A DNA stretch of 64,000 nucleotides, taken from contig NZ_QRGB01000001.1 of NCBI RefSeq assembly GCF_003449035.1, positions 1,116,001 through 1,180,000 of the forward strand, in the 5' to 3' direction. The stretch's first letter is position 1. Every line of letters begins with the position of its first letter. Below, in pieces: positions 1-64,000 of this stretch. The position numbers were made by a program, and so were the translations under genes. Below the pieces are notes generated by a model. That model ran no database searches. It was given only the letters and a program-made list of their open reading frames with translations, and had not been told where the DNA came from. Origin of the DNA: Pedobacter indicus. GTDB lineage: Bacteria > Bacteroidota > Bacteroidia > Sphingobacteriales > Sphingobacteriaceae.

Positions 1-37
1 GAGTGTGGTAAAATTGAATTATTTCAGCAATCGTTAA
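1..37 (+). other. Left edge; possible last codons of an upstream gene
   Basis: Frame 2 reads 11 codons ending in TAA at 35-37, with a VVKLNYFSNR-like tail. Frame 1 is also open, to a TAA at 49-51. Too little is visible to decide whether either is coding. From 38 to 90 the DNA is AT-rich and would have to hold the start of the DUF4271-hemD transcript; TAACTTTA at 57-64 resembles a Bacteroidota -7 element. Nothing firmer can be said. Confidence 0.2.
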
Positions 38-90
38 ATTTAATAATTTAAACCAATAACTTTATAGCCGGTTTTATATGTCGAACACGG

Positions 91-1080
91 ATGTTAAAGT
101 ATTTGTTTTCTTTTATTTTTAGTTTCCTATGCGTTGTTACCTATGCTCAAAGTGAAGCAGTGCAAGATACTCAAGCGGTTCGAAAGCCACTGACTTATTG
201 GCAAAAGCGAGATTCGATACAACGTGCTGAAAGACTTGAGAAGCAGCGGATAGCGGATTCTATTAAGCATGTTCAGGACTCTTTGCAGATGGTCTGGTTA
301 AAGCCGCCTGATCCAGATCGTCCCAACATGTTTTTAGATAGCTTGCGGGATCTCTATACGGTTAAGAATGGTGATTTCTTTACCTGGAATGAGCAATTTG
401 CCAAAGATAAAAAGCAATTTCGCATTGCTCCGATCAAATTGCACCGAGATCAATGGATCATAGGGATTATTATTGCTTTGTTTGTTGTCCTGGCTGCAAT
501 TCGTATTAGCTACCCTAACGAGACCTTGGTGATGTTTCAGGGATTTTACAACAATCGTGTGCTTGCTCAGATTAGTAAAGAAGACAATCTTTTTAACTCT
601 TGGCCGTTTATATTTCTCTATCTTCTTTTTGGCTTTACCATCGGGATGTTCTTGTTTTTGGTCAGTAAGTTTACCAGGCTAGGTGGGGTAACCGAGGGTA
701 TTAATCTTTATATCGCATTTTCTGTCAGCGTCTTGATTTTATTTACGGTCAAGATTGTTACAGTTCGGTTTCTAGGTTTCCTGTTCGATATTTCAAGATT
801 AGTGAGGGAGTATGTTTCTATTCTTTACTTAAGTTATTTTAATGCCGCTCTGCTATTCTTGCCCATTGTACTTATCATGGCTTTTTCGTCAAGACTTCTT
901 GCGAAATATTACATTGTTTTTGCGTTTATTTTGTTGGTTGGAATCTTTATTTTGCAGTTTTTGCGAGCGGGGAGTTCAATTTTTAAAACCTATTCACTTT
1001 CAAAGTTTTATTTAATTCTGTATCTTTGCGCCCTTGAAATAGGTCCAATTCTTATCTTGATAAAGATTTTGGGGTTTTAA
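91..1080 (+). CDS. DUF4271 domain-containing membrane protein
   Basis: A 329-residue protein of a Bacteroidota-specific family of unknown function. Residues 1-20 form a signal peptide ending in TYAQ. A charged, K/R/D-rich region covers about 21-120, followed by about six membrane segments (roughly 122-138, 172-191, 206-222, 250-267, 273-291, 305-327). Six bases separate it from hemD and both lie on the same strand, so co-transcription is likely. That linkage does not show a role in tetrapyrrole synthesis. I recognise the family by its layout (signal peptide, charged linker, C-terminal membrane block) and by hemD following it; no catalytic motif is visible. Confidence 0.8.
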   Translation: MLKYLFSFIFSFLCVVTYAQSEAVQDTQAVRKPLTYWQKRDSIQRAERLEKQRIADSIKHVQDSLQMVWLKPPDPDRPNMFLDSLRDLYTVKNGDFFTWNEQFAKDKKQFRIAPIKLHRDQWIIGIIIALFVVLAAIRISYPNETLVMFQGFYNNRVLAQISKEDNLFNSWPFIFLYLLFGFTIGMFLFLVSKFTRLGGVTEGINLYIAFSVSVLILFTVKIVTVRFLGFLFDISRLVREYVSILYLSYFNAALLFLPIVLIMAFSSRLLAKYYIVFAFILLVGIFILQFLRAGSSIFKTYSLSKFYLILYLCALEIGPILILIKILGF

Positions 1081-1086
1081 AAAAAT

Positions 1087-1863
1087 ATGGAAATGCACGA
1101 ACCAATAGAGGAAAGAGCAAAGAAAGTAAAAAGCATCTTGGTTACTTTGCCGAAGCCGGAAAATGAAAAATCACCCTATTTTGCTTTAGCAAAAAAGTAC
1201 AATTTAAAACTTGATTTCAGAGCCTTTATCCACGTTGAGGGCGTCTCTGCTAGAGAATTTCGAAAAGAACGCACCAATTTGGCGGATTTTACAGCCATCA
1301 TTTTTACGAGTAGAAACGCTGTTGATCATTTCTTTCGGATTTGCGAGGAAATGCGTTATGACGTGCCCTCCGATTTAAAATACTTTTGTTTATCAGAAAC
1401 GATTGCCTTGTATCTTCAGAAATACATCCAGTATAGAAAGCGCAAGATCTTCTTTGGTAAGCAAACAGCGCAAGATTTGGAAGATATTTTAAAGAAGCAC
1501 GCTAAAGAGAAATTTTTATTTCCTTGTTCAAACGTTGCGGGTGAGGAGACACAGAATTGGTTAGCCGATAATGGTTATGATTTCACGCCGGCTGTATTAT
1601 TTAAAACGGTAGTGAGTGATCTGTCAGACTTGAAAGAGGTTTTTTATGATATTATTGTATTCTTTAGCCCCTCCAGTGTGCAGTCTCTTTTTGAAAACTT
1701 CCCTGATTTTGAACAAAACGATACACGCTTAGCTGCTTTTGGACCAAGTACACACCAAGCTGTTTTGGATAGAGGGTTGGTTCTTGACATAGCTGCCCCT
1801 ACGCCTGAAGCACCCAGTATGACGATGGCAATTGAGCAATATGTTACTCAGGTTGTAAAGTAG
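1087..1863 (+). CDS. hemD: Uroporphyrinogen-III synthase
   Basis: Cyclises and inverts ring D of hydroxymethylbilane to give uroporphyrinogen III, in the cytoplasm. The 258 residues have the usual HemD length and two-lobed pattern. Visible family marks are FTSRNAVDHFF near residues 73-83 (first lobe), FFSPSSVQSLFENFP near 192-206 (second lobe) and AAFGPSTHQAV near 216-226. HemD is poorly conserved in sequence, but these turns are characteristic. The ATG at 1087 follows the DUF4271 stop by six bases. hemE and hemJ lie 4-6 kb downstream on the same strand, separated by reverse-strand uvrC and a two-component system. Confidence 0.88.
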   Translation: MEMHEPIEERAKKVKSILVTLPKPENEKSPYFALAKKYNLKLDFRAFIHVEGVSAREFRKERTNLADFTAIIFTSRNAVDHFFRICEEMRYDVPSDLKYFCLSETIALYLQKYIQYRKRKIFFGKQTAQDLEDILKKHAKEKFLFPCSNVAGEETQNWLADNGYDFTPAVLFKTVVSDLSDLKEVFYDIIVFFSPSSVQSLFENFPDFEQNDTRLAAFGPSTHQAVLDRGLVLDIAAPTPEAPSMTMAIEQYVTQVVK

Positions 1864-1881
1864 TTAATCCTTATAGAACTT

Positions 1882-3690
1882 CTAAGGCTCTTGCGAGATG
1901 AAAAACTCTTGGAGAGCCTTTGTTTGTTTAAAGCTCAATACCTGTAGAAGCTCCTCTTCTTTAGCTTCGCGGATTTTCTTCACGGATTTAAATTTCCGAA
2001 GCAGTTTCTCAGCTGTAAGCTTTCCAATTCCTGGGATTGAGGTCAGTTCGGTCTGGAAAGTTTTTCTGCTTCGCTGATTCCTGTGAAATGTAATGCCAAA
2101 TCTATGTGCTTCATCTCGTAGTTGCTGAATAATCCGCAGGGTTTCTGATTTTTTATCCAAATACATAGGGTAGGGGTCTCCAGGGTAATAGATTTCTTCC
2201 AGTTTTTTGGCGATACCAATGACAGTAAGTTCTTTCTCGATGCCAAGTTTTTTCAAGCTCTTCACGGCTGAAGAAAGTTGCCCTTTACCTCCATCAATTA
2301 CAATTAGCTGTGGTAATGACTGGTTTTCTTCCAAAAGTCGTCTGTAGCGCCGGAAAACAGCCTCTTCCATGGTTTTAAAGTCGTCGGGCCCTTCTACGGT
2401 TTTCACGTTAAAATGACGATAATCTTTTTTCGAGGGGCGAGCGTTCTTGAAAACAACGATTGCGGAGACAGCGTATTTACCTTGAAAGTTGGAATTGTCA
2501 AAACACTCGATATGCCGGGGCTGTTCTTTCAAGCGGAGATCCTTTTTCATTCTGTCCAAAATTCGATTGGTGCGGATCTCTGGATTTAGTTTTTCATACT
2601 GTTCCAGTTTTTCCTTTTTGAAAAAGAGTACATTCTTTTGAGACAGATCCAGTAGTTTCCGCTTATCACCCTGTTTTGGAATGGTGAATTTTAGTTCTTC
2701 GGTATTATCTATTTCGATTGTAAAAGGAACGATGATTTCCCTAGAGTCACTTTCGAAACGACTACGAAGCTCAGAGATGGCGAGTGCGAGAAGTTCAGCG
2801 TCGCTCTCATCGAGCTTTTTCTTCATTTCGATCGTTTGCGTTTGTACGATTGTGCCATTCATTACTTTTAGGTAATTCACAAAAGCAACATCCCCTTCTG
2901 AAGCAATGCTAAATACGTCGACTTTGCTGAGCGAGGTACTGACAACAGTTGATTTACTTTGGTAGTTTGCGAGGAGATCAAGTTTTCGTTTAATGGTTTG
3001 TGCGTACTCAAAGCGAAGTTCCGCAATGGCCAATTCCAGTTCGCTCTTTAACCGGTTGATCACAATCGAAATTCTTCCCTGTAAAATATTTTCAATCTGC
3101 TCTAAATTAGCATCGTAATCCTCTTCGCTCTGCAAGCCTTCGCAAGGACCAAGACAGTTACCTATCTGATATTCAAGACAAACTTTGAATTTCTTCTTCT
3201 CGATATTGTCCTCCGTGAGTCTAAGATTGCACGTACGTAAAGGGAACAGTTCCTTGATAACATCCAATATAGCATGCATCATACTAACCGAAGCATAGGG
3301 GCCATAATATTTAGAGCCATCTTTAACGATTTTCCTTGTCCAGTAAATACGAGGAAATGGCTCATTTTTGATAACGATCCAGGGGTAGGTCTTGTCATCC
3401 TTCAGCATGACATTGTACCGAGGCTGATGTTTTTTTATCAAGCTGTTTTCCAACAACCATGCATCGATCTCTGTGTCAACCAACGTGAAAGTGATCTTGT
3501 TGATTTTTCGAACGAGTACCCTGGTTTTTGTGTTATTGTTCAGGTCGTTATTAAAATAGGAACCTACGCGGTTTCGAAGATCCTTAGCCTTTCCTATATA
3601 GATTAAATTATCGTTGGAGTCCCAGTACTGGTAGACACCGGGTTTATGTGGAATATTCTTTAGTGTTTCTCGATGATTAAATGTTGACAT
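1882..3690 (-). CDS. uvrC: Excinuclease ABC subunit C (UvrC)
   Basis: Makes the two incisions around a lesion in nucleotide excision repair, acting with UvrA and UvrB. In order: an N-terminal GIY-YIG nuclease domain (GVYQYWDSNDNLIYIGKAKD, within about residues 18-38), a Cys-rich region, a UVR motif near 200-235, the RNase H-like second nuclease domain (HIECFDNSNFQGKYAVSA; VIDGGKGQLSSA), and a C-terminal helix-hairpin-helix (SIPGIGKLTAEKLLRKF). The frame is open 11 codons further, but the ATG at 3690 is the better start: it gives 602 residues beginning MSTFNHRE and has GGGAG about 5 bases upstream. Convergent with hemD, with an 18-bp gap. Confidence 0.96.
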   Translation of the reverse strand: MSTFNHRETLKNIPHKPGVYQYWDSNDNLIYIGKAKDLRNRVGSYFNNDLNNNTKTRVLVRKINKITFTLVDTEIDAWLLENSLIKKHQPRYNVMLKDDKTYPWIVIKNEPFPRIYWTRKIVKDGSKYYGPYASVSMMHAILDVIKELFPLRTCNLRLTEDNIEKKKFKVCLEYQIGNCLGPCEGLQSEEDYDANLEQIENILQGRISIVINRLKSELELAIAELRFEYAQTIKRKLDLLANYQSKSTVVSTSLSKVDVFSIASEGDVAFVNYLKVMNGTIVQTQTIEMKKKLDESDAELLALAISELRSRFESDSREIIVPFTIEIDNTEELKFTIPKQGDKRKLLDLSQKNVLFFKKEKLEQYEKLNPEIRTNRILDRMKKDLRLKEQPRHIECFDNSNFQGKYAVSAIVVFKNARPSKKDYRHFNVKTVEGPDDFKTMEEAVFRRYRRLLEENQSLPQLIVIDGGKGQLSSAVKSLKKLGIEKELTVIGIAKKLEEIYYPGDPYPMYLDKKSETLRIIQQLRDEAHRFGITFHRNQRSRKTFQTELTSIPGIGKLTAEKLLRKFKSVKKIREAKEEELLQVLSFKQTKALQEFFISQEP

Positions 3691-3784
3691 ACGGATCTCC
3701 CTGATCCCAAAGTTAGAAAGCAAAAGCGATAATAATTACTAAAATGGGTTAAAATCTTCTCTTTAGTGTCATAATTCGCTTCTC

Positions 3785-3818
3785 TTTGACCATAAACCAA
3801 TTACAATTGATATTTTTG
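3785..3818 (+). promoter_or_regulatory. Promoter of the sensor kinase operon
   Basis: TTTG at 3785-3788 and TATTTTTG at 3811-3818, 22 bp apart, match the Bacteroidota -33/-7 consensus (TTTG, TAnnTTTG). The expected transcript start near 3825 leaves a leader of about 16 nt before the ATG at 3841. The spacer is slightly longer than the usual 19-20. Confidence 0.6.
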
Positions 3819-3840
3819 TTTTAAATCATTCAAGATACTC

Positions 3841-4707
3841 ATGCTGCGTAAACCGCTATTTATTTTCTATTTTCTTTTTTTCTATGCGATCATGCAGTTG
3901 ATATGGTGGGGGGTACTCCTCGCACAGATCGCTCCAGAACGTAAAGCTATGTTTATCGGCGAAGGGCTTTTCTTTTTTGTTATATTCATCGGCGGTGCCA
4001 TAAAATTGAAACAAGCCTTGAAGAGAGAGAAGAAGTTACATAAACAACAACACAATTTCATGCTCTCTGTTACCCATGAGCTCAAATCGCCGCTAGCGTC
4101 GATTAAACTTTATATCCAAACCATACTAAAAAGAGAACTGGATCGCGAACAGCAACAGCAATTTTTAAAGAACTCTTTGAAAGATATTGAGAGGCTCGAT
4201 GATTTGGTGGAGAATGTTTTAATTGCTACCAAGTTGGAAAGTCAAAAGGTACAATTCCAGAAGGAGCAATTCAATCTTTCTGATGTGGTGACCAAAATAT
4301 CCGAGCGCCTGCAGGTCTATTCATGTACCACACAAATTATCAAGTTAAATGTAGAGCCTGACATTTTTATTGTAGGAGATCATTTTGCCCTTTCTTCGAT
4401 GATAACAAATCTACTTGAAAATGCAATTAAGTATTCACCTCCATGTGAACAGGTTGCCGTCAAACTGTATAAAGATAAAGGAGATATTGTGCTATCAGTA
4501 GCTGATTTTGGAATCGGAATCAGTGACGAAGAGAAAAAACGTATATTTAGTAAGTTTTATCGTGTAGGTAGTGAAGATACGCGAAAAACGAAAGGAACCG
4601 GACTTGGACTATATATTGTAAAAACGGTAGTTGACAGGCATTATGGTCATATTAAGGTGATAGATAACAAACCTACTGGAACCATTTTTGAGATAACTTT
4701 TAATTAG
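3841..4707 (+). CDS. Two-component sensor histidine kinase
   Basis: Inner-membrane sensor that autophosphorylates and passes phosphate to the regulator encoded next. At 288 residues it is short: two membrane segments (about 5-29 and 38-56) with almost no loop between them, so there is no sizeable extracellular sensor domain. HisKA follows with the phospho-acceptor H79 in SVTHELKSP. The HATPase domain has the N-box NLLENAIKYSPP, DFGIGIS and GTGLGLYIV. Five bases separate it from the response regulator gene. The signal is unknown; such sensors often detect membrane state or a partner protein, which is inference. The next genes (membrane/TPR protein, hemE, hemJ) may share its transcript. Confidence 0.93.
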   Translation: MLRKPLFIFYFLFFYAIMQLIWWGVLLAQIAPERKAMFIGEGLFFFVIFIGGAIKLKQALKREKKLHKQQHNFMLSVTHELKSPLASIKLYIQTILKRELDREQQQQFLKNSLKDIERLDDLVENVLIATKLESQKVQFQKEQFNLSDVVTKISERLQVYSCTTQIIKLNVEPDIFIVGDHFALSSMITNLLENAIKYSPPCEQVAVKLYKDKGDIVLSVADFGIGISDEEKKRIFSKFYRVGSEDTRKTKGTGLGLYIVKTVVDRHYGHIKVIDNKPTGTIFEITFN

Positions 4708-4712
4708 TAAAT

Positions 4713-5426
4713 ATGCAACATAGTAAACAAAAAATATTACTCGTTGAAGATGAGGAACATCTTTTAGAGGCTATTAAGCTCAATCTTGAGTTGGAAGGCT
4801 ATAAGGTATCAACCGCTACGGACGGTAAGAAGGCATTGAAAATCTACAAAGAAGAACGTTTTAATCTGATCATTTTGGATGTCATGATACCAGAAATTGA
4901 TGGTTTCCAGGTTGCGGAAACCATTCGTCTGGAGAACTCAGACATTCCTATTATGTTCTTAACCGCCAAGAATACAAGTGAGGATCGGGTTACAGGTTTA
5001 AAGAAGGGTGCCGATGACTATCTTGTGAAGCCGTTTAATTTGGAAGAGTTGATTCTGCGGGTAGGTATTCTTGTACGGAGGAGTCTGACAGGCGATGAGT
5101 TAAAAGAACTCACAACATACAAGATAGGTGATAAAACGATCGATTTTAAATCTTTCGAATTGCGTCAAGATAACGAGGTTGTGGCTGCATTAACAAAAAA
5201 GGAAACTATGCTGCTGAAACTTTTAATTGAGCGCCGTGGTGAAGCAGTGTCTAGGGAACAGATTTTGGAAACTGTATGGAACTATGACGTATATCCCTCT
5301 ACACGAACAATTGATAACTTCATCCTGACGTTTAGAAAATATTTTGAACCCGATCAGAAAAACCCAATTTATTTCCATTCCATTCGCGGGGTAGGTTATA
5401 AATTTACTGATCCTAATAAAGATTAA
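4713..5426 (+). CDS. OmpR/PhoB-family response regulator
   Basis: DNA-binding partner of the upstream kinase. The receiver domain (about 6-120) has the acidic pair in LVEDEEH, the phospho-acceptor D56 in LIILDVMIPEIDGF, the switch Thr in FLTAKN and the Lys in DDYLVKPFN. A winged-helix Trans_reg_C domain (about 140-235) ends GVGYKF, typical of the OmpR/PhoB class. Its TAA (5424-5426) shares a base with the ATG of the next gene (TAATG), suggesting translational coupling. OmpR/PhoB proteins generally bind tandem direct repeats. Targets are unknown. Confidence 0.94.
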   Translation: MQHSKQKILLVEDEEHLLEAIKLNLELEGYKVSTATDGKKALKIYKEERFNLIILDVMIPEIDGFQVAETIRLENSDIPIMFLTAKNTSEDRVTGLKKGADDYLVKPFNLEELILRVGILVRRSLTGDELKELTTYKIGDKTIDFKSFELRQDNEVVAALTKKETMLLKLLIERRGEAVSREQILETVWNYDVYPSTRTIDNFILTFRKYFEPDQKNPIYFHSIRGVGYKFTDPNKD

Positions 5427-5944
5427 TGCTTACATCCAAGTGGCGGTGGACGATCATAGTAGTTGCAATGATGCTTTTAGCATGGAATCTCTACAATCGT
5501 TCTTATCAACTGGTTTATTTACTGGTGGCTTTAATAGCTTATACGATATGGTCGCACTTTAAGGAGGGTACGGTTGTATCAGCGTCACAAGCTTTTAAAG
5601 ACAAGGAATATGATAAGGCCAGAATGCTGTTGGCCGATATTAAGAATCCTGAATATCTCCGTAAAAAACGTCGGAATTATTATGAATTTATAAGTGGTAG
5701 CTTGGCCTTGCAGTTGTTAGATGACGAGAAAGCCGAATATCACTTTCAGATTGCTTCACGTTTACCTTTTAGACGCCCAAATGATAAGGCAATTATCTTT
5801 GTCCATCTTGCTAATATTAATTTGAGGAAAAAGAATTATGAGCGTGTAAGAGCCTATTTAGAGAAGGCCTCCGAATTGGATGTGAGTTCAAGAATAGCAC
5901 AAATAATTAATAGAATAGAAAACGAAATACCTAGAAAAAAGTGA
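5426..5944 (+). CDS. Membrane protein with TPR-like helical repeats
   Basis: A 172-residue protein without a firm family assignment. Residues 5-25 and 28-43 are hydrophobic and probably cross the membrane as a short hairpin. The rest is helical and reads like two to three TPR units (AFKDKEYDKARMLLADIKNP; YYEFISGSLALQLLDDEKAE; HLANINLRKKNYERVRAYLE), so it probably presents a binding surface in the cytoplasm. It overlaps the regulator gene by one base and the hemE GTG start by four bases (GTGA), so the three genes look translationally coupled. A scaffold role is only inference. Confidence 0.75.
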   Translation: MLTSKWRWTIIVVAMMLLAWNLYNRSYQLVYLLVALIAYTIWSHFKEGTVVSASQAFKDKEYDKARMLLADIKNPEYLRKKRRNYYEFISGSLALQLLDDEKAEYHFQIASRLPFRRPNDKAIIFVHLANINLRKKNYERVRAYLEKASELDVSSRIAQIINRIENEIPRKK

Positions 5945-6978
5945 GTCAAAAAGTAGAAAACAGTTTGTTTATCCGTGCAGCTCAGTCAAAGCAGACGGAA
6001 CGACCGCCAGTTTGGATGATGAGGCAGGCAGGTCGCTTTATGCCTGAATATTGGGAAATAAAAAATAAATATTCATTCCTTGAGATGTGCAAAACGCCCG
6101 AGCTAGCGGCTGATGTTACGATGCTTCCGGTCGATTTATTAGATATCGATGCAGCTATCTTGTTTTCGGATATCCTAGTGACAGCTGAAGCAATGGGTGG
6201 TGATCTAAGCTTCGAACAGGGAGTAGGACCCCGTTTCTCGAATCCGGTACGAAATATGTCAGATGCGGAAGCTCTCCGTACAGATGTGATAGATAAACTT
6301 CAATATGTTGCAGAAGCTGTTAAAGAAACACAGCAAAGACTTAATGGACGGATTCCATTAATTGGTTTTGCCGGCGCCCCCTTCACAGTATTGAGTTATT
6401 TAATTGAAGGTGGATCTACGAAAGATTTTAAGAAAACAAAACAACTGTTACATAGTAATCCCGAACTAGCCCACTTTATTTTGGATAAGATTACAAAAGT
6501 TACGATCGACTACCTAAATATGCAGATTGATGCAGGAGTCAATGCATTACAGATTTTTGACAGTTGGGCGCAGGTTCTTTCCTGGGATGATTATACTGAG
6601 TTCTCTCATCGTTATATTAAAGAAATTATCTCAAATTTGAATCGGGACAACGTTCCGGTAATTTCCTTTGCAAAAGGGAGTTCGGTTTTCGCACCATTAA
6701 TGGCTGAAGCTAAGCCTGACGTGATTTCAGTCGACTGGAATGCCGATCTTCGTTCGTTAAAAGAGTCCTTGCCTCAGAGTATTGCTGTTCAAGGAAATCT
6801 TGACCCTTTTATCTTTTACGCAGATAAAGAGGTCATAAAAAAGAGAATATATAAGTTGTTTGATAGCATGCGCGGTGTCGATGGTTACATTTTTAACTTA
6901 GGGCATGGCATTATGCCTGATTTCTCTTTTGATAAAGTAAAATATGCTGTCGATGCAATAAAAGAGTATCGATATTAA
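5941..6978 (+). CDS. hemE: Uroporphyrinogen decarboxylase
   Basis: Removes four acetate carboxyls from uroporphyrinogen III to give coproporphyrinogen III. The 345 residues match the family length. The substrate-binding Arg pair lies in WMMRQAGRFMPEYWEI near residue 25, and other HemE marks are LFSDILVTAEAMG, GFAGAPFTVLSYLIEGG, QIFDSWAQVLSW and FNLGHGIMPD near the end. The start is GTG at 5941, overlapping the previous TGA by four bases. hemJ follows after 29 bases on the same strand. Confidence 0.96.
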   Translation: MSQKVENSLFIRAAQSKQTERPPVWMMRQAGRFMPEYWEIKNKYSFLEMCKTPELAADVTMLPVDLLDIDAAILFSDILVTAEAMGGDLSFEQGVGPRFSNPVRNMSDAEALRTDVIDKLQYVAEAVKETQQRLNGRIPLIGFAGAPFTVLSYLIEGGSTKDFKKTKQLLHSNPELAHFILDKITKVTIDYLNMQIDAGVNALQIFDSWAQVLSWDDYTEFSHRYIKEIISNLNRDNVPVISFAKGSSVFAPLMAEAKPDVISVDWNADLRSLKESLPQSIAVQGNLDPFIFYADKEVIKKRIYKLFDSMRGVDGYIFNLGHGIMPDFSFDKVKYAVDAIKEYRY

Positions 6979-7007
6979 TTAGAAATTTGGAATATAGGTT
7001 ATAAGCT

Positions 7008-7559
7008 TTGATTTACTTATACGCTAAATCGATCCACATTATCTTCGTCATTTGTTGGATGGCCGGACTTTTTTATATAGTCCGGCTATTCGTTTATCAT
7101 GCAGAAGCGAAGCAGAAAAGCGTCGGTGAATACAATGTATTGCACCGTCAGTTTCAAATAATGGAAAACCGGTTATGGTGGGTAATCACGACACCTTCTA
7201 TGTACCTGACAATAATTGCCGGAATTGTGATGTTGATCGTTAATCCGGCGCTATTACAGGCTCCCTGGATGCATGTTAAACTTTGTTTCGTTCTTGCATT
7301 GATATTATATCATTTTAAATGTCAGCAGATTATTAAAAATCTTGCATTAGAGAAGAATCAATGGAACTCCTCACGTTTAAGGATGTGGAATGAGGTTTCC
7401 ACAATCATACTGTTTGCGATTGTTTTTATTGTTGTCTTAAAGAGTGCTGTTAATTGGGTGTTTGGATTGGTAGGGCTGGTTTCTCTGGCAGTCATCTTAA
7501 TGATTGCAATTAAGATGTATAAGCGCTATCGCGAAAAAAAGTCAGCACAAAAAGATTAG
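7008..7559 (+). CDS. hemJ: HemJ-type protoporphyrinogen oxidase (UPF0093/CopD-like)
   Basis: Probable protoporphyrinogen IX oxidase of the HemJ class, an integral membrane haem-binding protein that oxidises protoporphyrinogen to protoporphyrin. Its 183 residues hold about five membrane segments. Family residues are H10 in KSIHIIFVICWMAGLFYI, an Arg at 26, and H89-V-K91 in the third-helix region. The only start that keeps the first helix complete is TTG at 7008. Placement straight after hemE supports the call, and no HemG- or HemY-type oxidase is visible in the window. It converges on bshC with a 50-bp gap in which I see no clear terminator. Confidence 0.87.
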   Translation: MIYLYAKSIHIIFVICWMAGLFYIVRLFVYHAEAKQKSVGEYNVLHRQFQIMENRLWWVITTPSMYLTIIAGIVMLIVNPALLQAPWMHVKLCFVLALILYHFKCQQIIKNLALEKNQWNSSRLRMWNEVSTIILFAIVFIVVLKSAVNWVFGLVGLVSLAVILMIAIKMYKRYREKKSAQKD

Positions 7560-7609
7560 TGTGGTATGATAAACGATGAACTGTAATAGTCCATCAAGGT
7601 AAACCTGGC

Positions 7610-9193
7610 CTAATATAACACGTTGAATTTAAACTCTAGTGGTTGGAAGTTTTCGATCAATTCTTCGATAAGGCGATCTCCAAATTTTAGATAAAGTGGA
7701 GCGAAATTTTCAACTCTTTCTTGCAGAACACCCTTTGGGAATAATTTTTCCTTAATCAGGTCGATCTGTTCAAGTGCTTCGGCATAATTCTTCTGATCCG
7801 CCTTTAAAAGTTTCTTTTCGAGTCGATCAATAGCTTTTTTCAACCTAGCTTCTATCGCCTCTGCACTTGGCCCGAGTGTGGGATCGATTTTATGAGCTCG
7901 CAATTTAATTTTTTCAAAGATCGAATTGAACTCTCTCCACTCGTCATGAAGATTGAGTCGATGTTTGCTGTGAACGCGAACATATTCTTTTTTTAACTCG
8001 GATGGATCCTTAAAAAAGCTCTTATAGGTGAAGTTTAACCTGAATATCTTTTCGCTCAGTTCCCTACTTACAAACATGGCCGAGTTTCGCGGTATCAAAA
8101 TGGGGAACTCGACCTGATAATAATCGAAAAGACTCTTTAATTGCAGCCAATAACTTATCTCAGCGCCGCCGCCTACGTAGGCTAGGTTTGGGAGAATTAC
8201 CTCCTGGTATAACGGGCGCATAATCACATTTGGACTAAAGCGTTCGGGGTGTCGATCAATCTCGATTAATAGGGTTTCTTTTGTAAAGCTGATATCACTG
8301 TTAAGTACTTCATACTCGCCTTCCTTATTAAGGACGATGCGTTCTCTCACATTGTCTTTTAAATAAAAAAAGTTGATGTCACGGGCGTGAACCTGTGCTT
8401 TATAGCCATTCTGTTCCAGCTCTTTGCTGGTTTCAGAAACCTTTTTACTGCTATTTTGCTCTACAATATCTGCTGAAATAATCGGTGCTAGCAGACGTTT
8501 TAGCTCAGCTTGATCAGCATCAATGACTACAAGACCGTATTTCCCAAATAGCTGATCAACCATACTCCGCGTAGCATCAGCTAGGGTATCATGGCTCAGA
8601 TAAGCTTTTTCAACGATCGACGCGAGTTTTTCGGAATTAGATGAGAGTCCTAAAATGTTTTGATAGGCCTTAACGGTTTCTTGGATGTCAGTCGTAGATA
8701 AGCGACCCGTTGCACCTGCAGCATCACGTTCCCAACGGATCGTGTTTTTGAAAAGATGTGTATGGTTAATTTCTTCAAAATCATGATCCTCAGTTGCCAT
8801 CCAGTAAACCGGGACAAAATGATAATCAGGGAACTTGGCCTTTAGCTCTTGTGTTAACTTGATTGTTGAAGCTATTTTAAAAACGAAATAAAGCGGCCCG
8901 GTAAATAAATTCAGTTGATGACCTGTTGTAACAGTGAAAGTCTTCTTGTTTTTTAACAAATGAATATTCGCTAAAGATTCCTCTGATGAGTCTGGAGACG
9001 CTAGTTTCAATAAGCTGGAAACAAGAGTTTCTCGATGTTCAAAAGTCTCTCTGCTTTTGATTTTATCGTTGAATCCACCCTCCGTTGCTTTGTTAGAGTA
9101 AAAGCTGCGGAGCGATTGCTTGCCCTCAATATAATCTAAAAGGAGAGGAGAGAAGCTGAGTGTTTCGCGATAATCAATAGGAATAGCCTTCAT
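7610..9193 (-). CDS. bshC: BshC, cysteine-adding enzyme of bacillithiol synthesis
   Basis: Putative ligase that adds cysteine to glucosamine-malate in bacillithiol synthesis. The length (527 residues) and marks fit the family: the N-terminal IPIDYRETLSFSPLLLDYI, TVTTGHQLNLFTGPLYFVFK near 90-110, the nucleotidyltransferase-like VPVYWMATEDHDFEEINH, and ILPNLAYVGGGAEISYWLQ near 340. A coiled coil occupies about 455-490. Last gene of the rpmB-to-bshC reverse cluster, 10 bases after rimO. The partner genes bshA and bshB1 are not in the window; the PIG-L protein at 31.6-34.1 kb is far larger than BshB1 and is secreted, so it is not the missing deacetylase. Confidence 0.93.
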   Translation of the reverse strand: MKAIPIDYRETLSFSPLLLDYIEGKQSLRSFYSNKATEGGFNDKIKSRETFEHRETLVSSLLKLASPDSSEESLANIHLLKNKKTFTVTTGHQLNLFTGPLYFVFKIASTIKLTQELKAKFPDYHFVPVYWMATEDHDFEEINHTHLFKNTIRWERDAAGATGRLSTTDIQETVKAYQNILGLSSNSEKLASIVEKAYLSHDTLADATRSMVDQLFGKYGLVVIDADQAELKRLLAPIISADIVEQNSSKKVSETSKELEQNGYKAQVHARDINFFYLKDNVRERIVLNKEGEYEVLNSDISFTKETLLIEIDRHPERFSPNVIMRPLYQEVILPNLAYVGGGAEISYWLQLKSLFDYYQVEFPILIPRNSAMFVSRELSEKIFRLNFTYKSFFKDPSELKKEYVRVHSKHRLNLHDEWREFNSIFEKIKLRAHKIDPTLGPSAEAIEARLKKAIDRLEKKLLKADQKNYAEALEQIDLIKEKLFPKGVLQERVENFAPLYLKFGDRLIEELIENFQPLEFKFNVLY

Positions 9194-9203
9194 TTTTTAT
9201 TGT

Positions 9204-10535
9204 TTATTTTACAAAGGAACCATAAAGATCAAAATCCTCTGCACGATCAATTTTGATGTCTGCAAACCTGCCCAATGTTAAATAGTCATCTTGTCGTGAT
9301 ATCAAGACTTCGTTATCAACCTCTGGTGAGTCAAATTCTGTTCTACCTACATAATAGTCACCTTCAACTTTATCTATCATCACCTTGAAAACCTTGCCGA
9401 CTTTTTGTTGATTCTTTTCGAAAGAAATATTCTGTTGTATATCCATTATTTCTTCAACACGAGCATCCTTTACTTCTCCAGGGACGTCATCTTCTAGTGA
9501 AAAAGCATGTGTGTTTTCCTCATGTGAATATGTGAAACAGCCTAAGCGGTCAAATTCTGTTTCGGCAACCCATTCCTTTAGTTCCTCGAAGTCTTTTTCT
9601 GTTTCCCCCGGATACCCACAAATCAAAGTTGTTCGGAGTGCAATTTCCGGGATGATATCCCGAATTGAGTTTACGAGATCGATGGTTTTCTGCTTGGTAA
9701 TCCCTCTACGCATTGACTTCAGCATATTATCAGAAATATGTTGGAGCGGCATGTCCAGGTAGTTGCAAATATTGCTACGTTCTTTCATCACTTCAATGAT
9801 ATCCATCGGAAAACCTGAAGGGTAGGCGTATTGCAGCCGAATCCATTCGATCCCCTCGACATCAGAAAGATTTTTGAGTAGGTCAGACAGGTTCCTTTTC
9901 CCATACAGGTCTAAGCCGTAATAAGTAAGATCCTGCGCAATTAAAATCAGCTCTTTCGTTCCATTCTTAGCCAGATACTTGGCTTCCTGGACTAAAGCTT
10001 CAATAGGTTTTGACACGTGTTTACCTCTCATTAGCGGGATCGCGCAGAACGAACAGGGCCGATTGCAGCCTTCGGCGATCTTAAAATATGAGAAATGTGA
10101 TGGTGTTGTTAAGAGACGCTCACCTACTAATTCGTATTTATAATCGGCTCCGACTGATTGCAAAAGTTCTTGTAAGTCATTGGTGCCAAAATAGTTGTCG
10201 ATATTGGGTATTTCTTGTTGTAGCTCTGGTTTGTAACGTTCAGAAAGACAACCTGTAACAATAACCTTCTTTAATTTCCCTTGATCCTTCAATGCACTGT
10301 ACTCGAGAATTGTATCGATCGACTCTTGTTTAGCATTATCTATAAAACCACATGTGTTAATAATAACGATATCATCTTCCCGGACATTCTCGTCTTCGTG
10401 TACCACTTCGATTTTGTTCCCTTTTAATTGCCCCATCAACACTTCACTATCATGTGTGTTTTTGGAACAACCTAAGGTTACCACATTTATTCTAGGTTTT
10501 TTTATATCAGCTCCCCCTTCTAATCTTGTCTTCAT
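9204..10535 (-). CDS. rimO: Ribosomal protein uS12 methylthiotransferase RimO
   Basis: Radical-SAM enzyme that adds a methylthio group to an Asp of ribosomal protein uS12. Three domains in order: the UPF0004 domain with cluster cysteines C23 (TLGCSKN), C62 (NTCGF) and C96 (TGCLSER); the radical-SAM core with C157, C161 and C164 (GCNRPCSFC); and a C-terminal TRAM domain. The 443-residue length and the LGCSKN motif favour RimO over the tRNA enzyme MiaB. It starts one base after ftsY ends, so it is transcribed with the ribosomal protein/ftsY group. Confidence 0.95.
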   Translation of the reverse strand: MKTRLEGGADIKKPRINVVTLGCSKNTHDSEVLMGQLKGNKIEVVHEDENVREDDIVIINTCGFIDNAKQESIDTILEYSALKDQGKLKKVIVTGCLSERYKPELQQEIPNIDNYFGTNDLQELLQSVGADYKYELVGERLLTTPSHFSYFKIAEGCNRPCSFCAIPLMRGKHVSKPIEALVQEAKYLAKNGTKELILIAQDLTYYGLDLYGKRNLSDLLKNLSDVEGIEWIRLQYAYPSGFPMDIIEVMKERSNICNYLDMPLQHISDNMLKSMRRGITKQKTIDLVNSIRDIIPEIALRTTLICGYPGETEKDFEELKEWVAETEFDRLGCFTYSHEENTHAFSLEDDVPGEVKDARVEEIMDIQQNISFEKNQQKVGKVFKVMIDKVEGDYYVGRTEFDSPEVDNEVLISRQDDYLTLGRFADIKIDRAEDFDLYGSFVK

Positions 10536-10536
10536 T

Positions 10537-11505
10537 TTATCTGTTAAATAATGAGTCTACGAACTCCTTTTTGTTGAATAACTCCAGGTCATTAATACTC
10601 TCGCCAACCCCGATATACTTGACCGGAATCTTAAATTGGTCTGAAACTCCGATTACCACACCGCCTTTCGCTGTTCCGTCAAGCTTAGTCAAAGCCAGAG
10701 CATTCACATCAGTCGCCTGCGTAAATTGTCTGCACTGTTCAATGGCATTTTGTCCGGTAGACGCATCTAAGACCAATAAAATCTCATGGGGAGCATCAGG
10801 GATTACTTTCCTCATAACATTTTTGATTTTAGTTAACTCATTCATAAGAGCAACTTTGTTATGTAATCTCCCAGCCGTATCAATGATAGCCACATCTTCG
10901 TTGTTTGCTACAGCTGATTGCAAGGTGTCGAACGCAACTGATGCTGGATCTGATCCCATGCCTTGATGAACAACACGTACTCCAACGCGCTCACCCCACA
11001 GTTTGATCTGGTCTACTGCTGCCGCTCTAAATGTATCAGCAGCACCCAAGACAACTTTATTCCCGTTCTCTTTTAATTTGTGTGCAAGTTTCCCGATCGT
11101 CGTTGTTTTTCCGACCCCGTTGACCCCTACGACCATGATCACATAGGGCTTACTTTTTCCATATTCAAATTCAGAAAAATCATCACTATTGTTTTCCGCT
11201 AATAGAGCCTGTATCTCGTCTCTCAGAATCTGGTTTAATTCAGAAGTATTGACATATTTATCGCGAGCAACCCTGGCTTCAATTCGTTCGATGATTTTAA
11301 GAGTCGTTGTTACGCCTACATCAGATGTAACCAGAATTTCTTCTAGCTCATCAAGAACTTCATCATCTACAGTTGACTTGCCAACAACTGCTTTCGAAAT
11401 TTTTGAAAAGAAACCTTCCTTTGTCTTCTCCAGCCCCTTGTCCAGAGCCTCTTTCATCTCGACAGTAGGTTTTTCCTTTTTCTTAAAAAAATCAAATAAT
11501 GCCAT
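10537..11505 (-). CDS. ftsY: Signal recognition particle receptor FtsY
   Basis: SRP receptor GTPase that docks ribosome-nascent chain complexes at the inner membrane. Its 322 residues comprise a short basic N-terminus, the helical N domain (about 30-105) and the G domain. G-domain motifs are GVNGVGKTTT at 127-136, DTFRAAAVDQ, DTAGRLHNK, TKLDGTAKGG and the closing GVGESINDLELF. It lacks the long acidic A domain of E. coli FtsY. A hairpin terminator between DUF4295 and ftsY suggests partial uncoupling from the ribosomal protein genes. Confidence 0.97.
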   Translation of the reverse strand: MALFDFFKKKEKPTVEMKEALDKGLEKTKEGFFSKISKAVVGKSTVDDEVLDELEEILVTSDVGVTTTLKIIERIEARVARDKYVNTSELNQILRDEIQALLAENNSDDFSEFEYGKSKPYVIMVVGVNGVGKTTTIGKLAHKLKENGNKVVLGAADTFRAAAVDQIKLWGERVGVRVVHQGMGSDPASVAFDTLQSAVANNEDVAIIDTAGRLHNKVALMNELTKIKNVMRKVIPDAPHEILLVLDASTGQNAIEQCRQFTQATDVNALALTKLDGTAKGGVVIGVSDQFKIPVKYIGVGESINDLELFNKKEFVDSLFNR

Positions 11506-11561
11506 GGTGCTTTTAAAAGTTATTTGTGATAAAGATAGGAAATTTGCAACTGCATAAAAGC

Positions 11562-11596
11562 AAAAAAGCCCTTCCAGATTGAAATTGGAACGGCTT
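11562..11596 (-). terminator. Hairpin terminator between DUF4295 and ftsY
   Basis: Arms 11566-11576 and 11586-11596 form an 11-bp stem with one mismatch and a 9-nt loop. On the reverse strand it is followed by a CTTTTTTG run. It could end most rpmB-rpmG-DUF4295 transcripts while letting a fraction through into ftsY. Confidence 0.65.
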
Positions 11597-11617
11597 AAAG
11601 TAAAGTTCTATGTTAGT

Positions 11618-11803
11618 CTATTGCTCCGTTGGAGTTTCAACGATTTCTTTAGCAACTTCTACCGCATCTTTGATATGATCGTTATGTGCGATAAGCTCTT
11701 TGAAAGAGTAAGCTCCGGTCTTAGGAGAGCGAACAGCTGTAATAACTTTTGTATAATCTTTTCCTTTTCCTGTTTTTAAGGATGCTACCGATTTCTTTGC
11801 CAT
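11618..11803 (-). CDS. DUF4295 small basic ribosome-associated protein
   Basis: A 61-residue Lys-rich protein (MAKKSVASLKTGKGKDYTKV...), the Bacteroidota-specific DUF4295 family, encoded here as usual directly after rpmB and rpmG. From memory, a structure of a Flavobacterium ribosome assigned this family to a large-subunit protein (bL38); I cannot verify that here. The acidic tail (VETPTEQ) and basic start are visible. 44 bases separate it from rpmG, upstream in the transcript. Confidence 0.9.
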   Translation of the reverse strand: MAKKSVASLKTGKGKDYTKVITAVRSPKTGAYSFKELIAHNDHIKDAVEVAKEIVETPTEQ

Positions 11804-11847
11804 TTCTTTATGTCTTTATGCGTTTACACGCTTAATAAAAAAGATGT

Positions 11848-12030
11848 TTATTTAATTTCTTTATGAACAGTAACTTTACGCAATACTGGATTGAATTTTT
11901 TCAACTCCAGGCGCTCGGTTGTGTTTTTCTTGTTTTTTGTAGTAATGTAACGAGACATTCCCGGCATACCACTTTCTTTGTGTTCAGTGCATTCTAAAAT
12001 TACTTGAACTCTGTTACCTTTTTTAGCCAT
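11848..12030 (-). CDS. rpmG: 50S ribosomal protein bL33
   Basis: A 60-residue bL33 with the typical [15 protein letters not shown] start, the [12 protein letters not shown] core and the basic [20 protein letters not shown] end. The four zinc-binding cysteines of the C+ form are absent: only the single Cys in LECTEH is present, so this is a C- paralogue. Second gene of the rpmB-rpmG-DUF4295 transcript. Confidence 0.97.
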
Positions 12031-12120
12031 TATTGTATTTCTTAGATTTCGATCCTAATTAACAAAAGTGAATCGAAAAGTTTATTTTAAGATTCCGAAA
12101 AGCATAAGTGTGAGCAAATG

Positions 12121-12354
12121 CTAAACGTATCCCTTTTTGATAAATTTATTAATAACTGCGGAAATCCCTAGTTTATTGATTGTTTTGATTGCAGAGGTTG
12201 ATACTTTTAAAGTAATCCAACGATCTTCTTCTGGGATATAAAACCTTTTTGTTTGAAGATTTGGGTAAAATCTACGAGTGGTCTTAACATTTGAGTTAGA
12301 AACTCTATTTCCTTTTAGTGCTGATTTTCCAGTTAAATCACAAACTCTTGCCAT
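12121..12354 (-). CDS. rpmB: 50S ribosomal protein bL28
   Basis: A 77-residue bL28: MARVCDLTGKSALKGNRVSN opening, KTTRRFYPNLQTKRFYIPEE core and LGISAVINKFIKKGYV close. First gene of the reverse cluster. Two tandem promoter-like sequences lie 50-155 bp upstream. Confidence 0.97.
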   Translation of the reverse strand: MARVCDLTGKSALKGNRVSNSNVKTTRRFYPNLQTKRFYIPEEDRWITLKVSTSAIKTINKLGISAVINKFIKKGYV

Positions 12355-12405
12355 GACTAATGCTATTTCGTTCTAATATAATACTCTACTATTTTAAAGA
12401 GTGTG

Positions 12406-12437
12406 CAAATATCGATAATTGTTTTTGATTATGCAAT
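12406..12437 (-). promoter_or_regulatory. Proximal rpmB promoter
   Basis: On the reverse strand, ATTG (12434-12437) lies 20 bp before GATATTTG (12406-12413), each one base off the Bacteroidota consensus. Predicted start near 12399, giving a leader of about 45 nt. Confidence 0.55.
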
Positions 12438-12477
12438 AGAATTTTAAATTGTATTTTATTTATTGACAGTGCAAATG

Positions 12478-12510
12478 CAAATATCGTCGATAATTTTAAC
12501 ACTGTCCAAA
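12478..12510 (-). promoter_or_regulatory. Distal rpmB promoter
   Basis: On the reverse strand, a perfect TTTG (12507-12510) lies 21 bp before GATATTTG (12478-12485), the same -7 octamer as the proximal site 72 bp away. Tandem promoters are common for ribosomal protein genes. Confidence 0.5.
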
Positions 12511-12641
12511 AAGTTCGCGCTTTCTTATGTATTCCTGAAAGTATCATCGATCCCAGACGAAGTTCTTAATAGGTTAAACAGTGCGATGTTGATTTTTCGG
12601 GTACGATAACGTTTCACTTAAACTTAAACAAGCAAACATGA

Positions 12642-12671
12642 TTTGCTTTTGGAATTTTATTCTTAAATTTA
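12642..12671 (+). promoter_or_regulatory. Probable acs promoter
   Basis: TTTG at 12642-12645 and TAAATTTA at 12664-12671 are 18 bp apart; the -7 octamer has one mismatch. The predicted start near 12678 leaves about 52 nt to the acs ATG. Confidence 0.4.
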
Positions 12672-12729
12672 AAAATTCTAGAACCTAATCTACAATACAC
12701 AAACAATAAAAGAACAGTAAAAAATAACC

Positions 12730-14646
12730 ATGGAACTAAAAGTAAAAGATTTTGATGATTACCAAAAAACCTATGAACGTAGTATTAACAACCCAGAAGA
12801 ATTTTGGGCAGAAGTAGCTGAGACGTTTTTCTGGAAGAAAAAATGGACGAACGTGTTGAGTTGGGATTTTAAAAAGCCCGACATCAAGTGGTTTGAAAAT
12901 GGTAAACTCAATATCACAGAGAACTGCTTAGACAGACATATCTATAAGAATGGCGATAAACCTGCAATTATTTGGGAACCTAATGATCCTAGTGAAGCGG
13001 CTCGTATTTTAAGCTATAAGCAGTTGCTTGAAAAAGTCGAGCAGTTTGCCAATGTTCTCAAAAATAACGGAGTTCGTAAAGGTGACCGGGTATGCGTCTA
13101 TTTGCCAATGGTGCCGGAGCTGCCCATAGCAATTTTAGCCTGTGCCAGAATTGGAGCTATCCATTCCGTTGTTTTCGGAGGGTTCTCCGCACAGTCCATT
13201 TCGGATAGAATTAATGACGCGCAGTGTTCATTGGTGATTACAGCTGACGGTGGGTTTAGAGGTACGAAGACGATCGAATTAAAAAGCATTGTAGATGATG
13301 CTCTGGTGACCTGTTCGAGTGTAAAAAAGGTGATCGTGTTGACGCGCGCACGGATTGGTGTCTCCATGATCAAAGGTCGTGATGTATGGTGGGAAGACGA
13401 AATACATAAAGTAGAAAGTCAGGGCAACCCTCCATGCCCAGCCGAAGAGATGGACGCAGAAGACACCTTATTTATTTTATATACTTCAGGGTCTACCGGA
13501 AAACCTAAGGGGGTTGTTCATACTACCGGAGGCTACATGGTCTATACAGGTTATACCTTTAGTAATGTCTTCCAGTATAACCCAGAAGAAATCTTCTTTT
13601 GTACTGCCGATATTGGCTGGATTACCGGTCACTCCTATATAGTATACGGACCTTTGTCACAAGGAGCTACATCGGTCATGTTTGAAGGCATACCTAACTG
13701 GCCAGATGCTGGTCGCATGTGGGATGTCGTAGCAAAACATCAAGTGAATATCTTATACACGGCGCCGACGGCTATACGCTCGCTGATGGCTGCAGGGGAT
13801 GAGTTTGTTGACGGTAAAGATCTAAGTTCGATTACTAAACTTGGATCTGTTGGTGAGCCTATCAACGAAGAAGCCTGGAATTGGTTCAATGAAAAAGTAG
13901 GTAAAGGCAAGGCTCCAATTGCTGATACATGGTGGCAAACCGAGAATGGAGGAATCTTGATCAGCCCGATTGCTGGAGTAACACCAACAAAACCAGGCTA
14001 TGCTATGCTTCCTTTACCTGGAGTACAGCCTGTTTTGGTTGATGAAAATGGAAAGGTTCTGGAAGGGAACGGTGTTTCGGGAAACCTATGCATCAAGTTC
14101 CCTTGGCCTGGAATGTTAAGAACAACATGGGGAGATCATGAGCGTTGCCGACAGACTTATTTTTCAACCTATGAAAATATGTATTTCACCGGTGATGGTT
14201 GTTTAAGAGATGAAGATGGTCACTATCGCATCACAGGTCGCGTAGATGACGTTCTCAATGTATCCGGACATCGTATCGGCACAGCTGAACTGGAGAATGC
14301 GATCAACATGCACAGTGATGTTGTTGAATCCGCTATTGTAGGTTATCCTCACCCGGTTAAAGGACAAGGGATTTATGCTTTTGTGATCCTAGACAATGTG
14401 CACCATGATGAAGATTTAACAAGAAAAGATATCAATGCTACCGTTTCGCGAATTATCGGCGCTATTGCAAAGCCAGATATTATTCAATTTGTATCCGGCT
14501 TGCCAAAAACAAGATCCGGCAAAATCATGAGACGAATACTTCGTAAAATCGTTGAAGGAGATTTAGGCAATTTAGGAGACACCTCCACATTACTAGACCC
14601 TTCTGTTGTAGACGAGATTAAAGAGGGCGCGGCCAAAATGAAATAA
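12730..14646 (+). CDS. acs: Acetyl-CoA synthetase
   Basis: AMP-forming acetate-CoA ligase that activates acetate through acetyl-AMP. Its 638 residues are standard for Acs. The P-loop-like YTSGSTGKPKGVVHTTGGY lies near residues 251-269, the acetate-pocket Trp is in DTWWQTENG, the hinge region in ITGRVDDVLNVSGHR, and the catalytic Lys598 in PKTRSGKIMRR. That Lys is the usual acetylation-control site. Monocistronic by layout, with its own promoter. Confidence 0.97.
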   Translation: MELKVKDFDDYQKTYERSINNPEEFWAEVAETFFWKKKWTNVLSWDFKKPDIKWFENGKLNITENCLDRHIYKNGDKPAIIWEPNDPSEAARILSYKQLLEKVEQFANVLKNNGVRKGDRVCVYLPMVPELPIAILACARIGAIHSVVFGGFSAQSISDRINDAQCSLVITADGGFRGTKTIELKSIVDDALVTCSSVKKVIVLTRARIGVSMIKGRDVWWEDEIHKVESQGNPPCPAEEMDAEDTLFILYTSGSTGKPKGVVHTTGGYMVYTGYTFSNVFQYNPEEIFFCTADIGWITGHSYIVYGPLSQGATSVMFEGIPNWPDAGRMWDVVAKHQVNILYTAPTAIRSLMAAGDEFVDGKDLSSITKLGSVGEPINEEAWNWFNEKVGKGKAPIADTWWQTENGGILISPIAGVTPTKPGYAMLPLPGVQPVLVDENGKVLEGNGVSGNLCIKFPWPGMLRTTWGDHERCRQTYFSTYENMYFTGDGCLRDEDGHYRITGRVDDVLNVSGHRIGTAELENAINMHSDVVESAIVGYPHPVKGQGIYAFVILDNVHHDEDLTRKDINATVSRIIGAIAKPDIIQFVSGLPKTRSGKIMRRILRKIVEGDLGNLGDTSTLLDPSVVDEIKEGAAKMK

Positions 14647-14734
14647 TTTACTGAATTGTTACAAACAAATCCTTACTGATCATGTTCTTTTAGTAGAATT
14701 AACAGAATATTTTAACTTTTTAAAATAAAACAAA

Positions 14735-14920
14735 ATGTCAAATTTAAAATTAAAAGGAACTTGGAATGAGATTAAAGGAAAAGCAAAACAGTCATACGCC
14801 GATTTGACGGATGATGATTTGTTATACGAAGAAGGAAAAGAAGATGAGTTGTTAGGCCGCTTGCAGAAGAAAACGGGAAAAACTCGTGATGAAGTAGTTA
14901 ATTGGCTTAATGAATTATAG
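14735..14920 (+). CDS. CsbD family stress protein
   Basis: A 61-residue protein of the CsbD family: the [20 protein letters not shown] opening is the family signature, and the body is charged and helical. CsbD proteins are general-stress proteins of unknown biochemical role. It has an 88-bp upstream gap and a strong terminator 20 bp downstream, so it is probably transcribed alone. Confidence 0.9.
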
Positions 14921-14940
14921 TCAGATTTTCCTGATTCAAA

Positions 14941-14984
14941 AGAAAAGCGCCGCGACTTTTATTAGTTGCGGCGCTTTTCTTTTC
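14941..14984 (+). terminator. Intrinsic terminator after the CsbD gene
   Basis: A perfect 13-bp stem, 14941-14953 with 14968-14980 (core GCGCCGC/GCGGCGC), has a 14-nt loop and is flanked by A and T tracts. The T run is TTTTCTTTTC. The surE ATG follows at 14998, so the surE transcript must start very close to its ATG or read through. Confidence 0.85.
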
Positions 14985-14997
14985 TTAAATTCGTAGC

Positions 14998-15867
14998 ATG
15001 ACAAAAACAAAATCGTCTTCACCACAAAGACCTACGATATTGGTTGTTAATGATGATGGGATTACAGCTCCGGGTATCAAAGTTCTTCTGGAAGAAATGC
15101 AGAAGATCGGCGATGTGACCGTTGTTGCCCCTGATAGTCCCCAGTCGGGAATGGGACATGCTATTACAATCGGTAAACCACTGCGAATTGATAAAGTGAA
15201 TTTATATCCGGGTGTAAAAATGTACCGATGTTCCGGCACTCCTGTCGACTGTGTAAAACTGGCTGTCAATAAAATCTTTAAGGGCAAGTCGCCCGATATC
15301 TGTGTTTCAGGAATTAATCACGGACTCAATAATTCTATTAATATTCTTTATTCAGGCACTATGTCGGCTGCTGTCGAAGGAGCCATAGAAGGTATCCCTT
15401 CAATTGGGTTTTCTTATGATGATTTTGCGCATGACGCCGATTTTGAAGGTTGTCGTCCTTTTGTGAAAAGCATTACCGAAGTGGTGCTAAAACATGGTTT
15501 GCAAAAAGGTACACTATTAAATGTAAACTTTCCCAAAGTCCAACAGATAAAGGGCGTACGGGTGTGTCGACAAGCAAATGCTAAATGGGCGGAAGAATTT
15601 GATGAGCGTGTTGATCCCTACCAGCGAAGCTATTTTTGGTTGACAGGAGTTTTCGTTTCTACGGATCATGGTGAAGACACAGATGTTTGGGCATTAAAAA
15701 ATGGATACGCGTCACTTGTGCCAGTTCAGTTTGACATGACAGCACATCATGCGATTCCTGAGTTAAACTCTTGGTCTTTCAACGTCAATAGCAATGAGGT
15801 TCCTGCGGGCACCAATGAAAATAAAAGCGAGGAAGAACCCTTCGGTGCTAACCCGGGATTAGGATAA
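14998..15867 (+). CDS. surE: 5'/3'-nucleotidase SurE
   Basis: Metal-dependent nucleoside monophosphatase. The active-site loop VVNDDGITAPGI (about residues 16-27), DSPQSGMGHAIT, GTPVDCVKLA and SGINHGLNNSINI are all present, as is the conserved YSGTMSAAVEGA. At 289 residues it is longer than typical SurE (about 250); the extra sequence is a short N-terminal tail and an acidic, probably disordered C-terminus after residue 265. First of a surE-small membrane protein-lpxB run with gaps of 3-4 bases. Confidence 0.95.
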   Translation: MTKTKSSSPQRPTILVVNDDGITAPGIKVLLEEMQKIGDVTVVAPDSPQSGMGHAITIGKPLRIDKVNLYPGVKMYRCSGTPVDCVKLAVNKIFKGKSPDICVSGINHGLNNSINILYSGTMSAAVEGAIEGIPSIGFSYDDFAHDADFEGCRPFVKSITEVVLKHGLQKGTLLNVNFPKVQQIKGVRVCRQANAKWAEEFDERVDPYQRSYFWLTGVFVSTDHGEDTDVWALKNGYASLVPVQFDMTAHHAIPELNSWSFNVNSNEVPAGTNENKSEEEPFGANPGLG

Positions 15868-15871
15868 TATA

Positions 15872-16129
15872 TTGAAAAGGGATAATTTCTATTTCGGCAC
15901 CCTCGTGGGATTAATCCTACCCTTGGCTTCTTATCTACTAATATGGGGCAACTTGTTTGCTATTCAGAAGCCGTTAGCTGTTTTTGCCGTCGTTGGTTTA
16001 CTGAATCTTTTACTCATGCGTTATTTTTATCATTTTCAATTGAGTAAAAGCGCGCAGGGCGTAATTTTCAGTACTTTCATCGCATTGCTGTTTTTGTTAT
16101 TTTTGAGTAATCTTCCTTTAAGTATCTGA
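15872..16129 (+). CDS. Small integral membrane protein between surE and lpxB
   Basis: An 85-residue protein with three hydrophobic segments (about 9-30, 33-51, 60-82) and no recognised domain. The start appears to be TTG at 15872, four bases after the surE stop; the next gene, lpxB, starts three bases after its end. The tight packing suggests co-expression with lipid A synthesis, but function is unknown. Confidence 0.75.
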   Translation: MKRDNFYFGTLVGLILPLASYLLIWGNLFAIQKPLAVFAVVGLLNLLLMRYFYHFQLSKSAQGVIFSTFIALLFLLFLSNLPLSI

Positions 16130-16132
16130 TAC

Positions 16133-17242
16133 ATGAACTACTATCTCATAGCCGGTGAAACGTCAGGCGATTTACACGGTGCAAATTTAATACGTGCTCT
16201 AAAGAAGCTAGATACTCAAGCATCTTTTCGCTTTGTTGGCGGAGATTCTATGGAGAAAGAGGCAGATAAAAAAGCAGTGATCCATACTTCTGTTATGGCT
16301 TTTATGGGTTTCGTGGAAGTGCTGGCGAACATTTTTACGATTCTGAAGAACCTGAAGCGGGTAAAAAAAGATTTACTTAACCATCGTCCTGACGCGTTGA
16401 TCCTAATCGATTTTCCGGGTTTTAATCTGAAAATCGCTGAATTTGCCAAGAAAAATAACATCCGGGTTTTTTATTATATCTCTCCGAAAGTATGGGCCTG
16501 GAACCAGAAAAGAGTTCTAAAAATCAAGAAGGTAGTAGATCATATGTTTTGCATATTACCCTTTGAAGTAGATTTTTACAAAAAATGGGGAATGAAGATT
16601 GATTATGTTGGAAATCCCTTGCTCGATGCCATTAGCCGTTTTGAGCCAGAAGAAGATTTTAAGGAAAAATGCGGATTGTCGTCAAAACCGATTGTTTCCC
16701 TGTTACCCGGTAGCCGGAAAATGGAAATATCGAAACATCTGCCGCTTATGGCATCTCTACCCAAGTATTTTCCAGAATATCAGTTTGTCATAGCAGGAGC
16801 GCCTAACTTTTCGGAGAGCTATTATCAAAATTTTTTCAGTGGAGATAGACTACCTGTTGTTTTCAATCATACCTACGATTTGCTAAGCCATTCAGAAGCT
16901 GCGGTTGTGGTCAGTGGCACTGCGACCTTAGAAACCGCTCTGTTTCATGTACCTCAAGTTGTAGTCTATAAGGCTAATGCACTGTCGATTTGGTTGGGCA
17001 GGATGTTGATCAAGGTCAAATATATCTCATTGGTTAATCTGATTATGAATGTACCGGTTGTTCGTGAGCTTATTCAGGATGAATATAATCTAGACTTGGT
17101 AAAGGATGAAGTGGATCGTTTGCTTCACAACGAGTCTTACCGGGTAAATATGCTTCAGAACTACAGAGCGTTAGACCATAAAATGGGTGAGGTTGGAGCA
17201 TCAGAAAGAACAGCGAAATTAATTGTAGGCTATCTTTCATAA
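16133..17242 (+). CDS. lpxB: Lipid-A-disaccharide synthase
   Basis: GT19 glycosyltransferase joining UDP-diacylglucosamine and lipid X at the inner leaflet of the inner membrane. Family marks: YYLIAGETSGDLHGANLIRA at the start, FMGFVEVLANI, LILIDFPGFNLKIAEFAKK, YYISPKVWAWNQKR, the donor-site LLPGSRKMEI near residue 190, and the ATLETALFHVPQVVVYK signature near 263-279. At 369 residues it is normal length. Confidence 0.96.
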   Translation: MNYYLIAGETSGDLHGANLIRALKKLDTQASFRFVGGDSMEKEADKKAVIHTSVMAFMGFVEVLANIFTILKNLKRVKKDLLNHRPDALILIDFPGFNLKIAEFAKKNNIRVFYYISPKVWAWNQKRVLKIKKVVDHMFCILPFEVDFYKKWGMKIDYVGNPLLDAISRFEPEEDFKEKCGLSSKPIVSLLPGSRKMEISKHLPLMASLPKYFPEYQFVIAGAPNFSESYYQNFFSGDRLPVVFNHTYDLLSHSEAAVVVSGTATLETALFHVPQVVVYKANALSIWLGRMLIKVKYISLVNLIMNVPVVRELIQDEYNLDLVKDEVDRLLHNESYRVNMLQNYRALDHKMGEVGASERTAKLIVGYLS

Positions 17243-17310
17243 ATAGTCGGTTTCATAGATTAAAATTTCTATCTTCAAAAAAAATAAATAATACATAATA
17301 AGTTTAAGGT

Positions 17311-18861
17311 ATGAAAATAAAACTACCATTTGCATTCCTGTTTGTTACCCTTATTGTTATAGCAAGTTGCACAGCTGTCAAGAATGCAGATGATGTGGAG
17401 TACTCCAATATCGTATTTATCGATTCGGCTGACACCGAACTTGATATTGTCAGAAAAGCAGCGAATGTTCGTCCGTCTGAAAAACAGCTGGCGTGGCAAA
17501 AATATGAATTGACTGCGTTCTTTCATTATGGAGTCAACACCTTTACAGGACGTGAATGGGGTACGGGTAAGGAAGATCCCGCAATTTTCAATCCTACGGA
17601 TCTTGATGTTGATCAGTGGGTAAAAACCATGAAAGATGCAGGTTTTAAATTAGCGATTCTAACCGCTAAGCACCACGATGGCTTTTGTTTATGGCCTTCG
17701 GAGCAAACAGAACATTCCATAAAGAACAGTCCTTATCAGGATGGTAAAGGCGATATCGTCAAAGAGTTTACCGATGCTTGTAAAAAATACGGTATAAAAG
17801 CTGGAATTTATCTTTCACCTTGGGACATGAACCACCCCACTTACGGAGATTCGCCCGCTTATAATGAAGTTTTTCGTCAGCAGTTGACTGAATTGCTGAG
17901 TAATTATGGACCCATTGATGAAGTTTGGTTTGATGGAGCTAATGGAGAAGGTCCGAATGGGAAGACGCAAGAGTATGATTTCCCATCATATTATCAATTG
18001 ATTAATGAATTACAACCCAATGCAGTGATCGCGATTATGGGACCTGACGTGCGTTGGGTTGGTACCGAGACCGGCTACGGTCGTCTAACAGAATGGAGCG
18101 TTGTTCCCACTGATGGGACAACGATTGATAAGGTAGCGGCTGAGTCTCAAAGTCAGGTAAGTTTCGCTCCTAAGAAAGACCTGCGTGGTGAGGATCTCGG
18201 AAGCCGAAGTGTTATCAAAGATGCTAGCGGTTTGGTTTGGTACCCTGCAGAAACCGATGTCTCGATCCGTCAAGGCTGGTTCTTTCATGAAGATCAGGAA
18301 CCTAAAAGTCTGGAAAAGCTACTTGATATTTATGTGAGTTCAGTTGGAAGAAACGGCGTGCTGTTGTTAAACGTACCACCTGATAAACGTGGCAGAATCC
18401 ACGAAAAGGACAGTTTGGTATTAGCTGAATTTGGAAAAATAATCAAAGATGTGTTCAGTATCAACCTGATTAAGGATGCAGAAGTTACTGGTGATGGAAA
18501 GAACCTTAACAGTTTGCTGGATGATGACTTCGATAGCTATTGGACGACCAATTCTGAGTCTGACACAACAGCAACTATCGAATTTGAAGCAGATCAACCG
18601 GTTGAATTCAATACAGTCCAGCTACAGGAATACATCGCTTTAGGACAGCGGGTGGAATCCTTTGTCGTAGAATACTGGAATGAAAATGCCTGGGAAACAG
18701 CAGGAGAGGGGACAACCATTGGGTACAAGCGGATCCTGAATTTTGACCCGGTTACAAGTTCCAAAATACGCTTGCGAATCACTTCATCAAGGTTGAATCC
18801 AAGGTTAAGTAGCTTTGGTTTATTTAATATGCCGCAGTTCAGTTCTAACGAAAATCCTTAA
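17311..18861 (+). CDS. GH29 alpha-L-fucosidase lipoprotein with C-terminal carbohydrate-binding domain
   Basis: Exported fucosidase that should release alpha-linked fucose from glycans. A lipobox (VIASC, Cys near residue 20) indicates a surface or periplasmic lipoprotein. The GH29 barrel carries AKHHDGFCLWPS near 128-139, GIYLSPWDMNHPTYGDS, and the probable nucleophile D208 in EVWFDGANG. Residues about 395-510 form an F5/8-type (discoidin) domain. The architecture and the AKHHDG...WFDG pattern resemble GH29 subfamily B. It stands alone, with no SusC/SusD next to it. Its last 17 bases overlap the convergent gene on the other strand. Confidence 0.92.
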   Translation: MKIKLPFAFLFVTLIVIASCTAVKNADDVEYSNIVFIDSADTELDIVRKAANVRPSEKQLAWQKYELTAFFHYGVNTFTGREWGTGKEDPAIFNPTDLDVDQWVKTMKDAGFKLAILTAKHHDGFCLWPSEQTEHSIKNSPYQDGKGDIVKEFTDACKKYGIKAGIYLSPWDMNHPTYGDSPAYNEVFRQQLTELLSNYGPIDEVWFDGANGEGPNGKTQEYDFPSYYQLINELQPNAVIAIMGPDVRWVGTETGYGRLTEWSVVPTDGTTIDKVAAESQSQVSFAPKKDLRGEDLGSRSVIKDASGLVWYPAETDVSIRQGWFFHEDQEPKSLEKLLDIYVSSVGRNGVLLLNVPPDKRGRIHEKDSLVLAEFGKIIKDVFSINLIKDAEVTGDGKNLNSLLDDDFDSYWTTNSESDTTATIEFEADQPVEFNTVQLQEYIALGQRVESFVVEYWNENAWETAGEGTTIGYKRILNFDPVTSSKIRLRITSSRLNPRLSSFGLFNMPQFSSNENP

Positions 18862-19369
18862 AGGATGTACGAGTATAAGAGCCAGGAACAGCATGGTCAC
18901 CTGTCTCAAAATTAAAGTTGACTACATTCACGGAATCCAATTCTGTAAATGCGTAAGTGGCTTCTACCAAATAGCTATTCGCCCCGGCCGATCCGATACT
19001 TTGGGTCAGGTGCGTTGCATTATCTATGAAAACATTCAACGTGTCATTGCTGCGTTCTCCTAAGCGGATTAAGATTTCCGGATACTTTGTATTCAGCGCG
19101 TCAACATACCCGTCTCCGTCGGGTGTGAAACCAGAGTTGTCCGGGTTTTCGATAATATTAAAACGAGCAGCTTCTTCATCGAAAACTACCACGTATGGTA
19201 GTGCTGGCGGGGTCAGGTCAACATAAGATGTCGTATCGACAATAGAAGCACTATCGATAACTACTACAGAATCTTGCTCCTGCTCGTCTTGATTATTTTC
19301 ACTTACACAAGCAGTCAGGATTAGCGATACCGACAAGACTGATAAAAGTGAGTAGTTCAGGGTCTTCAT
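18845..19369 (-). CDS. Hypothetical lipoprotein, 174 residues
   Basis: No family recognised. Lipobox LTAC with Cys21, followed by an acidic, Ser/Asp-rich linker (about 22-48), as in Bacteroidota surface lipoproteins, then a probably beta-rich domain (about 55-172) containing FTPDGDGYVDALNTKYPEI. The FTPDGDG piece resembles gliding-type calcium-binding or CHU_C repeats, but the match is short. It converges on the fucosidase gene and overlaps it by 17 bp. It may be the last gene of a reverse set with the SDR and flippase-like genes (gaps 42 and 47 bp). Confidence 0.7.
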   Translation of the reverse strand: MKTLNYSLLSVLSVSLILTACVSENNQDEQEQDSVVVIDSASIVDTTSYVDLTPPALPYVVVFDEEAARFNIIENPDNSGFTPDGDGYVDALNTKYPEILIRLGERSNDTLNVFIDNATHLTQSIGSAGANSYLVEATYAFTELDSVNVVNFNFETGDHAVPGSYTRTSFKDFR

Positions 19370-19411
19370 GATTTCGTTTTGTTTTTGTTATTATAGATAC
19401 AACACAAAACA

Positions 19412-20116
19412 TTAAGGTGTGTTTACTGCAACAGGCAATACTTTCCCATTAAAAAATTTATGACCTGTCAATGCGAAGTCAGCGATGTATTTCCCCATTT
19501 CAAATGCAGCTACAGGAGACTGAAACTTTGGGAATGCCTTTTCCAGCATTTCCGTTTGTGCAGAACCCAAAGCCAGGCAGTTGATGCTTACTTTTCTTTC
19601 CGCTAATTCAGGAGCCAGACATTCGGTTAAAATATGGAGAGCCCCTTTACTTGCTGAATAGGCGCTTAGGCCTGGGAATTTAACACTACCCTGATATCCC
19701 CCCATGCTCCCGATATTAAGAATATGTGATTTTTCGCTCATTAGCGGAAGTAAGTTTTGAATCATTTTAACATGTCCCAACAAGTTCGACTGGATCATCT
19801 GTGCAAATTCGATCTGACTAACCTCCATAAAAGGTTTGTTGATAAGCGCACCCGCATTGTTTATTAGAATATCCACCTCTCCCAAACGTTCGGAAACAAA
19901 GGGCACCAGTCCGCCAGCATAATCATCATGCACAATATCAAATTGTGCGGGATACAAGGTGCAGTCCGGGTTTAGACCCTTAGCAATCTCATATAGCGTG
20001 CTCAATTTACGTTGATTTCTGGCGAGCGCTATAACCTTGTGCTTTGAGTCTAAAATTAAATCCAATACGGCCTCAAATCCTACGCCGCTACTTGCACCTG
20101 TAATTACAATGTTCAT
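19412..20116 (-). CDS. Short-chain dehydrogenase/reductase
   Basis: A classical SDR of 234 residues, cofactor NAD(P)H. The Rossmann motif is TGASSGVGFEA at about 6-16, the NNAG motif is in DILINNAGALI near 84, the catalytic Ser is in LNIGSMGGYQG, and the YxxxK pair is in YSASKGAL near 153. The substrate cannot be told from sequence. Lies between the flippase-like gene and a small lipoprotein on the same strand. Confidence 0.87.
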   Translation of the reverse strand: MNIVITGASSGVGFEAVLDLILDSKHKVIALARNQRKLSTLYEIAKGLNPDCTLYPAQFDIVHDDYAGGLVPFVSERLGEVDILINNAGALINKPFMEVSQIEFAQMIQSNLLGHVKMIQNLLPLMSEKSHILNIGSMGGYQGSVKFPGLSAYSASKGALHILTECLAPELAERKVSINCLALGSAQTEMLEKAFPKFQSPVAAFEMGKYIADFALTGHKFFNGKVLPVAVNTP

Positions 20117-20163
20117 TTTTTCTTAATTGCTAATATCTAAAGTTACGAAATTGAAAATAAAAC

Positions 20164-21072
20164 TCAGTCTTCCTCGCCATCCTCTTTCTCCTCTTTTCTA
20201 GGCAGCTCCTTTTCACCTAAAGCCTGTGGATGAAAAATAAAGTAGCTTCCGGTGATTGACATGAAAGCTGCGACAAAGTAGTAGAGCAGACTTATCAAAA
20301 CGGCTAAGTGTGGGTCTAGATTAAATACCTCCGCTCCATATAGAAATACAACTTCTCTTGCTCCAAGTCCGCCAACCGTAAACGGAAAGATAGCCACCAG
20401 TGAAGAAGCCAAAAACATAAAAAGATAAGGGGAAAACTTGCCATCAAAATGAAGCGCATACAAAAGACATATTGCACTTATTAACTGAAAAGACTGAACG
20501 CAGATGGCACGAAAATGCGTCATGAAGAAAGTTTTACTATATCGGGGGAAAACTTTTTTCATGACTATAAAATAGACTACCGTGCCTAAGCTTATGGCCG
20601 TTATCGGCATCCAGTTAGGGATATTGAGTTGGGGCATAAAAATAATCAAGCCTACTGTAATAAGGCATAATGCCCATAAGCCACTTAGGCGATCAAAGAA
20701 GATGGCCTTCAATATCCGCCTCCCTTTGATGCCAAATTTCTTGCGTAAAAAGAAGATCTTATATCCATCACCACCAATACCACCGGGCAAAAATAGGTTA
20801 TAGAACATCCCTAACAGGTATAGTTTGAAATTGTACCACTCAGTAATACGCAGGTCTATTCCTCTGAAAAAACCGTTCAATCTTCTAGACGTGATTACTT
20901 GAGATATACCAAATGAAATAAAAGCCAACAGAAAGAAAATCGGATCGGAAGTGGTTACTGCTTCTTCCAAATCTTTTATAGATACCCGACTAAATACCAA
21001 ATATAAGGAAAGAGCAGTTACGCCTATTTTAATAAAGAGCTTGGTTAGGCTCCAGAGTTTCTGTTTAGTCAT
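20164..21072 (-). CDS. Flippase-like integral membrane protein (LPG synthase TM domain family)
   Basis: A membrane protein of the UPF0104/lysylphosphatidylglycerol synthase TM family (AglD/MprF-flippase-like), with about eight membrane segments and the family's GGIGGDGYKIFFLRKK near residues 103-118, DRLSGLWAL near 130, and VGGLGAREVVFLYGA near 240. No synthase domain is attached, so the activity is not predictable. The frame is open to a TTG at 21105, but the ATG at 21072 (302 residues) starts closer to the first helix and is preferred. The tail is highly acidic (KEEKEDGEED). Confidence 0.83.
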   Translation of the reverse strand: MTKQKLWSLTKLFIKIGVTALSLYLVFSRVSIKDLEEAVTTSDPIFFLLAFISFGISQVITSRRLNGFFRGIDLRITEWYNFKLYLLGMFYNLFLPGGIGGDGYKIFFLRKKFGIKGRRILKAIFFDRLSGLWALCLITVGLIIFMPQLNIPNWMPITAISLGTVVYFIVMKKVFPRYSKTFFMTHFRAICVQSFQLISAICLLYALHFDGKFSPYLFMFLASSLVAIFPFTVGGLGAREVVFLYGAEVFNLDPHLAVLISLLYYFVAAFMSITGSYFIFHPQALGEKELPRKEEKEDGEED

Positions 21073-21226
21073 TAATTCTTGTACCCGGGCTTGTTTAGTT
21101 TTCAAAGGTAAACAAAGCTATATAATTTAACGTAAACCTCATTTATAAATTAAATGATCAATGTCATGGTATAGTTTTTGACATTTTATATGTAAACTTG
21201 TACATACTAAAATTAACGCGAATATT

Positions 21227-21739
21227 ATGAAACGATCAATTCAACTTTTTGGAATTATAGGCATTCTTGCTCTTTTTCTAGGAGCATGTTCAGCACAGCA
21301 AGGTAGTGGAGGGCCGTCTGCATCAGCATGGCGTAACGGTGTGAAGGGGCAATGGACTTTGAATTCGGTTGAAAAGGATGGCTTCCCGACTGGTGCTTCC
21401 GTTAAAACTATTTTTGAAGAAGCTCCTATCGATTGCTTTATTGGTAGTACTTGGAACCTTACTGGAAGCGGAAAGGGATCCATTACTTTTTCCAACGCGG
21501 GTGAACTTTGTGCACCTGGAGCCGTAAGAGATATCTTCTGGTCGATATTTCAAGCTGAAGGGTCTTCCAGCTCTCAATTCCAGTTTAAGAAAATAATGCC
21601 TGGCGATCGTCCAAAGGATGTTACAGCAGGGTTCCGTTTAGATCTCATGAGCGCCAATGATAGCGGTTTAGTAATGCGTATGCCCGTAGATGTTGGCGGA
21701 ACGACAGCTCATTTAATCTTTAATTTCAGCAGAAACTAA
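21227..21739 (+). CDS. Lipocalin-like lipoprotein
   Basis: A 170-residue lipoprotein with lipobox LGACS (Cys21). The mature part resembles lipocalin-like domains common in Bacteroidota: GVKGQWTLNSVEKDGFP near 39-55, a paired DCFIGSTWNL with a central Trp, and the closing GGTTAHLIFNFSRN strand. The two cysteines (DCFIG and ELCAPG) could form a disulphide. Ligand unknown. A long palindromic terminator follows 29 bp after the stop. Confidence 0.75.
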   Translation: MKRSIQLFGIIGILALFLGACSAQQGSGGPSASAWRNGVKGQWTLNSVEKDGFPTGASVKTIFEEAPIDCFIGSTWNLTGSGKGSITFSNAGELCAPGAVRDIFWSIFQAEGSSSSQFQFKKIMPGDRPKDVTAGFRLDLMSANDSGLVMRMPVDVGGTTAHLIFNFSRN

Positions 21740-21768
21740 AGAATGAAGACTGGAGTATCTTTAACCCA

Positions 21769-21828
21769 AATTTTATAGACATCAAAAAAAGCCTGATCAA
21801 TCAGGCTTTTTTTGATGTCTATAAAATT
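21769..21828 (+). terminator. 60-bp perfect palindrome with terminator core
   Basis: Arms 21769-21797 and 21800-21828 (29 bp each) are exact reverse complements around a central CA. The core GCCTGAT/ATCAGGC is flanked by A7 on the left and T7 on the right, so it can end transcription in both directions. The outer 15 bp beyond the A/T tracts also pair perfectly, which is more than a terminator needs. Confidence 0.85.
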
Positions 21829-21884
21829 AATGAGCTGGAAATTAGATTATTAATCATAATGATAAAAAAAACATTATAAATATT

Positions 21885-21914
21885 TTTGAAATCCATTATT
21901 CTAATCTATATTTG
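21885..21914 (+). promoter_or_regulatory. Promoter of tRNA-Val
   Basis: TTTG at 21885-21888, an 18-bp spacer, and a perfect TATATTTG at 21907-21914. The predicted start near 21921 is about five bases before the mature tRNA end. Confidence 0.8.
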
Positions 21915-21925
21915 CAGTCCCCAAA

Positions 21926-22000
21926 GGGAGATTAGCTCAGCTGGTTCAGAGCATCTGCCTTACAAGCAGAGGGTCACTGGTTCGAATCCAGTATCTCCCA
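21926..22000 (+). tRNA. tRNA-Val (TAC anticodon)
   Basis: The 75-nt sequence folds as a cloverleaf. Acceptor arms are GGGAGAT/ATCTCCC with discriminator A; the D arm is GCTCAGCTGGTTCAGAGC; the anticodon stem TCTGC/GCAGA carries loop CTTACAA (anticodon TAC); the T arm is ACTGG TTCGAAT CCAGT. The 3' CCA is not encoded. Confidence 0.97.
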
Positions 22001-22004
22001 CAAC

Positions 22005-22034
22005 AAAAAGCCCCGAACTCCGGGGCTTTTTTTA
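22005..22034 (+). terminator. Terminator after tRNA-Val
   Basis: An 11-bp perfect stem AAAAAGCCCCG/CGGGGCTTTTT (22005-22015, 22021-22031) with loop AACTC and a T run of seven, four bases after the tRNA. Confidence 0.9.
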
Positions 22035-22078
22035 TGCAATCCTACATAGTCCTAAAAATCCGAAAAATCTTCCGCTAC

Positions 22079-22115
22079 TAATGGAAACTTTTATATTTTT
22101 ATAATGGAAACTTTT
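22079..22115 (+). repeat. Direct 14-bp repeat upstream of the PLC-like gene
   Basis: TAATGGAAACTTTT occurs at 22079-22092 and again at 22102-22115, a 23-bp period, 40 bp before the ATG of the next gene. Could be a regulator site or a small duplication; nothing further supports either. Confidence 0.5.
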
Positions 22116-22154
22116 GATAACTGACTGATAATTCCATTTTTATAATTTCATTTT

Positions 22155-22961
22155 ATGAAAAGAAAAATATCGCTCATCCAAAAAATATCGCTCATCCATG
22201 TATTTCTCGTGATGCTTGTTCCTATTGGTTTCGCTCAAAACTATTCAGCAAGCAGCCATGGGCATTCACACAACGACTATTTGCAGGACCGTCCGTTTTT
22301 TGAAGCAGCTCAATATTCTTTCGGGTCGATTGAAATTGATGTTATTTTACAGAAAGGTGAGTTATATGTCGCGCATGAAAAGGAAAGTATCGATCCGACG
22401 CGAACGATAAAGAGTCTGTACCTAGATCCGCTGATGAAACAGCAGGCAGAACATGATGGTGCGGTTTATCGGGACGGGGAACGCTTGCAATTCCTTATTG
22501 ACTTAAAATCAGAGGCAGAACCCACGCTTCGTGCTCTTGAAACTTTGCTCAAACCTATTCGCGAGCTTTTCGACATAATGGATAACCCCAACGCTGTGCG
22601 GATCGTCATCAGCGGGAATATGCCTGATCCGAGTGACTTTCGTAAGTATGATGAAATTTTTTATTTTGACGGCAGGTCGAATCTGGACTATACATCCGAA
22701 CAATTAGACCGTGTGCCAATTTTTAGCGCGCCCTTCAATCAATTTGCACAATGGAAGGGTGAAGAACCCATCTCGGCTGAAGATTATAGTAAAGTAAAAA
22801 CATTCACCGATTCCGTACATCGCTTAAAGAAAAAAGTTCGTTTTTGGGGTAGTCCGGATACCGAGCTGGCCTGGAAAATTTTTTTGGAAATAGGGGTTGA
22901 CTATCTAAATACCGATTCTCCTGCACAATTGGCTTCATTCCTAGAAGCTTATCGAGATTGA
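22155..22961 (+). CDS. PLC-like/glycerophosphodiester phosphodiesterase family secreted protein
   Basis: A secreted TIM-barrel phosphodiesterase-like protein of 268 residues (PI-PLC/GDPD superfamily, AIM6-like). The signal peptide ends PIGFAQ. Catalytic-type residues are visible as SHGHSHNDYLQDRPFFEA near 34-51, SIEIDVIL near 57-64, VAHEK near 73-77 and FLIDLKSEAEP; the end carries VDYLNTDSP, the usual last barrel strand. The substrate is not predictable. Codons 4-9 and 10-15 are an exact tandem duplication within the signal peptide. A candidate small RNA gene lies downstream. Confidence 0.85.
   Translation: MKRKISLIQKISLIHVFLVMLVPIGFAQNYSASSHGHSHNDYLQDRPFFEAAQYSFGSIEIDVILQKGELYVAHEKESIDPTRTIKSLYLDPLMKQQAEHDGAVYRDGERLQFLIDLKSEAEPTLRALETLLKPIRELFDIMDNPNAVRIVISGNMPDPSDFRKYDEIFYFDGRSNLDYTSEQLDRVPIFSAPFNQFAQWKGEEPISAEDYSKVKTFTDSVHRLKKKVRFWGSPDTELAWKIFLEIGVDYLNTDSPAQLASFLEAYRD
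22163..22198 (+). repeat. Perfect in-frame 18-bp tandem duplication in the signal-peptide codons
   Basis: AAAAATATCGCTCATCCA is present twice with no gap (22163-22180, 22181-22198). It duplicates KISLIQ/KISLIH at the positively charged end of the signal peptide and keeps the reading frame. Confidence 0.9.
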
Positions 22962-23065
22962 ACCGCATATCCACAGGAGATCGTCAAGGAAAAATTACAA
23001 GAATTTTAACATTATTTAACGTAGAATATGGTTTTAGTTAAATTATGGGGCTTATATTTGTACTA

Positions 23066-23132
23066 TCATAATTTAGGTTTATAATTGGTTAGTAAAGCCC
23101 CTGATCCTCCCCGTTTCAGGGGCTTACTTTTT
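23066..23132 (+). ncRNA. Candidate small RNA, copy 1
   Basis: A perfect -7 element TATATTTG (23053-23060) is followed by ACTATCA (23062-23068), then a 28-nt block at 23066-23093 (starts TCATAATTTAGG, ends AATTGGTTAGT), then a terminator hairpin (23095-23104 with 23116-23125, 11-nt loop, T run 23128-23132). No ORF fits. The same block, promoter-proximal motif and terminator layout recur at 46 kb. The predicted RNA is about 66 nt: an unstructured 5' part plus terminator, a usual layout for a base-pairing RNA. The -33 region is weak (TTTT near 23032). Confidence 0.6.
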
Positions 23133-23143
23133 GCACCAAATTA

Positions 23144-23725
23144 TCATTCTACCGATATTTTTATGCCCAGTAATTTGTAGAACTCTTTTAGGATCGCGGG
23201 GTGACCGGGCCAGGCTGGCGATGTTGTCAGGTTCCCATCGGTAATGGCCTCCGTAGCTGGAATCTTTTTATACGTACCGCCTGCCAAATCAATATCAGGT
23301 CCGACAGCGTCATAGGCCGTGAGCGTCCGGCCTTTTAGAACTCCTGCAACAGTCAGGATCTGGATACCATGACAGATTGCCGCCACCGGTTTGTTGTTGT
23401 CAAAAAAGTGGCGAGTATAATCCAGAACCTTTTCATTTAGGCGGATGTATTCCGGTGCACGTCCGCCACAAACGTACAGACCATCATAGTCACTAGCATT
23501 GACCTCATCGAAGTTTTTATTCAATACGAAATTATGACCCTTTAGCTCGGCGTAGGTCTGAAATCCCACGAAGTCGTGAATAGCAGTCGCGATCGAGTCG
23601 CCAGCTTTCTTGTCTGGACATACTACATCCACCTCTAGGCCTACAGAGAGAAGAGCCTGATAAGGTACCATGATTTCGTAATCTTCTACAAAATCGCCGG
23701 CCAACATTAAAATTTTTTTACTCAT
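23144..23725 (-). CDS. DJ-1/PfpI family protein
   Basis: A 193-residue class I glutamine amidotransferase-like protein of the DJ-1/PfpI superfamily. The nucleophile elbow Cys118 lies in [12 protein letters not shown], the conserved acidic residue near 14-17 in [12 protein letters not shown], and the GGRAPEY turn near 87-93. The superfamily includes glyoxalase-III, deglycase-claimed, protease and chaperone members; the exact role cannot be set. Its stop faces the small RNA terminator. Confidence 0.88.
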
Positions 23726-23814
23726 TTTTTCTCGTTTTTTATGGTTAATCAGATAGGAGCAATTTAATCAATTCGCTATCAAAAAACGAGTGCCGTCCGC
23801 CAATTTCACACAAA

Positions 23815-23846
23815 AGTAACCTCCATCTTCAGTAACCTCCATCTTC
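23815..23846 (+). repeat. Perfect 16-bp tandem repeat
   Basis: AGTAACCTCCATCTTC occurs twice in direct succession (23815-23830, 23831-23846), about 90 bp upstream of the DJ-1 start. Confidence 0.9.
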
Positions 23847-23918
23847 GAAAAGTTTCGGAGCAAACCTCTTTAACACTGGTTTAGGGTACTCGCATTTTAA
23901 ACTGGTATCCTTGCCGTC

Positions 23919-23988
23919 ATGAACCCGTACATTTAATGATTTGAACGGGTTCATAACGGGTTGGCAACGGGAGCACTACGGGTTCATC
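23919..23988 (+). promoter_or_regulatory. Phased 11-bp direct repeats, candidate operator
   Basis: ACGGG starts at 23945, 23956, 23967 and 23978, exactly 11 bp apart; units 1 and 4 share ACGGGTTCAT. An inverted copy, ATGAACCCGT, lies at 23919-23928. Four units on one face of the helix are what a cooperative DNA-binding protein needs; 11-bp direct repeats are known for PhoB/OmpR-class regulators. It lies 147 bp before the ATG at 24135 and 220 bp before the DJ-1 start, so either gene could be the target. Confidence 0.6.
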
Positions 23989-24081
23989 TAAAACAAATCC
24001 TAAACCGTTTTGTAACGAGTTTTTATAAAATGACAAACAATTAGGTGAGAATGTGTATTTTAGACAGAGGGGTTTTTGAGT

Positions 24082-24110
24082 TTTGTTCGATCAGCGGCAG
24101 ATTAATTTTA
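24082..24110 (+). promoter_or_regulatory. Possible promoter of the two-repeat secreted protein
   Basis: TTTG at 24082-24085 and TAATTTTA at 24103-24110, 17 bp apart; the -7 octamer has one mismatch. Start expected near 24117, 18 nt before the ATG at 24135. Confidence 0.35.
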
Positions 24111-24134
24111 GATAAAAACTATAAATGCAGAATT

Positions 24135-24854
24135 ATGGAAAATTACATGAATTATTTAAGGAATAGCCTGGCTCTAGTATTAGTTTTGGTTGGAGCTGGT
24201 ACCTATGCTCAGTCAGCGGCTGCCATAGGTGGTGCTTGGGAAATGAAAGATGGGGATAAAACTTCTGTTCTCATCTTTCAAGATAATTACTTCACGGAAA
24301 GCATATTCAAAAGCAATGAATATGTTAAAAGTTTTGGTGGGCCGTTTAAGGTCAATGGTTCAGAGTTAGAAATTAATCTGGAATTTGATTCGGAAAACAA
24401 CGCTCGTGTAGGATCAAAACTCAACGGAAAGATAGCGATTGACGGCGATCAGTTAACAATAACACAGGAGGGAAAAACAAAAACCTGGAAAAAGACAGAT
24501 CATGGCGATGCTCCACTTGCCGGTGTCTGGCATATTACAGAACGTATGCAAGACGGAAATTTAGTAGCGATTCATCAGTCCGGCACTCGGAAAACCCTGA
24601 AGGTCTTGACAGAGGATCGTTTTCAATGGTTTGCTATTGATGCGGGTACAAAGCAATTTTCTGGCACAGGCGGCGGAACTTATACTTTTGAAAACGGTAA
24701 GTATACCGAGAATATTGAGTTTTTCTCGCGTGATAACAGCCGGGTGGGAGCCAGCCTATCTTTCGATGGCGAATTAAAAGGTGGTAAGTGGCACCACAGT
24801 GGTTTAAGCTCTAAAGGAGATAAAATTTATGAGGTTTGGAGCCGGGTGGAATAA
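24135..24854 (+). CDS. Secreted protein with two related beta-rich repeats
   Basis: No named family recognised. The start chosen is the ATG at 24135 (24147 is also possible); both leave a signal peptide ending GTYAQ. The mature protein has two similar halves, about 30-120 and 130-239. Each begins with a GxW pair (GGAWEMKDGD; AGVWHITERM), has a central EFDSENNARVG / EFFSRDNSRVG strand, and closes with W/K-rich strands (KTWKKTD; EVWSRVE). The pattern resembles lipocalin-like folds. Upstream DNA carries the phased ACGGG repeats; a bidirectional terminator follows. Confidence 0.7.
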   Translation: MENYMNYLRNSLALVLVLVGAGTYAQSAAAIGGAWEMKDGDKTSVLIFQDNYFTESIFKSNEYVKSFGGPFKVNGSELEINLEFDSENNARVGSKLNGKIAIDGDQLTITQEGKTKTWKKTDHGDAPLAGVWHITERMQDGNLVAIHQSGTRKTLKVLTEDRFQWFAIDAGTKQFSGTGGGTYTFENGKYTENIEFFSRDNSRVGASLSFDGELKGGKWHHSGLSSKGDKIYEVWSRVE

Positions 24855-24865
24855 GTAAGATCTAA

Positions 24866-24913
24866 TAAAAGAAAGAGAGGCAACCACTAACGGGATTGCC
24901 TCTCTTTCTTTTA
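24866..24913. terminator. Bidirectional terminator between convergent genes
   Basis: An 18-bp perfect stem, 24866-24883 with 24896-24913 (core GAGAGGCAA/TTGCCTCTC), has a 12-nt loop. It has A-rich and T-rich outer arms, so it can serve both the forward secreted-protein gene and the reverse susD. Confidence 0.85.
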
Positions 24914-24942
24914 CTAGATACCTTGTTATAAGTATCGTTTTG

Positions 24943-26544
24943 TTAATATCCTGGATTCTGGGTTAATCCTGGTTCTACTTTTAACGCACTTTCGTGGAAA
25001 GGCCACAAGTATTGATGTGGAGAGAATTTTCTATCCTCAATCTTCAGAGAAACCAGCTGTCCGTTTACTAATCTTGTATGGCCCATAGCAGGCTGATTTA
25101 AGACATCTTCTGCGATTCTCCAACGGATGATATCATAGTAACGAAGGCCTTCTCCTGCAAACTCAATTCTTCTTTCATTCTGAATGAGCTTCAACCATTG
25201 GTCTTGCGTGTAACTACTGTAAGAAGGTAGCGTAACATCGGCAACAGTCATATCCAGTCCAGCTCTGGTGCGGATGTCATTGATGCACTTCTTAGCCAAA
25301 GCATCAAAGTCTCCCATCATGAGTTTTGCTTCTGCGTAGGTCATCAGAACTTCTGCATAGCGCAATAGTCCAAATTCCATATTTCCATTACGGAATGCGT
25401 CATTTTCAGATACAAATTTCTTCCACCAATAACCCGATTTACTTGCACGTTGATTTTCGTAATACATCGGGTTGTTTTGATTGTAGATATCGATTGTTTC
25501 GCCATAGAATTCATCACCATGTCCAAAAATACTCACATCGTAACGGGGATCGCGATTCAGGTGTGGATCCAATTCATATTCTTGTTTAGTATGCAATGGG
25601 CATTGGTCAATTGGGCGACCTTGTTTTGTCCAGTATGCATCTACCAATGATTTGATAGGAACCATATAAGATTGGCCGGCGCCGGTTCTGAAATGAGGAC
25701 CTAGATCTCTAAATGAAAATGTATTAGCACCACTAAAACTTTCAATGTTCATGTGCATAATAAATTCATTGTTATCCGAAGCAGCAGTGTATTGGAATAA
25801 ATCGCCATAATTTGGATGCAATGAATATTTGCCGCTGTCCATAATTTCCTTTGCCAAGCGGGCCGCTGTTTCAAAGCGGCCGTGGAACAATGCATAGCGC
25901 ATAATTAGAGCTTTGAATGAATAGCGATTGAACATGTATTTGTCAACCGTATACTCATCTGGTGGAAGCGCATTGGCTATCTCTTCTGCCATCGGGAAGA
26001 TGATATTTAGAATTTCCTCTTTCGGCATTGCAGGCTGTAATGCTTGTTCCAAATCTGCAGGCTCTAAAAAGAAAGGAACATCTCCAAAGTGGAACGTGAG
26101 ACGGAAATAATGCCACATTCTTAACGCTTTTAAGATATTCTCATAACGCGTTCTGATGGATTCATTTTCAACATAGGGTTCGTCAATATTTGCTATGTAA
26201 TTGTTTAGTCGGCCAACATGTTTTAAACTTTCATTGTAGTAATATTGCGCCAGTACGGAGTTGCTATTCATATTGCCATTAGCAATAATCTGATGATGAT
26301 CGCCAGCAACCCGTGCGTATCCGTTGTCGCTTCTACCGTCGAGCATATAAAAAATTGTACGACGGTTATTGTGATGTGTAAACCAATCATAAAAACTACT
26401 GTAGGCTACTCTCTGCAAGTCGGCTTCAGTATTAAAGAATTCTGTAAATGCCGTCGCAGTGGGGTCACTTTTGTCCAGAAATTTCTCACACCCAGTAAGT
26501 GCGAATGTCAGTAAGACAATGAAATATATTTTTATCTTTTTCAT
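24943..26544 (-). CDS. SusD-like outer-membrane nutrient-binding lipoprotein
   Basis: A 533-residue RagB/SusD protein, lipidated (LTGC, Cys19) and expected on the cell surface as the lid of the SusC channel encoded upstream. Visible marks are the N-terminal EKFLDKSDPTA, the TPR-like helical part (ALRMWHYFRLTFHFGDVPFF), the C-terminal RYAEVLMTYAEAKLMMG, NDIRTRAGLD, QNERRIEFAGEGLRYYDIIRW, and the LWPFHESALKVEPGLTQNPG close. It follows susC by 18 bases. The bound substrate is not predictable. Confidence 0.95.
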   Translation of the reverse strand: MKKIKIYFIVLLTFALTGCEKFLDKSDPTATAFTEFFNTEADLQRVAYSSFYDWFTHHNNRRTIFYMLDGRSDNGYARVAGDHHQIIANGNMNSNSVLAQYYYNESLKHVGRLNNYIANIDEPYVENESIRTRYENILKALRMWHYFRLTFHFGDVPFFLEPADLEQALQPAMPKEEILNIIFPMAEEIANALPPDEYTVDKYMFNRYSFKALIMRYALFHGRFETAARLAKEIMDSGKYSLHPNYGDLFQYTAASDNNEFIMHMNIESFSGANTFSFRDLGPHFRTGAGQSYMVPIKSLVDAYWTKQGRPIDQCPLHTKQEYELDPHLNRDPRYDVSIFGHGDEFYGETIDIYNQNNPMYYENQRASKSGYWWKKFVSENDAFRNGNMEFGLLRYAEVLMTYAEAKLMMGDFDALAKKCINDIRTRAGLDMTVADVTLPSYSSYTQDQWLKLIQNERRIEFAGEGLRYYDIIRWRIAEDVLNQPAMGHTRLVNGQLVSLKIEDRKFSPHQYLWPFHESALKVEPGLTQNPGY

Positions 26545-26562
26545 TTTAATGAATTTGATTCT

Positions 26563-29469
26563 TTATAAAATTGTTGCTTTTATCCCTAAGCTGAATGTAG
26601 CCATCCGGGGATAATTACCGTTACCACCGTTTCTTTCTGGCTCAAGACCTTCCCAATTGGTGAAGGTAATTGCATCCTGTGCATTCACATAAACTCGAAA
26701 ATTGCGAATGCTACTTCCTAATTGTGGGAATGTGTATCCTAACTGAATAGTTTTAATTCTAAAGAAGGCTGCGTCACTTAACCACACGTCACTTAAAACG
26801 GCATTTGAGCTGTTTCCAGTCCATACGCGAGGGAAACGTGCATTAGGGTTGTCCGGAGTCCAACGGTTATCCATATAGTATTGTCTTGGACTTCCCATGT
26901 TATTATCTGTCCCATCCATCAATACGGGATATCCCTCCAAACCAGCTAAACGACCGGTCCGCTTGCCGACACCAACGCCTAACATGGAGAAGTCCCATTT
27001 TTTATAACGTAAGTCGAGTGTTACAGAATAATTTAAATGAGGAAAAGGGTCACCTAAGTCGACACGGTCCATATCATTGATAACCCCATCACCATTTTGA
27101 TCAACATATTTTATATCGCCTGGCAGTGTATTAGGAAGTTTTGCATCGGTAGCATCAACCTCTGTCTGGTCTTGGAAATAGCCATTGCTTTGATAACCAT
27201 AGTAGTTGTCAATTGCGATGCCTCTGTACCAGATCTTATCAGCATTGTCTTTGAATATCAACGTGTCTGTTGTGGTGTGTCCCGCCTTTAATACTTTGTT
27301 TTTGTTGTCGAATATCATACCTCCGATACTGTAAGAGAAGTCTCCTTTGGTTTCTCCCCAGCTGGCCGAGAGTTCCCATCCTTTGTTTTCTACTTCACCT
27401 ATATTTATTGAAGACTCAAGAGTATGTGAACCTGTTAGTGGAGGAACCGGGAAAGCTGAATAGATTAGATCATAAGAATGTTTATTATAAAGCTCAGCCG
27501 TCAAATTTAGACGGTTTTCGAGCATGCTTATGTCGACACCAACATTCCATTGCTTTTGTTTTTCCCAAGAGAATAAAGGATTTGGAACACGCATGGTCCA
27601 ACCCCAATTGTTAACAATTTCTTGCCATAAATAAGGCTCAACATTTTCATTACCAATCAAACCATATGAGAAACGGAATTTCAGGTTGTTTAGAGTGCCA
27701 GACTCTCTCAATCCATTCATAAAGCTCTCATTATGTGCATTCCAAGCAATCGCTCCCGATGGAAATAAACCCCAACGATGACCTGGTGCAAATTTACTGC
27801 TTCCATCGGAGCGTATCGTACCTTCAATCAGATAGCGATTATCAAATGAATAATTCACTTTACCAAAGAAAGAAGCTTTACTTATTTCGCGATAATCTGT
27901 ATAGGTAAAGCTCATCATTTCAGAACCTGCCACCACATATAACTTATCTTTATCCTGTCTAAGGTCGGTTTCATAGTTGACATTGGCTCTCGCTGTCAAT
28001 TGGCTGGAGCTCACACCCTGACTTGCGCCGACTGCGTTAGCCCAAGTTGTAACAGGTTTACCGTCACCATCAAAAAACTTAAAGGTTGACCTTTGATGTT
28101 TATTGGCTGATTTGTTAATCATGTAAGAAACATTTCCCTCAATGCGAAAATTATCGTTGATGTTATAACGAGGTCTTAAGTTAATTGTACTCCGATCGTG
28201 TAAAGCACTCCATGCTCCACCATGATGAATTGACGCAAGAGGGTTTAAGTTATTGTGTAGAATATAATGGTCGGGGCGGTCAGATTCGTAAAAGATGTCC
28301 TGTGTAGGATTCATTTTCCAGGCATTCGCATAGAGTCCGTGACCGTTATTATTTGCATAAAGACGATCTACTTGTAAACGATGTGCATAGAAATCCGCAA
28401 GTAGTAAAAATTTATCATCGATATTAATGTTTGTATTGAAACGGGCGGAAAACTTTTCGGTTCCTTCTTGATTGTTTAACCCATTTTCTTGGATATAGCC
28501 AACCATAAGGTTAAACGTCCCTACACCCCCACCGCCGGAAACACTAGCAGCCGTATTATGAGCAATAGCTTTTCTTTCCATGATCGCATCTAACCAATTT
28601 GTGGTAGCACTTAAGCCGCGATCTGCAGAATCGATCATAGCGTCGGTGTAAAGAAGGCTTTGGTTCTGTGTTGCTCTGGCTTCATTGTTCAGACGCATAT
28701 AGTTTGCTCCATTTACGAAGTCTGGTAAATCGATTGGGTCGCTAATAGCTGTCCACGTATGTAGATCCACTTTAAATTGACCACGATCTCCTCGTTCTGT
28801 CTCAATTACAATTACACCATTAGCACCTCGCGATCCATACATTGATGCTGAAGCGGCATCTTTCAAAACTGTAATACTTTTGATTTGATTCGGATCCAAG
28901 TCAGAAAGCGACTGCTCCATTCCGTCAACAATTACCAATGGTGAGGCACTTTGCAAAGTACTGATACCTCGAATAGCAACCGCACCCGGGCCGGTTCCCG
29001 GTAAGTTGTGACCTTGTAGAACTGTTGCTCCCGGAATCGTTCCAGCAAAAGCTTCTTCTAATTTAAAAATAGGTCTTGATTTTACCTTTTCCATGTCGAC
29101 TTCAGCAATGGATGAAGCAAGGTGCTGGCGTTCCACAGCGTTGTAGCCCATCACAACGACTTCGTCTAAGTCTTGGCTGGATTCATATAAGGTAACTTCG
29201 ATTCTTGTTTTTCCTTCAGTATTGACCTCGACATCATTAAAGCCGAGTAGACTGAATATTAATGTCACATCACCATTGGTTGTAATTTGATAGTGGCCAT
29301 TATTGTCGGTATTGGCTCCGATGTTTGACCCTTTTACAAGTACGTTGACCCCAGGGAGGGTTTCTCCGTTCTCATCCGTGACCGTACCCGAGACTGTTTT
29401 TTGCTGTGCCGCGGCGTGGAACGTAAAGAATAGCATCATAAATGCTATTAAAGTCCTTATTTTAAGCAT
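26563..29469 (-). CDS. SusC-like TonB-dependent outer-membrane transporter
   Basis: A 968-residue SusC/RagA channel. The signal peptide ends TFHAAAQ; a carboxypeptidase-regulatory-like beta domain (about 24-95: VSGTVTDENGETLPGVNV) precedes the plug with GVIVIETERG near 218 and the SusC signature VVVMGYN near 105, then the barrel ending SLGIKATIL. It is shorter than most SusC proteins (about 1000-1100). No sigma/anti-sigma or FecR-interaction domain is attached. It pairs with the following susD; a 371-bp gap separates it from the symporter gene upstream, so it probably has its own promoter. Confidence 0.95.
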   Translation of the reverse strand: MLKIRTLIAFMMLFFTFHAAAQQKTVSGTVTDENGETLPGVNVLVKGSNIGANTDNNGHYQITTNGDVTLIFSLLGFNDVEVNTEGKTRIEVTLYESSQDLDEVVVMGYNAVERQHLASSIAEVDMEKVKSRPIFKLEEAFAGTIPGATVLQGHNLPGTGPGAVAIRGISTLQSASPLVIVDGMEQSLSDLDPNQIKSITVLKDAASASMYGSRGANGVIVIETERGDRGQFKVDLHTWTAISDPIDLPDFVNGANYMRLNNEARATQNQSLLYTDAMIDSADRGLSATTNWLDAIMERKAIAHNTAASVSGGGGVGTFNLMVGYIQENGLNNQEGTEKFSARFNTNINIDDKFLLLADFYAHRLQVDRLYANNNGHGLYANAWKMNPTQDIFYESDRPDHYILHNNLNPLASIHHGGAWSALHDRSTINLRPRYNINDNFRIEGNVSYMINKSANKHQRSTFKFFDGDGKPVTTWANAVGASQGVSSSQLTARANVNYETDLRQDKDKLYVVAGSEMMSFTYTDYREISKASFFGKVNYSFDNRYLIEGTIRSDGSSKFAPGHRWGLFPSGAIAWNAHNESFMNGLRESGTLNNLKFRFSYGLIGNENVEPYLWQEIVNNWGWTMRVPNPLFSWEKQKQWNVGVDISMLENRLNLTAELYNKHSYDLIYSAFPVPPLTGSHTLESSINIGEVENKGWELSASWGETKGDFSYSIGGMIFDNKNKVLKAGHTTTDTLIFKDNADKIWYRGIAIDNYYGYQSNGYFQDQTEVDATDAKLPNTLPGDIKYVDQNGDGVINDMDRVDLGDPFPHLNYSVTLDLRYKKWDFSMLGVGVGKRTGRLAGLEGYPVLMDGTDNNMGSPRQYYMDNRWTPDNPNARFPRVWTGNSSNAVLSDVWLSDAAFFRIKTIQLGYTFPQLGSSIRNFRVYVNAQDAITFTNWEGLEPERNGGNGNYPRMATFSLGIKATIL

Positions 29470-29840
29470 AATAGATTTAGTTAAAGTGTTTCATATTATT
29501 TCGTTTTTTTGACGTATCTTATCGCTGGCTTATCTGATAAGCAGCAGCTTACCCAATGTGTTTTGTACACCGGATAATCAGAACAAAAATGGATTGTAGG
29601 TTTGGATAGTAAGTTTGTTTTACATGTAGACTCCTCTCTTTATTGTTAATCGAGGCTATAAATATCACTAATAATTTCGCTGCTTGCAAAAAAAAGCAGC
29701 TTTCATAACATTAATTTAATGTTCGCGTAACTATATGTAATAGATATTGTCGCTTTAGCGAAAGATAACGTAATATTTATGATATTTTTTGATAAACATG
29801 AAAACGGGGATAAAAGATTGTGTTTTGTAACAATTAAGTA
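29470..29840. other. Leader and control region of the first susC
   Basis: 371 bp without a convincing gene. It contains a 17-bp palindrome, AACATTAA-T-TTAATGTT, at 29707-29723; a TACATGTA palindrome at 29621-29628 within TTTTACATGTAGAC, whose reverse strand contains TCTACAT; and a hairpin at about 29680-29700 (GCTGCTT/AAGCAGC) that may end the symporter transcript. Confidence 0.5.
29707..29723. promoter_or_regulatory. 17-bp perfect palindrome, candidate operator
   Basis: AACATTAA and TTAATGTT flank a single T. It lies about 240 bp upstream of the susC ATG and 117 bp beyond the symporter stop. It has no T-tract and low GC, so it does not look like a terminator. Confidence 0.4.
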
Positions 29841-31532
29841 TCAGAGAGGGTTCTTCTTTCCGAAGAGATCAATGATAAAACAAAAGAAAAATACAGCTGC
29901 TGAACCAATTACGTTTAACCATAAAAATGAGATAAGGTCGAGGTTATATATGATAATGATGCTAAGCTCGGCGAGGATTGCAGAGATGAACATATTATGC
30001 CCATTAATTTTCTTGTAATAAAAAGCAACCAAGAAGATGCCAAGGATAGGTCCGTAGAACAGTGATCCCAAGATATTGACAGCTTCAATCAATGATCCCA
30101 TTTGGGTAGCGAACATCGCCACACCGATTGAAAATATTGCCCATATCAGTGTATGTAGACGACTGTAAAGAAGCTGTTGTTTGCCGTCGTGTTCTTGATC
30201 TCCAGGGCGCCATCGTAATTGGATGTCTTTGTATGAAGATGAAGCTAGGGAGTTTAGAGCAGCGGAAATGGATCCCCATGATGCGAGGAAAATAACGGCG
30301 AAGACAAGGCCGATCATTCCCTGGGGTAAGGTGTTTTGGACAAAATATAAGAATATATAGTTCGTATCGGTTTTTTCAATGGTGATACCCGCCTCGTTAA
30401 TGGTAGTTTCTACGGTTGTATGTAACTCTTTGATTTCCTTCTGTACAGCTTTATAATCAGCTACGGTCTGGTCTAAGTTTTCCGAGCCAGAATCACGGTC
30501 TTGCAGCAGTTGGTTGGATAAGGCCATTTGTTTCTTTTGCAACGCATTGTGCTGCTGGTTAAATTGGGTTGCAAGTTCTGGGTGCTGTTCTTCCAGGATA
30601 TTATAAGAGCGTTCATTGAAATAGACCGGCGCTGGTTTGAGAGCAAAAAAGGCAAATAAAAGAGCTCCGATAAGGAGGATGCTGAATTGCATGGGTATTT
30701 TAACCAATCCGTTCAAAAGTAACCCGATCCTTCCGGTGCGGACATTTTTGGCTGAAATATACCGGCCAACCTGGCTTTGGTCGGTTCCGAAGTAGGAAAG
30801 TGCCAAGAAAAAACCACCAATAATACCACTCCATATATTATATCGATCGCTTAAATCGAAATCAGTTGTGATAACATTGAGTTTGCCTGATTTACCGGCG
30901 ATGAAAAGGGCATCGTTAAAAGTAACTCCATCGGGCATCTGCTTAATTAAAAGATAGCCGGCAAAGGCCATGCTTCCTAAAATAATCAGGAATAATAGCT
31001 TTTGTGTATGTGCGATGGCCTTGGCACCGCCAGAATAGGTGTAGAGAAGTAGTAAACCCCCGGTAAGGATATTCGTAAGGTAGATGTTCCAGCCTAGAAT
31101 GGTTGATAAAATAATGCTGGGAGCATAAATACTGATACCGGTTGATAAGCCCCGCGACATTAGAAAAAGAAAAGAGGTTAGAATCCGGGTCTTTTTGTCG
31201 AAACGACTTTCCAGGTATTCATAGGCAGTATAGACTTTGAGTCGTTGGAAAATAGGGATGAACGTGATGGATATGACGATCATGGCGAGCGGCAGACCAA
31301 AATAGTATTGTACGAAACGCATACCATCGGTGTAAGCCTGGCCGGGAGCCGACAGAAATGTAATGGCACTGGCCTGAGTAGCCATCAGACCGATCAGTAC
31401 AACGTACCAAGGGAGTTCTTGATTTGCCAAGAGATACGATTTCGCGTCTTTTTGGCCACGACCTTTATACACTCCGTATAGCAAGATAAAAATCAGAGTC
31501 AAGAAAAGTACAAGCCAGTCGGTTAAACTCAT
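29841..31532 (-). CDS. Sodium:solute symporter (SSS family) with coiled-coil insert
   Basis: Inner-membrane SSS transporter of 563 residues with about 13-14 membrane segments; family marks include TFLSAPGQAYTDG, YEYLESRFDKKTR and SYFGTDQSQVGRYISAKN. Between helices, residues about 303-390 form a hydrophilic, Gln/Glu/Lys-rich stretch that looks like a coiled-coil hairpin, not usual in the family. The ATG at 31532 overlaps the stop of the 35-residue peptide gene (ATGA); a TTG six bases upstream is less likely. Substrate unknown; the neighbouring deacetylase points to an amino- or N-acetyl-sugar derivative, which is inference. Confidence 0.92.
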   Translation of the reverse strand: MSLTDWLVLFLTLIFILLYGVYKGRGQKDAKSYLLANQELPWYVVLIGLMATQASAITFLSAPGQAYTDGMRFVQYYFGLPLAMIVISITFIPIFQRLKVYTAYEYLESRFDKKTRILTSFLFLMSRGLSTGISIYAPSIILSTILGWNIYLTNILTGGLLLLYTYSGGAKAIAHTQKLLFLIILGSMAFAGYLLIKQMPDGVTFNDALFIAGKSGKLNVITTDFDLSDRYNIWSGIIGGFFLALSYFGTDQSQVGRYISAKNVRTGRIGLLLNGLVKIPMQFSILLIGALLFAFFALKPAPVYFNERSYNILEEQHPELATQFNQQHNALQKKQMALSNQLLQDRDSGSENLDQTVADYKAVQKEIKELHTTVETTINEAGITIEKTDTNYIFLYFVQNTLPQGMIGLVFAVIFLASWGSISAALNSLASSSYKDIQLRWRPGDQEHDGKQQLLYSRLHTLIWAIFSIGVAMFATQMGSLIEAVNILGSLFYGPILGIFLVAFYYKKINGHNMFISAILAELSIIIIYNLDLISFLWLNVIGSAAVFFFCFIIDLFGKKNPL

Positions 31533-31636
31533 TCCCAATATTTAGTAAAGATATAGTACAACACGATCTGGACAACCAATGCCACGACGAGCAGGATGTA
31601 CCAGGTGTTCCAGTTATTTAATCGTTTATTTTTCAT
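31529..31636 (-). CDS. 35-residue single-pass membrane peptide
   Basis: A small ORF beginning MKNKRLNNWN, with a hydrophobic span at about 12-30 (WYILLVVALVVQIVLYYIF) and ending TKYWE. The basic N-terminus predicts N-inside. It starts 11 bases inside the deacetylase gene's end and its TGA overlaps the symporter ATG (ATGA), so all three should be translationally coupled. Frame, position and composition argue for a real gene, perhaps a small subunit of the symporter. No homologue recognised. The longer frame open upstream of it is antisense-like reading of the deacetylase gene and is not part of it. Confidence 0.65.
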   Translation of the reverse strand: MKNKRLNNWNTWYILLVVALVVQIVLYYIFTKYWE

Positions 31637-34097
31637 CCTGGCCGATTGAAAGCAGATTGAAGAATAGTTTTGAAGCTCCGCTATGTCCCACCGGCAATTG
31701 CCTGAAGAAAGAGAGTGGTGTATAAATAAAATGACCTTTCCCGTAGCTCGCGTATAGCAAGGCCCCCTTCCGTGGCTCTTCTCCCTGGTCGTGCATTTCA
31801 AATAAAGGGGTATAGGCTGAGTCCCACTCGGACGGAAAATATGGACCCATTTCTTGAATCCACCCATCGAAATCATCTTCGGTGATTTTATTTGGTGTGT
31901 TTAGAAGTTGGTGCTTTGGATCGAGGAAAGTTACTTTCGCATTCTCTTCGGCAACCCGATTACGACTTATTGTAAAGGGGTAGGGACCTATTTCGGTTGT
32001 AGACATGTCTTGCAGTGTATTAAATTGCATGATCACTGTGCCGCCGTTAAAAATATATTGATTAAGAACGGACATCCAGCGTGCCATTCTTTCTTCTACA
32101 TTAATAGCGCGGATTCCAGTAATAACCGCGTCGTATTCTTTTAAGTTCTCTGCATTACTTAAATCTGCCTCTGTTAGGAAAGTGACATCAATACCTGCAA
32201 GTCGCAGAAAGGTAGGTATAAAGTCGCCTGCACCCTGAATATAACCTATCCTCTTAGCGGTCGTTGTCAAGTTCCCATTTAATACCAGGGTGCTGGCCGG
32301 TGTAAAATACTGCAGTGTTGGTATATGGTCGTATTTTATAATATGCTGGTTTTTGTTGAAGGCATGTTCCGATGTATGAAAAGTAGCTTCTATCGCTTCG
32401 TTGGGCTGAAGTTCATCAAGAGTTTCTTTTGCGAGTGTGATCGTGAAAACTGAATCCTGATTGGGGAAAAGTGTGACATCTTTGAGTACGCCGATTTCTT
32501 TTGTGTTTTGAGTTAGAATAAGGTCTCCTGTGTATTTGTTTTTATGATTTTGAATGTTAATTGTTAAATCCAACGTTGAGTCTCCTTTAGCAAAGAAAAT
32601 GGGTTGCGTAAAAGAAATATTGAGAGGTGGAGTAATTTGCAATTGTTCGACAACGTCACCCTTAATTGGGTCAAGCTTTTTATAAGAAAAGGGGACGTGT
32701 ACCCAGAATTCCTGTTCGCCAATAGTTAATAGGATTTTGGCGTTTAAATCAGGTTTTTGAAAAGGAAGTCCGACCTGTTCGGCTGACTCAACAGCGTATT
32801 GCGAAGTGCTTTTTTGTGGGGTGCTGAGCCAGTAGGGTTCTGTAGGCTTTGTGTCTTTTGGAATTTCCAGTTGAAAATGAAAGTTGACCAATGAGTCGGC
32901 AGGTAGCTGACGTTGAGGGTTGTCTTCCTTCGTTAGTAAGACTATCTTTTGAACAGTGACCGGTATTTGAGACCTCGAAATAAGGTTCAGATCGAACGTT
33001 AAAATTTCTCCGGGAATAGCGCTACTTTGATTGCTCACCATTTCCCCCATAAACCCGGACGACGATAGGATTATTTGGTCAATCAGGGCGAGTTTTCTCT
33101 TTTTTAGGTCGGCATCTTCTAATGATTTGAGTTTAGACCGAAGTTCCAATAAAGAGGGTAAACTTGCACTCGGCTGTTTGAAGTCATATTCATCCAATAG
33201 CTGATCAATCGCTTGGTCGATATCCGCACGATCAATATCGGCAAAGCTATGAGTAAGTCCATCAAACAGAGAGCTTTGTAGAGGTTCGCCGGCGACAGGG
33301 GAGAAATAGTCACTCCGAACACCCGCTACCGAAGGTGTTCCAGCGCCTTGACTTTGATGTTTGCTGCGGCTAACACCGGCCAGCTCTCCATAGCCCATCC
33401 CCAAAAGAGGGTCATATTGACCTACCTCCACTTTAAACTGGCTCGGGTCGGTCGTGTTATTGTCCCCAAACCGGAATGTATTCCAAAGCAAGCGTTTGGT
33501 CTGCCAGGGTTGAGTCGCTTTTAACTGTTCAGGATATTTATTGGGATCCGCCGCAGCCTTGAATGCTGCTTCAGCGATCGTAGCTGACGCAGAATGTTGC
33601 CCATGACCAGCTGCGGACGTCGGAGGGAAGCGCGTAATAATTAGATCAGGCTTGAAATTCCTGATAATCCATACAACATCTTTTGTAATACTATCCAGGT
33701 TCCACTGGGTAAATGTGTCTTCCGAGCTCTTCGAGTAGCCAAAGTCTATGGCAGTACTGAAAAGTTGTTTGGCTCCGTCTATTTTTCGGGCTTCCAATAG
33801 TTCATAGGTTCTGATTAGCCCTAATGCAGCTCCCTGTTCGCTGCCGATTAGATTCTGTCCGCCGTCGCCCCTAGTTAGGGATAAATAGGCAGTTTCAATA
33901 TGCTGGTCGTTAACCAACCATGATAGAAGCCCTGTGTTTTCATCATCCGGATGAGCTGCCAGATAGAGAACCCGTGGTAGATTCTTCAACATCTTGATCT
34001 CTTTATGGATCCTGTCAGAGGATTTCGGTCGGATTTGTTGAGAAAAAACAGGACGCAAAGAAAAGAGAAGACTCAATACTAACAGGATTCGGATCAT
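31626..34097 (-). CDS. Large secreted PIG-L family deacetylase
   Basis: An 823-residue protein with a signal peptide (LRPVFSQ) and an N-terminal PIG-L (LmbE-like) zinc-dependent N-deacetylase domain: the metal motif AAHPDDE at 48-53 and the RFPPTSAAGHGQHSASA region with the second His cluster near 160. The middle (about 340-590) is beta-rich (NPCBM/Ig-like), and the C-terminal part (about 600-820) resembles a ThuA/GATase-like alpha/beta domain. Family members remove N-acetyl groups from sugars. First gene of the reverse block with the small peptide and symporter, divergent from the GntR regulator. Confidence 0.88.
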   Translation of the reverse strand: MIRILLVLSLLFSLRPVFSQQIRPKSSDRIHKEIKMLKNLPRVLYLAAHPDDENTGLLSWLVNDQHIETAYLSLTRGDGGQNLIGSEQGAALGLIRTYELLEARKIDGAKQLFSTAIDFGYSKSSEDTFTQWNLDSITKDVVWIIRNFKPDLIITRFPPTSAAGHGQHSASATIAEAAFKAAADPNKYPEQLKATQPWQTKRLLWNTFRFGDNNTTDPSQFKVEVGQYDPLLGMGYGELAGVSRSKHQSQGAGTPSVAGVRSDYFSPVAGEPLQSSLFDGLTHSFADIDRADIDQAIDQLLDEYDFKQPSASLPSLLELRSKLKSLEDADLKKRKLALIDQIILSSSGFMGEMVSNQSSAIPGEILTFDLNLISRSQIPVTVQKIVLLTKEDNPQRQLPADSLVNFHFQLEIPKDTKPTEPYWLSTPQKSTSQYAVESAEQVGLPFQKPDLNAKILLTIGEQEFWVHVPFSYKKLDPIKGDVVEQLQITPPLNISFTQPIFFAKGDSTLDLTINIQNHKNKYTGDLILTQNTKEIGVLKDVTLFPNQDSVFTITLAKETLDELQPNEAIEATFHTSEHAFNKNQHIIKYDHIPTLQYFTPASTLVLNGNLTTTAKRIGYIQGAGDFIPTFLRLAGIDVTFLTEADLSNAENLKEYDAVITGIRAINVEERMARWMSVLNQYIFNGGTVIMQFNTLQDMSTTEIGPYPFTISRNRVAEENAKVTFLDPKHQLLNTPNKITEDDFDGWIQEMGPYFPSEWDSAYTPLFEMHDQGEEPRKGALLYASYGKGHFIYTPLSFFRQLPVGHSGASKLFFNLLSIGQDEK

Positions 34098-34135
34098 ATA
34101 GAGAGGTTATTTGTTATAAAAATAATAATTCCAGT

Positions 34136-34216
34136 CAAAAACAACCAAGACTGAGTGTTTTTGTTACGAATAGCTAATATTCTGAAGAAAATATTTTGTT
34201 CTACATATGGACAAAA
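34136..34216. promoter_or_regulatory. Divergent control region with inverted repeats
   Basis: Between the deacetylase and the regulator. CAAAAACA (34136-34143) and TGTTTTTG (34156-34163) form an 8-bp inverted repeat with a 12-nt spacer; TTTTGT (34194-34199) and ACAAAA (34211-34216) form another around TTCTACAT (34199-34206). The last 8-mer recurs in the inverted repeat before the sialic-acid susC. Candidate autoregulatory sites. Confidence 0.45.
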
Positions 34217-34260
34217 TCAATAAGATTGATATATTTGTTGATTTCAATATAAAAGTTACA

Positions 34261-34953
34261 ATGGGCATAAACGGACTCACAAATGATTTGCAAAAGATAA
34301 CTGCGCCGACGATGGCTGATATTGTCGAAGTTAGATTAATTGAATTTTTGAAAAAAAAGGCTTTTAAGGCAGGTGATGCTTTGCCAAAAGAAATGGAAAT
34401 GGCCGAAGCTTTGGGGGTAAGCAGAAATGTTGTACGAGAAGGGCTTAGCCGTCTGAAAATGCTGGGATTGATCGAATCGCGGAAGAAAAGAGGAATGGTG
34501 TTCGTCAACCCAGATATATTAGGTTCGTTTGAGAAAATATTAGATCCATTGATTATCGATGATGCAACTATAAAAGACATCTTTGAGCTGCGATTGGTAT
34601 TGGAAATGGGGTTAGGTAAACTATTGTTTCAAAACAAGACGGAAAAGGATGTTGCCGACCTGGAAAAGATAGCGAAGGATCAGGATCTTGAAGATGATTC
34701 TTTTCGAATTAAGCATGAGATCGATTTTCATGGGAAGCTTTACGAAATTACGGCAAATGATACACTAAAGCGTTTCCAAAAAATGTTATTGCCAATTTTT
34801 GGCTATGTCACCTCTTTAGAAGGTAAGCCGACGAGAGGAAAAACAAGTCACTTAGATTTGGTGGAAATCTTAAAGAACGGAACTTTAGAGGAGTTCAATA
34901 AGGGGATGGAAGAACACTTGCAGCCTCATTTCGACCGCATTAAAAAATTTTAA
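34261..34953 (+). CDS. GntR/FadR-subfamily regulator, NanR-like by context
   Basis: A 230-residue regulator with an N-terminal GntR winged helix (about 16-85: GDALPKEMEMAEALGVSRNVVREGLSRLKMLGLIE) and a C-terminal FCD ligand domain (about 100-222). The FCD metal-site residues are visible: D155 and H157 (IDFHGKL), H197 (TSHLDL) and H219 (EEHLQPH). The frame is open to 34207, but the ATG at 34261 fits family starts better. Position at the head of the sialic-acid operon, as for NanR of E. coli (same family), suggests it senses sialic acid or a breakdown product; that is inference. Confidence 0.85.
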   Translation: MGINGLTNDLQKITAPTMADIVEVRLIEFLKKKAFKAGDALPKEMEMAEALGVSRNVVREGLSRLKMLGLIESRKKRGMVFVNPDILGSFEKILDPLIIDDATIKDIFELRLVLEMGLGKLLFQNKTEKDVADLEKIAKDQDLEDDSFRIKHEIDFHGKLYEITANDTLKRFQKMLLPIFGYVTSLEGKPTRGKTSHLDLVEILKNGTLEEFNKGMEEHLQPHFDRIKKF

Positions 34954-34990
34954 TAATTCAGTTACATAAGCAATCTTAGGTTAAATTTAT

Positions 34991-35031
34991 TTTGCTTTTA
35001 TGGTTATCTTTTCTACATTCGATATGTAGAA
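34991..35031 (+). promoter_or_regulatory. Sialic-acid operon promoter overlapped by an operator-like inverted repeat
   Basis: TTTG (34991-34994) and TACATTCG (35014-35021; one mismatch to TAnnTTTG) are 19 bp apart. The inverted repeat TTCTACAT (35011-35018), N5, ATGTAGAA (35024-35031) covers the -7 element, so a bound protein would block initiation. Predicted start near 35028; leader about 36 nt. Confidence 0.6.
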
Positions 35032-35063
35032 CATATAAACTTAAATAAATAACCATTTAAACA

Positions 35064-38000
35064 ATGAAAAGAAACCTAACTTTTTTGCTTATCTGCTTAT
35101 TGTGTGTCTCCTTTTTTCAATCTAATGCCCAAGAAAATGGCTTTACAGTTTCAGGTGAAGTTGTTGCGAGCAATGATGGGATGGCTCTCCCGGGTGTTAA
35201 TGTAAAATTAAAGGGAACATCAATTGGTACTGTAACTGACCAGGAAGGTAGTTACGTGATTGAAACCAAGACCCCGGACGGTGTTTTGGTTTTTTCTTTT
35301 TTAGGATTTATTACACAAGAGGTTCCCATAAATGGACAGAGGAACATACCTGTTTCGCTGGAAGCTGATACAGAAACTCTAGATGAGGTAGTTATTATTG
35401 GATATGGAGAGCAAAGCAGGGAAACTGTAACCAATTCGATATCTCGGGTTGGAGCTGCGGAGTTTGATAAAGCTCCTGGGCAAAATCCATTGCTCCAGTT
35501 GCAAGGAAAGGTAGCTGGATTGTCATTGCAAGTCCAAGACGGACAGCCCGGATCCAGTCCTCAGATATTTATTCGGGGAGGTAGTTCTACTTCTCCTGAG
35601 GGTGACGCTCCTTTGTTTATCGTTGATGGGCTGGTTTCACAAGGTACGCGCAGTATTAATGACCTGAACCCTGATGATATTGAGTCTGTTCAAGTGTTGA
35701 AGGATGCTGCATCTACCGCCATCTACGGAGCCCGTGCAGCGAACGGTATTATTATCGTTAAAACCAAAACCGGTAAAGAAGGCAAGCCGGTAATCAATCT
35801 TCGTTATACACACGGTATTGAAGAGCAGATGAAGCGACTACCCTTATTAAACGCCCGGGAATACGTCTATTTGACGCGTAAAAATACGATGGAATTTAAT
35901 ACGACCAATCCAGATTTCTATCTGGGGGGCGGGCGTTATGGCATGTCTACAGGTAACCCGCGAAATTCGAATAACACCTTGGAGTTTTTAGACGTATATA
36001 TTCGTGACTATGGCCAGGAATATGTTGATGATTTATTAGCTAACCAAGGATGGGAGACCATGGAAGACCCAGCAACCGGTAAGATGTTAATCTTTCAAGA
36101 TAATGATTATCAGGATGCTACCTTTCAAACAGGCGGGAAGCAGGAGTTGGATTTTGATATTAGTGGTGGGACCGAACGCGCGAGGTATTATTTTGGTTTG
36201 GGATATCTGAATCAGGAAGGAATCGTTCGTGGAACGGATTACCGGAATTATAGTGCGTTGTTTAATGGTGATTTCAAGCTTAGCGACAAGTGGAGCGTAA
36301 ATACGAAATTTACATATCAACAAAGGAAATCCAACGCCCCTAATAACTACGAATGGGTGCTCAGTAGAAGTGTTTTGATGCCTCCAACGTATCGGCAGTA
36401 TTATGAAGATGGTTTACCTGCACCGGGTGAAGGAATATCTTCTTTTAGGAATCGTTTGCATGAAATATATTATAAAACGAAGTACAATGATGTTAACGTA
36501 TATCGTACGAATATCCAAATCGGTGCGAACTGGGATATTTTGCCAGGCTTAAAATTCCAGCCATCGGTATACTATTTTACAGCTGAGGGTATTGAAAACT
36601 ATTTTGAAGCTTATAATCAAACCGTAACCAACAGGCCTGCCTCGGCAAACCATAACTTTGACAGGCATTTTCAGGTGGATGGTTTGTTAACCTATACTAA
36701 ACAGTTCGGAAGTGGTCATAATGTGAATGCAATTTTAGGTGGAAGTTATAACAATGACTACGCTTACCGTATGAATGGAAGCGGAAGAGAAGCTTTGACC
36801 GATCATATCCCAACATTAAATGCTTCCTCTGATATTACCCAACGAGTATCAGCAACGAAGTCATACGATGCTATGTTAAGTTATTTCACACGGGTGAATT
36901 ATGATTTTAACCAGAAGTATATGTTCACCGCTAGCTTACGTGCTGATGGGTCATCACGTTTTGCTGAGGATAATAGGTGGGGGTATTTCCCTGGAGTATC
37001 AGCTGGTTGGAATCTTCATCGTGAAGATTTCTTCGAACCAATTTCTTCAACCGTCTCCCATTTCAAACTGAGGAGCAGCTGGGGAAAAACGGGTAATAAT
37101 TCTCTTAGTGTTTTTGATTCGCAAGGCCGTTATTCAACAGGCTTCGCCTATATGGGTAATGTAGGTATTTTAAATACTGCTTTAATGAATAGTAAGCTCA
37201 TGTGGGAGCAGACTGCTTCGTTTGATGTGGGTGTGGATTTAGGTTTCTTAGGCGATCGGGTAATGCTTTTGGTTGATTATTATAATAAACTAACCGATCG
37301 CAGGCTTTTCGATAAACCGCTTTGGTCGCAAACTGGATACAGCTCGATTCGCAGTAATTTCGGATCAATTCGTAGTCGAGGTTTTGAAGTTGAACTACAA
37401 ACTACACCCGTACGAAATGAGAACTTTCAGTGGAACTTGGACATGACTTTTGCGTACAATCGGTCAATAGCCGTAGAATTACCGGAAAATGAAGAAGATA
37501 AGAATCGCGTCGGAGGTAATTACGTATACGATCCAGCTTTGGGAGATTATGTAAAAGTGGGTGGGATTGCCGAAGGTGAACGTTACGGTGGAAGGTGGGC
37601 CTATAGCTATCAAGGAGTTTATCAGACCGATGAGGAAGCTGCAAATGCTCCGGAAGATAAGAATGCATCAGGAAGAACTAAAACCGCTGGTGACGCGATA
37701 TTTGCGGACTTAAATAATGACGGAGTTTTAGATAATAATGATATGGTCTTTATGGGTTACATACGCCCGGATAAAACTGGTGGAATGGTCAATAGCTTCC
37801 GTTATAAAAATCTATCAGCACGCTTTGTTGTCGACTGGGCTGTTGGTCATGTTATCGATAATAGTTTTATGGGAAATGTGATGGGAAGTAGCCGGAACAA
37901 TAATAATGCATTCAGAGAGGCGACGACTGAGAGTTGGCAAGGAGAAGGACATCAGGCCACTTATCCAAAATACACCGTTCAAAGTGATTTTGATTACAAT

Positions 38001-38294
38001 TTCCGTAACCATATGAGATGGGATAATGCAATTGGTAGCAATGGGAGTAACAATAGTTTGTATTATGGAAAAGGGGACTATATAGCTTTTAGAGAAGTTT
38101 CTATAAGTTATCAGTTGAGATCTGAGTTTTTGAAAAAAGCTAGAATAACAGGGCTGGAGATCTTCGGCGGCGTTTACAACCTTGGGTATATTACCGCTTA
38201 TAAAGGGATGATGCCTGAAATTTTTGACGGTGTAGATTATGGAACCTATCCGCGTCCACGTCATATCAACTTTGGATTAAAAGCTACATTTTAA
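35064..38294 (+). CDS. SusC-like TonB-dependent transporter for sialic acid (NanO-type)
   Basis: A 1076-residue outer-membrane transporter: signal peptide to FQSNAQ, carboxypeptidase-like beta domain (about 28-100), SusC marker VVIIGYGEQ near 109, plug with NPLLQLQGKVAGLSL and IYGARAANGIIIVKTKTG, then the 22-strand barrel ending HINFGLKATF. First gene of the operon that continues with susD, sialidases, nanA, nanM and an MFS transporter. By that context it should import sialic acid or sialylated fragments, like NanO of other Bacteroidota. Confidence 0.93.
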   Translation: MKRNLTFLLICLLCVSFFQSNAQENGFTVSGEVVASNDGMALPGVNVKLKGTSIGTVTDQEGSYVIETKTPDGVLVFSFLGFITQEVPINGQRNIPVSLEADTETLDEVVIIGYGEQSRETVTNSISRVGAAEFDKAPGQNPLLQLQGKVAGLSLQVQDGQPGSSPQIFIRGGSSTSPEGDAPLFIVDGLVSQGTRSINDLNPDDIESVQVLKDAASTAIYGARAANGIIIVKTKTGKEGKPVINLRYTHGIEEQMKRLPLLNAREYVYLTRKNTMEFNTTNPDFYLGGGRYGMSTGNPRNSNNTLEFLDVYIRDYGQEYVDDLLANQGWETMEDPATGKMLIFQDNDYQDATFQTGGKQELDFDISGGTERARYYFGLGYLNQEGIVRGTDYRNYSALFNGDFKLSDKWSVNTKFTYQQRKSNAPNNYEWVLSRSVLMPPTYRQYYEDGLPAPGEGISSFRNRLHEIYYKTKYNDVNVYRTNIQIGANWDILPGLKFQPSVYYFTAEGIENYFEAYNQTVTNRPASANHNFDRHFQVDGLLTYTKQFGSGHNVNAILGGSYNNDYAYRMNGSGREALTDHIPTLNASSDITQRVSATKSYDAMLSYFTRVNYDFNQKYMFTASLRADGSSRFAEDNRWGYFPGVSAGWNLHREDFFEPISSTVSHFKLRSSWGKTGNNSLSVFDSQGRYSTGFAYMGNVGILNTALMNSKLMWEQTASFDVGVDLGFLGDRVMLLVDYYNKLTDRRLFDKPLWSQTGYSSIRSNFGSIRSRGFEVELQTTPVRNENFQWNLDMTFAYNRSIAVELPENEEDKNRVGGNYVYDPALGDYVKVGGIAEGERYGGRWAYSYQGVYQTDEEAANAPEDKNASGRTKTAGDAIFADLNNDGVLDNNDMVFMGYIRPDKTGGMVNSFRYKNLSARFVVDWAVGHVIDNSFMGNVMGSSRNNNNAFREATTESWQGEGHQATYPKYTVQSDFDYNFRNHMRWDNAIGSNGSNNSLYYGKGDYIAFREVSISYQLRSEFLKKARITGLEIFGGVYNLGYITAYKGMMPEIFDGVDYGTYPRPRHINFGLKATF

Positions 38295-38312
38295 CGTTTA
38301 AAATCGAAGAAA

Positions 38313-39749
38313 ATGAAATACTTAATAAAAATTTACACTTTGGCTTTCGCAATTTTATTGTTTTCGAGTTGTGAGAAGTTGCTGGATTTGGATAATGTGT
38401 CTGATATAACCAATGCTGATTATTGGGAATCGCAGGGTGACGTAGAAAGTTATCTTTTGGGTATCTACAGCGAGTATAGAAATTTGAATAATACGCTTAC
38501 ATACTTTGAAGATCGAGGGGATTCGTTTGTGCCAGGTATGGAGGGAGGCCCTTCAAACGCATGGAATCAGAACCTTACACCGCAGAATGCTACTAATTGG
38601 ATTGACTTTTACGAAGTTATTCAGCATTGTAATTTATTGATCAAATATTCTGGAGGGATTACATTTAGTAGCGAAGCTGATAAGAATAAGCTTCTCGCTG
38701 AAGCCTATTTTATCCGTGCCCATACTTATTTTAGTTTGCTTAGGATATGGGGCGAGGTTCCCTTAGAAATAGAGCCAACTGAAAATGATACGAAGGAGAT
38801 GTTGCCGCGTTCTTCTGCGGATGACGTTATGAACCAGGTGCTAGCCGATGTTTCACAGGCAATTGAGTTCTTCCCAGAAGGAGCAACCGAAAAAAGCAGA
38901 GCTAGTAAAGCTGCGGCCTATGCACTTAAGGCGGACGTATTGTTGTGGAAGGCGAAGGTTCTTAAAGGTTCATCATCTGAACTGGAAGAGGTGATATCGC
39001 TGGCAGATAAGGCGAGTCAAGGGCATAGTTTGGAAGAAAATTTCGGAAATATATTCTCTAACGAAAACAAGAAAGGTAAAGAAGTTATATTTTCGTTATA
39101 TTTTCATCGCGACGAAAAAGACGGGCACTATAGCAGCCGCTTGAAACCAAGGGATATTTTTGTACAGGATGCTGTGAACCGTGACGAAATAGCATTTGCT
39201 CGTAGTGGCGCAAGAAGCCAGTATGCACCATCATCAAAATTACAAGAGGCATTCGCCGAGAACCCAACTGATGTGAGGACCGATCAGTCATACATTGTAG
39301 CGCTTACAGAGGGTAATTCGGTGATTGGTGTTTTCGATAATAAGATGCGAGGAAGCGTAAATGCAGGGAATCGTTATTATGATTCAGATATTGTGATTTA
39401 TCGTCTAGCGGAGATGATTCTATTTAAAGCAGAGGCTTTGGCTGCGCTTAACCGGACGGATGAGGCGATCGTGGAACTTAATAAAATTCGCAATCGGGCT
39501 CAAATAGGTGATTACACCGGATCGACGTCGAAAGCCGCTGTTGAACAAGCGATTCTTCAGGAACGCTTTAGGGAGTTTTATCTTGAATTAAAAAGGTGGC
39601 CTGACCTAGTTCGTTTTCACACTGCAGGTTCAATTGATATATATGATGAAGTTCCGAATTTGAGTGGTAAGTCGGTTCCTTTGTTTTCACCAATTCCACA
39701 AACAGAAATTGATAAAAACCCAAGCCTAAGTCAAACTGACGGCTATTAA
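38313..39749 (+). CDS. SusD-like lipoprotein, sialic-acid binding (NanU-type)
   Basis: A 478-residue RagB/SusD surface lipoprotein (lipobox FSSC, Cys20). Marks: EKLLDLDNVSDITNADYW at the N-terminus, AEAYFIRAHTYFSLLRIWGEVP near 129-150, AAAYALKADVLLWKAK near 196, the RLAEMILFKAEALAALNR block near 351, ELNKIRNRAQ, and the ending PQTEIDKNPSLSQTDGY. Eighteen bases after susC and 13 before a sialidase. The NanU role is inferred from the operon. Confidence 0.93.
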   Translation: MKYLIKIYTLAFAILLFSSCEKLLDLDNVSDITNADYWESQGDVESYLLGIYSEYRNLNNTLTYFEDRGDSFVPGMEGGPSNAWNQNLTPQNATNWIDFYEVIQHCNLLIKYSGGITFSSEADKNKLLAEAYFIRAHTYFSLLRIWGEVPLEIEPTENDTKEMLPRSSADDVMNQVLADVSQAIEFFPEGATEKSRASKAAAYALKADVLLWKAKVLKGSSSELEEVISLADKASQGHSLEENFGNIFSNENKKGKEVIFSLYFHRDEKDGHYSSRLKPRDIFVQDAVNRDEIAFARSGARSQYAPSSKLQEAFAENPTDVRTDQSYIVALTEGNSVIGVFDNKMRGSVNAGNRYYDSDIVIYRLAEMILFKAEALAALNRTDEAIVELNKIRNRAQIGDYTGSTSKAAVEQAILQERFREFYLELKRWPDLVRFHTAGSIDIYDEVPNLSGKSVPLFSPIPQTEIDKNPSLSQTDGY

Positions 39750-39762
39750 AAAAACGAGAGAA

Positions 39763-40950
39763 ATGTGTAAAGAAAGTATCAGACGAAAAGTATCTATTTT
39801 GTTGATGTTTTTCATTGGGTTTTACTCCTTTACTTCCTGTGGAAGTGAAGGAACGGTAGACCCTATAGATGATCCGGTAGAAGAGCCTGATGACGATCCG
39901 AATAATGGTTTTAACTATGTTTTTAAAGAAGAGTCTAATGGTTACCAGGTTTTCAGAATACCGGCGATTGTAAAGTCAACTGATGGCAAATTGCTTGCTT
40001 TTGCGGAGGCCCGAAAATTAAGGAGTAATGGCGACTCGGGGGATATTGATATGGTTGTTAAGGTTTCAGAAGATAATGGGAAAACATGGGGGGATATGAT
40101 AACCATTTGGGATGACGGGTTAAACACTTGCGGCAACCCAGTGCCTATCGTTGACCAAGAAACGGGAAGAATTCATTTACTACTTACATGGAACCATGGC
40201 GACGATCGTTGGGGCGATTTAACAAATGGAACAGGAAAGGACACAAGACGGGCATTTTATACTTGGTCTGATGATGAAGGGCAGACATGGGAAGAACCTA
40301 GAGAAATTACTGAAAGTGTGAAAAATAAAGAATGGGATTGGTATGGCACTGGCCCTGTTCATGGAATACAGATTTCTAAAGGTGAACACAAAGGGAGATT
40401 GATTTCTCCCAATTATTTTACAGTGCGAGAAGATGGAAGTAGAAAAGATTATTCTCATGTTATTTATTCCGATGATCATGGAAATACCTGGAAGTCTGGT
40501 AGTCAGACCGTTGAGGGAGGCGTTGGCGAATGCACCGTTACTGAGCTATCTGATGGAAAATTGATGTTGAACCTGAGGGCAGGCAGCGGAACTGCAAGAA
40601 AGTTCTGTATTAGTGATGATGGCGGTGAAACTTGGGGGCCAATGCAAACGGATTATAACTTGATTGATCCTTCATGTCAGGGAAGTCTTTTTACTGACCA
40701 TGGAGATAATGCATTGCCGCTATATTTTGCCAATGCTGCAAGTGCCGAGAGAAAAAATATGGCGGTTAAGAAGAGTTTGGACAATGGAAAGACATGGTCT
40801 GCCGAGCTGGTTGTTCATGAAGGGCCATCAGCTTATTCTGATCTTGTTGTGACCGAAGATGGTAAAGTTGCTTTATTGTATGAAGGCGGCGTAGGTAGAC
40901 CGTACGAGGGTATCGCCCTGAAGCTGATTGATGTCAGTGAATTTAAATAG
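39763..40950 (+). CDS. GH33 exo-alpha-sialidase lipoprotein
   Basis: A 395-residue sialidase that should release terminal sialic acid from host or environmental glycans. Lipobox TSCG (Cys26), then an acidic linker (DDPVEEPDDDPNN) typical of surface-exported lipoproteins. The catalytic Arg lies in FRIP (R65), acid/base-region Asp residues in GDSGDID, and there are five Asp-box repeats (SEDNGKTW, SDDEGQTW, SDDHGNTW, SDDGGETW, SLDNGKTW). No extra carbohydrate-binding domain. A second, different sialidase follows after 41 bp. Confidence 0.93.
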   Translation: MCKESIRRKVSILLMFFIGFYSFTSCGSEGTVDPIDDPVEEPDDDPNNGFNYVFKEESNGYQVFRIPAIVKSTDGKLLAFAEARKLRSNGDSGDIDMVVKVSEDNGKTWGDMITIWDDGLNTCGNPVPIVDQETGRIHLLLTWNHGDDRWGDLTNGTGKDTRRAFYTWSDDEGQTWEEPREITESVKNKEWDWYGTGPVHGIQISKGEHKGRLISPNYFTVREDGSRKDYSHVIYSDDHGNTWKSGSQTVEGGVGECTVTELSDGKLMLNLRAGSGTARKFCISDDGGETWGPMQTDYNLIDPSCQGSLFTDHGDNALPLYFANAASAERKNMAVKKSLDNGKTWSAELVVHEGPSAYSDLVVTEDGKVALLYEGGVGRPYEGIALKLIDVSEFK

Positions 40951-40991
40951 CATATACTTGGATAACAATACGATACACTAAATTTAATTCT

Positions 40992-42638
40992 ATGATGCGC
41001 ATTTTTTTGCTTTCTAGTTTGATTCTTGTTTTTTTAGGGTTCAAAGCCGATACGGAGATTTCAGAACACCAGTATCAACTACCGGTTCTGAAGAATAAAG
41101 AGAACAACCCTATTTTAAGAGTGAAAATTACAGCTGATAAAGAGGGACAAACTTTAACTGATGTGAGGTTCAGTACATTGGGTACAACTGATTTAGGTGA
41201 TATAAAATCGGCAAGACTCTATTATTATGGACAAGATTCGCTACCGGGTAAAATGGAGGATATTGAGTCGCGCTTATTTGCTTCGGTGACCGGGGTTGGA
41301 AAAAAGATGGTTTTTTCCGGTAATCAGGAATTGAAAAAAGGTGACAATTTCTTCTGGTTGTCATTTGAGTTAAAAGAAGGCGCATCCTTGTCTAATTTTG
41401 TTGATGCTCAGCTTGTTTCTGCAAAAATAAATGGGAAAAAAGTTAGAGCTAAAGCGCAGAATGAACAACTTGTTCAGCGGATTGGCGTGGCTGTTCGTAA
41501 ACATAAGCAAGATGATGTTCATACCTCACGTATTCCGGGACTGGCAACTACGAACGAAGGAACCTTGATTGCTATTTTTGACGCTCGCTACGAAAGTGGT
41601 CGTGATCTACAGGGGCATATGGATATTGGTATTCATCGCAGTGAAGATGGTGGACAAACATGGGAACCTATACAAATTGTGATGGACATGGGTGAGTGGG
41701 GTGATTTGCCGCAGAAATTTAATGGTGTTTCTGACGCTGGAATCTTGGTAGATCGGAATACGGGTGATATCTACATTGCTGGATTGTGGATGCATGGCCT
41801 TCTGGATAAAGAAGGTAATTGGATAGAAGGTTTGAATGAAGAAAGTGAGGAGTGGGATCATCAATGGAGAAACAAAGCTTCACAGCCTGGTTTTGATGTT
41901 AAACAGACATCGCAATTCTTGATTGTGAAGAGTACAGATGATGGCAAGACTTGGAGCAAACCGGTGAATGTTACCAAAATGGGGAAGAAAGAGGAATGGT
42001 GGCTTTGGGCGCCGGCGCCGGGACAGGGAATTACGTTAAAAGATGGTACGCTCGTTTTCCCAACTCAGGGAAGGAATAAAAATGGGCATCCGTTTTCAAA
42101 CATAACTTATAGCAAAGACGGGGGCAAAACTTGGGTTTCGACCAATCCGGCTGTAAGTGAGGGTACGACAGAATGTATGGCGGTTGAGTTAACTGATGGT
42201 TCGATCATGTTGAATATGCGAGCCAACAGCAATCGTGGGGATACGACGTCAACAAACGGGAGGGCAATTGCGGTTACACGTGATCTGGGTGAGACATGGA
42301 CAATGCATCCGACCTCGCACAATGCTTTGATTGAGCCGGTGTGTATGGCGAGCATTATTCGGCATGACTATCAATCTGGCAGTGAGGAGAAAAATTACCT
42401 ACTTTTTTCGAATCCAGACTCAAAAACGCAGCGTAACAGACTTTCTGTAAAGGTGAGCGACAATGATGGGGAGAACTGGGATCAGTATCCTGCGTTGATG
42501 TTAGACGAGTTCAACAGCCGTGGCTATTCCTGCCTAACCTCGGTTGATAATGAAACAATTGGAATTTTATATGAAAGTAGTCAGGCTGATATGGTATTTC
42601 AGACGCTGACTATAGACGAATTAACAAATAAAAAGTAA
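40992..42638 (+). CDS. GH33 sialidase with N-terminal BNR-associated domain
   Basis: A 548-residue exported sialidase. A hydrophobic signal (about 1-20) has no lipobox, so it is probably periplasmic. Residues about 28-155 form the BNR_assoc_N beta domain found in Bacteroides sialidases; the six-blade propeller follows with the Arg of SRIP (R180), RYESGRDLQGHMDIGIHRS, and Asp boxes SEDGGQTW, STDDGKTW, SKDGGKTW and SDNDGENW. The ending VDNETIGILYESS matches GH33 (Tyr/Glu nucleophile region). Its different predicted location from the lipoprotein sialidase suggests successive steps. Confidence 0.93.
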   Translation: MMRIFLLSSLILVFLGFKADTEISEHQYQLPVLKNKENNPILRVKITADKEGQTLTDVRFSTLGTTDLGDIKSARLYYYGQDSLPGKMEDIESRLFASVTGVGKKMVFSGNQELKKGDNFFWLSFELKEGASLSNFVDAQLVSAKINGKKVRAKAQNEQLVQRIGVAVRKHKQDDVHTSRIPGLATTNEGTLIAIFDARYESGRDLQGHMDIGIHRSEDGGQTWEPIQIVMDMGEWGDLPQKFNGVSDAGILVDRNTGDIYIAGLWMHGLLDKEGNWIEGLNEESEEWDHQWRNKASQPGFDVKQTSQFLIVKSTDDGKTWSKPVNVTKMGKKEEWWLWAPAPGQGITLKDGTLVFPTQGRNKNGHPFSNITYSKDGGKTWVSTNPAVSEGTTECMAVELTDGSIMLNMRANSNRGDTTSTNGRAIAVTRDLGETWTMHPTSHNALIEPVCMASIIRHDYQSGSEEKNYLLFSNPDSKTQRNRLSVKVSDNDGENWDQYPALMLDEFNSRGYSCLTSVDNETIGILYESSQADMVFQTLTIDELTNKK

Positions 42639-42668
42639 TATTTATAATACGTATAATCAAACAGAAAG

Positions 42669-43601
42669 ATGGAAAAAATAACAGGATTGGTAGCCGCAAC
42701 ATTCGCAGCTTACAAGGGCAACGGAGAAATTAACCGCGACGTTATACCCGATATTGTTGAGAAATTGATTAAAGATGGGGTCTCGGGTGTTTTTGTATGT
42801 GGAACCAATGGAGAGGGTCCTAACCTAACTATTGAAGAACGCATGGCTATTGTTGAGGCATATGTCAAAGCTGTGAACAAACGAATAAAAGTTATGGTTC
42901 ACGTGGGACATAGCTCTGTTAGAGAGGCTCGTAAATTAGCCGCTCATGCGCAAGATGTAGGAGCGGACGCGTTTTCCTCAGTTTCCGCTTTCTATTTTAA
43001 ACCAGCTTCTGTAAAAGCATTGATATCGAGTATGGCGGAGATTGCTTCTGCAGCACCAGATATTCCGTTTTATTATTATAATATTCCTCATCTTACTGGT
43101 GTTGCGATGAATATGTTGGACTTTATGCAATTAGCAGAAGAGATTATTCCTAATTTTAGGGGATTAAAATATACTGCGACCACTTTACATGAATACGAAG
43201 CCTGCTTGAACTATAAAAACGGGAAATATGATATTTTGTATGGCCTCGATGAAATGCTATTAGGTGCATTGGCTGTAGGAGCGAAAGGTGCCGTCGGTAG
43301 CACGTATACTTTTGCTGCGCCGCTGTATAGAAAAATTATAGATAATTTTGAGAATCACCGTATTGAAGACGCTCGTCAGCTGCAGATGGATTCTATCAAG
43401 ATGGTTCAGTCGTTAGTCAAATTTGCGCCTATTCCGGCGCAGCGTGCGATTGTGGGTATGGAAGGCATTGAGCTTGGCCCGTGTCGTTTGCCCTTAGTTG
43501 ATCTAACTGATGATGAAATTGAAGCGCTGAAAAATGATCTGAATAAAAAAGGATTTTTTGAGGCTGTAAATCAATGCCGTGATGCTCGAGTAAAAGCGTA
43601 A
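42669..43601 (+). CDS. nanA: N-acetylneuraminate lyase
   Basis: Class I aldolase of the DHDPS/NAL family that splits N-acetylneuraminate into ManNAc and pyruvate. The 310 residues contain the carboxylate-binding GTNGEGPNLTIEER (45-58), Tyr137 in FYYYNIP and the Schiff-base Lys167 in FRGLKYTA. The GTNGEG form and flanking residues fit NAL better than DapA, and the operon is decisive. Six bases before nanM. No ManNAc epimerase or kinase follows in the operon. Confidence 0.93.
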   Translation: MEKITGLVAATFAAYKGNGEINRDVIPDIVEKLIKDGVSGVFVCGTNGEGPNLTIEERMAIVEAYVKAVNKRIKVMVHVGHSSVREARKLAAHAQDVGADAFSSVSAFYFKPASVKALISSMAEIASAAPDIPFYYYNIPHLTGVAMNMLDFMQLAEEIIPNFRGLKYTATTLHEYEACLNYKNGKYDILYGLDEMLLGALAVGAKGAVGSTYTFAAPLYRKIIDNFENHRIEDARQLQMDSIKMVQSLVKFAPIPAQRAIVGMEGIELGPCRLPLVDLTDDEIEALKNDLNKKGFFEAVNQCRDARVKA

Positions 43602-43607
43602 TGAATT

Positions 43608-44642
43608 ATGAAACTCCTTTCTTATTTGATTCTATTTCTTATGATTATAACCTCTGCATGTACACAAGAGCCATTAAAATGGGGTAATTTACCTAGTATT
43701 CCTGATACGGTGGGTTTCGCCGGATCGTTTGCTGGCGTCTCGAATAATACATTAATTGTTGCTGGTGGGGCAAACTTCCCAGATGGGGGGGCGCCTTGGA
43801 CAGGATCAAAGAAGGTTTGGGATGATCAGGTGTTTGCACTTGAAAAGGGTAGTCAAGAATGGAAAATAGTGGGAAAATTACCCAGACCATTGGGGTACGG
43901 GGTCTCGATCAGCACGGACGACGGTTTGCTTATCATTGGTGGAAGTAATGAAGAAGGACATTATAGTGATGTATATCAACTGAAATACGTAGGCGACAGT
44001 GTGTCTTATACTGATCTTCCGAGTTTACCTGAACCCTTAGCGAATTCGGCAGGCGTATTATTAAACAACACCGTGTATGTAATGGGAGGAACTACTGATC
44101 CTGCTTCTAAAGACGCGGAAGGGAGTTTTTGGTCTCTGGATCTAAACAATTTAGATGCTGGCTGGGCAATAAGAGAGTCTTGGCCGGGTCCTTCAAGAAT
44201 GTTGGCAGTTGCTGGTGCAGATGACCACGCTGTTTATCTTTTCAGTGGTGCTCATTTAAAGGAAGGTATTCGCGAGTACCTTTCGGACGGTTACCGATTT
44301 TCTGAGGAAAATGGATGGGAGAAACTGGCTGAGCTTCCGAGAGCGGTTGTGGCGGCACCTACGCCGGCGTTTACTGACGGGAATTCAAATCTACTTGTAT
44401 TTGGTGGAGACGACGGTAGCTTGGCGGGGATAGATCCGCAAAAAGAAGAACATCCTGGCTTTTCAAAGGGAGTGTTGAGTTTTGATCCTGATAGAAATGA
44501 ATGGAATACGATTGCGGAACAACCGGGACATGCGGCAGTGACAACTTCGCTCGTTGTATGGAATGAGGAAGTTGTTATTCCTGGAGGGGAAATAAGACCT
44601 GCCGTTCGAACTACACAGGTTCGTACCGTTATTGAGAAGTAG
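43608..44642 (+). CDS. nanM: N-acetylneuraminate mutarotase/epimerase, Kelch type
   Basis: A 344-residue Kelch-propeller protein of the NanM family that speeds alpha-to-beta interconversion of released sialic acid. Lipobox TSACT (Cys18), so it is an exported lipoprotein. Kelch blades show repeated VxGG turns: LIVAGGANFPDGG, LLIIGGSNEEG, VYVMGGTTDP, LLVFGGDDGS, EVVIPGGEIRP. It fits between the sialidases that release alpha-anomers and the transporter. Confidence 0.9.
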   Translation: MKLLSYLILFLMIITSACTQEPLKWGNLPSIPDTVGFAGSFAGVSNNTLIVAGGANFPDGGAPWTGSKKVWDDQVFALEKGSQEWKIVGKLPRPLGYGVSISTDDGLLIIGGSNEEGHYSDVYQLKYVGDSVSYTDLPSLPEPLANSAGVLLNNTVYVMGGTTDPASKDAEGSFWSLDLNNLDAGWAIRESWPGPSRMLAVAGADDHAVYLFSGAHLKEGIREYLSDGYRFSEENGWEKLAELPRAVVAAPTPAFTDGNSNLLVFGGDDGSLAGIDPQKEEHPGFSKGVLSFDPDRNEWNTIAEQPGHAAVTTSLVVWNEEVVIPGGEIRPAVRTTQVRTVIEK

Positions 44643-44677
44643 TTATTCTCTGTGAAATATTGAAATAAACCTAATCT

Positions 44678-45931
44678 ATGAAAAATGCAAAATATTATCC
44701 ATGGCTGGTTGTCGGCTTGCTGTGGGTTGTCGCCCTCCTAAATTATATGGATAGACAGATGCTGTCGACTATGCGGCCTAGTATGGAAGCTGATATCCAA
44801 GAGCTGCAATCGGCTGCAAACTTCGGACATTTGATGGCTATTTTCTTATGGATTTATGGGTTTATGAGTCCGGTAGCTGGCACGATCGCGGATAAATTTA
44901 GTAGAAAATGGTTGATAGTAGGTAGTTTGTTTGTGTGGTCGGCTGTGACTTTCGCGATGGGCTATGCTACGACTTTTAATCAGTTGATGTGGCTGCGAGG
45001 TATTATGGGCGTTAGTGAAGCTCTGTATATACCAGCCGGCTTATCACTTATTGCTGATTATCATAAGGATAAAACCCGATCCTTGGCAATAGGTATTCAT
45101 ATGACCGGATTGTATATGGGGCAGGCTCTTGGCGGTTTTGGCGCTACATTGGCAGAGGCCTTTACATGGCATACGGCGTTCAGGTCGTTTGGACTTGTAG
45201 GGATAGTCTATGCTTTAATTCTTTTGTTTTTCTTGCATGAAGTTAAGACTTCATCGAAGGAGAAAGTTGTACTGGATCCGGTGCCGGACGGTACTTCTAT
45301 TAAAAAAGTTACCATATTTAAGGGGTTAAGTGTGCTTTTGTCGAATATTGCGTTTTGGGTTATCTTATTTTATTTCGCTGTTCCGAGCTTACCAGGCTGG
45401 GCAACAAAAAATTGGCTGCCGACATTGTTTGCGGAGAATCTTAATATACCAATGTCTTCGGCGGGGCCTTTGTCGACGATCACAATCGCCGCTTCCTCGT
45501 TTATCGGTGTGATTTTCGGGGGTATTCTTTCGGATCGATGGGTACAGAAAAATGTCCGCGGCAGGGTTTATACAAGTGCTATTGGAATTGCATTAACAAT
45601 TCCATCTTTATTATTATTAGGTTTTGGTAACTCATTGTTTCATGTAGTTGGTGCTGCTTTATGTTTCGGTTTGGGATTTGGTATGTTTGATGCGAATAAT
45701 ATGCCGATTCTTTGTCAATTTGTATCAGCAAAGTACAGGGCAACTGCTTATGGCTTGATGAATATGGTTGGTGTCTTCTCAGGAGCCTTTATTACCGATT
45801 ACCTAGGTAGATCAACAGATGCGGGTAACCTTGGGAGTGATTTTGCCAAATTAGCGGCTATCGTCGCCATCGCTTTGGTCGTGCAGTTATACTTTTTGCG
45901 TCCTAAAGTCAATGATTTTACAGATGATTGA
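44678..45931 (+). CDS. nanT: MFS transporter, probable sialic-acid permease
   Basis: A 417-residue major facilitator with 12 membrane segments; N-terminal LLNYMDRQMLSTM, the loop 2-3 motif GTIADKFSRKWLIVG, and GVSEALYIPAGLSLIADY near 112. It resembles sugar-acid/anion symporters (ACS-like family). The last gene of the sialic-acid operon, so it most likely moves N-acetylneuraminate over the inner membrane. The symbol is assigned by context; the family alone does not prove the substrate. Confidence 0.8.
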   Translation: MKNAKYYPWLVVGLLWVVALLNYMDRQMLSTMRPSMEADIQELQSAANFGHLMAIFLWIYGFMSPVAGTIADKFSRKWLIVGSLFVWSAVTFAMGYATTFNQLMWLRGIMGVSEALYIPAGLSLIADYHKDKTRSLAIGIHMTGLYMGQALGGFGATLAEAFTWHTAFRSFGLVGIVYALILLFFLHEVKTSSKEKVVLDPVPDGTSIKKVTIFKGLSVLLSNIAFWVILFYFAVPSLPGWATKNWLPTLFAENLNIPMSSAGPLSTITIAASSFIGVIFGGILSDRWVQKNVRGRVYTSAIGIALTIPSLLLLGFGNSLFHVVGAALCFGLGFGMFDANNMPILCQFVSAKYRATAYGLMNMVGVFSGAFITDYLGRSTDAGNLGSDFAKLAAIVAIALVVQLYFLRPKVNDFTDD

Positions 45932-45970
45932 AATTGATCAATCGATTGCGTGAAAAAAAAGTTGGATTAG

Positions 45971-46002
45971 TTTGGAAAATACAATACTTAGTGTTACTTT
46001 TA
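45971..46002 (+). promoter_or_regulatory. Promoter of candidate small RNA copy 2
   Basis: TTTG at 45971-45974, 20-bp spacer, TACTTTTA at 45995-46002 (one mismatch). ACTATCA begins two bases after the -7 octamer, exactly as in copy 1. Confidence 0.5.
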
Positions 46003-46006
46003 CACT

Positions 46007-46112
46007 ATCAAAATCAGAGCAATCAAATTTTGGTAATTGGTTAAATGTCTTTTCATAATTTAGGTTTATAATTGGTTAGTTCAAAACCCCTGCCCATCAG
46101 GGGTTTTGTTAT
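46007..46112 (+). ncRNA. Candidate small RNA, copy 2
   Basis: Starts in ACTATCA (46004-46010); carries the same 28-nt block as copy 1 at 46053-46080, then the terminator 46082-46108 (11-bp stem CAAAACCCCTG/CAGGGGTTTTG, loop CCCAT). Between start and block are about 43 extra bases, including GGTAATTGGTTAAATG, which partly repeats the block's AATTGGTTAGT. About 105 nt if started at the predicted promoter. It may also serve as the end of the sialic-acid operon mRNA. No ORF of note. Confidence 0.6.
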
Positions 46113-46625
46113 TTATAAGTTTTCGGTAATTTCGGATGATAGAGGTTTAACTGCTGACCGGTAACGATGAATTAATTTCCCGTTTTCATCGATAAGAAAT
46201 TTTTCAAAATTCCATTTAATCTCTCCTGTGAAATCAGGGTTGTCCGCAGAAGTTAGGTAGTCGAACAGAGGACTAATGTCTTCCCCTTTCACGCTTGTCT
46301 TCTCGGTGAGCAAGAAAGTGACTCCATAATTCTTTTCACAGAACGACTGTATGTCCTCGTTAGCTCCAGGTTCCTGATTGCCAAAGTTATTTGCCGGCAC
46401 ACCGATTACAACTAATTGATCTTTGTACTTTTTTGACAATTCCTCCAATTCGGCGTATTGAGGAGTGAAACCACATTTTGATGCTGTATTGACTAATAGT
46501 ATCTTTTTCCCTTTAAAATTGGAAAGGTCAATGGATTTGCCATCAATGCCTTGTAATTTGAATTGGTATACATTGTCTGGGGGCGTTGCGAATAGAACGC
46601 TAAATAGTATAAGCAGTGTTTTCAT
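46113..46625 (-). CDS. Glutathione peroxidase family protein (thioredoxin-type peroxidase)
   Basis: A 170-residue GPx-fold peroxidase that reduces hydroperoxides. The peroxidatic Cys51 lies in VNTASKCGFTPQYAELEEL; the conserved VIGVPANNFGNQEPG and IKWNFEKFLIDENGKLIHRY are present. A hydrophobic N-terminus (LLILFSVLFATPPDN) suggests export. In bacteria such enzymes usually use thioredoxin rather than glutathione, and this lineage makes bacillithiol. Follows the sugar kinase gene by 18 bp on the same strand. Confidence 0.93.
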   Translation of the reverse strand: MKTLLILFSVLFATPPDNVYQFKLQGIDGKSIDLSNFKGKKILLVNTASKCGFTPQYAELEELSKKYKDQLVVIGVPANNFGNQEPGANEDIQSFCEKNYGVTFLLTEKTSVKGEDISPLFDYLTSADNPDFTGEIKWNFEKFLIDENGKLIHRYRSAVKPLSSEITENL

Positions 46626-46643
46626 GATAAATAATTCTAAATT

Positions 46644-47516
46644 TTATAAATTTAAATAGTTACTTTTTTGTGTTTCTTTCTCCACAACAAAAGCATATAA
46701 ATCCTGTATGGGTTGCTGAATGATTTTTCCGATTCGAACATGATTGTTTTTACATACGACTTTTAATTGTTCACTATAAAAATAGGCAATCGACCCGACA
46801 AAATGACATTCGTAATCTTCATAGTCAGCATAACTGAATATATTCGTTTTCACGAAATCTTCGAAACCATTACAGAGCATATCTGTGATGTAATCATGGC
46901 TAGTGTGGTCCGCAAGGAAGGGTGCGAATGAAGCAAGATAAGCATTAGGATGAGGCTCTTGATAGACATTTTTCATGACGATCTCTTTGTTGACCTCATA
47001 GGTTCCAGCAAATTCTATGCTGATATCTGAAGGCATTTGATCATATAGAAAATCGGTGACCAGTTTCTTTCCGAACCATGCGCCAGAGCCTATGTCACCA
47101 AGGATAAAGCCAGTGCCGAACCTGCTTGGTAGTGCATTTTCACCATCAAAGAAAGAAATATTAGATCCGGTGCCCATTGTGCTGATAAAACCCGGACGGT
47201 CGCCACATGTGGCATAAGCGGAGCCGATTAAGTCCGTGTCAACAGAAACAAAAGCGTTTTTAAAAACATGAGAAACTGCATTCGAAACAATCTCTCGTCG
47301 GTCAGGAGATGTACAGCCGGAACCAAAAAAATAAATTTCGGAAATGTCGTTAACATAAGGGCTGATCTCCTTAAAAGACTGGATAATTTTAACTATTTCC
47401 TTTTCCTGAGTGAAGAATGGATTGATTCCCTGCGTGCGATAGCGTTCAGGTTTTTTGCCATTCGGAGTGAACATCCAGTCGGACTTAAAAGAACCACTAT
47501 CAACTACAAGTATCAT
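46644..47516 (-). CDS. BadF/BadG-type sugar kinase (N-acetylglucosamine kinase-like)
   Basis: A 290-residue ASKHA-fold kinase: phosphate-1 motif VVDSGSFKSDW at 4-14, phosphate-2 STMGTGSNISFF near 112-123, and the FILGDIGSGAWFGKKL loop near 137-152, all typical of N-acetylhexosamine kinases of the BadF/BadG group. It could act on GlcNAc, MurNAc or ManNAc. Its place next to the sialic-acid operon, on the opposite strand, makes a role in amino-sugar use attractive but unproven. A TAAATTTG -7 element (reverse strand of 47547-47554) may start its transcript. Confidence 0.85.
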   Translation of the reverse strand: MILVVDSGSFKSDWMFTPNGKKPERYRTQGINPFFTQEKEIVKIIQSFKEISPYVNDISEIYFFGSGCTSPDRREIVSNAVSHVFKNAFVSVDTDLIGSAYATCGDRPGFISTMGTGSNISFFDGENALPSRFGTGFILGDIGSGAWFGKKLVTDFLYDQMPSDISIEFAGTYEVNKEIVMKNVYQEPHPNAYLASFAPFLADHTSHDYITDMLCNGFEDFVKTNIFSYADYEDYECHFVGSIAYFYSEQLKVVCKNNHVRIGKIIQQPIQDLYAFVVEKETQKSNYLNL

Positions 47517-47621
47517 AACTAATTAAAATTTCAAAAAGCATAGATTCAAATTTACAATAATTTTAGTTAATCTTGTTGGAATTAGCAAAGGTCCGATTTC
47601 CTGATTTTTAATAATATCACT

Positions 47622-49409
47622 ATGAGAAGACATTTTATTTATTTGTTTATGACTTTAATGATGACAACTTTGACGAGTATTGCCCAACCTAGAATTAGTT
47701 TTGATGTTTCATTTAAAGAACCTCAGGCTCATTATATAGAGGTTCGGATGGAGATAGATAACTTGGAAGAAGGCTCAGTCGATTTGAAAATGCCTGTTTG
47801 GGCACCCGGGTCTTATCTTATACGAGAGTTCCCGAAAAATGTAGAGCACGTGTTTGCGAAAGCTGCCGGCTCAAAAGATCTGCCTGTTAAAAAAATTGAT
47901 AAAAATACATGGAGGGTTGAAAATGGTGCTGAAAAAAAAATTGTAGTAGATTATCGGATATACGCTTACGAGGTTTCTGTAAGGACAAGCTACGTTGATG
48001 AGAGCCATGCATTTTTATCCCCTACCGGTGTTTTTATGTTTATCGACGGTATGATCGATCTTCCATCCGAAGTTGAGGTTACTCCCTATAAAGGATGGTC
48101 AAAAATATCAACGGGTTTAGAGCCTGTTAAGGGTAAAAAGAATACTTTTTATGCTGAGAATTTTGATATTTTGTTTGACTCACCCATTGAAGTCGGCAAT
48201 CAGGATGTTTTTACGTTTAATGCGGCAGGCGTAGAACATGAAGTGGCGATGGTCGGTGGCGGAAATTATGATGCAGCGCGTTTGAAGAGAGATATGGCCA
48301 GCATTGTGGAGGAGGCAACCAATGTTTTTGGTGTAAACCCAAATAAACGTTATGTTTTCATTGTTCATAATTATGCATCTGGTGGCGGAGGTTTGGAACA
48401 TTTGAATTCTACTGTCTTGGGTGCGTCTCGTTTCGCTTATAGTAATCCCGATCGTTATAACGGGTTTTTAGGACTTGTTGCACACGAATACTTCCACGTA
48501 TGGAATATTAAAAGATTGAGGCCCGAGAACTTAGGCCCGTTTAATTATAGTGCTGAAAACTACACTACAAACCTGTGGATATCAGAAGGGTTCACTGCTT
48601 ATTATGATAACTTGCTAGTTCGCAGAAGCGGCTTTTATGATGAGAATAGTTATCTGAAAATGTTGACAAATGACATTGAAGCTGTTGAAAATAGACCGGG
48701 TAACCTCGTGCAACCACTTGATTTGGCTAGTTTTGATGCTTGGATCAAATATTATCGTCCGGATGAGAATTCCGTCAATACCACGGTCTCATATTACAAT
48801 AAAGGTGCGTTGATGGGGATGCTGCTTGACTTGAAGACATTACATGCGACCAAAGGGGAGAAGCGCTTAGATGATATTATGCAAGCTATGTATCAGGAGT
48901 ATTATGAGAAGCAGGATAGAGGGTTTACTGATGCCGAATTTAAGGAAATGGCAGAAAAGGTGGCTGGCACCTCAATAGACGATATTTACGATTACGTGAA
49001 TAATGCGAAAGCTGTTGATTATAATAAATATCTGGGCTATGCGGGCATGAAGCTCGTGAATCAATTAGAAGGGATCAGTTTGCCGGATTTTGGTGTTCGT
49101 TTAGTGAAGAATAGAATCGTTTCGGTTAGCAGAAATAGCGGAGCGTGGAACGGAGGTTTGAACGTTCACGATGAATTAATCTCTATTAACGGATACCGGA
49201 TTGATGAAGACGGCAGAGAGATGGATCGCATTCTTAGTCAGACGGCGGTTGGAGATGAGGTAACTGTCTTGGTTGCGCGAGATGGCATAATGAAAGAGTT
49301 TCGTTTTACGCTGCCTGAAAATAAACGTGCTGATTATGTAATTGAACCGGTAGCTGATGCAACGAAAGAACAGATTGCTATCAGGAATGTCTGGTTGTCA
49401 GTAAATTGA
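47622..49409 (+). CDS. M61 family metallopeptidase with PDZ domain
   Basis: A 595-residue exported peptidase (signal peptide to TSIAQ), glycyl-aminopeptidase (M61) type. N-terminal beta domain (about 22-190), then the zinc site HEYFH at 288-292 with the downstream Glu in WISEGFTAYYD; a PDZ domain occupies about 500-575 (FGVRLVKNRIVSVSRNSGAW, DELISINGYRID). Members prefer N-terminal Gly/Ala. Monocistronic, with a bidirectional terminator downstream. Confidence 0.93.
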   Translation: MRRHFIYLFMTLMMTTLTSIAQPRISFDVSFKEPQAHYIEVRMEIDNLEEGSVDLKMPVWAPGSYLIREFPKNVEHVFAKAAGSKDLPVKKIDKNTWRVENGAEKKIVVDYRIYAYEVSVRTSYVDESHAFLSPTGVFMFIDGMIDLPSEVEVTPYKGWSKISTGLEPVKGKKNTFYAENFDILFDSPIEVGNQDVFTFNAAGVEHEVAMVGGGNYDAARLKRDMASIVEEATNVFGVNPNKRYVFIVHNYASGGGGLEHLNSTVLGASRFAYSNPDRYNGFLGLVAHEYFHVWNIKRLRPENLGPFNYSAENYTTNLWISEGFTAYYDNLLVRRSGFYDENSYLKMLTNDIEAVENRPGNLVQPLDLASFDAWIKYYRPDENSVNTTVSYYNKGALMGMLLDLKTLHATKGEKRLDDIMQAMYQEYYEKQDRGFTDAEFKEMAEKVAGTSIDDIYDYVNNAKAVDYNKYLGYAGMKLVNQLEGISLPDFGVRLVKNRIVSVSRNSGAWNGGLNVHDELISINGYRIDEDGREMDRILSQTAVGDEVTVLVARDGIMKEFRFTLPENKRADYVIEPVADATKEQIAIRNVWLSVN

Positions 49410-49430
49410 TTGAGTTTGTGGGGAAAAAGA

Positions 49431-49464
49431 AACGGCGACTATTCAAATAGCTGCCGTTACTTTT
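49431..49464. terminator. Hairpin terminator between convergent genes
   Basis: Arms 49431-49443 and 49446-49458 pair over 13 bp with two mismatches (AACGGC...GCCGTT outer, CTATT...AATAG inner, CA loop), with TTTT following on the forward strand and a T-rich run on the reverse. Confidence 0.7.
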
Positions 49465-49490
49465 AATTGTTGATTTGTGATTGGGTTTAG

Positions 49491-49985
49491 TTAAAATGCG
49501 AAACGAATCGATAGTCCGATGCCTTCTGCGTCGAAACCTGTATCAGGCGTAATCTCTAAGGCAGGTTTCCAGTCCAATGAAACATTAATAGGTGCCCCAT
49601 TGAATTTGTAATCTAACCCTAAAACTCCGTCAATACTCAACGCAATGTCAGAATCATGATGATCATGTTTGTAATCCCATACACCAATTCCGGCACCACC
49701 ACCATAATACCATCTTAGTCCAGGTGCATTGTTGATGGGAAGATGTCTTTCATACAAACCTATTAAACGAAACGTCGAATATTCGTTTTTCTTACTACGA
49801 AAATTTACGATGAAATCCAACGCATCATTGCTGTTAACGAAGTGTTTGAACGTGATACCGTTAGCAACACCAAAACGTCCCCCGATAGCATTTCTGTAAT
49901 CGTGTCCCAAAGCTTGAGCTTTTGCCTCTTGGCCCGCAATGCTGAGAACACCAACAGTGAATAATAGTAAAAGTAATTTTTTCAT
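49491..49985 (-). CDS. Small outer-membrane beta-barrel-like protein
   Basis: A 164-residue secreted protein, signal peptide to EAKAQ. The mature part has alternating hydrophobic strands with aromatic ends and finishes GIGLSIRFAF, ending in Phe as many outer-membrane barrels do. Length suits an eight-stranded barrel. A His/Asp-rich turn, DYKHDHHDSD, near residue 109 could bind metal or be an exposed loop. Function unknown. Confidence 0.75.
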   Translation of the reverse strand: MKKLLLLLFTVGVLSIAGQEAKAQALGHDYRNAIGGRFGVANGITFKHFVNSNDALDFIVNFRSKKNEYSTFRLIGLYERHLPINNAPGLRWYYGGGAGIGVWDYKHDHHDSDIALSIDGVLGLDYKFNGAPINVSLDWKPALEITPDTGFDAEGIGLSIRFAF

Positions 49986-50150
49986 TTCTTTTCGTTTTGT
50001 TAATACGCAACGCGTAAACCAAATTTGGTGCCAAATAACGTTTTTTTCTTTTTAGAACTCGAAATCATAAAATAGTTTCAATATCCTAGGAGAAAAGATT
50101 GGAATTATTTTCGTATTTTAGGTCAGTTGCAACTCTCTAAAACGGGAATC

Positions 50151-51914
50151 ATGGCGGAAATAAAACGAATGTTTGACATTTTGGAAAATTATCGAAAAAA
50201 TTTTTCAAATGAGGAGATGGTGTCTGGGAAATTTGACGGCCAACGGAGAATTTATAGCACAGCCGAATTTATTGAAAATGTGGATACACTAACGCGCGCT
50301 TTGCTGGAGTTTGGGATTAAGAAAGGTGATAAGGTTGCCTTAATGTCAGCTAACCGTCCAGAGTGGAATTTTTGCGACTTCGGAGTTATGCAATTAGGAG
50401 CTGCCATTGTTCCGCTTTACCCTACATTGTCAAAACAAGATCTGAAGCATATATTAACAGATGCTGATGTGAAGGTGATTTTTGTTTCTACCACGGAATT
50501 GTATGAAAAATTGAAAGAAAGTGTGGATGAGTTGTCTGCATCTGTGGAAGTAATTTCATTCGATAATGTTCCGGACACAACTGCCTGGGAGGATTTTCTA
50601 AAGACCGGCGACCCCAATGTTGATCTTAATGAATATAGAGAGCAGATAGACGAGGATGATTTGCTTACATTGATATACACATCGGGTACAACGGGTAAAC
50701 CGAAAGGTGTATGTTTGAGCCACCGCAATATTATTAGCAATATTTTAGCCTCGAGTCATTTATTTCCGACTGAGTATAAAAAAGCGATTAGCTTTTTGCC
50801 ACTTTCTCATGTTTTTGAGCGAATGGTCGTGTATATGTACTTTTCTTTGGGCATTGAAGTGCATTATGCTGAGAGTATGGACACGATAATTGATGATGTT
50901 AAAGAGGTAAAGCCTGATGGCTTTACCACGGTTCCGCGAGTATTGGAAAAGGTTTATGACGCGATTTACGCTAAAGGAAAAGCCTTAACTGGTTTGAAGC
51001 GTTCGATTTTCTTCTGGGCTTTGAATTTAGGTTTGAACTATAAAGAACCCGGAAAGAACAGTGCTTTTTATAACCTTCAATTGAAGATAGCAAGAAAATT
51101 AGTGTTTAAACAGTGGCAGGCTGCTCTGGGTGGAAATATCGTTGCTCTTATTTCTGGGGGTGCGGCATTGCAAGAAAGGCTTGCACGGGTGTTTTGGGCA
51201 GCGGACATACCTGTATTGGAGGGCTATGGACTGACCGAGACTTCGCCGGTTATTTCGGTAAACGGATTAAAGCCTGATCAAATTAAATTTGGTACAGTGG
51301 GTAAGGTTCTTTCTAATTTAGAGGTAAAAATTGCCGACGACGGAGAGGTTCTTTGCAAGGGACCAAGTATTTTTTTGGGCTATTATAAAAATGAGGAGGC
51401 GACGGCTGAAGTTGTTGACGAGAATGGCTTTCTCCACACCGGGGATATTGGTGAGCTCAGCGAAGAGGGGTTCCTTAAAATAACTGATCGAAAAAAGGAG
51501 ATGTTTAAGACCTCTGGCGGAAAATATGTCGCTCCTCAAGTTCTAGAAAATAAACTTATGGAATCGCTGTTTATAGCTCAGGTAATGATTGTGGGTGAGG
51601 GTCGTAGATTTCCGTCGGCTCTGATAGTACCTGCGTTTGACAAGCTGAAAAGTTGGTGTAAGGTCAAGGGGATCGAATGGAGGTCTAACGATGAAATCGT
51701 TAAGGATCCGCAGGTTATCGATAAATTTCAGCGGGAAGTTGATTTAATGAACAAAGGGTTTGGGCACTGGGAGCAAATTAAGAAGTTTATTCTTTTACCT
51801 AAAGAGTGGAGTATTGACGCAGGAGAACTGACTCCTAAGCTCAGTCTTCGGCGAAAAGTGATTCTAAGTAATCACACAGACGAGTTAGATGAAATTTATA
51901 AGGGAGAGAAGTAG
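50151..51914 (+). CDS. Long-chain fatty-acid-CoA ligase (AMP-forming)
   Basis: Activates fatty acids to acyl-CoA. The 587 residues from the ATG at 50151 (a TTG at 50127 in the same frame is less likely) show the P-loop LIYTSGTTGKPKGVCLSHRN, LPLSHVFERMVVYMYFSLG, EGYGLTETSPVISVN, FLHTGDIGEL and the hinge ITDRKKEMFKTSGGKY, all of the FAA/FadD-like group. Ends 13 bp from the convergent ktrA, with no room for a hairpin. Could supply substrate to the beta-oxidation operon 4 kb away. Confidence 0.93.
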   Translation: MAEIKRMFDILENYRKNFSNEEMVSGKFDGQRRIYSTAEFIENVDTLTRALLEFGIKKGDKVALMSANRPEWNFCDFGVMQLGAAIVPLYPTLSKQDLKHILTDADVKVIFVSTTELYEKLKESVDELSASVEVISFDNVPDTTAWEDFLKTGDPNVDLNEYREQIDEDDLLTLIYTSGTTGKPKGVCLSHRNIISNILASSHLFPTEYKKAISFLPLSHVFERMVVYMYFSLGIEVHYAESMDTIIDDVKEVKPDGFTTVPRVLEKVYDAIYAKGKALTGLKRSIFFWALNLGLNYKEPGKNSAFYNLQLKIARKLVFKQWQAALGGNIVALISGGAALQERLARVFWAADIPVLEGYGLTETSPVISVNGLKPDQIKFGTVGKVLSNLEVKIADDGEVLCKGPSIFLGYYKNEEATAEVVDENGFLHTGDIGELSEEGFLKITDRKKEMFKTSGGKYVAPQVLENKLMESLFIAQVMIVGEGRRFPSALIVPAFDKLKSWCKVKGIEWRSNDEIVKDPQVIDKFQREVDLMNKGFGHWEQIKKFILLPKEWSIDAGELTPKLSLRRKVILSNHTDELDEIYKGEK

Positions 51915-51927
51915 TAGAGGGAAAGAA

Positions 51928-52608
51928 CTAAGCGTCGATTAACTTGTTGATGTTTTCCATCTCACCAAAAATTACCAAAATATCTCCTTCTTCCAGTCTT
52001 GTGTGTGAAGTTGCTATGCCCGAAGCCTCTTTTGTGACTTTTGCCACTCCTTTGACAATTTCTTCCTTTACTTTAATTGTTGTAAGAATAATGACTTGAT
52101 ATTGATTTGTAAGATCGGCTTCAATGAGTGTTTTGCCGACATAACGTTTAGGGACTTTTGTTTCAACGATACTGTATTTTTCCGAAATTTTGAACGAGTC
52201 AACAATGTTGAGGTTGACCAGTTTAACGGCCAAGCGTTCTGCTGATTCCTCTTCTGGCATAATGAACTCTTCGATCTTCATGGCCTCAAGCACTGTTTGT
52301 TGAAGATCTGAGACGACTCGTGCAATGATGCGTTTTATTTCGAATTGCTTCAATACTGCGGTCGTCAACAACGAGGATGCTTCGTCTTCACCAATGGCTA
52401 CGATAACAGCGTGTGCATCTTTTAAAGGCAGAGATGCTACTGCGTTCTTGTCGGTAGCATCTAGGCATACTGTGTGGGTGATCTCGTCTTTGAACTGTTC
52501 GACTTTTTTCATATCGTTATCAGCACCGATAACCTCATGTCCGAGTTCAGTAAGTTTAAATGCGAGTGATTTTCCGAAGTGTCCTAACCCAAAAACGATA
52601 AATTTCAT
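51928..52608 (-). CDS. ktrA: Potassium uptake regulatory subunit (KtrA/TrkA)
   Basis: A 226-residue cytoplasmic RCK protein that gates the membrane subunit in response to nucleotides. RCK_N: VFGLGHFGKSLAFKLTELGH near 4-23, the GADND acidic end of strand 2, and VCLDATDKNAV near 48-58. RCK_C (about 135-226) carries VETKVPKRYVGKTL. Nineteen bases after the ktrB-like gene, same strand. Confidence 0.93.
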   Translation of the reverse strand: MKFIVFGLGHFGKSLAFKLTELGHEVIGADNDMKKVEQFKDEITHTVCLDATDKNAVASLPLKDAHAVIVAIGEDEASSLLTTAVLKQFEIKRIIARVVSDLQQTVLEAMKIEEFIMPEEESAERLAVKLVNLNIVDSFKISEKYSIVETKVPKRYVGKTLIEADLTNQYQVIILTTIKVKEEIVKGVAKVTKEASGIATSHTRLEEGDILVIFGEMENINKLIDA

Positions 52609-52627
52609 ATTTATTTATATTATAATC

Positions 52628-54409
52628 TTACAACTGTACTGTGTCCGAAGGATATTTGTATGCTTTGATTTTCGTGTCTTTAATAAAAGCGATTAATAAA
52701 GTCAGTGCGCCGATTCTGCCGATAAACATAGCAAATACCAGGATGATCTTTCCTCCCTCCGAAAGGGTCGGTGTAATCCCCAAGCTTAGACCGCTTATGG
52801 CAAATGCGGACATGCTCTCAAATGCCAATGCCTTATAGTCATGGTTCCCATCGGTCAGGGAGAGTAAAAAAAGAATAATACCGTAGACTAATACCGATAA
52901 AATAATAACTGCTAAGGCGCGTATGCTCGTTTCCTTGGTTACTCTCCTTTTGAATAATTCAAGGTTTTCTTTTCCTCTGGCAATACTGAATATATTTAAA
53001 AAAGAAATGGCAAAGGTGGTAGTCTTAATCCCTCCACCATTTGATCCTGGTGAGGCGCCAATCCACATAAAGAAAAACAGAAGCATAATAGAGGGAAATG
53101 TGATATTTTCCATACTGACTGTCGTGAATCCGGCTGAACGTGGTGTTACGCTAAGGAAGAAAGAAGAAACCATTTTCCCCCATAAGCTGTCATGTTCCTG
53201 TAAGCTGTTGTTGTATTCGAGTATAAAAAAAAGGATCGTTCCCGAGGTGAGAAGAATAAATGTTGTATAAAGGATGATTTTAGAGCTAAACTGGAGTTCC
53301 TGAGCTTGATAAATAAATCTTTCGTCGTAACGTAGCTTTCGGTAAATATTGACAGTCCATCTTTTTAAATAAGAGTACGTATTCATAAGGATATTGAATC
53401 CTAGACCACCGAAGATAATAAGCACAGATATTACCAAATGAATATTGTAATTGGTCTTAAATAAAGGATTGTACAGGCCATCATGAATGGTTGAAAAGCC
53501 AGCGTTACAAAAAGCGGAAACGGCATGGAAAATAGAAAAATAAACTGCCTCACCTGTAGATATGAACGTGTTATCGGGTATGTTGAAGAAGATAAATGCG
53601 GCGCCAATAATTTCAAATAACAAGGTTATATATACGATTCTGGAAAGTGTGTTAATGACTGAACCAATCTTGTTTTCGTTAATTAATTCGGTGTACATTA
53701 ATCGGTTTTTATAGGAAAATCCGCCTGTAAAGAAAAAGCCAAAGAACCCGGTAAAGGTCATAATACCCAGGCCTCCTAATTGAAAGAGAATTAAGATGAT
53801 TGTTTGCCCAAACTGGGTGAATTTCGCTGATACGTCGAAAACTGTCAATCCGGTTACACATACTGCACTTGTTGATGTAAACAGAGCGTCCACGAAACTA
53901 ATCTGATTATCTGTTGTTGAATTAGGCAGTATGAGCAGCAGTGTGCCGACCAGGATCAAAAGAAGGAAGCTAATGACAAATAAGAGGGTTGGGTTAAAGT
54001 AAAAATCGTCAAAGAAAAGGCTAACTTTAGATACTTCAATGAGAAGGGTTGCGAAGAAACCCAGATATAACCATTCGGACTGAAAAAAGTTGATACCTAG
54101 GTTTTTAAAACCGAAAATACTTAGGATAATGACAAAGAAGAAATAAATAGATATGATGATTTCCCCATAGTGTATCAGTCGTCGTTTTTTGTATAAAAGC
54201 GTAATTAAAATCAGTCTGGCAAGGTGCAGGGCGCCAAATAAATAAAAAAGATAGCGCAGAATATGGTCAACAAATAATACCGTTTCGATATTTTTATTAT
54301 AACCTAGGTTGAATAAAATGGTAACTGTGCAAGCGATGCTAAAATATAACAGTCCTCTGTCGCCAAGCTTAAGTAATTGTGTTATTTTTTTCGCTAGGCT
54401 TGTCCCCAT
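52628..54409 (-). CDS. ktrB: Potassium transporter membrane subunit (KtrB/TrkH)
   Basis: A 593-residue TrkH/KtrB pore protein. The four filter regions are visible: TSTSAVCVTGLTV, AVSAFCNAGFST, WIGASPGSNGGGIKTTT and SAFAISGLSLGITP. The first about 150 residues add four or five extra membrane helices (up to VSLFFDD) that the short KtrB proteins lack, as in larger Bacteroidota members. Co-transcribed with ktrA. Confidence 0.93.
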   Translation of the reverse strand: MGTSLAKKITQLLKLGDRGLLYFSIACTVTILFNLGYNKNIETVLFVDHILRYLFYLFGALHLARLILITLLYKKRRLIHYGEIIISIYFFFVIILSIFGFKNLGINFFQSEWLYLGFFATLLIEVSKVSLFFDDFYFNPTLLFVISFLLLILVGTLLLILPNSTTDNQISFVDALFTSTSAVCVTGLTVFDVSAKFTQFGQTIILILFQLGGLGIMTFTGFFGFFFTGGFSYKNRLMYTELINENKIGSVINTLSRIVYITLLFEIIGAAFIFFNIPDNTFISTGEAVYFSIFHAVSAFCNAGFSTIHDGLYNPLFKTNYNIHLVISVLIIFGGLGFNILMNTYSYLKRWTVNIYRKLRYDERFIYQAQELQFSSKIILYTTFILLTSGTILFFILEYNNSLQEHDSLWGKMVSSFFLSVTPRSAGFTTVSMENITFPSIMLLFFFMWIGASPGSNGGGIKTTTFAISFLNIFSIARGKENLELFKRRVTKETSIRALAVIILSVLVYGIILFLLSLTDGNHDYKALAFESMSAFAISGLSLGITPTLSEGGKIILVFAMFIGRIGALTLLIAFIKDTKIKAYKYPSDTVQL

Positions 54410-54520
54410 TTAATTATAGTTAATGATCGTATTCTTTCTCGCACATTACATTCTTTCCCACAACGAATAGATATCTGTATTTTTATTTTTGAAATTTAAA
54501 ATTAGTAAAAATATATTTGG

Positions 54521-55393
54521 TCAAACTTGCTGATGTTGACGGTAAGATTTTTCTCCTCTTTTCAAAGCAACGTTGATTTTGTAATCAAACCAATGTTGTT
54601 TAAATAGTTTGCGCATCGTGTTGTCAAAATGTCTCGTGATAACTAGGTTTCTAAAGCCACGCAACCTATCAATGGGTTTGGTTGGCAGGGCACGCACACT
54701 GATGGAAAACCCTTCAGTTATATATTGTATGAAGTGCCAGTATCCTGAAGGCATAAAAAGCGTTTCGCCTGTTTTTATTTCCGCTTCCAGGCCATTGATA
54801 AATTGCAAGGCTGGAAACTTATCGTAATCAGGCTCCTTTAGATTGGCAATACTATGAAAGTTGTATGGCAATTTATATAGCTCCGTAGACTGCTCAAGTG
54901 GAAAAAGCCAGATCTTTTTAATTCCTCTATATTGTGATATGAATACGTGGGACATATCGATGTCATAATGATTTCTTGTACTGGATCCCTCACCACCGAA
55001 AAATAGATAAGGGAGCCATTTTAAAATCTTACCCCCGGTGGGGTCATTGTATATAATATCCTGGTTTAACTCCGGCTTCAGTTTCAGTAAATTGAACAGA
55101 AAAATTCGCAGATCCGTCGGTTCCCGCTCTATTAGGTCAAGATAGTCGGCAAACTTCATTTGTGTTACAGGGGCGCTGGCAACTCGATCTCGCGAGGTCT
55201 CCTCTTTGCCATAGAGAGAGATGGTTTGGTCGCCTGCAATTTCTTTGAAATAATCATATGTCCATTTTGCGAATGCCGGGCTGTCTGAATCAATGAAGTC
55301 TGTTAAAATAACAGGATTCCCAGGTTTAAGGTAATTGGCAATGAAGTCTTCACTGCTTATACCTGATACGCGTTCTATTTTCTCTAGTTGCAC
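54521..55393 (-). CDS. Cupin-like JmjC-type protein (cupin_8)
   Basis: A 290-residue Fe(II)/2-oxoglutarate oxygenase-like protein of the cupin_8 group (FIH-like). The HxD pair is H142/D144 in RNHYDIDMSHVF, and the distal metal His is probably H220 in PSGYWHFIQY. The GETLFMPSGYWH strand is typical. Related enzymes hydroxylate protein residues; the substrate here is unknown. A perfect reverse-strand -7 TATTTTTG (55427-55434) lies upstream; I see no clear -33. Confidence 0.85.
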   Translation of the reverse strand: MQLEKIERVSGISSEDFIANYLKPGNPVILTDFIDSDSPAFAKWTYDYFKEIAGDQTISLYGKEETSRDRVASAPVTQMKFADYLDLIEREPTDLRIFLFNLLKLKPELNQDIIYNDPTGGKILKWLPYLFFGGEGSSTRNHYDIDMSHVFISQYRGIKKIWLFPLEQSTELYKLPYNFHSIANLKEPDYDKFPALQFINGLEAEIKTGETLFMPSGYWHFIQYITEGFSISVRALPTKPIDRLRGFRNLVITRHFDNTMRKLFKQHWFDYKINVALKRGEKSYRQHQQV

Positions 55394-55536
55394 AGTAAAT
55401 TAATAATTAATACGAAGTAAGCACTGCAAAAATACAAATAAACTATATCTCTAGCAGAGACGAATAAAAATTTAAAAATACTTGTTTTCTAAAACTTTAA
55501 GAGTTAAATTTGATATGCAAGCATAATAATTTTTGT

Positions 55537-55983
55537 ATGTCGAAAATTAATACCATTGATTACTACCTGAAAACAGCTTGGCAATCTGTTGCTAACTCAT
55601 ATAATCAAGTAGCGTCGAAAGTAGGATTGACGCAGGCTTCGGGTTATGTGTTAATAAATATTCATAAAGAAGGTACCGCGGTGTCACAAATAGCAAATCT
55701 TTTGGGTGTTCGGTCTACAAGTCTTTCGAGGATGTTAAACGGAATGGAGGAGCAGGGACTGATTTTTAGGGAGGCTAGTTCTCAAGATAAGCGATCTGTT
55801 AAAGTGTTTCTTACTGAGTTTGGTATTCAAAAACGTGCGGAAGCGAAAAATATTGTTCGTGAATTCAATAATTACTTAGTTGATAACATGACGGAGAATG
55901 AACGTGTACGACTAGAAAGCTCTCTAATTAAAGTTAACCAATTAGCACAGAGGTATATCCAGGAAAACAATAAAGGTGATTAG
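55537..55983 (+). CDS. MarR-family regulator of the beta-oxidation operon
   Basis: A 148-residue MarR winged-helix protein from the ATG at 55537 (MSKINTIDYYLKTAW); a TTG at 55510 in frame is weaker. The HTH is VSQIANLLGVRSTSLSRMLNGMEEQGLI, followed by the basic wing REASSQDKRSVKVFLTEFG. It heads the operon two bases before the fused HCDH/ECH gene. Such regulators often respond to acyl-CoA; likely a repressor of the operon by inference. Confidence 0.88.
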   Translation: MSKINTIDYYLKTAWQSVANSYNQVASKVGLTQASGYVLINIHKEGTAVSQIANLLGVRSTSLSRMLNGMEEQGLIFREASSQDKRSVKVFLTEFGIQKRAEAKNIVREFNNYLVDNMTENERVRLESSLIKVNQLAQRYIQENNKGD

Positions 55984-55985
55984 TT

Positions 55986-58409
55986 ATGAAAAGAAAGATT
56001 AGAAAAGTTGCGGTTCTCGGATCCGGTGTTATGGGGTCGCGGATTGCATGCCATTTTGCTAACGTAGGTGTCGAAGTGTTGTTGCTGGATATAGCTCCGT
56101 CAGAATTATTGCCACAAGAGGAAAAAAAAGGGCTGAAGCTTCAAGATCGGGTAGTGAGAAATCGTATTGTTGATTCACATCTGAATAATACAGTGAAATC
56201 GAACCCCTCTCCTGTTTTTAGTAAGTCTGTTCTCAAGTTGATCAGAACAGGAAATTTCGAAGATGATATGAAGAGTATCGAATCGGCGGACTGGATTATC
56301 GAAGTAGTTGTCGAGAAGTTGGAGATCAAGAACAAAATTTTCGACCAAGTAGAGCAGTTCCGAACAAAAGGAACGTTGATTACTTCCAATACTTCCGGTA
56401 TTCCGATCCATTTAATGTCCGAGGGGCGTTCGGATGATTTTAAAAAGCATTTTTGTGGAACTCATTTTTTCAACCCTCCTCGTTACCTTAGGCTCCTCGA
56501 AATTATCCCAACGACAGAAACCGAGCAAGACGTTGTTTCCTTTTTAATGGATTACGGTGATAAGTTCTTGGGTAAAACGACAGTGCTCTGCAAAGATACA
56601 CCTGCCTTTATTGGTAACCGGATTGGTGTATACGCGATGTTGGGAATGACGCACTTAGTAGAACGCTTTGGCCTGAGCGTGGAAGAAACCGATAAATATA
56701 CGGGACCAATTTTGGGTAGGCCGAAATCGGCGACCTTTAGGACTGCCGATGTTGTTGGTCTGGATACTTTAGTGAACGTCGCCAAAGGCTTATATGATAA
56801 CGCAAATGATGACGAAGCTAGGGAGATGTTTAAGCTACCTGGCTATTTGCAGCAGATGGTAGATAATAAATGGTTAGGTGAGAAGACAGAGCAAGGCTTT
56901 TATAAGAAGATTAAAGAAAAAGGGAAAACAGAAATATTATCGCTAGATCTAGAGACATTAAAATACGGTCCGCAAAAAAAAGTAAAATCTGAGACGTTGG
57001 AGCGGGCGAAAGCTGTTGATGACATTCGTCAACGGATGAAAGTTTTCGAAGAAGGAGATGACATGGCAGGCAAACTATTTCGGGCTGCCCACTATCCACT
57101 TTTTGAATATGTATCGAATAGAATTCCTGAGATATCTGACGAACTTTATCGAATAGACGATGCGATGCGTGCGGGTTTTGGTTGGGAATTAGGGCCATTT
57201 GAAATTTGGGATGCATTGGGAGTGCAAGGTGTTGTTGATAGAATAGAAAGCGCAGAGTTATTGCTGCCGGGGCAATCGGGCAAAGTGGCACCGTGGGTTT
57301 ATGAAATGCTGGAGGCTGGGAACGACCATTTTTACAAGATTGAAGAAGATGGCAGAAAATATTATGACCCTGAAACCGGAACCTATAAAGTTATTCCGGG
57401 CTCAGAGGGGCTAATTGTTTTAAACGATTTGCGAAAAAATCATACAGTTTGGAAAAATAGTGGTGTGAGTATTATTGATTTAGGGGACGGGGTGCTGAAT
57501 GCCGAGATCCATACAAAAATGAACACGATTGGCGGAGATGTGATACAAGGTATTAATAAAGCAATTGACCTGGCGGAAAAAGACTATAAAGGCTTAGTTA
57601 TCGGGAATGATGGAGCGAATTTTTCTGCTGGAGCGAATATCGGGATGATTTTTATGTTGGCAGTAGAACAAGACTATGATGAGCTGGGAATGGCTGTTAA
57701 AATGTTTCAAGATACTTCCATGAGAATACGCTATTCATCGATACCGATTGTTGTCGCGCCCTTTAACTTAACCCTGGGAGGTGGTTGTGAGTTTGCAATG
57801 CACGCCGACTTTGTACAGCTTCATGCGGAGACTTATATGGGACTTGTTGAATTTGGTGTAGGAGTTATCCCAGGTGGGGGTGGTTCAAAGGAGATGGCTA
57901 TTAGAGCATCAGATGAATATAAAGAAGATCAGATTGTCCAGAATATATTGAAAGATAAGTTTTTAACAGTAGGGCAGGCAAAGGTATCGACTTCTGCTGT
58001 TGAGGCGGTAGAGCTAGGTTATTTGCAGGCCGGTAAATATGCTATAACAATGAACAGGAGTCGCCTTTTAGCAGACGCAAAGGCGAAAGTTATAGAGCTT
58101 GACGAAGCGGGATATACGCAGCCTGTAAGACGCACGGATATTAAAGTGCTAGGTCAGCAAGGCTTAGGGATTGTTTATGCAGGCGCGAATTCGATGAAGG
58201 AGGGGAACTATATTTCTGCACATGATCAGCTGATTTCTGAAAAGCTTGGATGGGTGATGTGCGGAGGCGATCTGTCTGAACCAACTGAGGTTTCCGAACA
58301 GTATTTATTGGATTTGGAAAGGCGAGAGTTTCTGTCATTGGTAGGTACAAAGAAAACATTGGAACGGATACAGTTTATGTTAACTAAGGGAAAACCTTTA
58401 AGGAATTAA
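55986..58409 (+). CDS. 3-hydroxyacyl-CoA dehydrogenase/enoyl-CoA hydratase fusion
   Basis: An 807-residue bifunctional beta-oxidation enzyme. The N-terminal NAD-binding domain has VAVLGSGVMGSRIACHFANVG (first 21 of about 9-29), followed by 3HCDH C-terminal domains with FCGTHFFNPPRYLRLLEI. The crotonase domain lies at about 490-700 (GNDGANFSAGANIGM; GGGCEFAMHADF; GVGVIPGGGGSKE). The order is reversed compared with E. coli FadB. The thiolase gene follows after one base. Confidence 0.94.
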   Translation: MKRKIRKVAVLGSGVMGSRIACHFANVGVEVLLLDIAPSELLPQEEKKGLKLQDRVVRNRIVDSHLNNTVKSNPSPVFSKSVLKLIRTGNFEDDMKSIESADWIIEVVVEKLEIKNKIFDQVEQFRTKGTLITSNTSGIPIHLMSEGRSDDFKKHFCGTHFFNPPRYLRLLEIIPTTETEQDVVSFLMDYGDKFLGKTTVLCKDTPAFIGNRIGVYAMLGMTHLVERFGLSVEETDKYTGPILGRPKSATFRTADVVGLDTLVNVAKGLYDNANDDEAREMFKLPGYLQQMVDNKWLGEKTEQGFYKKIKEKGKTEILSLDLETLKYGPQKKVKSETLERAKAVDDIRQRMKVFEEGDDMAGKLFRAAHYPLFEYVSNRIPEISDELYRIDDAMRAGFGWELGPFEIWDALGVQGVVDRIESAELLLPGQSGKVAPWVYEMLEAGNDHFYKIEEDGRKYYDPETGTYKVIPGSEGLIVLNDLRKNHTVWKNSGVSIIDLGDGVLNAEIHTKMNTIGGDVIQGINKAIDLAEKDYKGLVIGNDGANFSAGANIGMIFMLAVEQDYDELGMAVKMFQDTSMRIRYSSIPIVVAPFNLTLGGGCEFAMHADFVQLHAETYMGLVEFGVGVIPGGGGSKEMAIRASDEYKEDQIVQNILKDKFLTVGQAKVSTSAVEAVELGYLQAGKYAITMNRSRLLADAKAKVIELDEAGYTQPVRRTDIKVLGQQGLGIVYAGANSMKEGNYISAHDQLISEKLGWVMCGGDLSEPTEVSEQYLLDLERREFLSLVGTKKTLERIQFMLTKGKPLRN

Positions 58410-58410
58410 T

Positions 58411-59586
58411 ATGGAAGCGTATATAGTAGCAGGGTATAGAACCGCAGTAGGCAAAGCGCCAAGAGGAGGATTTCGATTTACTAGGGCAGATGATCTCGCT
58501 GCTGATGTAATTAAATATCTGGTTGACTCTGTGCCGAATCTTAATAAAGAAGAGATCGATGATGTTATTGTCGGGAATGCAACGCCAGAGGCAGAACAAG
58601 GATTAAATATTGGTCGAGTGATTTCGCTAATGGGTTTGGATACGGAAAAGGTTCCCGGTGTGACGATTAACCGTTATTGTTCCTCCGGATTGGAGACTAT
58701 CGCGACAGCAGTTGCTAAAATAAAAACAGGAATGGCTGACATGATCATTGCAGGTGGTGTTGAAGTGATGTCAGGGATGCCATTCGGGGGATGGAAATTA
58801 GTTCCCAATGCTAACGTTGCTAAGAAGCATCCCGACTGGTACTGGGGAATGGGACTAACTGCTGAAGCCGTTGCTCGAGAGTTTGAAGTAAGCAGAGAAG
58901 ATCAGGATGCATTTGCATTAGCTTCACATCAAAAAGCATTAGCGGCTCAAGACAAGGGGCTCTTTAAAGATGATATTGTGCCAATAACTGTTAAGGAAAA
59001 CTATTTAGGTGCTAACAACAAGATCGCAACGAGAGAGTATATCGTAGATCAGGACGAGGGACCGCGTGCCGATACGAGTCTTGAACGATTAGCTGCTTTG
59101 AAACCAGTATTTGCTGCAGGAGGTTCAATTACTGCAGGTAATTCCTCACAAACATCAGACGGAGCTGCCTTTGTGTTGGTTGTTTCAGAAACAAAATTAA
59201 AGGAATTAAACATTGAGCCAATTGCTCGTCTGGTTAGTTATTCTGTTGCTGGTGTTCCACCACGTATTATGGGTATAGGCCCTATCGAGGCTATCCCAAA
59301 GGCTTTGAAGCAAGCTAATATGTCGTTGAATGATATTGATCTCATTGAGTTAAATGAGGCATTTGCTTCACAATCTTTGGCTGTGATCAGGAAAGTTGGT
59401 TTGAATTCCGACATTGTTAATGTAAATGGAGGTGCGATTGCGCTTGGACATCCTTTGGGTTGTACAGGTGCAAAATTATCTGTTCAGATCTTTAATGAAT
59501 TGAAAAGACGAAACAAGAAATATGGGATGGTGACGATGTGTGTAGGAACGGGGCAGGGAGCTGCGGGTATATTTGAAATGTTATAA
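58411..59586 (+). CDS. Acetyl-CoA acyltransferase (thiolase)
   Basis: A 391-residue thiolase that cleaves 3-ketoacyl-CoA. The acylated Cys lies in NRYCSSGLETIA near residue 90, the His in GGAIALGHPLGCTGAK near 351, and the second Cys in TMCVGTGQGAA near 380. Degradative (FadA-type) role by context: it follows the HCDH/ECH fusion and precedes an acyl-CoA dehydrogenase. Confidence 0.95.
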   Translation: MEAYIVAGYRTAVGKAPRGGFRFTRADDLAADVIKYLVDSVPNLNKEEIDDVIVGNATPEAEQGLNIGRVISLMGLDTEKVPGVTINRYCSSGLETIATAVAKIKTGMADMIIAGGVEVMSGMPFGGWKLVPNANVAKKHPDWYWGMGLTAEAVAREFEVSREDQDAFALASHQKALAAQDKGLFKDDIVPITVKENYLGANNKIATREYIVDQDEGPRADTSLERLAALKPVFAAGGSITAGNSSQTSDGAAFVLVVSETKLKELNIEPIARLVSYSVAGVPPRIMGIGPIEAIPKALKQANMSLNDIDLIELNEAFASQSLAVIRKVGLNSDIVNVNGGAIALGHPLGCTGAKLSVQIFNELKRRNKKYGMVTMCVGTGQGAAGIFEML

Positions 59587-59614
59587 ATATCGGGGAACCT
59601 TTAATCTAAAAGCA

Positions 59615-61405
59615 ATGGGAAATGCTATGAAAAATGTAATAAAAGGGGGTGAATTTGTTATCCGCGAAACATTGTGTGAAGATATTTTTATACCAGAGGA
59701 ATTTGATGAAGAGCAGTCTATGATCCGGCAGACTTGTCGTGATTTCATAGAAACTGAAATTCTCCCAAATCTAGATGCGATCGATGAACAAGAAGAAGGT
59801 CTGATGCAGACGCTTCTGGATAAAGCTGGAGCACTTGGTTTATTAGGCGTTTCGATTCCCGAAGAGTATGGTGGTTTTGGGAAAAACTTTAATACGTCTA
59901 TGCTCGTTGCTGATGCCGTTGGCGCGGGACATTCGTTCGCAGTAGCTTTGTCGGCACATACGGGGATTGGGACTTTACCCATATTGTATTATGGGAATGA
60001 TGAACAAAAAGCGAAATACATTCCTAGGTTAGGAACTGGAGAATTCAAGGCTGCGTATTGTCTTACAGAGCCCAACGCCGGTTCTGATGCTAATTCGGGA
60101 AAGACATCTGCCGTATTAAATAAAGAAGAGACTCATTACATTGTCAATGGTCAAAAAATGTGGATAACGAACGGTGGTTTTGCTGATATTTTTATCGTAT
60201 TCGCAAAGATCGACGACGACAAAAACCTGTCCGCATTTATCATCGAAAGAGAGTTTGGGGGAATAACAATGAATCCCGAAGAACAAAAAATGGGAATTAA
60301 GGGGTCTTCAACAAGACAGATATTTTTCAATGATTGTCATGTGCCAATAGAGAATTTGCTTTCACATCGAGGAAACGGTTTTAAGATTGCAGTTAATATT
60401 CTCAATATTGGTAGAATAAAATTGGCGGCAGCAGCAATCGGATCATCAAGAATGGCAATTAACCAGTCTATAAATTATGCAAATGAGCGGATGCAATTTG
60501 GGCTACATATTTCAAAATTTGGAGCAATTCGACATAAATTAGCCGAAATGGCCATCCGTAATTTTGCTGTTGAAAGCGCCGCCTATCGAGCTGGCCAGAA
60601 CATAGACGATGCCTATGATAAATTGGTTGCAGATGGAATGGAAAGTGGGCAGGCACGCTTAAAATCGACTGAACAGTTTGCGATTGAGTGCGCGATACTG
60701 AAAGTGTGGGGCTCTGAGATGCTCGATTTTGTTGTCGATGAAGGGGTACAGGTTTATGGGGGAATGGGTTTTTCAGCCGATGCCCCGATGGAGCGTGCTT
60801 ATCGAGATTCACGAATTAACCGAATATTCGAAGGTACTAATGAGGTTAACAGGCTGCTTATAGTTGATATGTTATTGAAAAGAGCAATGAAGGGAGAGTT
60901 GGATTTGATGGGGCCTGCCCAGGAGGTAGCAAGTGAATTGATGTCTATACCTGATTTTGAAGAAGCGACTGATTCTTTGTTCGCCGCGGAAAAAAAGATA
61001 TTAAGAAATTTAAAGAAAGCGGGATTACTGGTTGCCGGTGCAGCCGTTCAAAAATTTATGATGTCTTTGTCAAAAGAACAGGAAATATTAATGAATATTG
61101 CAGATATTATTGGATCCGTGTATGTTGCTGAATCGACTTTACTAAGAGTAGAGAGGTTGGCTTTAATAAAAGGAGCGGGAGCGATAGAAGGTCAAATCAA
61201 TATTGCGAAGGTATACCTGCACTCTGTTGTAGACGAAGTTTACATCGCTGCGAAAGCTGCTTTGTATTCATTTGCTGAAGGAGATGACTTAAAAATGATG
61301 TTGATGGGTCTTCGCAGATTTACTAAAGTAGAGCCGTTTAATTCGAAAAATGCTCGACAACTTATTGCTAAACAGATGATTGAGGAGAATAAATATTGCT
61401 ATTAG
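59615..61405 (+). CDS. Acyl-CoA dehydrogenase
   Basis: FAD enzyme for the first oxidation of beta-oxidation. The 596 residues include N-terminal helices (about 40-150), the mid domain with YCLTEPNAGSDANSG and WITNGGFADIF, and the C-terminal helices with the catalytic Glu in RINRIFEGTNEVNRL. An extra C-terminal helical part after about 430 makes it longer than short-chain members, like VLCAD/ACAD9. The frame starts inside the thiolase gene, but the ATG at 59615 (MGNAMKN) is the likely start. Confidence 0.92.
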   Translation: MGNAMKNVIKGGEFVIRETLCEDIFIPEEFDEEQSMIRQTCRDFIETEILPNLDAIDEQEEGLMQTLLDKAGALGLLGVSIPEEYGGFGKNFNTSMLVADAVGAGHSFAVALSAHTGIGTLPILYYGNDEQKAKYIPRLGTGEFKAAYCLTEPNAGSDANSGKTSAVLNKEETHYIVNGQKMWITNGGFADIFIVFAKIDDDKNLSAFIIEREFGGITMNPEEQKMGIKGSSTRQIFFNDCHVPIENLLSHRGNGFKIAVNILNIGRIKLAAAAIGSSRMAINQSINYANERMQFGLHISKFGAIRHKLAEMAIRNFAVESAAYRAGQNIDDAYDKLVADGMESGQARLKSTEQFAIECAILKVWGSEMLDFVVDEGVQVYGGMGFSADAPMERAYRDSRINRIFEGTNEVNRLLIVDMLLKRAMKGELDLMGPAQEVASELMSIPDFEEATDSLFAAEKKILRNLKKAGLLVAGAAVQKFMMSLSKEQEILMNIADIIGSVYVAESTLLRVERLALIKGAGAIEGQINIAKVYLHSVVDEVYIAAKAALYSFAEGDDLKMMLMGLRRFTKVEPFNSKNARQLIAKQMIEENKYCY

Positions 61406-61536
61406 TAAAAGTTTTATCTAATAATGAAAGTCGCTGTAGCAATTGTTCTGCGGGTTTCGTTTTTTTATTTAGGTTTAACCTTTCAGGTTTGTGCTGTTAA
61501 AAAATGTTAATTCCTAAATAAAATCAATTAAATAAA

Positions 61537-61544
61537 TAACTTTG
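61537..61544 (+). promoter_or_regulatory. Perfect -7 element upstream of the FKBP genes
   Basis: TAACTTTG matches TAnnTTTG exactly. The transcript should start near 61551, four bases before the ATG at 61555 and sixteen before the next in-frame ATG at 61567. No convincing TTTG lies 19-20 bp upstream. Confidence 0.5.
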
Positions 61545-61554
61545 CACTGATAGT

Positions 61555-62187
61555 ATGAAAAATTCCATGAAAAAAATTAACTTTCTTTTTATTGCTTTGA
61601 TCATTGGTTTGGGCTTTACAAGCTGTATGAAGGATAATGATATAGAGCCTTATGATCCTGATAAGTATTTCACATTAGAAGCTCCGATACTAAGAAACTA
61701 TGTTGACACAGCTGAAGGACTTGAAGGTGCAATTCTTGATGAAACAGGAATATGGTATAAAATCGTTGAACCCGGTTTGGTAGATCCTGAAGATGACGAT
61801 TTCTATGAATATAATTTTAATAGCAATAATCAATTAGAATCACCACGAATTACAGTCAATTACGAAGGTAGACTGGTTTCAAACAGTTTAGTATTTGATG
61901 ATGGTGAAGAAGCAACATTTTCTCTCGGAACATTATTGGGAGGGTGGTTAGTTGCCTTTTTACCTGAAAACATGAAAGATCGCAATGGCGATATTGTTCT
62001 TGACCAGAATGGAGACCCAGCAAAATATGGCTTAACTGAACTTGGTTTGCAAAAAGGAGCAATTATTCGCATTGTATTACCGTCCCCATACGGATATCAA
62101 TCACAGGCTCAAGGAGACGTTCCTGCGAACTCTCCACTGGATTTTTACATCGAAGTTTTGGAAGTACAACCGCCTTCACCATACTAA
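61555..62187 (+). CDS. FKBP-type peptidyl-prolyl isomerase lipoprotein
   Basis: A 210-residue lipoprotein with lipobox TSCM (Cys23) and one FKBP domain at about 95-205: PRITVNYEGRL, a long insert before LGLQKGAIIRIVLPSPYGYQ, and SPLDFYIEVLEV at the end. It probably helps fold exported proteins. The start may be the ATG at 61555 or at 61567; both keep the signal peptide. Next gene after 25 bp is a related two-domain protein. Confidence 0.88.
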   Translation: MKNSMKKINFLFIALIIGLGFTSCMKDNDIEPYDPDKYFTLEAPILRNYVDTAEGLEGAILDETGIWYKIVEPGLVDPEDDDFYEYNFNSNNQLESPRITVNYEGRLVSNSLVFDDGEEATFSLGTLLGGWLVAFLPENMKDRNGDIVLDQNGDPAKYGLTELGLQKGAIIRIVLPSPYGYQSQAQGDVPANSPLDFYIEVLEVQPPSPY

Positions 62188-62212
62188 TAAAAATTTTAAT
62201 TACAGCTCTTTA

Positions 62213-63169
62213 ATGAATATACGGTATAGTCGATTCTTGATTTTGTGTCTATTGGGAGTAATGATATTTAGCTCCTGCGATAAAAAAGAGTATCAAACGA
62301 TTGTTGAACTTGATGAGGAAAATATACAGGCTTACATCAGGAAGAATAATTTGACGAACGTTGTTCCGTTCGGAAATACGGGAATGTACTATCAGGTTCT
62401 TGAAGAGGGCACCGGTGCCCCGCTAAATTATGATAGCAAGATTCCATTAGTATATTCATTTATCACCCACGATGGTAGTTACCAGGCTATAGATACTTTT
62501 AGCATGGCCAACCGATATGCTGATTTTTTAGGTTATTTTCCCTATGGATCCTCTGTGGCAAATGGTAATTCGGGCTCGCCGCTAGATAAAGAAGAGGGTT
62601 TAAAGTTGGTATTGCACGATGCTTTGAAGAATGCGGGCGGAAAGATACGTGTGCTCGTCCCTTCTCGTTTAGCATATGGACGCAATGGTTCTAAGTTGGT
62701 CGGTTCAAACATGAGCTTAGATTATACAATCCATGCGATCGATCCCGAGACTTTGCCAGAATATGAATCGTACGTCATCGAAAAATATATTCCCACGATC
62801 AACGGCATGCAGGTAGCTGATTTCGAAAAAAGTGAGACAGGAGTATATTATAATATTTTGGAGCCAGGAACTGGGGATGTCGTGTCTGAGACCTCAACGG
62901 TTAAATTGGGATATGCGTTGAGATTATTGAATGGTAATATCTTAGAAGAATCTTCAACAGACTCGACCTCATTAACATTATCCAATACAATTGATGGCTG
63001 GAAGGAAGTACTCCCAAAACTGAAAGCAGGAGGTAAGGTTCGTATGATTGTGCCTTCGAGCCAAGCCTATGGGACAGCAGGTAATTCAGGTAGTAGTAGC
63101 GGTGGTGGAGGTATACCTCCCTTTTCACCTTTAGACTTTGAAGTGAAAATTAAATCGGTCAACGATTAA
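62213..63169 (+). CDS. Two-domain FKBP-type isomerase lipoprotein
   Basis: A 318-residue lipoprotein from the ATG at 62213 (the frame extends upstream into the previous gene without coding character). Lipobox FSSC (Cys20). Two FKBP-like domains: about 65-175 (KIPLVYSFITHDG; KIRVLVPSRLAYG) and 205-318 (TVKLGYALRLLNG; GGKVRMIVPSSQAYG; FSPLDFEVKIKSV). The first lacks the usual LVxYxG strand ending and may be weak as an isomerase. A Gly/Ser-rich loop (GNSGSSSGGGG) sits in the second. Confidence 0.85.
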   Translation: MNIRYSRFLILCLLGVMIFSSCDKKEYQTIVELDEENIQAYIRKNNLTNVVPFGNTGMYYQVLEEGTGAPLNYDSKIPLVYSFITHDGSYQAIDTFSMANRYADFLGYFPYGSSVANGNSGSPLDKEEGLKLVLHDALKNAGGKIRVLVPSRLAYGRNGSKLVGSNMSLDYTIHAIDPETLPEYESYVIEKYIPTINGMQVADFEKSETGVYYNILEPGTGDVVSETSTVKLGYALRLLNGNILEESSTDSTSLTLSNTIDGWKEVLPKLKAGGKVRMIVPSSQAYGTAGNSGSSSGGGGIPPFSPLDFEVKIKSVND

Positions 63170-63187
63170 TCGTAGAGAATTTGGTTG

Positions 63188-64000
63188 CTAGGAAATAGCT
63201 TCTAAAACAGCTTCTTTAAACGTTAAGCATGTGTGGGGAAAAAGGTCATGAATCTTATTGTCCTCGCATAGCAGATCACCTTGAATATTTTTACTAAAAG
63301 CTCCGGCAATTTTTTTAGGTAAACCGCCACTTGTACTTAGCCAAAAGGTGGAAAAGAATGTATGAACAAACGGTAGAGTTATGACTGTTCGTTTTACTTT
63401 TGAAAGTTTCATGAACTCCAACAACATCTCTTTATAACTTAATATTTCTGGGCCTCCGATATCGAAACTTTGATTGAATACTGCCGGATTAAATGAGATA
63501 AAGTCCAGATAAGCAATGGCATCAGATAGTGCTATGGGCTGGCATCGGCTTTTAGCCAATTTTGTATTTGAAACTATTGTCAGATTTTTAGTCATCTTTT
63601 TAAAAATCTGCATTAAGAGTGAATCTTTCCCTACAATATTACTGGTTCTAATAATTGTATAAGGAATATAGCTTTCCTCGAGTAAGTCCTTCACCTCATC
63701 GATTACTGGAGAGCGCAGAGGTAGCACGTAAATTAAATGCGAACAATTGACGCGTCTTGCTTTCTTTATGTAATTTTGTAAGGATAACAGTTCGAGTTCT
63801 TGATAAATATCACCTCGTTCTGCTATATAATAGCTAAAGTAAAATGCGACATCAAGATCTTCAGGGAAGTTTTTAGAATATTTTTCGCGAATTAGATCTC
63901 CTTGTATCGTTGATAAATTTTTCTCAGTTTTCTTGTTGGCATAAAAAAGTGTTTCACTCCGTATCAAACACGTAACCCAATAATCTTTCTTAAGAAAATA
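63188..64000 (-). CDS. NAD(P)-binding epimerase/NmrA-like protein, 5' end outside the window
   Basis: A reverse-strand gene whose frame stays open to the right edge; the visible 270 codons lack the N-terminal GxxGxxG, and the edge reads YFLKKDYWVTCLIRS, the second Rossmann strand. Further marks are DVAFYFSYYIAE, LIYVLPLRSP, YTIIRTSNIVG, QPIALSDAIAYLD and FDIGGPEILSYKEML, typical of atypical SDRs (NAD(P)H-binding, DUF2867-like lineage). The apparent TTG start at 63967 is an artefact of the edge. Converges on the FKBP gene with an 18-bp gap. Confidence 0.8.
   Translation of the reverse strand, partial: YFLKKDYWVTCLIRSETLFYANKKTEKNLSTIQGDLIREKYSKNFPEDLDVAFYFSYYIAERGDIYQELELLSLQNYIKKARRVNCSHLIYVLPLRSPVIDEVKDLLEESYIPYTIIRTSNIVGKDSLLMQIFKKMTKNLTIVSNTKLAKSRCQPIALSDAIAYLDFISFNPAVFNQSFDIGGPEILSYKEMLLEFMKLSKVKRTVITLPFVHTFFSTFWLSTSGGLPKKIAGAFSKNIQGDLLCEDNKIHDLFPHTCLTFKEAVLEAIS

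Follow-up and report, generated by a model that had tools for sequence, protein, structure and literature searches.

Post-transcriptional control of polysaccharide-utilisation loci has already been shown in Bacteroides. FopS of Bacteroides thetaiotaomicron comprises 14 paralogous small RNAs (sRNAs), each with an open 5' seed and a Rho-independent terminator (PMC11697453). These RNAs repress susC translation by pairing at the initiation region, which provides an experimental precedent for the present work; they are bound by the RRM protein RbpB, some members are derived from 3' UTRs, and one copy has been reported in a phage (PMC11697453). Another sRNA of the Bacteroidota, the intergenic GibS, has a long unstructured 5' seed that pairs at start codons, and is linked to amino-sugar metabolism (PMC7366714). 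Unlike the RNA described below, GibS is encoded only once; it is 145 nt long and acts through two seeds on metabolic targets (PMC7366714).

The stretch analysed here (the window) is 64,000 nt of the genome of Pedobacter indicus and holds two copies of a candidate sRNA gene, called copy 1 and copy 2 (Table 1). Copy 2 is probably a member of a Sphingobacteriaceae-specific family of trans-acting sRNAs, carbon-controlled, whose seed would pair at the starts of SusC genes and repress them in the manner of FopS. Like FopS, the Sphingobacteriaceae RNA is multicopy, with 7 copies here and up to 24 in relatives. Copy 1 and the module of copy 2, again like FopS, are predicted to combine a single-stranded 5' seed with a Rho-independent terminator, although the seed of full-length copy 2 may be paired. 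Pairing with susC translation-initiation regions is the third likeness, and for the Sphingobacteriaceae RNA it is a computational one; by computation, then, this RNA would work as FopS does. It comes, however, from another bacterial family and has another sequence, the comparison with FopS being one of descriptions, and no Rfam match of it to a Bacteroides sRNA was found. It differs from FopS, too, in the operator that it has in common with glycolytic genes, in its two conserved classes of terminator loop and in its tRNA-like 5' partners. Enterobacterial sRNAs of the Spot 42 and SgrS type are also controlled by carbon status and act, with the help of Hfq, on uptake genes; the likeness is functional only, since their sequences and targets are unrelated to those of the Sphingobacteriaceae RNA.

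Table 1. Features of the two copies and of one candidate target site in the window
Feature	Start	End	Strand	Remarks
Copy 1, -7 box TATATTTG	23053	23060	+	
Copy 1, 28-nt block	23066	23093	+	begins ~6 nt past the -7 box (short type)
Copy 1, terminator hairpin	23095	23125	+	CTCCCCG-class loop
ATAAACCTAA before the MFS start codon	44665	44674	+	perfect 10-nt complement of UUAGGUUUAU of the seed; 3 nt before ATG; p 0.042
Copy 2, TTTG (-33-like element of the promoter)	45971	45974	+	putative, from sequence; 20-nt spacer to the -7 box
Palindromic operator AGTGT-N7-ACACT (AGTGTTACTTTTACACT)	45990	46006	.	overlaps the copy 2 promoter
Copy 2, -7-like box TACTTTTA	45995	46002	+	from sequence; same layout in relatives
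Copy 2, predicted small RNA	46008	46112	+	~105-110 nt; from anatomy and conserved family; putative start
Copy 2, partial second seed TAATTGGTTA	46034	46043	+	G-U wobble pairing with the main seed predicted
Copy 2, family module GTCTTTTCATAATTTAGGTTTATAATTGGTTAGT	46047	46080	+	seed region; includes the 28-nt block (46053-46080)
Copy 2, intrinsic terminator	46082	46108	+	perfect 11-bp stem, loop CCCAT (GCCCATC class), T-rich tail

The block shared by the two copies, TCATAATTTAGGTTTATAATTGGTTAGT, is exact over 28 nt, as an earlier note on this DNA had described. The common offset from the -7 box to ACTATCA given in that note is also present (TATATTTG-T-ACTATCA from 23053 and TACTTTTA-C-ACTATCA from 45995), and the ACACT within this stretch of copy 2 is part of the palindromic operator. 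Promoters of the Bacteroidota follow the consensus TTTG-N~20-TAnnTTTG, in which TAnnTTTG is the -7 part; transcription of copy 2 would start at about 46007-46010. Both copies do face a reverse gene, with convergent genes downstream of each. A cis-regulatory leader or attenuator would need a gene under its control downstream on the same strand, whereas copies 1 and 2 and the orthologue of copy 2 in a sister species (G001) all face convergent genes. An Rfam 15 scan of the window returned only a tRNA-Val at 21926, and no sRNA family above the gathering threshold; the weak matches on single copies (JA04, ohsC and others, E<=10) were discarded, as they lie far below gathering scores and their context is unrelated.

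The terminators of the two copies had been called different, which applies to the stems, whereas the loops are conserved and belong to two classes found throughout the family, CUCCCCG in copy 1 and GCCCAUC in copy 2. Among 105 terminators there are 50 distinct 5' arms, and the loops fall into the two near-invariant, C-rich classes CTCCCCG and GCCCATC. In 16 representatives 95% of the stem cells are paired, with 42 two-sided changes, a result matched by none of 500 shuffles. Since the stems change by compensation while block and loop stay fixed, selection acts on the RNA. Used as a second seed against SusC leaders, the CUCCCCG loop gave no signal.

Copy 2 also contains about 43 extra bases with a partial copy of the block; the observation is correct, but neither the extra bases nor the partial copy is kept in the sister-species orthologue. 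In the predicted fold of full-length copy 2 the partial seed pairs with the main seed, so that the latter may be masked, and UAAUUGGUUA is self-complementary when G-U pairs are allowed. The seed is predicted to be open in copy 1, and likewise when the module of copy 2 is folded by itself. It may be, then, that copy 2 masks its own seed until a target, a protein or cleavage before the block frees it.

With up to 3 mismatches allowed, the 3.47 Mb genome has 7 matches to the 21-mer TTTAGGTTTATAATTGGTTAG, six of them exact and one with a single mismatch, and the reversed 21-mer, used as a control, had 0 matches; chance is thus excluded for the block. All these matches are the RNA copies themselves, and no long antisense target was seen in the whole-genome 21-mer search. 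Absence of the block from related genomes had been named as grounds for rejecting an RNA gene, but the core is present in 182 of 201 sampled Sphingobacteriaceae genomes, at up to 24 copies per genome. At up to 3 mismatches 28 of 41 relatives carry it, and the matches outside the Sphingobacteriaceae look like chance. In 384 other Bacteroidota genomes a search with the 18-nt core at up to 1 mismatch gave a single stray match, with 1 mismatch. The named records that bear the module are Sphingobacteriaceae (Sphingobacterium, Mucilaginibacter, Parapedobacter, Pedobacter, Olivibacter and others), and no earlier description of such an sRNA family was found in the literature searched. Across the family, 26 nt of the module are invariant while flanks and stems change. 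The 150 copies examined include 39 short ones with the block 8-18 nt past the -7 box (copy 1 type), 39 with a longer 5' part ending in GTCTTYTCATAATTT (copy 2 type), 44 behind a tRNA-like sequence, 10 with a distinct CCTCAAAATAACAT lead and 18 others.

A conserved class-II tRNA-like RNA occurs in loci from outside the P. indicus genome (L026, L028, L031, L033, L036, L043, L073, L091, L132, L185, L190 and others), with an acceptor of the form TGTNGGR...YCCNACA, a G discriminator, a Leu-like D arm GGTGAAAT..GGCAGACAC, a loop TTGTCNC, a long variable arm and a T arm GAAGGTTCGAYTCCTTC; compensatory changes are visible by eye in its acceptor and T-stem. These RNAs often occur in tandem beside a divergent Lrp/AsnC-like gene, and in many arrays the final unit is joined to the sRNA module. 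Minimal elements, which have an acceptor and a T arm, in some cases also a D-like arm, and lack an anticodon arm, stand directly before the module in L027, L030, L046, L101 and L125. The tRNA-like elements of the family were rejected as real tRNAs, as neither ARAGORN nor Rfam called them. The exact module core was also found in 37 viral contigs (L483-L519), where many copies are complete with their own terminators and several lie behind tRNA genes; portal, terminase or tape-measure genes were among the neighbours in 5 of the 6 viral contigs checked.

The operator AGTGT-N7-ACACT overlaps the promoter of copy 2 and of many short copies. A survey of 1.16 Mb of loci gave 31 such sites; 23 of them sit no more than 110 nt upstream of a module RNA, and the gap is 7 with a single exception. 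The genome has only 3 exact sites, that of copy 2 among them, and two of the 3 are at module RNAs. Elsewhere, exact or near-exact sites stand before the genes for pyruvate kinase (L206), gapA (L204), enolase (L217) and phosphofructokinase (L224), suggesting that AGTGT-N7-ACACT is the site of a Sphingobacteriaceae glycolysis regulator. Single-mismatch matches are individually weak, because chance matches are common. Two further genes, one sugar-kinase-like and one of the MFS type, also have an operator or near match upstream (L223, L225).

Copy 2 lies in the same direction as the MFS gene, about 75 nt past its stop codon. The adjacent operon encodes NanA/DHDPS-like, NanM-like and sialidase-like BNR proteins together with this MFS protein, and does look like one for sialic-acid use, which is not needed for the existence of the RNA. 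On the other side a GPx gene is convergent with copy 2, and a NagK-like kinase gene is two places downstream. The orthologous RNA of the sister species has an identical 17-bp operator and the same GPx and kinase genes ahead of it, but the gene that it follows encodes a DNA glycosylase. The earlier description of copy 2 as closing the sialic-acid operon is therefore not supported: the shared neighbours are limited to the convergent GPx gene and the kinase gene, and copy 2 is very probably an independent gene, not the tail of that operon. Paralogous sRNA genes, as the earlier note had proposed, agree with the multicopy family, the covarying stems, the promoter and operator and the syntenic orthologue, and only the link to the sialic-acid operon is lost. 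An independently started sRNA gene among paralogues is thus strongly supported for copy 2 on comparative grounds.

SusC start regions stand out as targets. Against positions -60..+20 around the start of 47 SusC genes, the module gave a mean duplex energy of -13.35, compared with -10.74 (sd 0.68) for dinucleotide-shuffled modules, 0/100 of which reached it; start codons were set by rule, and the energies were computed without target accessibility. As z scores the results were -3.8 in P. indicus (G000) and -4.1, -4.2 and -5.5 in G004, G016 and G012, each with 0/200 shuffles, as against -1.0 for the other, non-SusC genes of P. indicus and -1.6 to -2.1 for SusC genes of genomes in which the module is missing or diverged. 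The complementarity is restricted to -60..+20, with a mean excess of -2.64 there, about -0.6 farther upstream and +0.3 inside the gene. Complementarity is stronger for SusC genes of module-bearing genomes than for other genes (p 1e-15) or for SusC genes of module-less genomes (p 7e-4). In P. indicus 13 of the 47 SusC genes reach p<=0.05 singly, and the pairing often spans the start codon.

An unsupervised 6-mer ranking of SusC against other leaders, made without the RNA sequence, pointed the same way. The top word of the pooled ranking was AACCAA, the complement of UUGGUU, which also ranks high in each module-bearing genome taken singly; it occurs in 23/97 SusC leaders and 26/825 other leaders (p 1.7e-11), and AACCTAA in 9/97 SusC leaders. 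Permuted control words were flat in the same comparison. The target search with UAAUUGGUUAGU as seed proposed in the earlier note was aimed at the right region, since the UUGGUU core and the upstream UUAGGUU match SusC start regions. The leader of one SusC gene (C1:1423619-1426672, locus L237), for instance, carries AACCAAUU and AACCUAAAUU. SusC leaders of genomes where the module is missing or diverged show a rise in AACCAA-type motifs as well, though a weaker one (17/74 vs 47/151), so the signal may partly be a general feature of SusC leaders or reflect other sRNAs. Start regions of random neighbouring genes showed no excess of 7-8-mer seed complements; an earlier apparent excess in neighbouring genes was dismissed, having come largely from ATG-containing k-mers. 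The 5' part of copy 2 was dropped as an additional SusC seed, its signal being weak or inconsistent (z -1.3, -2.3).

One relative, G008, has a seed diverged to AUAGGUUUAGGUUAG. Its copy-2-type RNA (L203) has the same operator, a CTTTCTCATAATT lead and a terminator, with the seed CATAGGTTTAGGTTAG. The most enriched words of G008 SusC leaders include CTAAAC, CCTAAA and ACCTAA, and these leaders fit their own seed better than the common one (paired p 7e-4), whereas those of the other genomes fit the common seed better than that of G008 (p 7e-6).

Of the genes in the window, two gave the best duplexes: the NagK-like kinase gene (p 0.018) and, immediately upstream of copy 2, the MFS gene (Table 1). 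As local targets both are only suggestive, the choice being post hoc and the statistics those of single genes. The duplex of the module with the sialic SusC gene of the window is weak (p 0.25).

Under the reading preferred here, each family RNA would consist of a mostly single-stranded 5' part with the invariant seed CAUAAUUUAGGUUUAUAAUUGGUUAG, followed by the terminator hairpin, and the seed would pair with SusC translation-initiation regions and repress them. Bound at its operator by a putative regulator answering to a sugar signal, the promoter would let the RNA report central-carbon status, as the operator also precedes glycolytic genes, and adjust polysaccharide-utilisation loci. Several other explanations need to be weighed. 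That copy 2 is a processed or read-through 3' UTR of the MFS gene and sialic-acid operon, ending in an ordinary conserved terminator and lacking its own start, would fit its position, direction and terminal hairpin, but is very improbable given the -33 and -7 boxes, the family-wide operator, the persistence of both in the sister-species orthologue, where the preceding gene is unrelated, and an invariant 28-nt block that a terminator does not need. A role of the AACCAA-type motifs as translation enhancers in SusC leaders, with the complementarity to the RNA arising as a by-product of base composition, is also quite improbable: dinucleotide-shuffled seeds never reach the observed value in four genomes, the excess of module-bearing over module-less SusC would be left unexplained, and the G008 leaders covary with their own seed, even though the motifs are raised in the module-less genomes G005 and G025 too.

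The module might instead be a site for an RNA-binding protein or a processing enzyme, serving 3'-end protection, maturation or as a sponge, with SusC pairing secondary or absent. The invariance of 26 nt amid changing flanks and stems agrees with this, as does the range of sequences that module and terminator follow, from short leaders and longer 5' parts to tRNA-like RNAs and true phage tRNAs; a role in stability or protein binding would also account for a module that ends phage and tRNA-containing transcripts, and RbpB binds FopS RNAs in Bacteroides (PMC11697453). We consider it unlikely, as it predicts neither the SusC complementarity centred on start codons in four genomes nor the reciprocal match of seed and targets in G008; a protein site and SusC pairing are nevertheless compatible, and both can be true. 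A wider proposal, tentative and rather doubtful, is that one SusC-silencing seed RNA is made by three routes, namely carbon-controlled promoters, tRNA-like precursors from which tRNA-processing enzymes release it, and phage genomes. In that case a phage would bring along the transporter-silencing RNA of its own host, perhaps so as to close SusC/TonB receptors to its competitors.

If SusC repression by this family is real, that of Bacteroides would be joined by a second family of sRNAs, in the Sphingobacteriaceae, unlike it in sequence and directed at the same kind of targets, and the silencing of SusC by multicopy sRNAs would be suggested as a general strategy of the Bacteroidota. It would also tie SusC control to a glycolysis-type operator and indicate phage-borne and tRNA-like-borne versions. 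Judged from these sequences, the bacteria probably use the RNA to turn off the uptake of complex sugars that they do not need.
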